Source: Chloroflexota bacterium
GTDB taxonomy: Bacteria; Chloroflexota; Anaerolineae; B4-G1
Length of the DNA: 21,445 nucleotides
Direction of reading: 5' to 3'
Assembly: GCA_024232355.1 (NCBI GenBank)
Contig: JAAEPW010000103.1
Coordinates: 1 to 21,445 of the forward strand
The translations under genes were made by a program, and so were the position numbers. Positions within the stretch are counted from its first letter, which is position 1, and every line of letters starts with the position of its first letter. Positions 1 through 21,445 of this stretch are shown one piece after another. Under the pieces are notes generated by a model. It was given only the letters and a program-made list of their open reading frames with translations. It was not told the DNA's origin and did not search any database.

Positions 1-89
1 CCAACTTTTCAAGTATGAGCACGTTTTCACCCATAAAATCGGCCAAAATGATAACTTGGCAAGTCGCCCTGCCTTCTAGCTCTGACAAA

Positions 90-134
90 GCGGTACGACT
101 TTACGAGACAATAGGGCGGTACGACTTTACGAGA
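90..134. repeat. Tandem 19-bp direct repeat
   Basis: The 19-mer gcggtacgactttacgaga occurs exactly at 90-108 and again at 116-134, a period of 26 bp with a 7-bp spacer. It lies just upstream of the first gene. The two copies could be a repeated regulator-binding site or part of a dispersed repeat family; nothing here decides which. The remainder of 1-149 shows no gene. Confidence 0.8.
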
Positions 135-149
135 TTCGACAGATGACAA

Positions 150-500
150 GTGAAACCTCCAGAGATACAAGATTATCAGTTTGGACGAATGGTGGTGGAC
201 GGGAATCAACATGCACAGGATTTGATTCTGCTACCAGACCAGGTAATAGCGAACTGGTGGCGAAAGACCGGACACAAGCTAGATATTGAGGACCTGCAAA
301 AAGTCCTCGACACCGCCCCAGAGGTTTTGGTGGTGGGAACCGGCGCGCACGGTATGATGGACGTACCACCAGAGACTCGGCAGGCCGTGGAAACCGCAGG
401 TATTGAACTGCAAGCGGCGCCCACGGGCGAGGCGTGGCAGATGTACAACGATCTGCGAGAACAACGACGGACGGTGGGAGCCTTTCACCTGACTTGTTAG
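150..500 (+). CDS. Mth938-like / DUF498 family protein
   Basis: A 116-residue protein that fits the small Mth938/NDUFAF3-like fold (DUF498). Recognisable parts are the N-terminal YQFGRMVVDG strand, the central DLQKVLDTAPEVLVVGTGAHG segment (split: DLQKVLDTAP then EVLVVGTGAHG) and the C-terminal EAWQMYNDLREQRRTVGAFH helix and strand. In eukaryotes the relative NDUFAF3 assists complex I assembly; the bacterial role is not established. The start is GTG at 150, because an in-frame stop at 144-146 excludes anything longer; no strong ribosome-binding site is visible. The last codons and the stop lie inside the first copy of the 18-bp repeat at 489-506, so the repeat may have affected the gene's 3' end. 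The family call is good; the cellular role is unknown. Confidence 0.85.
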   Translation: MKPPEIQDYQFGRMVVDGNQHAQDLILLPDQVIANWWRKTGHKLDIEDLQKVLDTAPEVLVVGTGAHGMMDVPPETRQAVETAGIELQAAPTGEAWQMYNDLREQRRTVGAFHLTC

Positions 501-603
501 ACAATTATAGGGGAGGAGTACTGTAGCCGCGATTTCCATATCGCGCTAATCTAACCTTACGAGGTATGGAAACCTCGGCTACATTCTGACTTGTTAGACA
601 ATT
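489..603. repeat. Palindromic element bracketed by 18-bp direct repeats
   Basis: The 18-mer ctgacttgttagacaatt is present at 489-506 and 586-603. Between them lies a two-armed inverted repeat: arm 1 at 522-545 (begins tgtagccgcgatttcc) and arm 2 at 560-583 (ends aaacctcggctaca), imperfectly complementary with four mismatches. Each arm is itself a small hairpin (cgcgat/atcgcg and cgaggt/acctcg), so the whole can fold as a cruciform or two adjacent stem-loops. This layout resembles a REP/BIME or MITE-type element whose insertion duplicated its target, which included the stop codon of the upstream gene. It sits directly before the start at 605. That it is mobile is inference. Confidence 0.7.
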
Positions 604-604
604 T

Positions 605-2485
605 ATGAGAGCGGAAAAAAGTATGCAGAATTTGCAAATTCGTTTTATCTTGATGATCGTGCTTTTGGCACTGGTCCTGAGCAATGTGGCCCAAAATCCG
701 CAGACGACGGTGACCGCCGCAGGACCCGATTATCGCTTTGGCGTCGTCGAAGCCTATGCTGCGTCAGACGCTGCCACGGCGTTGGGCGCGGGCTGGACCC
801 GCGTCACCTTTGAGTGGAACAGAATCCAGACCAACAGCCCCGACGAATGGAACGTCGCTCCGATCAACGATCAGACCTTGAGCAACGAACTGATCCAGGG
901 TCGCCAAGTCGTCGGACTGCTGATCACCACGCCGGGATGGGCCACCGACGTGGGCATTGGCCCCGGCGTGCCCCAGGGCTTGTACCTGCCCGCCGACGAT
1001 CCCAACAACCGCTGGGCGACTTTTGTGCGCACCATGGTCAGCATGTACGCCGGGCGCATCGACCACTGGACCATTTGGAACGAGCCAGAGATCCCGGCGG
1101 GGTCACCGGATATGACGTGGGGTGGTTCCATCGAGGACTTTATCCAGTTGCTGCGCGTCGCGTACACCGTTGCCAACGAGATCAACCCCGACGCCGTCAT
1201 CCATCTGCCGGCGATAACCCATTGGCACAACGAGCACTGGTTCGGCCAATTCCTCGACGTGTTGGTGGCTGACCCCAACGCCGCGATCAACAATTACTAT
1301 TTTGACGTCGCCACGCTCCACCTCTATCACGAGCCCGAAAAGATCTATGACATCACAACCCACTATTATCAACTGCTGCACAACCGGGGCATCTACAAAC
1401 CCTTTTGGATTGCAGAGACCAACGTATATCTTTCCCGAGTCACGGAGGACGAGCAAGCATTTTTGCTGGTGCAGGCGTTCAGCCTAGAGATCGCTGCCGG
1501 TGCCGAGCGCATCGCCGTTTACAAGATGGCCGATACGGAGACGGACCAGGCCGCCGATCCCGAACCTTTTGGGCTGGTGCGGATGGACGGCAGCCGCCGT
1601 CCCGCCTTTACCGCCTACCAGGTCGCGGTGAACTATTTGGCGGGCTTTCGAGGGGGCAGTTGGGACCGTCGCGACGAAATCTCGCTAGTGACCATAGATC
1701 GTGGTGACAAGACGACGACCGTTGTCTGGGCGCGCACGCCCGAGCCGCAAACGGCCATCATCGCTGCACGGACGACCCAGGCCCTGGTGATCAACACGTG
1801 GGGGGCGAGCCGTTACGTCTACTCCGATCACGGCTATTATTTCATCGATCTTCCCGGAGCCAGTTGCAATCCAGAATGCGTGGGCGAGCCGTTCATGCTG
1901 GTCGAGGATGCTGCTGTGAGTGCCAACACTGCTCCTCTGGCCGCGTCACCGACCCCGCCGTTGCCAGAGGGCGAGGAACCTGACGCGACCCTCGACCCCA
2001 ATGCGCTGCCCACCCCCACACCGACCTTTACGCCCACCCCTACTCCCACACCCACCAACACACCCACGCCTACACCCACACCAATTCCCACGAATACCCC
2101 GACCCCCACACCCATACCAACCAACACGCCCACGCCAACCCTCACGCCGACCCCAACCCTCACACCCACAGCAACACCCATTCCCATACCGACGTCGGAC
2201 ATTCCGTCCACCCGCCCGTGGCTCCTCATTGGCGTATTGGCACTGGCTATGGGGGGTACGGCTATTGCCGCAGACATCGGCGGCCGGCGGCAGGCAGCCC
2301 CACGACGCGTCCGTGAGCGTAAGGCTCCCCGGAGAGAGAGACGCCGGTTAGCGGATCGATTGGGGCGCCCGGCAGCTCGTGTGGGTGAAAAGTTCAAGTC
2401 ACTAGGGCCGGTGCTTGGCTTTATTCTTCTGATAACACTGATGCTGCTGGCAATCGCCGTCTCGAGGAATTTGTTGACGTGGTAG
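605..2485 (+). CDS. Secreted, membrane-anchored glycoside hydrolase-like protein (clan GH-A type)
   Basis: A 626-residue protein. Residues about 11-30 are a hydrophobic signal peptide or anchor. Residues 40-400 look like a TIM-barrel glycosidase of the GH-A type (GH39/GH5-like): WTIWNEPE carries the expected acid/base Glu at 160, and PFWIAETN the expected nucleophile Glu at 271. Residues about 469-530 are a Thr/Pro repeat linker. The C-terminus holds two hydrophobic segments (about 539-556 and 602-620) around a very Arg-rich loop (560-597), probably cytoplasmic. The enzyme domain would therefore sit outside the cell on a flexible stalk. Substrate is not predictable. ATG 605 directly follows the 18-bp repeat; ATG 623 is an alternative start that would still keep the signal segment. 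It converges on tldE. Confidence 0.8.
2009..2194 (+). repeat. Low-complexity Thr/Pro-coding repeat
   Basis: About 186 bp of degenerate acaccc-type repeats coding for [10 protein letters not shown] and PIPTNTP units of the glycosidase stalk. The length of such tracts tends to vary between strains by slippage. The extracellular, possibly glycosylated linker role is known for similar tracts and inferred here. Confidence 0.85.
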
Positions 2486-2508
2486 GGGCGCGGTGGCCGC
2501 GCCCCTAC
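2482..2508. terminator. Bidirectional hairpin between convergent genes
   Basis: A perfect 12-bp stem, gtaggggcgcgg (2482-2493) and ccgcgcccctac (2497-2508), with a 3-nt loop. It contains the stop codon of the glycosidase gene and ends 3 bp from the stop of tldE on the other strand. There is no clear T-tract, so termination may be Rho-dependent or the hairpin may act as a 3'-end protector. Its GC-rich palindromic form also resembles dispersed REP-type repeats. Confidence 0.6.
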
Positions 2509-2511
2509 GGT

Positions 2512-3807
2512 TTATGCCCCTTTGGTGACCACGTTCAGTTCTGGTAAGAGGATGTAGGGCAAGCGAAAACCGCCATAGACCCATTCCGCTTCCCGGCTGA
2601 TGGCCTCGATGGTGCGCAAGTCTTCATAGACGTTTCCCGCAATCGAAACATCCTTCACCCGTCCCACGATCTCGCCGCCCTCGATCTTGAAAGCCAGGTC
2701 CAGGTTGTTGGAAAAATCGCCATTGATGACATTTCCCTGCCCCAACCCGAGAATACTCTCCACCAACAGCCCCTTTTCGATCCCGGCGATCATATCGGCC
2801 AGGCTCGTGTTCCCTCCCTCCACAATAAAGTTGGAGAAGGATGGTGAGGGAAGACTGAAAAGCCCTCGCGCCCCATGCCCGGTTGGTTCAGCTCCGGCCA
2901 GGGTCGCGGTCTTGAGGTCATAGATAAAACTGGACAGCTTGCCGTGTTCGATGAGCCCCCGGCGCTGTCGGGGAACGCCCTCGTCGTCGTGGGAACTGCT
3001 GCCAGGACGGCCATCCAGGGTGGGATCGTCCACGATGCTGAGCTTTTCGTCAAAAAGTTGTTCTCCCAATTTGCCGGCCATCGGGGAGATGCCCCGGTAG
3101 ACATTTTTCCCATTCAGTCCCTGTATGAGGGGCAGCGCCAGAACCGGCGATCCGGTGGGAGAAAAGAGAACGGGCAACCGTTCCGAATCGAGGGTCGCCG
3201 CGCGCTGTGCCAGGCGGAGTTTGTCGGCGATGCGCTGGGCAAAGGCGCGGTATCCATCGCTTTTGACGGCGGTGTTGAAATAATCATAGACGATAACAAT
3301 GTCGTCTTCCCGCATCCGTTCTGCATCTATTGTGATGTAAAGCGGCGCTTTCTCCACCGTGACCTCGACTCCCGCGCTGTTACGCACGGTCGTCCGGCGA
3401 ACCCGGCGCTCCAGGTTCACATTGACGTGGGCGTCAGGCTCGACCGCCAGGACCGAGGCGATCATCTCCCGCCCCATCTCGATCAACTGCTCGGTCGGCA
3501 GCGCGGCCAGTTCAGGATCATAGACCTGCACCGATGGACCGGGTTGAGGAACAGGGAATCCAAAGTCCAGCGCGTCGCCGTGACGGGCCGACTCTAGCGC
3601 GTTAGCGACGAGTTTGTCCGTCGCTCTCATGTCGCTGGATGCAGCGAACCCCAGCCGACCGTCCGCCACGACCCGCACCGCCATTCCACGGGTTTCTTCT
3701 ACCTCGAACGCTTTCAACTGGTTGGCCTTGAATTTGACCTTGGTGGCCTCGCTCTCGATTTCGAATACCTCGGCCTGTTCGGCCTTTTGTGTCAAATGCT
3801 CTAACAT
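2512..3807 (-). CDS. tldE: TldD/PmbA family protein, TldE-type subunit
   Basis: A 431-residue member of the TldD/PmbA family. It is the partner without the HExxxH metal site found in the upstream gene, as expected for TldE (PmbA), which pairs with TldD in a heteromeric peptidase that degrades unfolded peptides and processes peptide substrates in the cytoplasm. N-terminal ATKVKFKANQLKAFEVEETR and the VADGRLGFAASSD stretch match the substrate-channel half of the family. The ATG at 3807 lies 5 bp after the stop of tldD, and the G-rich run at the end of tldD (3818-3824 on the opposite strand) supplies a plausible ribosome-binding site. The two genes are therefore almost certainly co-transcribed and translationally linked. 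Length is normal. Confidence 0.9.
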   Translation of the reverse strand: MLEHLTQKAEQAEVFEIESEATKVKFKANQLKAFEVEETRGMAVRVVADGRLGFAASSDMRATDKLVANALESARHGDALDFGFPVPQPGPSVQVYDPELAALPTEQLIEMGREMIASVLAVEPDAHVNVNLERRVRRTTVRNSAGVEVTVEKAPLYITIDAERMREDDIVIVYDYFNTAVKSDGYRAFAQRIADKLRLAQRAATLDSERLPVLFSPTGSPVLALPLIQGLNGKNVYRGISPMAGKLGEQLFDEKLSIVDDPTLDGRPGSSSHDDEGVPRQRRGLIEHGKLSSFIYDLKTATLAGAEPTGHGARGLFSLPSPSFSNFIVEGGNTSLADMIAGIEKGLLVESILGLGQGNVINGDFSNNLDLAFKIEGGEIVGRVKDVSIAGNVYEDLRTIEAISREAEWVYGGFRLPYILLPELNVVTKGA

Positions 3808-3812
3808 GGCTT

Positions 3813-5177
3813 TTATTCCCCCCCAATGAGTACGTCACGGATGCGGATGTGGGGCGATCCCATCGCCACCGGCAATCCCCCCTGCCCTTTTCCACACATA
3901 CCCAATTCACTCCACCGAAAATCGTCACCGACGGCATCAATGTGATCCAGCGTGACAAAAAGGTTACCGCTGAGAATCACGTCGCGCACCATCTCGGCGA
4001 TCTCGCCGTCGCGGATCATGTAGGCGTGAGCAGAACTGAAGGAAAAGTTTTCCATCGCCGTCTGCCCGCCAAAGGCATCGCAGGCATAGATGCCCAACTC
4101 AATGTCGCCGATCATCTCCTCGAAAGAGGTCTCCCCGCCCTCGATAAAGGTGTTGGTCATGCGGACGATGGGCGGATATCGGTAGCCGGTGGCACGGGCG
4201 TTGCCGGTGGGCCGCTCGCCCATCTTGGCCGCCGTCTCCCGCGAGTGGAGCCGTCCGACCAGCACACCGCCTTTGATCAGATCGGTGCGACCGGTGGGAG
4301 TGCCCTCGTCGTCATATTTGTGAGAGCCGCGCAGCCCTGGGATAGAGCCGTCGTCAGCGATGGTCAAGATATCCTGCCCAAAGCGCCGCCCCAGCACCAT
4401 CATTTCCTGAGCCTGGGGATTATCATAGATAAAATCGGCCTCGGACAGGTGGCCAAAGGCCTCGTGGGCAAAGACGCCCGCCAGCTCGGGGTTGCAGACC
4501 ACAGTGTAGCGTCCACCCTTGACCCGGGGGGCCGACAAGAGATCCACCGCGCGCCGTGCCGCTGTCTCGGCCAACGCCTGGTGACCCACCGCCGTCTCAA
4601 AACCGGCTACCTTGGCTACTCCCTCAAAGCCCTGCTGCACGTTTCCATTCTCCCGGGCCACAGCGATGCAGGCGACGTAGACCGAGGGTCGTTCTTCCTC
4701 GACATAGGTTCCGTCCGAGCTGGCAAAGGTGATGCGGCTAAAGGCATCAGCATAGACGGTCTGGGTGTCCACGATGCGCGGGTCAAAGCCAAGGAGAATG
4801 TTGTTGTATTCTTCTGCCAGCGCCTTTTTCTCTGTCAATGTGATGCCCCGAAAGTCTCGCTCCAGCGGTACGGTGATCGTGTCCTCAGACGCGGATGCGG
4901 GGACCAACTCGATCGGCTCGTCTCCCTCGATGGCGCGAGCGCCTTTGTAAGCTTGCTGCACTCGGTGAGGGAGGTCTTCCAGATCGTTGAATGTGGCGAT
5001 CCCCCAACCTTTGTCCTGAACCAGGCAGCGCACGATCCCGCCGCGATCCAGAACGACGCTGGCGGTCTCTAAATCCTGGCCCCGGAACGCGACGCGGCTG
5101 CTTTCCCGCTCTTCCAGGCGGATCTCGACGTAATCTGCCCGGTTGCTGCGCAGCGCGGTTTGGATTTTGTCTCGCAT
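3813..5177 (-). CDS. tldD: Zinc metallopeptidase TldD
   Basis: A 454-residue TldD. The zinc-binding motif HEAFGH is at residues 238-243 within GVFAHEAFGHLSEADF, and the conserved C-terminal MCGKGQ segment carries Cys428, the likely third metal ligand. TldD together with TldE forms a cytoplasmic protease for small or unfolded peptides; known examples process microcin B17 and related modified peptides. No modified-peptide precursor is visible near this operon, so a housekeeping role is more likely. The ATG at 5177 is preceded by an AAAGGAGG site (5183-5190 on the plus strand as cctccttt), which fixes the start. It is the first gene of the tldD-tldE operon. Confidence 0.95.
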   Translation of the reverse strand: MRDKIQTALRSNRADYVEIRLEERESSRVAFRGQDLETASVVLDRGGIVRCLVQDKGWGIATFNDLEDLPHRVQQAYKGARAIEGDEPIELVPASASEDTITVPLERDFRGITLTEKKALAEEYNNILLGFDPRIVDTQTVYADAFSRITFASSDGTYVEEERPSVYVACIAVARENGNVQQGFEGVAKVAGFETAVGHQALAETAARRAVDLLSAPRVKGGRYTVVCNPELAGVFAHEAFGHLSEADFIYDNPQAQEMMVLGRRFGQDILTIADDGSIPGLRGSHKYDDEGTPTGRTDLIKGGVLVGRLHSRETAAKMGERPTGNARATGYRYPPIVRMTNTFIEGGETSFEEMIGDIELGIYACDAFGGQTAMENFSFSSAHAYMIRDGEIAEMVRDVILSGNLFVTLDHIDAVGDDFRWSELGMCGKGQGGLPVAMGSPHIRIRDVLIGGE

Positions 5178-5210
5178 ATTGCCCTCCTTTGCTAAATTTC
5201 AATGTTTGTC

Positions 5211-5238
5211 ATTGTATTCCTATTACCCTAAAAGGCAA
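5211..5238 (-). promoter_or_regulatory. Candidate promoter of tldD-tldE
   Basis: Reading the minus strand: TTGCCT (5238-5233), 16-bp spacer, TACAAT (5216-5211), about 20 bp upstream of the ribosome-binding site of tldD. Fit to the sigma-70 type is fair only. Confidence 0.4.
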
Positions 5239-5391
5239 GATCTGGTTCATCAGCATGGGAAATTGTGTCGTCAATTTTGGCATATGATTCTCTCCAGTTT
5301 GTCTTGTTACCCAATAGTAACGTAACCGTAATCCTAAATGAGTGAACAAATGCTAAAATTACATTACAATTTGTCTTGAAAGAGGAATGAC

Positions 5392-6225
5392 ATGCTAAAA
5401 CAAACCACAGATCGAATCGAACTTGTATCGGCAATCACCGTAACTCTGATTTTGTTGCCGATACTGATTGTTTCAGGACTGGAATACAGAGCCGAGTTCA
5501 CGCCTGCCCTGGAGCCGATACTTGCAACCCATCTCGCGGTTCAAGGCAGGTCTATGCCTATTGTCGAGCCAATGCCAGAGATCCTAGAATCGGACATGAT
5601 CGGGTCCGCGCCCGCTCGCGATCTAATACCCATAGTCGCCATTGCAAGTAAAATCCAGTCCACACTGGCAACGGCAGTCGCCAGCACGACCAAGCCCACT
5701 TTCACTCATAAACTAGTGTCTACACCTGCTCCTTCTGATCCGCTTCCTTTACCACCCACTCGTCTGCTCATCCCCGCTATTGACCTGGAGGCCCCGGTCG
5801 TTGCAGTAGATCGCGTGAACACAGAGATCAACGGACAACCGGTCACCACCTGGGCTGTACCCGATAGTTTTTCAGTCGGTTGGCACAATACGTCGGCACT
5901 GCCCGGCCAGATCGGTAATACGTTGATCAATGGTCATTCAAACATCTACGGCGAGGTCTTTCGCAACCTGGAAGCACTCGAGTTGGGCGATGAGATCATC
6001 ATTTATGTGGATGACGCCGTTTATCGTTACCAGGTCACCGAGTGGCATCTCTTGAGAGAAGAGGATATTTCGTGGGAAGATCGTACAGAGAACACAAAGT
6101 GGATGCTGCCCACCAAAGAGGAACGGCTAACGCTTTTCACGTGCGCACCCTACCCGGAAAACACGCACCGTTTGGTTGTCGTGGCTTTGCCTGTGGAAGC
6201 AGAATTTGTCGTATATCCCCAGTAG
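5392..6225 (+). CDS. Sortase family transpeptidase (class D/E-like)
   Basis: A 277-residue sortase. Residues 11-29 form one membrane segment, followed by a roughly 85-residue Pro/Thr-containing stalk and the catalytic beta-barrel from about residue 122. The catalytic triad can be read: His182 in LINGHSN, Cys251 in LTLFTCAPYPENTHR and Arg260. Sortases cleave an LPxTG-like signal and attach the protein to the cell surface or to another protein. No gene here encodes an obvious sorting-signal protein, and the gene stands alone, so the substrate is elsewhere. The ATG at 5392 follows an AAAGAGG site about 7 nt upstream. The exact sortase class is uncertain. Confidence 0.9.
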   Translation: MLKQTTDRIELVSAITVTLILLPILIVSGLEYRAEFTPALEPILATHLAVQGRSMPIVEPMPEILESDMIGSAPARDLIPIVAIASKIQSTLATAVASTTKPTFTHKLVSTPAPSDPLPLPPTRLLIPAIDLEAPVVAVDRVNTEINGQPVTTWAVPDSFSVGWHNTSALPGQIGNTLINGHSNIYGEVFRNLEALELGDEIIIYVDDAVYRYQVTEWHLLREEDISWEDRTENTKWMLPTKEERLTLFTCAPYPENTHRLVVVALPVEAEFVVYPQ

Positions 6226-6257
6226 AGCGATCATAGTCCCCAAACATTGTACATGTC

Positions 6258-6275
6258 CTCAAGCGCCGGCTTGAG
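6258..6275 (+). terminator. Candidate hairpin after the sortase gene
   Basis: Stem ctcaagc/gcttgag (7 bp) with loop gccg, 32 bp after the sortase stop. No T-tract follows at once, so intrinsic termination is uncertain. The rest of 6276-6332 shows nothing further. Confidence 0.4.
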
Positions 6276-6332
6276 CATAGTGCCCCTCACTTTTGCCTTT
6301 TGTTGCAATATCCCATTTCAGGATAGAATGAC

Positions 6333-6361
6333 TTGACAATCATGTTGTTCGGCCATATAAT
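6333..6361 (+). promoter_or_regulatory. Consensus sigma-70-type promoter of marR and the octaheme cytochrome
   Basis: TTGACA at 6333-6338, exactly 17 bp of spacer, then TATAAT at 6356-6361: both hexamers match the consensus perfectly. Transcription would start near 6368, about 34 bp before the marR ATG. The -10 hexamer lies inside the palindrome at 6353-6385. A promoter this strong with an operator laid over it is typical of a tightly repressed, inducible operon. Confidence 0.88.
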
Positions 6362-6385
6362 TAGTTAGACTAACTAATTATATGG
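6353..6385. promoter_or_regulatory. Perfect 33-bp palindromic operator, probably for the adjacent MarR
   Basis: Arms ccatataattagttag (6353-6368) and ctaactaattatatgg (6370-6385) are exact reverse complements around a single central base at 6369. It covers the -10 element and the predicted start site. MarR dimers usually bind palindromes of about 16-20 bp near their own promoter; the inner TTAGTTAG/CTAACTAA core has that size. Repression by the product of the next gene is inferred. Confidence 0.85.
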
Positions 6386-6401
6386 TGAAAGAGCAAACAA
6401 C

Positions 6402-6845
6402 ATGACCAACGAATCATTGTCAGCAGATGAACGTCTCTTGGGATTGTTCGGACGGTTAATAAAGTTAGGATTGGGTCAAAATCCGTTGCAAGATAGCAGA
6501 GTGACATTGCCACAACTCTCTCTGCTCGACTGGATTGCCGATTCGCCTGGTTGTAGTGTGCGAGGGATTGCCAGTGGTCTAGACTTGACCTCGCCAACTG
6601 TCAGCGTAGGAGTACGCCGCCTGGAAAAAGCTGGATTGGTAGAGCGACAGCCCGATCCCAAAGATGGGCGTTCTGTCCAATTCTTTTTGACTGTACAGGG
6701 TCAAGCATTACACGAGCATGCCTTGGTCTTTCGCCGGGGGAAAATGCGACAAATGCTCTCGGGGCTAACATCGGAGGAAACCCCCACGTTGTTGACCTTG
6801 CTAGAAAAAGCCATTGACGCTGTCCAAAAGCCAAGCAGCGAGTAG
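6402..6845 (+). CDS. MarR family transcriptional regulator
   Basis: A 147-residue winged-helix regulator of the MarR type. The segment LSLLDWIADSPGCSVRGIAS begins the DNA-binding domain, the recognition helix is DLTSPTVSVGVRRLEKAGL, and the wing is ERQPDPKDGRSVQFFLT. Flanking helices would form the dimer interface. MarR proteins usually repress their own operon and are released by a small ligand or by oxidation. One cysteine (in PGCSV, near the start of the domain) is present, which leaves redox sensing possible but unproven. The gene starts at ATG 6402, 16 bp after the palindrome, with a weak GAAAGAG site. The octaheme cytochrome gene follows 56 bp downstream on the same strand with no terminator between, so the two are probably one operon. 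Confidence 0.92.
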   Translation: MTNESLSADERLLGLFGRLIKLGLGQNPLQDSRVTLPQLSLLDWIADSPGCSVRGIASGLDLTSPTVSVGVRRLEKAGLVERQPDPKDGRSVQFFLTVQGQALHEHALVFRRGKMRQMLSGLTSEETPTLLTLLEKAIDAVQKPSSE

Positions 6846-6901
6846 GCATACTCCCGCCCCATTCAAAAATTTCTTTCTCACAACCCTATTGGAGGTTACT
6901 T

Positions 6902-8191
6902 ATGAGTTGGTGTAAAATTTCCACAACCCGAATCGCAAAGAACGTTCTCGCATTTCTCCTCGTCACGATACTGTTGATCGTTGCACAGATATCGATTGGC
7001 AACAATCGATATGGATCCAGCGTGGCAGCAGCCGGACTTTATCGAAAAGCTTTACCACAAGTGTCAGCCCCTGGAGACAAAACGGCAGACGACTCTTGCC
7101 AAGACTGTCATACTGGAGCGGCGACGGATTTCGCTCGAAGCAGCAAATCATCTTTTATGTCTTGTGTAGACTGCCATGGAGAGGATCACAATGGACCCGA
7201 TACCGGGCCGCCCAGCATTCCCACGCCATTGGTTTGCCAAAAATGCCACGAGGATCAGGTCGAGCAGTTCAACGAGGGCAAGCATTCCTATGGCTGGGAA
7301 GCCATGCTGGCAGTGCCCACGTACCAAACGATGCCGGGGGCTGTCACAGACAAGGGTTGTGTCACCTGCCACCGGATTGGTTATCCGTGGGAGGATGGCA
7401 GCCGCGGGCGCTGCGATGTTTGCCATACTCGACACGTTTTTTCTGCCGCCGAGGCCAGAAAGCCAGAAGCGTGCGCAACCTGCCACACTGGAGATCACCC
7501 GCATTATGACATGTGGGCGAATTCAAAACACGGTATGCTCTATGCTATGGAAGGGGACACGGGCAGGGCACCCACCTGTGTGACATGTCACGAGAACCAC
7601 AAAGTCCTGACTGCTTGGGGATTCCTCGGCTTGCGAGAAGGGGATCAAGATGACCCCGAGTGGACCGAGGCGCGGGCCAAAGTCCGGCAAACCCTGGAAA
7701 CTATGGGGCCGGCTCTGGCTCCAAAAGTCATGCGCTCTTCCTTTTCCGAGTGGCAAAGCGCGCGCAAAGAGATGATCGACCGGTGCACAGAATGTCATGC
7801 AGAAAGCTATGTCCGGCGCGAAATGGAAAAGAGTGACGCCCTATTGCGAGAGGCGGATTTGGCGCAGGCCAACGTGATTGATCTCGCGAACAAGTTGTAT
7901 GGCGATGGCTTGATCGATGACAAGACCCGTTTTAACATTTATCGAGAGAGCACGGCCCATCGTTTTTCGACATTTATGGGTGGATTTCACAATTCGGCCA
8001 ACTATGCCTGGGATAGGGGATATCTAGAGTTGGTCTCGGGCATTGTGGCCGAAAGGGACACGGCCATTGGGATCAAAAAACTGTCGATTATCCAGAACAT
8101 TGGCATTGTTGGCCTGGCAGCCGCCTTGGTGAGTCTTTGCTTGGTATTTTGGCACAGATTCAAGTACTTGAAAAAGATAAAAGCTAGTTGA
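6902..8191 (+). CDS. Membrane-anchored octaheme cytochrome c, hydroxylamine oxidoreductase (HAO)-like
   Basis: A 429-residue protein with eight CxxCH heme sites, beginning at residues 66, 88, 112, 153, 171, 191, 226 and 295. The spacing and the text around them (CDVCHTRHVFSAAEARKPEA, then CATCHTGDHP, W..SKHGMLY, APTCVTCHENH, a late CTECH followed by a long helical tail with GGFHNSANYAWDRGY) match the octaheme HAO family. Members oxidise hydroxylamine or hydrazine, or run in reverse as nitrite or hydroxylamine reductases. Residues about 13-32 are a signal anchor and 396-416 a C-terminal membrane segment with a basic cytoplasmic tail, so it is probably membrane-tethered outside. It is shorter than typical HAO (above 500 residues). 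The Tyr that cross-links the catalytic heme in true HAO cannot be assigned; Tyr347, 368 and 374 are candidates. GGAGG at 6891-6895 fixes the start. Confidence 0.82.
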   Translation: MSWCKISTTRIAKNVLAFLLVTILLIVAQISIGNNRYGSSVAAAGLYRKALPQVSAPGDKTADDSCQDCHTGAATDFARSSKSSFMSCVDCHGEDHNGPDTGPPSIPTPLVCQKCHEDQVEQFNEGKHSYGWEAMLAVPTYQTMPGAVTDKGCVTCHRIGYPWEDGSRGRCDVCHTRHVFSAAEARKPEACATCHTGDHPHYDMWANSKHGMLYAMEGDTGRAPTCVTCHENHKVLTAWGFLGLREGDQDDPEWTEARAKVRQTLETMGPALAPKVMRSSFSEWQSARKEMIDRCTECHAESYVRREMEKSDALLREADLAQANVIDLANKLYGDGLIDDKTRFNIYRESTAHRFSTFMGGFHNSANYAWDRGYLELVSGIVAERDTAIGIKKLSIIQNIGIVGLAAALVSLCLVFWHRFKYLKKIKAS

Positions 8192-8238
8192 ACTCTTACA
8201 GTGAATAGGGAATGATGCGCCTAATCTTTGTACACAAC

Positions 8239-8264
8239 CGGAGCCGGTCATTTGGCCGGCTCCG
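8239..8264. terminator. Bidirectional hairpin between convergent genes
   Basis: Stem cggagccgg (8239-8247) and ccggctccg (8256-8264), perfect 9 bp, loop of 8. It lies between the stop of the octaheme cytochrome and the stop of the Nudix gene on the other strand. No long T-tract follows on either strand. Confidence 0.6.
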
Positions 8265-8270
8265 AAATGA

Positions 8271-8735
8271 CTAGCGAAAAACCCCTCGCTTTTGCTCGAC
8301 GTAATCAGCCAACATGTCTCGATGTTGTTGATTGAATAGGCGAGGAGCATCGTGGGGATCAAAGAATGTCAGGTCAAAGGTCTCTTTGCGATCCATGCTC
8401 AAATTGCCGTCAAGCACGGAACACTGAAAAAAGAAAACGATGGTCTGTGCTTGATCACCATTTGGGTATACGTCGAAATACTTTGTGTATACTCCAATCA
8501 GCGAATCCACGTGAACGCATAAACCGGTCTCTTCCTGGACCTCTCGAATTACGGTCTGTTCAGCGGACTCGCCGATCTCCAGGGCGCCGCCTGGGAAACC
8601 CCACGTATGCCCAGAGACCGTTCTCTTTTGCAAAAGGACTTGTCCCTCGTCGTTGGTGATACAAGCCACAGCGAAATTGAGGAAAATTTGCTCGTGACCG
8701 ACTTGGGCTCTGATCCACGTTATATAGTCACCCAT
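8271..8735 (-). CDS. Nudix hydrolase
   Basis: A 154-residue Nudix enzyme. The signature Gx5Ex7REUxEExGU is complete in the segment GALEIGESAEQTVIREVQEE followed by TGL. Nudix proteins hydrolyse nucleoside diphosphates linked to another group, such as oxidised nucleotides, ADP-ribose or NADH, using Mg2+ bound by the REVQEE glutamates. The subfamily, and so the substrate, cannot be told; the N-terminal AVACITNDEGQVLLQKRTVS resembles general MutT-like or ADP-ribose-type members. Its ATG (8733-8735) overlaps the stop of the upstream reductase (8735-8737) as TGATG, so the two are translationally coupled. A shared pathway with the reductase is possible but not shown. Confidence 0.9.
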   Translation of the reverse strand: MGDYITWIRAQVGHEQIFLNFAVACITNDEGQVLLQKRTVSGHTWGFPGGALEIGESAEQTVIREVQEETGLCVHVDSLIGVYTKYFDVYPNGDQAQTIVFFFQCSVLDGNLSMDRKETFDLTFFDPHDAPRLFNQQHRDMLADYVEQKRGVFR

Positions 8736-9652
8736 CAGTGATCCCGTTCCAACACCTGAATGATGCGCAACACGATTCGATTCACCGGCGTGGGAATGGC
8801 GTGCGTTTTGCCCAACTCGACCATCTTGCCGCCAAATATCTCTACCTCGGTCTTGCGCCCGGCCTCAATGTCTTGCAGCATTGAGGTTTTGCCCTGCGGA
8901 GATAGGCTGTTGAGAAACGTGTACCAGTCGTCAATGTCCTGCTCCACCAGGTTCACCTGGGCGGCCTTGGCCAATGCGATCACCTCGCGCATCAACGCTT
9001 CCATCAATTCCTGGGCCTCTGGCAATGATTGGAAAATCCCGTACGGGGCCCGCATCACCGCCGATCCCTGGTTCATCCCGACATTGATCATGAATTTCCA
9101 CCACATGATGCGAATCATATCGTGCGGTGTCTCGTAGGTGATCCCGGCCCGGTCGAACGCCCGCTGCACGCGCTGGACCCGCGGGCTGAGGTGGGTGTTG
9201 GTCGCCTCGCCAAAATAGTGCTTGCCGGGCTTGGAAAAAGTGATCTGGTTCCCCTGGCGCAGGGCGTCTATGCCGACAGAAATGGCATACAGCATCTTGT
9301 CCATGCCATAGACGGCCCCGATGATCTCTTCGCTGTCGAGACCGTTCATCACCGAGATGATGGTGGTCTGGTCACCAACCAGATGCTTCAGATCGGGAAC
9401 CGCTTGGGGGAGGTGATGGTGTTTCAGTGCCACGATGACGAGATCAACGGGGGAGGCGGCCTGATCGGGATGTACGACCGGGATGGCGTACGCTTTCCCG
9501 TTGACCACCAGGCCATCGTTTTTGAGCTGGTCATACCGTTCGCCCCGCGCGACGATTGCTGTTGAGAATTCGGGGGTATTGAAAAATTGGGTGGCGAAAT
9601 ACGCGCCCATCGCGCCTGCGCCCAGGATGGCTACTTGAGTGATTTCTTGCAT
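8735..9652 (-). CDS. Ketopantoate reductase (ApbA/PanE)-like NAD(P)-dependent oxidoreductase
   Basis: A 305-residue protein with an N-terminal Rossmann motif, VAILGAGAMGAYFATQ, and the family's second half, including KHHHLPQAVPDLKHLVG, ISVMNGLDSEE and the C-terminal helical domain with MWWKFMINVGMNQGSAVMRA (Lys and Asn typical of the active site). PanE reduces 2-dehydropantoate to pantoate with NADPH in coenzyme A synthesis, but many paralogues act on other substrates, so panE is not assigned. The start is ATG 9652: a GGAGGA site lies 6 nt upstream and the Rossmann motif begins a few residues in. A longer frame reaching 9829 would overlap the next gene and add an unlikely hydrophobic leader. 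It is followed directly by the overlapping Nudix gene. Confidence 0.88.
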   Translation of the reverse strand: MQEITQVAILGAGAMGAYFATQFFNTPEFSTAIVARGERYDQLKNDGLVVNGKAYAIPVVHPDQAASPVDLVIVALKHHHLPQAVPDLKHLVGDQTTIISVMNGLDSEEIIGAVYGMDKMLYAISVGIDALRQGNQITFSKPGKHYFGEATNTHLSPRVQRVQRAFDRAGITYETPHDMIRIMWWKFMINVGMNQGSAVMRAPYGIFQSLPEAQELMEALMREVIALAKAAQVNLVEQDIDDWYTFLNSLSPQGKTSMLQDIEAGRKTEVEIFGGKMVELGKTHAIPTPVNRIVLRIIQVLERDH

Positions 9653-9707
9653 TGATTCCTCCCATACGTCCATTTTAACAATCTCATATTTTGTCATCTT
9701 TAAATGA

Positions 9708-10214
9708 CTAGTCTGTCTCAATCTGCCTGCGGAAACAAAGAAATGCAAATAGAATAATACCACCAGTCCACCCTGTTCCCAATATCCAAACCCAAAAATC
9801 AATGATAGGAAGACCGATAACTGGCACATAACGGTATTTCAGAACTATCCACAAGTGTGTGGATACAATCCCCAGCCAAAGAACGCCCAGTGCCAATGCA
9901 ACCAATATCCCCATTGTGACAACTTTGATCAATATGCGCGAAGTCTTGAATCCTGTGCTGGTTGAGATGAAAGCTACAAACCAACTCAAAGTGGCCAACA
10001 AGACAGTAGGAATAATTGACACCGGCAAGTCGTCAATCCATGGGTTAATAGGCGGGGCAAGATTTCCTAAAAGAGGATTCATCTCTGAAATATCCGTTTG
10101 TGTTATTGTGATTGCTGTGACTATAACGGGAGCAATCGCCAATAATAATATAAATGCCCAATTACCGGCTTTCACTTTCATAAATATCTTGTGGGGCTTG
10201 TTCGGAGATTTCAT
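9708..10214 (-). CDS. Hypothetical membrane protein with four hydrophobic segments
   Basis: A 168-residue protein with hydrophobic stretches at about residues 18-37, 66-84, 94-116 and 139-161, consistent with four membrane spans. The loop between spans 1 and 2 is Pro/Asn-rich. I do not recognise the family. Codon content is less GC-rich than the neighbours. The ATG at 10214 lacks a good ribosome-binding site; Met12 is another possible start. It ends 55 bp before the reductase and could belong to the same transcript. The coding call rests on the coherent membrane pattern. Confidence 0.55.
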   Translation of the reverse strand: MKSPNKPHKIFMKVKAGNWAFILLLAIAPVIVTAITITQTDISEMNPLLGNLAPPINPWIDDLPVSIIPTVLLATLSWFVAFISTSTGFKTSRILIKVVTMGILVALALGVLWLGIVSTHLWIVLKYRYVPVIGLPIIDFWVWILGTGWTGGIILFAFLCFRRQIETD

Positions 10215-10272
10215 CTTGTGAGTGCTTGTGAGATATGAAACCCTTGAGAGTTATCGGGCAGTTCACGAGTTA

Positions 10273-10455
10273 CTAAGACGCCAAACCATCCAACACAAAC
10301 CGCTCAATCGCCACCGCCGCACCATCCTCCGACAACGGCGGCGCAACCCAATCGGCAACAGCCTTGACCGCCGGGCTGCCGTTGCCCATGGCGATGTCGT
10401 TGTCTTGGTCGCCGACTGCCATCACTTGCGCCTGCGGAAAGTTTGGTAGTTGCAT
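10273..10455 (-). pseudogene. Truncated second copy of the HAD phosphatase C-terminus
   Basis: The frame reads MQLPNF then [14 protein letters not shown], a short gap, and [20 protein letters not shown] onward to the end DGLAS. This matches the last part of the HAD phosphatase at 11169-12017. Homology spans about 10273-10437. The copy lacks motifs I-III of the HAD fold and has lost 30 bp (net 10 residues) in the TSMIAWAGLGV region, so it cannot be an active phosphatase. All seven substitutions I counted against the full copy are at third codon positions and silent, and the missing bases keep the frame. It therefore looks like the tail of a diverged, once functional gene, not a fresh duplicate. 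The preceding stretch 10456-10577 shows no gene. Confidence 0.8.
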
Positions 10456-10577
10456 TTGTCAATGCGCTCTGAGGTTATTTATCTGAACTTGTCAACTTGG
10501 CTTCTCTTTTTACGGGATATACAGACACTTGCAAAGATTTTATCCCGTGAAACCCGTTCACCTGAATCTTTGGCACC

Positions 10578-11108
10578 CTACTGCGTATCTTTTGCTGTCC
10601 TCTCATCGATAAAATCGGATATGCTATTTACTCCTCGTTTGTTGCCTTCAAGCCACTCTACCAACCACTCTGTCAATCGTTCTTTTTTCATAACAATGTA
10701 GGTGCCTGGTTCTGGTTCATCGATCCACTCATATTGCACAACCAAAACCACGGGCTCTTCTGCTCCCATAGTTTTTCTGGAGAAATCCCGGGCTTCCTCG
10801 TAGGTTGCAAACGCCTGGTAATAATCATCTCCATCATAGATATCCTCGCCACCCAGCTCTGGGTGAATCCAGGCTCGATACTCCAACACCTCGTCATAAA
10901 AGTATCCACCTCCAGACTTGGTAAACGCTGGATATTGACCGATCTTGTCGATATCAACGGCAACCGGATACTGACTGGAAGAAACCTGTTCTTGTCCATT
11001 GGTAGTCGTGACATTAGAGCTACATGCGGTCAGACATAGGGTAGCTATCACAATTACCGATAACACAACTTGGCGATAATTTATAGTAATGAGAATATCT
11101 CTAGTCAT
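10578..11108 (-). CDS. Putative lipoprotein with a conserved YRAW/EWLVEWL domain
   Basis: A 176-residue protein from ATG 11108, which has an AAAGGA site about 9 nt upstream. Its N-terminus is a lipoprotein signal: a basic start, a hydrophobic run and the lipobox LTAC, with the Cys as the lipidated residue. The mature part carries LEYRAWIHPELGGEDIYDGD, then FATYEEARDFSRKTMGAEEP, VVLVVQYEWIDEPEPGTYIV and ERLTEWLVEWLEGNKR. I recall this conserved pattern from small bacterial proteins often loosely named as GCN5-like, but no acetyltransferase fold is visible and I assign no function. ATG 11150 gives a longer form that would spoil the short signal. The gene sits between the intact and the truncated HAD copies, so it may have arrived together with one of them. 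Confidence 0.7.
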   Translation of the reverse strand: MTRDILITINYRQVVLSVIVIATLCLTACSSNVTTTNGQEQVSSSQYPVAVDIDKIGQYPAFTKSGGGYFYDEVLEYRAWIHPELGGEDIYDGDDYYQAFATYEEARDFSRKTMGAEEPVVLVVQYEWIDEPEPGTYIVMKKERLTEWLVEWLEGNKRGVNSISDFIDERTAKDTQ

Positions 11109-11168
11109 TATCCGATGTCCTTTTGATTGACTGTCGGGATATAGAGCCATAAACCACCTAACAGGTCA

Positions 11169-12017
11169 TCAAGACGCCAAACCATCCAACACAAATCGCT
11201 CAATCGCCACCGCCGCACCATCCTCCGACAACGGCGGCGCAACCCAATCAGCAACAGCCTTGACCGCTGGGCTGCCGTTGCCCATCGCCACGCCCAACCC
11301 AGCCCAGGCGATCATCGAGGTGTCGTTATCCTGGTCGCCGACCGCCATCACTTGTGCCTGCGGAATATCCAGGTGCGCGGCCAATTGTTGCAGCGCGTCC
11401 CCTTTCGATACCCCCGGTGGGTTTCCCTCAATGATGATGGCGTGGGAACGCGTCAGCTCCATCAATCTATTAAAACGCTGTCGCAGTTCTGCCTCGATGT
11501 GGTGCGCCTCGTGCGATTCAACAAAGACGAGAAACTTGACCGGATCGTGCTGTTCGAGTACCGAGGAGAGATCGTCCACCCAGACCAAGCGCTTGCCCAA
11601 CATGTCGTGGTAAAAGCTGTCGGGATGTCGTCGTTCGTCGAGAAAGACGTCCTCACCGGCGTAGAGGGCAAAGTGGTATCCCCGCTCCGCCTGCCACTCG
11701 AGTACCTCGCGCACCAGTGACGGCTCCATCGTCGCGCGGTAGAGGGGAGTGTCGGAATCGGGGGGCTGGATCAATCCTCCCTGGTAACAGATGATGGGCG
11801 CGGTGATTCCCAACTCTTGCGCGAAAGGGACAGCATAATCATACATCCGGCCTGTGGCCAGGGTGACCACCACTCTGTGCTCCAGAGCCGCAGAAATGGC
11901 CCGCCGAACCCGGTCACTCCTGATGATCATGTCATCATCCATCAGTGTGCCATCTAGGTCGAGCGCTACCAATCGGATTTTATGTGAGCGAGAGCTCGCA
12001 CGTGAGCTTGGGCTCAC
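11169..12017 (-). CDS. Cof-type HAD superfamily phosphatase
   Basis: A 282-residue haloacid dehalogenase-type phosphatase of the Cof subgroup. Motif I is LVALDLDGTLMDDD with the nucleophile Asp20, motif II lies in VVVTLATGRMYDY, motif III is the Lys in GVSKGDALQQL, and motif IV is [11 protein letters not shown]. The large cap between motifs II and III is typical of Cof enzymes, which remove phosphate from sugar phosphates and cofactors such as FMN or pyridoxal phosphate. The start is GTG 12017: it overlaps the stop of prmC as GTGA, and the Asp motif follows within 20 residues. A longer frame reaching 12275 is an antisense-free shadow of prmC. The first 11 residues are coded by a palindrome (12000-12019). 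Confidence 0.9.
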   Translation of the reverse strand: MSPSSRASSRSHKIRLVALDLDGTLMDDDMIIRSDRVRRAISAALEHRVVVTLATGRMYDYAVPFAQELGITAPIICYQGGLIQPPDSDTPLYRATMEPSLVREVLEWQAERGYHFALYAGEDVFLDERRHPDSFYHDMLGKRLVWVDDLSSVLEQHDPVKFLVFVESHEAHHIEAELRQRFNRLMELTRSHAIIIEGNPPGVSKGDALQQLAAHLDIPQAQVMAVGDQDNDTSMIAWAGLGVAMGNGSPAVKAVADWVAPPLSEDGAAVAIERFVLDGLAS

Positions 12018-12019
12018 GT
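12000..12019 (-). promoter_or_regulatory. Hairpin over the prmC stop and HAD start
   Basis: acgtgagc (12000-12007), loop ttgg, gctcacgt (12012-12019): a perfect 8-bp stem. In the minus-strand RNA it holds both the prmC stop (12014-12016) and the GTG start of the HAD gene (12015-12017) in one arm. Ribosomes finishing prmC would open it, which would couple translation of the two genes. A second related GAGC/GCTC-rich palindromic stretch follows at about 11982-11999. Confidence 0.55.
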
Positions 12020-12847
12020 TAGCACCTCTAACACCCGATCGCGCCCGGCCAGATCGGGGTGGACGCGGACCGTGGCCCGAGGAAAAAAGGTGCGCGCCAG
12101 GTGACTGGCTGCCTCGGCCTGGTCGGCGCCGATCTCGATCAACAGCCCGCCGCCGGGGTTTAACACCGCCGGGGCCTGCGTCAGCAATTGCCGGACGATG
12201 TCCAGTCCGTTCGGCCCGCCGTCGAGGGCCAATCGAGGCTCGTGGTTGCGCACCGACGTGGGCAGCGAGGCGCATTCACCGGTTGAAATGTAGGGTGGGT
12301 TGGAGACGATCAAGTCCACCGGGCTGGGACGCGAGTTTAACAGATTCCCCACCATCAATCGCACGCGCCCGCCCACGCTGTGCTGTTCCACGTTCCGCTG
12401 CGCCACAGCCAATGCGGCAGGAGAGATATCAATGGCGCGGATGGTTGCATCGGGCAGGTGAACGGCCAGGGAGATGGCGATACAGCCAGAGCCGGTGCCC
12501 ACGTCCACAACGGTGACCGGACGGCGAGCCAGCGCCAGTTCGACCAGCGTCTCGGTATCCGAACGGGGGATCAACACCTCCGGCGTGACCACAAACTCTA
12601 GTCCATAGAACTCGACGCGACCGGTGAGATAGGGGAGCGGGTAGCCAAAAGCACGGCGGCGAATGAGCGTTTGGTAATCGGATCGCTGGTTGGGAGTGAG
12701 GGTGCGTTCGGGACAAGTCAGCAACGCCGTCCGGGAAACGTTCAATACGTGGCCGAGCAACACCTCGGCTTCGAGGCGGGGCGCATCGGTGATGGTTCTG
12801 AGATGAGCGATGGCCTCTAAGAGTGTTTGTTTGACGTTGGATGTCAA
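12014..12847 (-). CDS. prmC: Release factor glutamine methyltransferase PrmC (HemK)
   Basis: A 277-residue methyltransferase that uses S-adenosylmethionine to methylate the Gln of the GGQ motif in release factors RF1 and RF2. The N-terminal helical domain (residues 1-80) is followed by VEFYGLEFVVTPEVLIPRSD, motif I VVDVGTGSGCIAISLA, the acidic RAIDIS that binds the cofactor, and the catalytic VSNPPYI. The usual partner prfA is not adjacent. The start is TTG 12847: no ATG or GTG lies near the correct N-terminus, and no strong ribosome-binding site is seen, so translation may be weak. The gene overlaps the HAD phosphatase by 4 bp. Confidence 0.93.
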   Translation of the reverse strand: MTSNVKQTLLEAIAHLRTITDAPRLEAEVLLGHVLNVSRTALLTCPERTLTPNQRSDYQTLIRRRAFGYPLPYLTGRVEFYGLEFVVTPEVLIPRSDTETLVELALARRPVTVVDVGTGSGCIAISLAVHLPDATIRAIDISPAALAVAQRNVEQHSVGGRVRLMVGNLLNSRPSPVDLIVSNPPYISTGECASLPTSVRNHEPRLALDGGPNGLDIVRQLLTQAPAVLNPGGGLLIEIGADQAEAASHLARTFFPRATVRVHPDLAGRDRVLEVLT

Positions 12848-12955
12848 AGACCGGACGTTGGCATCGAATTGCCAGGGTTGAATTGTCGGTGTCGAGCTTT
12901 TATCGAGTTTTTGGATTTCCAGTTTTTTTTCCTATTTTGATCTTGGGATAGCAAA

Positions 12956-12998
12956 AGTGGATTTAGCGAATTAATTGATAGTGTTCGCTAAATCCACT
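12956..12998 (-). terminator. Terminator downstream of the class A PBP gene
   Basis: Perfect 15-bp stem agtggatttagcgaa (12956-12970) and ttcgctaaatccact (12984-12998) with a 13-nt loop, 9 bp beyond the PBP stop. On the minus strand the stem is followed by TTTTGC, fair for an intrinsic terminator. An 8-nt T run at 12923-12930 (plus strand) is seen further on. The rest of 12848-12955 holds no gene. Confidence 0.75.
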
Positions 12999-13007
12999 GA
13001 TATGATA

Positions 13008-16000
13008 TTATTCTTCGCGGGGCACCACGTGGATGGATACCGAGTCGCTCTTGTTCTTGTTGCCTGCTTCGTCAACGGCAATGACGTGGAACGAGTGTTT
13101 TCCAACCCCGCCCAACGGCCAGTTGACGTTGAAGGGGGCCACCGTGCGCACGGCAAAAGGCTCTGCCTGGTCGTTCACGTAGAACTCGACCCGCGCTATG
13201 GAATAATCATTCACCTCGGCATTGACGTTGACCCACTCGTCGTATCCCGATTCGTAAGTAGAGTCCTCGGTCGGGTGAGTCAGTTGCAGGGTGGGCGAGA
13301 TATTGTCCACTGTCACTTGGATGGTCGTCTCGCGCAGTCCCATCGAGTGATCGACCACCTGGAGGCGCAGGCTGTACAAACCGTCTAGCGCGCTGGTGTC
13401 CCAGAACTCGATGATATTGTGATCCACTTGCTCCCCGTGGTTGGGGCCGATCTGGATCCAACCGCCAGGGTTCAAGCCCTCGCCGAACACCACCTGGTAA
13501 AAGTTGAAATCCCCGCCCCTGGCATTCCCGGTGATGGGCACGGTGCCCCGGATGTACGAGTAGGGAGAAGGGCTGGCGATGGCGATCTCGGCGTCGCTGC
13601 GCGTGGGGCCATACGTGGTATCATACTCGTTGGGTGGTGTGACGGGCCGCCGCTCCTCCGGCAAGCTGGCGATCCAATCGGCGGCCTCGGGCGGGTAGAC
13701 TTCAAAGACACGCTCCTCGCACAGCTCTGGCGGTGTGTGGACGGTACACAATCGTCCCGTCTCGCGGTTGATCCGAAAGACCTGATGGACGTGGCATTGG
13801 TCGATCGGCTCGGTGCCGGGGATAAAGAGTTCGTTGACCGTGGGACAATGCCCGGTGGGCAGCTTGCCCGAGATGGCGCACACTGCCCGCTCGGCGAGTC
13901 CCTCTGGTCGCTCAAAGGAGACGATCTCGTGATCCTTGAGCGCGTATTCCATCACCGCATGCCAGATCGGGCCAGCGCCGTACAGACCGGCCAGGAATTT
14001 CATCTCGCTGTTGTCCGAGTTGCCCACCCAGACGGCGGTGGCCACCTGTGGCGTATAGCCGACGGTCCAGGCATCGCGATAATCGTTGGTGGTGCCGGTC
14101 TTGGCAGCGGCGGGCCTGTCGTTGCCAAGCTCAAGCGAGTTGTTCATCCCCATCCCCGCCCAACGCGCCTGCCGGTCAGACAGCATATTGTTCATCAGAT
14201 AGGCCAGTTGATGGTTGAGGATTTCGCGGCTCTCCGGTTGGACGTACTCATAGAGCACCTCACCATTCCGATCCTCAACGCGCAAAATGGCCACCGGGTT
14301 CAATTCACGGAACCCGCTGCGGCGTTGATCCTCGGGCACGGGAGCACCGTACATCCTGCCGCTATTGGCAAAGATGCTAAAGGCATAGGCCATGTCGAGC
14401 ACGTGAACCTCGCCGCCGCCCAACGTTAGGCTGAGACCGTAATAGTCCAGCCCCCGGTTGAGGGTGTTGATGCCCATGCTGTGGGCGGTGCGGATCACAT
14501 TGTCCACACCGGCCAGGTGCAGAGCGTCGACCGCCGGGATGTTGTAGGAACGCGCCAGCGCCAGCCGCATGCGCTGCGGCCCGTGATACTTGCGATCATA
14601 GTTTTCCGGCACATAGGGTACGCCGGTGGCTTGTTGGAAGGCCGTGCGAACGTCGAGAAACATGTGGGCAACGTTGTCGCCCTGTGCCAGCATGGTGAGA
14701 TATGTAAAGGGCTTGAATGATGAACCGGGTTGGCGTCCCGGCCCATCCACGGCCACGTTAAACTGGCCGTCTATCGACTCGTCCCAATAATTCAGGCTGC
14801 CCACCATCGCCAATATTTCGCCGGTGGGTGGGCGGAGGACGATGACCGAGGCGTTGCTGGCCTCGTGATCGCGCCCCACGTTGCGGCTGTGCAGCGGCGG
14901 CAGGAACTCGGCAGCCGCACAGCCATCGTCGATGGCCGCCTGGAGAATGGTCGCTTCATCCTCACCGCCCAAGCGCTCGACGTGGGTGCGGGCCGCGCAC
15001 TGGGATTGTTCCTGGATATCCATGTCCAGGGTCGTATAGACCCGCAGCCCGCCCCGGTAGACGAGCTCGGGGTTGAACATCTCTTCCAACTGTTTGCGCA
15101 CATAGATGGAAAAGTGCGGGGCCTGGATATCGAAACGTTCGGTGAACTTGGCCAGGTCCCAGGGCTCGTATTGGGCTACGACGGCTTCCTCAGTGGTGAT
15201 GCAACCCCAGGCCACCATCTTGTCAAGCACTATTTCCTGGCGAATACGCGCATTTTCCGGGTCGTCAAAGGGATTCATACGTGGATACTGGGGGATAACG
15301 GCCAATGTGGATGCCTCGGACAGGGTCAGATCCCGGGCGCTCTTGCCAAAGTAGACCCGGGCTGCGGCTTCGATGCCATGGGCCAGATTGCCGTAAAAGT
15401 TGGTGTTCAGATACCATTCCAGGATCTGCTCTTTGCTATATTTTTCCGAGATACGATAGGCCAGTAGAATCTCGGTGATCTTGCGCTCGTAATCCTTCCA
15501 CTCGGGCCCCTCGGCGCTGACATAGCGCAATTCTTCCTCAATGACAATGTTCTTGATCAACTGTTGGGTAATCGAGGAACCACCCTGGATTGCCTCGCCC
15601 TGGATATCGGCCACGGCAGCACGGATGATACCGCGCACGTTGATGCCGGGGTTCTCCCAATAGTCCCGATCCTCGTTGGAAACCGTGGCGCAGATGAGAT
15701 CCTCTGAAATCTGATCCAGCGGAACCCAGGTACGGTCGCCGCCGGTGGGATCGATCACCTCGTAGAGCAGCGTCTCGCCGGTGCGGTCGTAGATTTTTGT
15801 GGTCTCGAAATTTTCCTCGGCAGCCTGAATCACTTCGGGTTCAGGCAGGTCACGGGTAAAGTAGGCGTACGCGCCAAAGACCGCACTCACCCCGCTGGCG
15901 CCGACTCCCGCGATCACAATCACCACGATGAGGACCAAGACGCCGACGATGCGGAGCACTTGGTTGAATCCACTTTGCTCCCTGGCACGCAGGCGATGGC

Positions 16001-16043
16001 GGCGCTGCATAGCGATGAATCGAACGATACGAACTGGTGTCAT
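13008..16043 (-). CDS. Class A penicillin-binding protein (PBP1A type) with C-terminal Ig-like domains
   Basis: A 1011-residue bifunctional peptidoglycan synthase. A basic cytoplasmic tail precedes one membrane span at about 31-60. The GT51 glycosyltransferase domain follows: VSNEDRDYW with catalytic Glu124, GGSSITQQL, and ILEWYLNTNFYG. The transpeptidase domain has SxxK at Ser441 in GRQPGSSFKPF, SYN at 499-501 and KTG at 648-650. After this, residues 722-775 hold five cysteines around the FIPGTEP segment, and residues 820-1008 form two Ig-like domains (SYIRGTVPITGNARGG and later ARVEFYVND, HVIAVDEAGNKNK). The Ig-like tail is an addition to the classical PBP1A plan and may bind the wall or a partner. 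The ATG at 16043 follows GGGGAG at the right distance. The gene is monocistronic, closed by the terminator at 12956-12998. Confidence 0.95.
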   Translation of the reverse strand: MTPVRIVRFIAMQRRHRLRAREQSGFNQVLRIVGVLVLIVVIVIAGVGASGVSAVFGAYAYFTRDLPEPEVIQAAEENFETTKIYDRTGETLLYEVIDPTGGDRTWVPLDQISEDLICATVSNEDRDYWENPGINVRGIIRAAVADIQGEAIQGGSSITQQLIKNIVIEEELRYVSAEGPEWKDYERKITEILLAYRISEKYSKEQILEWYLNTNFYGNLAHGIEAAARVYFGKSARDLTLSEASTLAVIPQYPRMNPFDDPENARIRQEIVLDKMVAWGCITTEEAVVAQYEPWDLAKFTERFDIQAPHFSIYVRKQLEEMFNPELVYRGGLRVYTTLDMDIQEQSQCAARTHVERLGGEDEATILQAAIDDGCAAAEFLPPLHSRNVGRDHEASNASVIVLRPPTGEILAMVGSLNYWDESIDGQFNVAVDGPGRQPGSSFKPFTYLTMLAQGDNVAHMFLDVRTAFQQATGVPYVPENYDRKYHGPQRMRLALARSYNIPAVDALHLAGVDNVIRTAHSMGINTLNRGLDYYGLSLTLGGGEVHVLDMAYAFSIFANSGRMYGAPVPEDQRRSGFRELNPVAILRVEDRNGEVLYEYVQPESREILNHQLAYLMNNMLSDRQARWAGMGMNNSLELGNDRPAAAKTGTTNDYRDAWTVGYTPQVATAVWVGNSDNSEMKFLAGLYGAGPIWHAVMEYALKDHEIVSFERPEGLAERAVCAISGKLPTGHCPTVNELFIPGTEPIDQCHVHQVFRINRETGRLCTVHTPPELCEERVFEVYPPEAADWIASLPEERRPVTPPNEYDTTYGPTRSDAEIAIASPSPYSYIRGTVPITGNARGGDFNFYQVVFGEGLNPGGWIQIGPNHGEQVDHNIIEFWDTSALDGLYSLRLQVVDHSMGLRETTIQVTVDNISPTLQLTHPTEDSTYESGYDEWVNVNAEVNDYSIARVEFYVNDQAEPFAVRTVAPFNVNWPLGGVGKHSFHVIAVDEAGNKNKSDSVSIHVVPREE

Positions 16044-16095
16044 ACTCTAATACTCCCCTGCAATTTGCTGCCAGATACTTTTCACACGCGATTTT

Positions 16096-16197
16096 GCCAC
16101 AAATCGCATGAATTAAGGCAATCTACGATTGCACCGAATCATAAGCATCGTGGTGCACAATGCGGCAAAATTCGTGATAATTCGTGAAATTCGTGGC
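16096..16197. repeat. Degenerate inverted repeat of the gccacgaatt type
   Basis: Left part gccacaaatcgcatgaatt (16096-16114) and right part aattcgtgaaattcgtggc (16179-16197) are imperfect reverse complements about 64 bp apart; an extra aattcgtgat unit precedes the right part at 16169. The right part matches the reverse complement of 21421-21439 in 18 of 19 bases. This suggests a dispersed intergenic repeat family. The intergenic stretch 16044-16270 holds nothing else I can support. Confidence 0.6.
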
Positions 16198-16270
16198 AAA
16201 GAAAAAAGTACCTGATATTGAACTCTAGCCAAAGTAAGTGAATCGTACCAGAAAAGGAGAGATTGGCAAG

Positions 16271-16299
16271 TTGACGAGCCGTATGAGGCATGTTATACT
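16271..16299 (+). promoter_or_regulatory. Promoter of the TsaC/Sua5 gene
   Basis: TTGACG (16271-16276), 17-bp spacer, TATACT (16294-16299). Transcription would begin near 16306, leaving a leader of about 92 nt. The in-frame ATG at 16290 lies inside the promoter, which rules it out as the start. Confidence 0.7.
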
Positions 16300-16325
16300 G
16301 TGCCCCGATTTGTCATGTGAGAGAG

Positions 16326-16373
16326 GGGATAAAATCCCAAGTATCATTGGCGACCCCGCATTTGCGGCGGTCG
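16326..16373 (+). promoter_or_regulatory. Two hairpins in the leader of the TsaC/Sua5 gene
   Basis: gggat/atccc (16326-16338, loop of 3) and a GC-rich hairpin at 16350-16373 (gcgacc and ggtcgc outer arms, ccgca/tgcgg inner arms, with a bulge). Both lie between the promoter and ATG 16398. A role in attenuation or RNA stability is inferred only; no known riboswitch was recognised. Confidence 0.4.
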
Positions 16374-16397
16374 CGTGCTTTATCTAAAGAAATAGCG

Positions 16398-17042
16398 ATG
16401 AAAACAGATTTGATCCACGTTGGTAATGAGAACGCACAGCGTCGCGCTGTCGAGATATTGCAGGGCGGCGGGTTGGTGGCTTTTCCCACCGACACCGTCT
16501 ACGGCCTGGCGGCGTTACCGTGGGACGTAGATGCCCTGGCGCGTCTGCACGAGGCCAAACATCGCCGGCCCGACAATCCTTTTCCCCTTTTGTTGTCTGA
16601 CGCTGATCAATTGGATCGCGTGGCAACGGTTTCACGTCACCTTCGAGGTCCAGTCCAGCGGCTGATTGCCCGCTTTTGGCCTGGCGGGCTGACGTTGGTA
16701 TTACCTAAAACCAAGATCGTGCCTAGCCTGGTCAGCAGCACCCACACCGTGGGCGTGCGCGTGCCCGACCTCACTCTGGCCCGCACGGTCATTCAAAACG
16801 CTGGCGGCGCGCTGGCGGTTACCAGTGCCAACATGTCTGGTCAACCCAGTCCGGTCACCGCCCAAGAGGTTGAGGAGCAGTTGGGCGGGCGGATAGATTT
16901 GATCCTCGATGGCGGCCCGTCACGGGGAGGCGTTCCATCTAGCGTGCTCGATTGCACCGTTTCTCCTCCTGCCCTGTTGCGACATGGAACCATCACCGAA
17001 GCGGCCTTGCGAGCGGTTGTGAACTCGGCTCGGACGGGTTGA
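16398..17042 (+). CDS. L-threonylcarbamoyladenylate synthase (TsaC/Sua5 family)
   Basis: A 214-residue YrdC-domain enzyme that makes threonylcarbamoyl-AMP from threonine, bicarbonate and ATP, the first step of the t6A37 modification of ANN-decoding tRNAs. Typical motifs are VAFPTDTVYGL, the KHRRPDNPFPLLL (basic substrate-binding) loop, VGVRVPD and TSANMSGQPS. It lacks the extra C-terminal Sua5 domain, so it is the short form. ATG 16398 is chosen because the promoter at 16271-16299 excludes ATG 16290 and the family begins about here; the ribosome-binding site is weak (aaaga). A hairpin follows the gene at 17086-17103. Confidence 0.92.
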   Translation: MKTDLIHVGNENAQRRAVEILQGGGLVAFPTDTVYGLAALPWDVDALARLHEAKHRRPDNPFPLLLSDADQLDRVATVSRHLRGPVQRLIARFWPGGLTLVLPKTKIVPSLVSSTHTVGVRVPDLTLARTVIQNAGGALAVTSANMSGQPSPVTAQEVEEQLGGRIDLILDGGPSRGGVPSSVLDCTVSPPALLRHGTITEAALRAVVNSARTG

Positions 17043-17085
17043 GAATCTAAAGAAGAAACTTGGTTTTTTGTTAATCTTGAATTAA

Positions 17086-17103
17086 CCGGCCACTTGCGGC
17101 CGG
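17086..17103 (+). terminator. Candidate hairpin between TsaC/Sua5 and APS kinase genes
   Basis: Stem ccggcc (17086-17091) and ggccgg (17098-17103), loop of 6. A TTTTTT run lies before it, at 17064-17069, not after. It could be a weak terminator or part of the leader of the next gene, which starts 34 bp on. Confidence 0.35.
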
Positions 17104-17136
17104 CTGATAATCTAAATTAAGGAGTAGTACGACAAA

Positions 17137-17676
17137 ATGTGTGATCAAAAAGGTTTTACTCTGTGGTTTACGGGTCTTTCGGGCTCTGGCAAAACCACGA
17201 TGGCGATACCGATCGCGGAGCAACTGAGCGAACGGGGCCTCAATATTGAGCGGCTGGATGGCGATATCGTGCGTCAGAGCCTGACCCGCGACCTGGGTTT
17301 TAGCAAAGAGGACCGGGATATGAACATTGAGCGAATTACGTTCGTGGCCAAACTGCTCACCCGCAACCAGGTGGGCGTTCTTTGCTCGTTCATTTCCCCC
17401 TATCGAGCACGACGGGCCAAATCGCGCGAAGAGATCGGCGAATTTATCGAAGTCTTCGTCAAAGCCTCGGTAGACGAGTGTGCCCGGCGAGACGTAAAGG
17501 GGATGTATGCCAAAGCTTTTGCCGGAGAGATCGCAAACTTTACCGGCGTCTCGGATCCTTACGAGGAACCGGAGAACCCAGAGATTGTGTGTGACACGGA
17601 ACACGAGACTCTGGAGGAAAGCACGGCCAAGGTCATTGCTTACCTGGAGGATAACGGCTACATTCCGGCAGCATAA
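17137..17676 (+). CDS. cysC: Adenylylsulfate (APS) kinase
   Basis: A 179-residue kinase that phosphorylates APS with ATP to give PAPS, the sulfate donor for sulfation and one route of sulfate assimilation. The P-loop is GLSGSGKTT (residues 13-21), followed by ERLDGDIVRQSLTRDLGFS, the FISPYRARR segment with the family's Ser, and VSDPYEEPENPEI near the end. Length is normal for a single-domain CysC. No ATP sulfurylase or sulfotransferase is nearby, so its metabolic context must lie elsewhere. GGAG at 17121-17124 is 12 nt from the ATG, rather far. The next gene starts 7 bp after the stop, so they form an operon. Confidence 0.93.
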   Translation: MCDQKGFTLWFTGLSGSGKTTMAIPIAEQLSERGLNIERLDGDIVRQSLTRDLGFSKEDRDMNIERITFVAKLLTRNQVGVLCSFISPYRARRAKSREEIGEFIEVFVKASVDECARRDVKGMYAKAFAGEIANFTGVSDPYEEPENPEIVCDTEHETLEESTAKVIAYLEDNGYIPAA

Positions 17677-17683
17677 GCAAAGG

Positions 17684-20119
17684 ATGACGTTCATAAACGC
17701 GCAGCCTGAAATTGACAATCGAAAATCGGACATCTGGCGCTTTTTTCCCATTTTCATCTTTGGCATCGTCTTTGGCCTCTACGCCGTCACCGCTGCGCCT
17801 GGTACGCTTTTTGGAGATCCCTCCGAGTACCAGTTTATTCCATCGATACTAGGCATAGCCCATCCCCCGGGCTATGCCTTTTATACGTTGTTGGCCAAAC
17901 TTTGGCAGACCCTCGTCCCTCTGGGCACCATCGCCTTTCGCACCAATCGTCTGGCGGCGGCGGTAGGGGCCTGGGCCGTCACCGCCGTCTATCTCATTCT
18001 TCAAGACCTATTCACAAGTCACGAAACACGAACACCGACCGCAGCGGTCGGACCGCGATACGCAACACGCATCACCGCCGCTTTTGCTGCCTTTACTCTC
18101 GCCGCCGCCCCTGATTTTTGGCAGCACGCCATTCACTCTAACGCCCATATCGTTAGCGTGGCGTTGGCGATCACTCACCTGTGGCTTTTGATCCGCTGGT
18201 GGCGCACCGGGCAAGATCGTTGGTTGGCCGCGTTTGCGGTTACGTTGGGATGGGCCGCCACGCATCACCCGATCACGTTGATGGGCCTGCCCGCTTATGG
18301 TGTCTTTGTGTTGATCGTGCGGCCCGGTATCCTGCGCCAGTGGCGGACGCTGCTCTTGTTGATCGGCTGTGTGCTGCTAGGCCTGACGCCGCTCCTTTAC
18401 TACCCGCTGCGCAGCCCCAATCTTCCCTATGGCTTGCAGCCTACCGATATGAACACATGGGAAGGGTTCTTGACGCACACCACGGCCAAAGGGCTGCGGG
18501 TCAATCTCTTTCACTTTGGCCTGGCCGACCAACTCGACCGGGCGATGGTCTTTTGGTCGCTCCTGCGCCTTCAGTTTTCGCTGCCCGTCATCCTCATCAT
18601 TGTCGCCGGGCTCTTTTGGCTGAGCCGCCAAGTTCGCAAACCGGCCATCCTCATCGGCCTGTTCCTGCTCACCCATCTGCTCTTTACCCTCAATACCGTC
18701 CAGGACGTGATGGCTTACCTGCTCACCCCCTTTGCGGCTATGTCCGTCGCCGCTGGTGCCGGTGCCCTGGCCCTATCTGAGTTTGTTGCCCGCAAAACTC
18801 GCAATGTACAACGACCCATTATTCATTATTCATTGTTCATTGTTCATTGTTTATTCTTCATTCTCCCCATTTACCAGGGCGCGCTCAACCTGAATCGCGG
18901 CATCTCTCTGGCAGACTTTGACGCTGCCGAAGAATACGTCGATATCGTCCACCAACGCTTTGACGGGCAGGGTGAGGGGGCGGTGCTGCTCTCGGATTGG
19001 GAACACCTGACCCCTCTTTGGACGCACATCTACACCCAGGATGAAGCGTTGGCCAAACAAGACGTGCAGAAATTGGTCAATATTAATCCGGCGGCCAACC
19101 CGTGGGTAGACAGCGTGTGGCAGCACATCGAGGTTGGTCCCATCTACATTGTGGATTACCGGCCTACCGTGCGCGATACGGGCTTTCGTCTGTTTCCTGA
19201 TGGTCCCTTTTACCGCGTCATCGCGCCGCCGGTGACCGACGTGACTCCCGACCACTCCCTGGACGTCTGGGCCGATGATCGTATCCACATTTTGGGCTAT
19301 GATTTGCCGAGCGATTCTGTTCGGGCCGGTGATCCCCTGAAATTGATCCTTTACCAGAGCGTGTCCGAGCCGCTGGACAGTATCTGGATGCCGTATGCTC
19401 GGCTCGGCTCCATCGAGGCCCGCTGGACGACTGACAGCCGCGTGCTCACGAACCAGTGGCTGCCGGGCGAGGTGATCGCGGAACAGTACGAGATCCCGGT
19501 CCCCTTTACCTTGCCGCCGGGCGAATACCCGCTCCACTTGGGCTATGCCGACCTAATCGGCGGGCGGCCTGAACTCTCTTTCTCTGGCGGGGAAACTACT
19601 GTCGATCTGGGAACGATTCGGGTGCTGCCCAACGCCGATGCCCCCTCGGAGCGGGTATTGGAGCGGGCGCTGGCAAATCTGGATAACCAAATCGCACTGA
19701 TGGACGCCCGCGCGCGCGTTGGCTGGCAGACGCGAGACGCCAACTGGGAGGAACCGTTGACCGTCCGCGCCGGGCGACCGCTTCATCTGACTCTCACCTG
19801 GCGCGCCCTGGCTGCCCCGCGGGCAAGTCACACTGTCTTTATCCACCTGATAGACGGCGCGGGTCGTCCCGTGGTGTGGCACGATTACACGCCCCTGGGC
19901 GGGTCTTGCCCCACCTACTTGTGGTTTCCCAAGTGGCTGTCAGGGCAGACCTTTACAGACCCTTACCGGCTGCCCATCCCCGCCGACCTGACCCCTGGCG
20001 ACTATTGGCTGGAGGTGGGGATGTATGGGATGACTTCCCTTCGTCGCCTTCCTGTGGTAGACTTGAAAGGGAACTTGGCCGGTGATCGGGTCATTCTGGG
20101 GCTGGTACGGGTGGAATAG
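17684..20119 (+). CDS. DUF2723 multi-span membrane protein, probable GT-C glycosyltransferase
   Basis: An 811-residue protein from ATG 17684, which has AAAGG just upstream and lies 7 bp after cysC. Residues 20-40 are the first span, followed by LFGDPSEYQF and GIAHPPGYAFYTLLAKLW, the DUF2723 signature with its acidic residues in the first outer loop, as in protein O-mannosyltransferase-like GT-C enzymes. Several spans follow to about residue 400. Residues 405-811 are a soluble, probably extracellular domain of beta-rich character. Such enzymes transfer sugar from a lipid carrier; donor and acceptor are unknown. Three stretches with 7-bp periodicity are built into the frame (residues about 8-18, 110-132 and 378-395), the last forming part of a membrane span (IHYSLFIVHCLFFI). 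The frame could start as far up as 17507, but that would overlap cysC. Confidence 0.82.
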   Translation: MTFINAQPEIDNRKSDIWRFFPIFIFGIVFGLYAVTAAPGTLFGDPSEYQFIPSILGIAHPPGYAFYTLLAKLWQTLVPLGTIAFRTNRLAAAVGAWAVTAVYLILQDLFTSHETRTPTAAVGPRYATRITAAFAAFTLAAAPDFWQHAIHSNAHIVSVALAITHLWLLIRWWRTGQDRWLAAFAVTLGWAATHHPITLMGLPAYGVFVLIVRPGILRQWRTLLLLIGCVLLGLTPLLYYPLRSPNLPYGLQPTDMNTWEGFLTHTTAKGLRVNLFHFGLADQLDRAMVFWSLLRLQFSLPVILIIVAGLFWLSRQVRKPAILIGLFLLTHLLFTLNTVQDVMAYLLTPFAAMSVAAGAGALALSEFVARKTRNVQRPIIHYSLFIVHCLFFILPIYQGALNLNRGISLADFDAAEEYVDIVHQRFDGQGEGAVLLSDWEHLTPLWTHIYTQDEALAKQDVQKLVNINPAANPWVDSVWQHIEVGPIYIVDYRPTVRDTGFRLFPDGPFYRVIAPPVTDVTPDHSLDVWADDRIHILGYDLPSDSVRAGDPLKLILYQSVSEPLDSIWMPYARLGSIEARWTTDSRVLTNQWLPGEVIAEQYEIPVPFTLPPGEYPLHLGYADLIGGRPELSFSGGETTVDLGTIRVLPNADAPSERVLERALANLDNQIALMDARARVGWQTRDANWEEPLTVRAGRPLHLTLTWRALAAPRASHTVFIHLIDGAGRPVVWHDYTPLGGSCPTYLWFPKWLSGQTFTDPYRLPIPADLTPGDYWLEVGMYGMTSLRRLPVVDLKGNLAGDRVILGLVRVE
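17708..17735 (+). repeat. Heptamer-periodic tract 1 inside the DUF2723 gene
   Basis: Reads as four 7-bp units: gaaattg, acaatcg, aaaatcg, gacatct. It codes for PEIDNRKSDIW near the N-terminus, a polar stretch before the first span. Units are degenerate, so this tract alone would be weak; it gains weight from the other two. Confidence 0.5.
18017..18075 (+). repeat. Heptamer-periodic tract 2 with central palindrome
   Basis: agtcacg, aaacacg, aacaccg (18017-18037), then a palindrome with arms ccgaccgc (18035-18042) and gcggtcgg (18044-18051), then gcgatac, gcaacac, gcatcac (18055-18075). It codes for a polar loop, SHETRTPTAAVGPRYATRIT, between two membrane spans. Confidence 0.65.
18818..18866 (+). 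repeat. Heptamer tandem repeat tract 3 inside the DUF2723 gene
   Basis: Seven 7-bp units in a row: attattc twice, attgttc twice, attgttt, attcttc, attctcc. The total of 49 bp keeps the frame with its flanks and codes for IIHYSLFIVHCLFFILP, a membrane segment. Very AT-rich compared with the rest of the gene. This resembles the heptanucleotide short tandem repeats known from cyanobacteria and filamentous bacteria. Confidence 0.85.
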
Positions 20120-20133
20120 AACTAGGAGAGGTA

Positions 20134-20637
20134 GTGCGTATGGATGTTGCATTATTGGTTTGGGCAATTGCACTGACGATTTTGTTGATCGTCGGCATTG
20201 TGTGGGTGCTTGACTTGCAAGCTCGACTGCGACAGCTCAAAAGCCGTCACGATGAACTGTTTTCCGACGAAACGAGGGATGACGTCAACATGACCGTGGC
20301 GTTGGGAAGGCTGGCTTCTCGCCTGGCGGAAACGAACGCACGTACAGAGCGCCTGGTGGCGCGTACCGATCAGATTGACGCCACCCTGGTCCATACCGTA
20401 CAGGGTGTGGGATTGGTGCGCTTTCGAGCCTTTCAGGACACCGGTGGTGATCAAAGCTTTGCGTTGGCCCTGACCGATGGCCAGGGGAACGGAACCGTCA
20501 TCTCGGCGCTCTTTGGCCGCGGTGTCACACGGGTGTACGCCAAGCCGGTACAGGCGTGGCTCTCAGACAAACCGTTGGGCGAAGAAGAGAAACAAGCACT
20601 GGCTGAGGCGCGGCAGTCCGTCGTTGACGGCAATTGA
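20134..20637 (+). CDS. DUF4446 family membrane-anchored protein
   Basis: A 167-residue protein with an N-terminal span (residues about 6-25), a coiled-coil-like helical part (LQARLRQLKSRHDELF and on to about residue 90), and the DUF4446 core: GVGLVRFRAFQDTGGDQSFA, LALTDGQGNGTVISALFGR and TRVYAKPVQAW, then a final EEEKQALAEAR helix. Function of this family is unknown; it is common in Gram-positive bacteria and Chloroflexota. GTG 20134 lies 5 nt after AGGAG; ATG 20140 is an alternative two codons in. It is 14 bp after the DUF2723 gene and so probably read with it. Its stop overlaps the -35 of the promoter for the next gene. Confidence 0.88.
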   Translation: MRMDVALLVWAIALTILLIVGIVWVLDLQARLRQLKSRHDELFSDETRDDVNMTVALGRLASRLAETNARTERLVARTDQIDATLVHTVQGVGLVRFRAFQDTGGDQSFALALTDGQGNGTVISALFGRGVTRVYAKPVQAWLSDKPLGEEEKQALAEARQSVVDGN

Positions 20638-20662
20638 CAAAAATCCATCGCTGATGTATCAT
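20634..20662 (+). promoter_or_regulatory. Promoter of the bactofilin gene
   Basis: TTGACA (20634-20639), 17-bp spacer, TATCAT (20657-20662). The -35 hexamer includes the TGA stop of the DUF4446 gene. Transcription would start near 20669, 55 bp before the bactofilin start, so bactofilin can be made independently of the upstream operon. Confidence 0.75.
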
Positions 20663-20723
20663 CTGGCAGCGCTTTTTGCGTGATCGATAAATTATTACAC
20701 AAGGTAATACAAGGAGGTATTCT

Positions 20724-21200
20724 GTGTTCAGAAGAGAACAACCAAAAACCAAGGCTCCCACGATGGCTCCCGCCTCAGCACTTGAGACGACCGTTGGCCC
20801 CAACACCTATTTCCGGGGCGAGATTCAGTCCGACGGTGGTGTTCGTATTCAAGGTATTTTTGAGGGAAACGTTGACATTACCGGCAACCTGATTATCACT
20901 GAAGGTGCCAAAGTCATCGCCGAGGTTTCGGCCAACAATATCTCGATATCTGGCGCGGTCAAGGGAAATATCAACGGTAACCGGGTAGAGATACTGGAGA
21001 CTGGTCGCGTGTGGGGCGACTTGACCATCAATTCGCTCTTGCTCAACGAAGGCGCTTACCTGCGTGGACAGACCACCATGCACGGCGATATTGAGCCTCC
21101 ATTGATCGAGGCACCCAGGCGGTCCAAACAGGCTGCCGAGCAGCAGCAGCAACAGCAGCAGCCTGCTGCCACGATTGTGGATGTAAAGCCAAATCTGTAA
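20724..21200 (+). CDS. Bactofilin (polymer-forming cytoskeletal protein, DUF583)
   Basis: A 158-residue bactofilin. After a short disordered N-terminus the core (about residues 22-125) shows the right-handed beta-helix repeat rhythm with Gly at the turns: FRGEIQSDGGVRIQGIFEGN, LIITEGAKVIAEV, ISISGAVKGNINGN, VEILETGRVWGDL. Bactofilins assemble into non-nucleotide filaments at the membrane that set cell shape or place wall enzymes. The tail carries AAEQQQQQQQPAA, coded by a CAG/CAA run at 21136-21161. GTG 20724 is preceded by AAGGAGG at 20711-20717, which fixes this start. It has its own promoter and ends at a strong terminator. Confidence 0.95.
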   Translation: MFRREQPKTKAPTMAPASALETTVGPNTYFRGEIQSDGGVRIQGIFEGNVDITGNLIITEGAKVIAEVSANNISISGAVKGNINGNRVEILETGRVWGDLTINSLLLNEGAYLRGQTTMHGDIEPPLIEAPRRSKQAAEQQQQQQQPAATIVDVKPNL

Positions 21201-21239
21201 CCTGCTTACAATCAGATAAATCGTTCGAGTCGTAAAAAC

Positions 21240-21274
21240 AAGCCCTGCCAAACTCATGTTGTGGCAGGGCTTTT
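21240..21274 (+). terminator. Rho-independent terminator after bactofilin
   Basis: Perfect 11-bp stem aagccctgcca (21240-21250) and tggcagggctt (21262-21272), loop of 11, followed by a TTTT run. The A-rich stretch before the stem could let it also work on the other strand. Confidence 0.9.
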
Positions 21275-21420
21275 GTCTGCCAGACGCTTTTTGTCTCGGT
21301 ACAAATTTACACCAATTTTTCAGGTTGCTACTCAGCCTACCCTTGCGAAGGTTGCAAATTGCATTGTCGCTGTTTGCTACCGGACACTTTTCACATGCAA
21401 GCGGGATATGTTAATTTTTT

Positions 21421-21439
21421 GCCACGAATTGCACGAATT
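21421..21439. repeat. Second copy of the gccacgaatt-type repeat
   Basis: gccacgaattgcacgaatt, matching the reverse complement of 16179-16197 in 18 of 19 positions. The preceding cacttttcaca-type stretch also resembles the start of the copy near 16078. The window ends here, so the full element is not visible. The stretch 21275-21420 shows no gene. Confidence 0.6.
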
Positions 21440-21445
21440 TTCACA

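Follow-up and report, generated by a model that had tools for sequence, protein, structure and literature searches.

Octahaem cytochromes c with the fold of hydroxylamine oxidoreductase (HAO) are often annotated as nitrogen-cycle enzymes by sequence alone. In HAO an Asp-His pair near haem 4 has a catalytic role, and the tyrosine that forms the cross-link is one which we take to be Tyr467. The described systems closest to the locus reported here are the reductive HAO-like octahaems of Kuenenia (Kustc0457/Kustc0458, 6h5l) and Ignicoccus (4qo5), the oxidative HAO (1fgj, 4fas), the anammox HAO/HDH (4n4j, 6hif), the epsilon-Hao of Campylobacterota, placed in the reverse-HURM pathway, and the MarR autorepressors that carry a palindrome over their own promoter. 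MarR, TetR and PadR families mostly sense lipophilic or phenolic ligands, and we know of no usual NO or nitrite sensors among them; the Rrf2 family, on the other hand, includes NO sensors. According to two papers, lack of the cross-linking tyrosine predicts reductive function (PMC12758564, PMC8940962).

The window, by which we mean the whole 21,445-nucleotide stretch analysed here (contig JAAEPW010000103.1 of a Chloroflexota bacterium, assembly GCA_024232355.1), carries an octahaem gene that resembles each of these systems in part. Compared with the Kuenenia and Ignicoccus octahaems, which exceed 500 aa, its product has only 429 aa, adds a hydrophobic C-terminal helix leading off the long HAO helix, and is linked to a local repressor. 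It shares fold, haem number and Asp-His pair with the oxidative HAO and the anammox HAO/HDH, but has Trp370 at the column of their cross-linking Tyr. Compared by description with epsilon-Hao, it has Trp at the same column, whereas the Met reported there eight residues before the Trp is replaced by Phe (PMC8940962), and no CycB-type partner gene stands beside it in the window. The regulator resembles known MarR autorepressors in its winged-helix domain, its palindrome at the -10 element and its place as first gene of the pair, yet the gene that follows encodes an HAO-family cytochrome. Reductive HAO-like octahaems and MarR autorepression are thus each already known, and their combination is new as far as the papers found go: in the open-licence PMC literature searched we saw no HAO-family cytochrome as a MarR target, in agreement with the original prediction, which knew of no described pairing of this kind, and no tethered Trp-bearing subclade with several kinds of local repressor.

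The arrangement that had been predicted, a perfect promoter, a mismatch-free 33-bp palindrome over its -10 element, a MarR gene and an octahaem gene 56 bp on, was recovered in full, and the promoter, operator and gene order given here are computed from the sequence:

6333..6338, + strand: -35 element TTGACA (motif scan).
6353..6385, no strand: perfect 33-bp palindrome (16+1+16), predicted MarR operator, with the core TTAGTTAGNCTAACTAA at 6361-6377 (inverted-repeat scan).
6356..6361, + strand: -10 element TATAAT, within the left arm of the palindrome (motif scan).
6402..6845, + strand: MarR-family repressor of 147 aa with a single cysteine, Cys51 (Pfam profile match).
6891..6895, + strand: GGAGG ribosome-binding site of the octahaem gene, 6 nt 5' of the ATG.
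6902..8191, + strand: HAO-family octahaem cytochrome c of 429 aa with eight CXXCH (PF13447 match and motif count).
8239..8264, no strand: GC-rich inverted repeat where the octahaem and NUDIX genes converge (inverted-repeat scan).

Spaced by 17 bp, the two promoter elements make up a consensus sigma-70 promoter, and TTGACA-N15..19-TATAAT has a single match in the whole window and none in 100 shuffles. The palindrome, whose arms are 100% complementary and which spans the -10 element, exceeds in length every other exact inverted repeat of the window (gap 0-6), 20 mononucleotide shuffles having given arms of 7-12 bp. Promoter and terminator scans found no match of either type in the 56-bp gap between the genes; one terminator-like match lies inside marR (6665-6679), such matches being at chance level (4 found, 3.9 expected). 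The repeat at 8239..8264 possibly marks the end of transcription, though it lacks a T run.

The MarR protein scores 62.1 bits with PF12802 and 59.3 bits with PF01047, which places its winged-helix domain above cut-off. Cys51, its sole cysteine, falls in a column that is Cys in 82% of 120 aligned MarR sequences (the top 120 of 271 matches, counting the query), and it is a candidate redox switch. A similar MarR gene (E 1e-20) occurs in two of 400 Chloroflexota genomes, and TTAGTTAGNCTAACTAA adjoins both, these being the only two of 94 loci examined that have it. Searching relatives of those two genomes for the same pattern returned 3/149 and 5/151 genomes (partly overlapping sets with one positive in common, hence seven distinct genomes with one site each), compared with 0/149 and 1/151 for a backward control pattern. 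In all seven of these other Chloroflexota-related genomes a MarR-domain ORF over the Pfam cut-off adjoins the site; at L107 the ORF as called overlaps it, and the start is probably further down. With 50-60% identity, five of the seven regulators fall into the subfamily of the window's MarR; the other two are of a different subfamily. Six of the seven sites are fused to a promoter with 16-18 bp between its -35 box and its TATA box, five matched by script and L106 by eye (TATAAA), the site at L104 being without a good -35. A co-directional ORF begins within 84 bp after MarR at six of the seven loci, which suggests that MarR genes of this kind are usually the first of an operon. What follows them varies: a CopD-like membrane protein occurs twice, and the others are an HlyD/MacB export pair, a PIG-L-like protein (by eye) accompanied by a divergently encoded FmdE-like protein, and glycosyltransferases (L103 by Pfam, L104 by eye), while at L106 an unassigned membrane protein follows at greater distance. 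The regulator and its operator are thus conserved while their cargo differs, the cargo in the window being the octahaem. From this comparison of sequences the 33-bp palindrome is very probably the MarR operator; both the conservation that the original prediction wished to see checked and the autorepression that it proposed gain support from the constant pairing of site and MarR gene. The members of the second MarR subfamily (L103 2206-3950, L104 2787-3658) have the same operator core before a glycosyltransferase-like gene.

The octahaem protein matches PF13447 with 83.6 bits (cut-off 21.9) and has the HAO fold, its eight CXXCH beginning at residues 66, 88, 112, 153, 171, 191, 226 and 295; a single-sequence PDB search returned Nitrosomonas-type HAO as top matches. 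A structure model built on a wider alignment reached a mean pLDDT of 85.0 (68.6 with the first alignment), and the wider profile, which took the place of a first, weak alignment of the C-terminus to HAO with a negative score, gave domain scores of 27.5 (6h5l) and 47.0 (4fas) for that part. Conservation was read from two alignments, A1 with 30 rows (the query and 29 of the first 35 close homologue matches) and A2 with 60 rows (a wider set with distant relatives). The features of the protein are as follows:

6902..7030, + strand: probable signal peptide, residues 1-43, hydrophobic at about 11-33, then SVAAAG.
7493..7498, + strand: Asp198-His199, aligned with the HAO Asp-His pair (in A2, D in 59/60 and H in 58/60).
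8009..8011, + strand: Trp370 codon, at the column of the HAO cross-linking Tyr (W in 30/30 rows of A1, query included).
8081..8155, + strand: C-terminal hydrophobic (transmembrane) helix, residues 394-418, then HRFKYLKKIK.

Fold, profile score, haem motifs and Asp-His pair together uphold the assignment to the HAO family; the cross-linking Tyr that was to be sought against HAO structures is absent, Trp370 standing in its place. The same column of A2 holds H in 21 rows, W in 19, F in 8, L in 6, Y in 4 and T in 2. Phe362 sits eight residues before Trp370 and is Phe in 29/30 rows of A1, and the nearest Met, Met359, lies 11 residues before. The protein contains no CXXCK active-site motif of the octahaem nitrite reductase or NrfA type. 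Trp at the Tyr column of the oxidative HAO shows loss of the cross-link, not an activity, and makes a reductive enzyme likely; the substrates proposed below are deduced from fold and active site.

The original prediction had also held that the cytochrome is anchored at both ends, of which only the C-terminal half is supported. The C-terminal hydrophobic helix is present in 31/31 close homologues and in 8/82 more distant ones (from 34 close and 86 distant proteins, of which three and four with fewer than eight CXXCH were dropped, P0034 being in neither set), so it marks the subclade to which the octahaem belongs; the model shows it as an extension of the long C-terminal helix (366-428). The N-terminal anchor is doubtful: the N-terminus is hydrophobic in 27/31 close homologues with eight haems, and an AxA motif stands shortly before haem 1 in 13/31. 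This stretch is likely a cleaved signal peptide, and the simplest reading is a single C-terminal anchor with the haem domain outside, though the N-terminal helix may be retained as a second anchor.

In a tree of 138 sequences (FastTree, midpoint root, no oxidative HAO included, so that it places the protein only among its nearer relatives) the window's octahaem falls in a clade of 40 on a long stem, with local support of 0.997. Assembled genomes in this clade and the next branch comprise two Bathyarchaeota-labelled MAGs (L001, L002), two Bacillota-labelled ones (L003, L004) and a relative of L004 (G526, L109). L001 and L002 have a PadR gene divergent from the octahaem gene, the two PadRs being 77% identical, and the intergenic stretches have CTGTTATATATGTAACA in common. 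L003 has a TetR gene upstream of the octahaem, and L109 has two downstream, the second 36% identical to that of L003. Sites resembling TGAGTGA-N4-TCACTCA (at most two mismatches) precede the octahaem gene in L003, L004 and L109, and the TetR genes of L003 and L109 also have one upstream; in L004, whose contig ends inside the octahaem gene, and in L109 the site is just 3' of a TTGACC-17-TATAAT promoter. An adjacent one-component regulator is thus found at five of six subclade-type loci, window included, which, the regulators coming from three families, amounts to at most three independent pairings. As for the length of palindrome arms upstream of the octahaem, only 3/200 or 0/200 shuffles were as long in L001, compared with 90 (L002), 66 (L003), 16 (L004) and 40 (L109) of 200; only the L001 palindrome clearly beats shuffles, so the sites of the other relatives rest on recurrence, not length. 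Among the more distant octahaems (120 neighbouring ORFs called with a simple caller at those of the loci L005-L080 with a recognised octahaem), Rrf2 appears three times, and it was not met beside the window's subclade. MarR, TetR and PadR are absent from the 25 neighbour families listed of 166, a list that includes ties at two members and so misses rarer regulators, the L019 MarR among them. Two side observations concern these genomes. Near the G526 octahaem (L109 8294-9756), genes for a FadR-like TetR and an ArsP_1-type permease each have an upstream TGAATGA-N4-TCATTCA and possibly form one small regulon, the TetR (9166-9756) resembling FadR with 96 bits, below the cut-off of 200; and L003 holds two tandem octahaem genes (6920-9267) with Trp in one and His in the other at the HAO Tyr column.

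A profile of the window's MarR subfamily, which could miss other MarR subfamilies, had one match in 84 octahaem loci scanned, L019 from a Candidatus Hydrothermus pacificus MAG. This MarR scores 49.2 bits with PF12802 (cut-off 27), is 35% identical over 52 aa to that of the window, and overlaps the start of the octahaem gene by 16 bp. With 36% identity to the octahaem of the window, that of L019 retains the Asp-His pair; its residue at the Tyr column is His, and it is without the C-terminal helix. Upstream, a TTGACT-18-TATAAT promoter runs into ATTAGAATTCCTAAT, an imperfect palindrome. It follows that a MarR gene and an HAO-type octahaem came together on at least one further occasion, there with a distantly related octahaem. 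Cys51 is not kept in the L019 regulator (6339-6947), whose C-terminal tail bears a CxxC motif and two further cysteines, four in all, which may form a sensor site for a metal or an Fe-S cluster.

The search for the pair in relatives came out divided: the distant pair in L019 was found, and no close octahaem turned up in the Chloroflexota genomes searched. At a limit of 1e-40 one of 400 genomes had a match, a 42% relative only; at 1e-30, three of 199 did, 42-44% relatives only; and at 1e-60, none of 48 from the order of G665, the three sets overlapping. No relative was found in viral contigs, and plasmid records gave only 26-27% relatives, on three records. The octahaem P0003 and the MarR P0129, which come from the same source and both have a longest contig of 1,995 bp, hint at a further pair, though this is no proof.

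The explanation that we favour, and consider rather probable, is a MarR-autorepressed dicistronic unit in which an exported, tethered and probably reductive HAO-like octahaem is released by a ligand or by oxidation. The consensus promoter would give one mRNA for MarR and the exported cytochrome, MarR dimers on the palindrome over the -10 element would block RNA polymerase, and MarR would be freed by a ligand or through oxidation of Cys51, its only cysteine, which would allow a burst of cytochrome. The cytochrome, HAO-like in fold, would probably form a trimer, with its long C-terminal helices running on into the membrane, and would be exposed on the outer side of the cytoplasmic membrane. As Trp replaces the cross-linking Tyr, the haem-4 site would be without the P460 cross-link and would reduce, not oxidise, small nitrogen oxides (nitrite, NO, hydroxylamine) with electrons from the quinol pool, via some partner or none. 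Fold, Trp and C-terminal helix are, like the promoter, computed from the sequence; trimer, co-transcription, catalytic direction, substrate, signal and electron donor are inferred. As to the trigger, the kinds of regulator found speak no less for a chemical or oxidative one than for NO. No haem-type quinol-handling partner is adjacent, as had been predicted, the octahaem being the only CXXCH protein among the ORFs of at least 60 aa in the window. This want of a haem protein that might serve as donor speaks against the favoured explanation, as do regulator families with no usual NO or nitrite sensors, the failure to find a close octahaem in the Chloroflexota genomes searched, and the incomplete conservation of Cys51.

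The regulators also lend themselves to another reading, which we think rather unlikely: a membrane electron-transfer protein induced by stress or xenobiotics, or a reductase of organic redox compounds, acting in nature on something other than a nitrogen oxide and governed by repressors that sense small hydrophobic or oxidising compounds. MarR here, TetR in the Bacillota-type loci and PadR in Bathyarchaeota are mostly sensors of lipophilic or phenolic compounds, Rrf2 was not met beside the subclade, and at other loci the genes behind members of the window's MarR subfamily encode a CopD-like protein and an HlyD/MacB export pair; the HAO fold and the conserved Asp-His pair nevertheless point to a site for small nitrogen molecules. 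A respiratory nitrite-ammonifying enzyme like epsilon-Hao, serving energy conservation, would agree with the Trp at the Tyr site that is reported for epsilon-Hao (PMC8940962) and with the HAO-type octahaems proposed for nitrite ammonification in Deferribacter (PMC6896113). PF03063 occurs in 8/8 octahaem-bearing genomes tested and 5/14 controls, which adds little, as this family comprises CO dehydrogenases besides hybrid cluster proteins. Phe362 where the epsilon-Hao Met is reported, a window free of any CycB/NrfH-type partner, and a repressor of the ligand type in place of a respiratory regulator speak against such an enzyme, and we judge it improbable.

It could also be argued that MarR and cytochrome are chance neighbours, MarR controlling itself only and the cytochrome being read through or having a weak promoter of its own. 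Other members of the MarR subfamily precede different genes, most related octahaems are without such a MarR nearby (1/84 loci with the subfamily profile), the lower G+C at 5-11 kb would suit a variable region, and the terminator-like match inside marR would fit, though it is at chance level. The two genes are nevertheless on the same strand across a gap free of promoter- and terminator-like matches, in other relatives, too, regulators are encoded beside the octahaem and its promoter bears recurring sites, and the independent, overlapping pair in L019 slightly lowers a likelihood that we already held to be small. Least credible of all is an oxidative hydroxylamine oxidoreductase that detoxifies hydroxylamine; the HAO fold and the best single-sequence PDB matches, Nitrosomonas-type HAO, are in its favour, and the Trp that replaces the cross-linking Tyr in every row of A1 weighs heavily against it.

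Returning to the repressed reductive octahaem, it may be speculated, as a tentative generalization that we put forward with reserve, that HAO-type octahaems, above all the C-terminally tethered Trp subclade, have repeatedly been placed under dedicated local repressors (MarR twice, independently, in Chloroflexota and Ca. Hydrothermus; TetR in Bacillota; PadR in Bathyarchaeota), every one of which acts at a strong promoter through a site of its own, and that they are inducible detoxification devices triggered by a small organic or oxidising compound, not a nitrogen oxide. If true, the HAO fold would here serve a purpose beyond the nitrogen-cycle respirations in which it is known. A tethered, Tyr-less subclade beside ligand-type repressors in several lineages offers a direct handle on function, as the inducer of each repressor should reveal the purpose of its cytochrome, and the predicted operator is short and exact.

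The TldD protein of the window agrees with an Anaerolineae-type Chloroflexota host: of the 120 TldD matches listed, eight bear an organism name, seven of them Anaerolineae and one Chloroflexia. Synteny of the TldD region with the window is not conserved in G648, G735 and G665. A large protein at 605-2485, with no Pfam match, has a long stalk of Pro-Thr repeats and is hydrophobic in a stretch at its C-terminus. A sortase-family protein (PF04203) is encoded at 5392-6225, just 5' of the MarR-octahaem unit, and the stretch 5001-11000, which holds the sortase, MarR, octahaem, NUDIX and reductase genes, has a G+C of 47-55% compared with 53-62% in the remaining window and is possibly a variable region.
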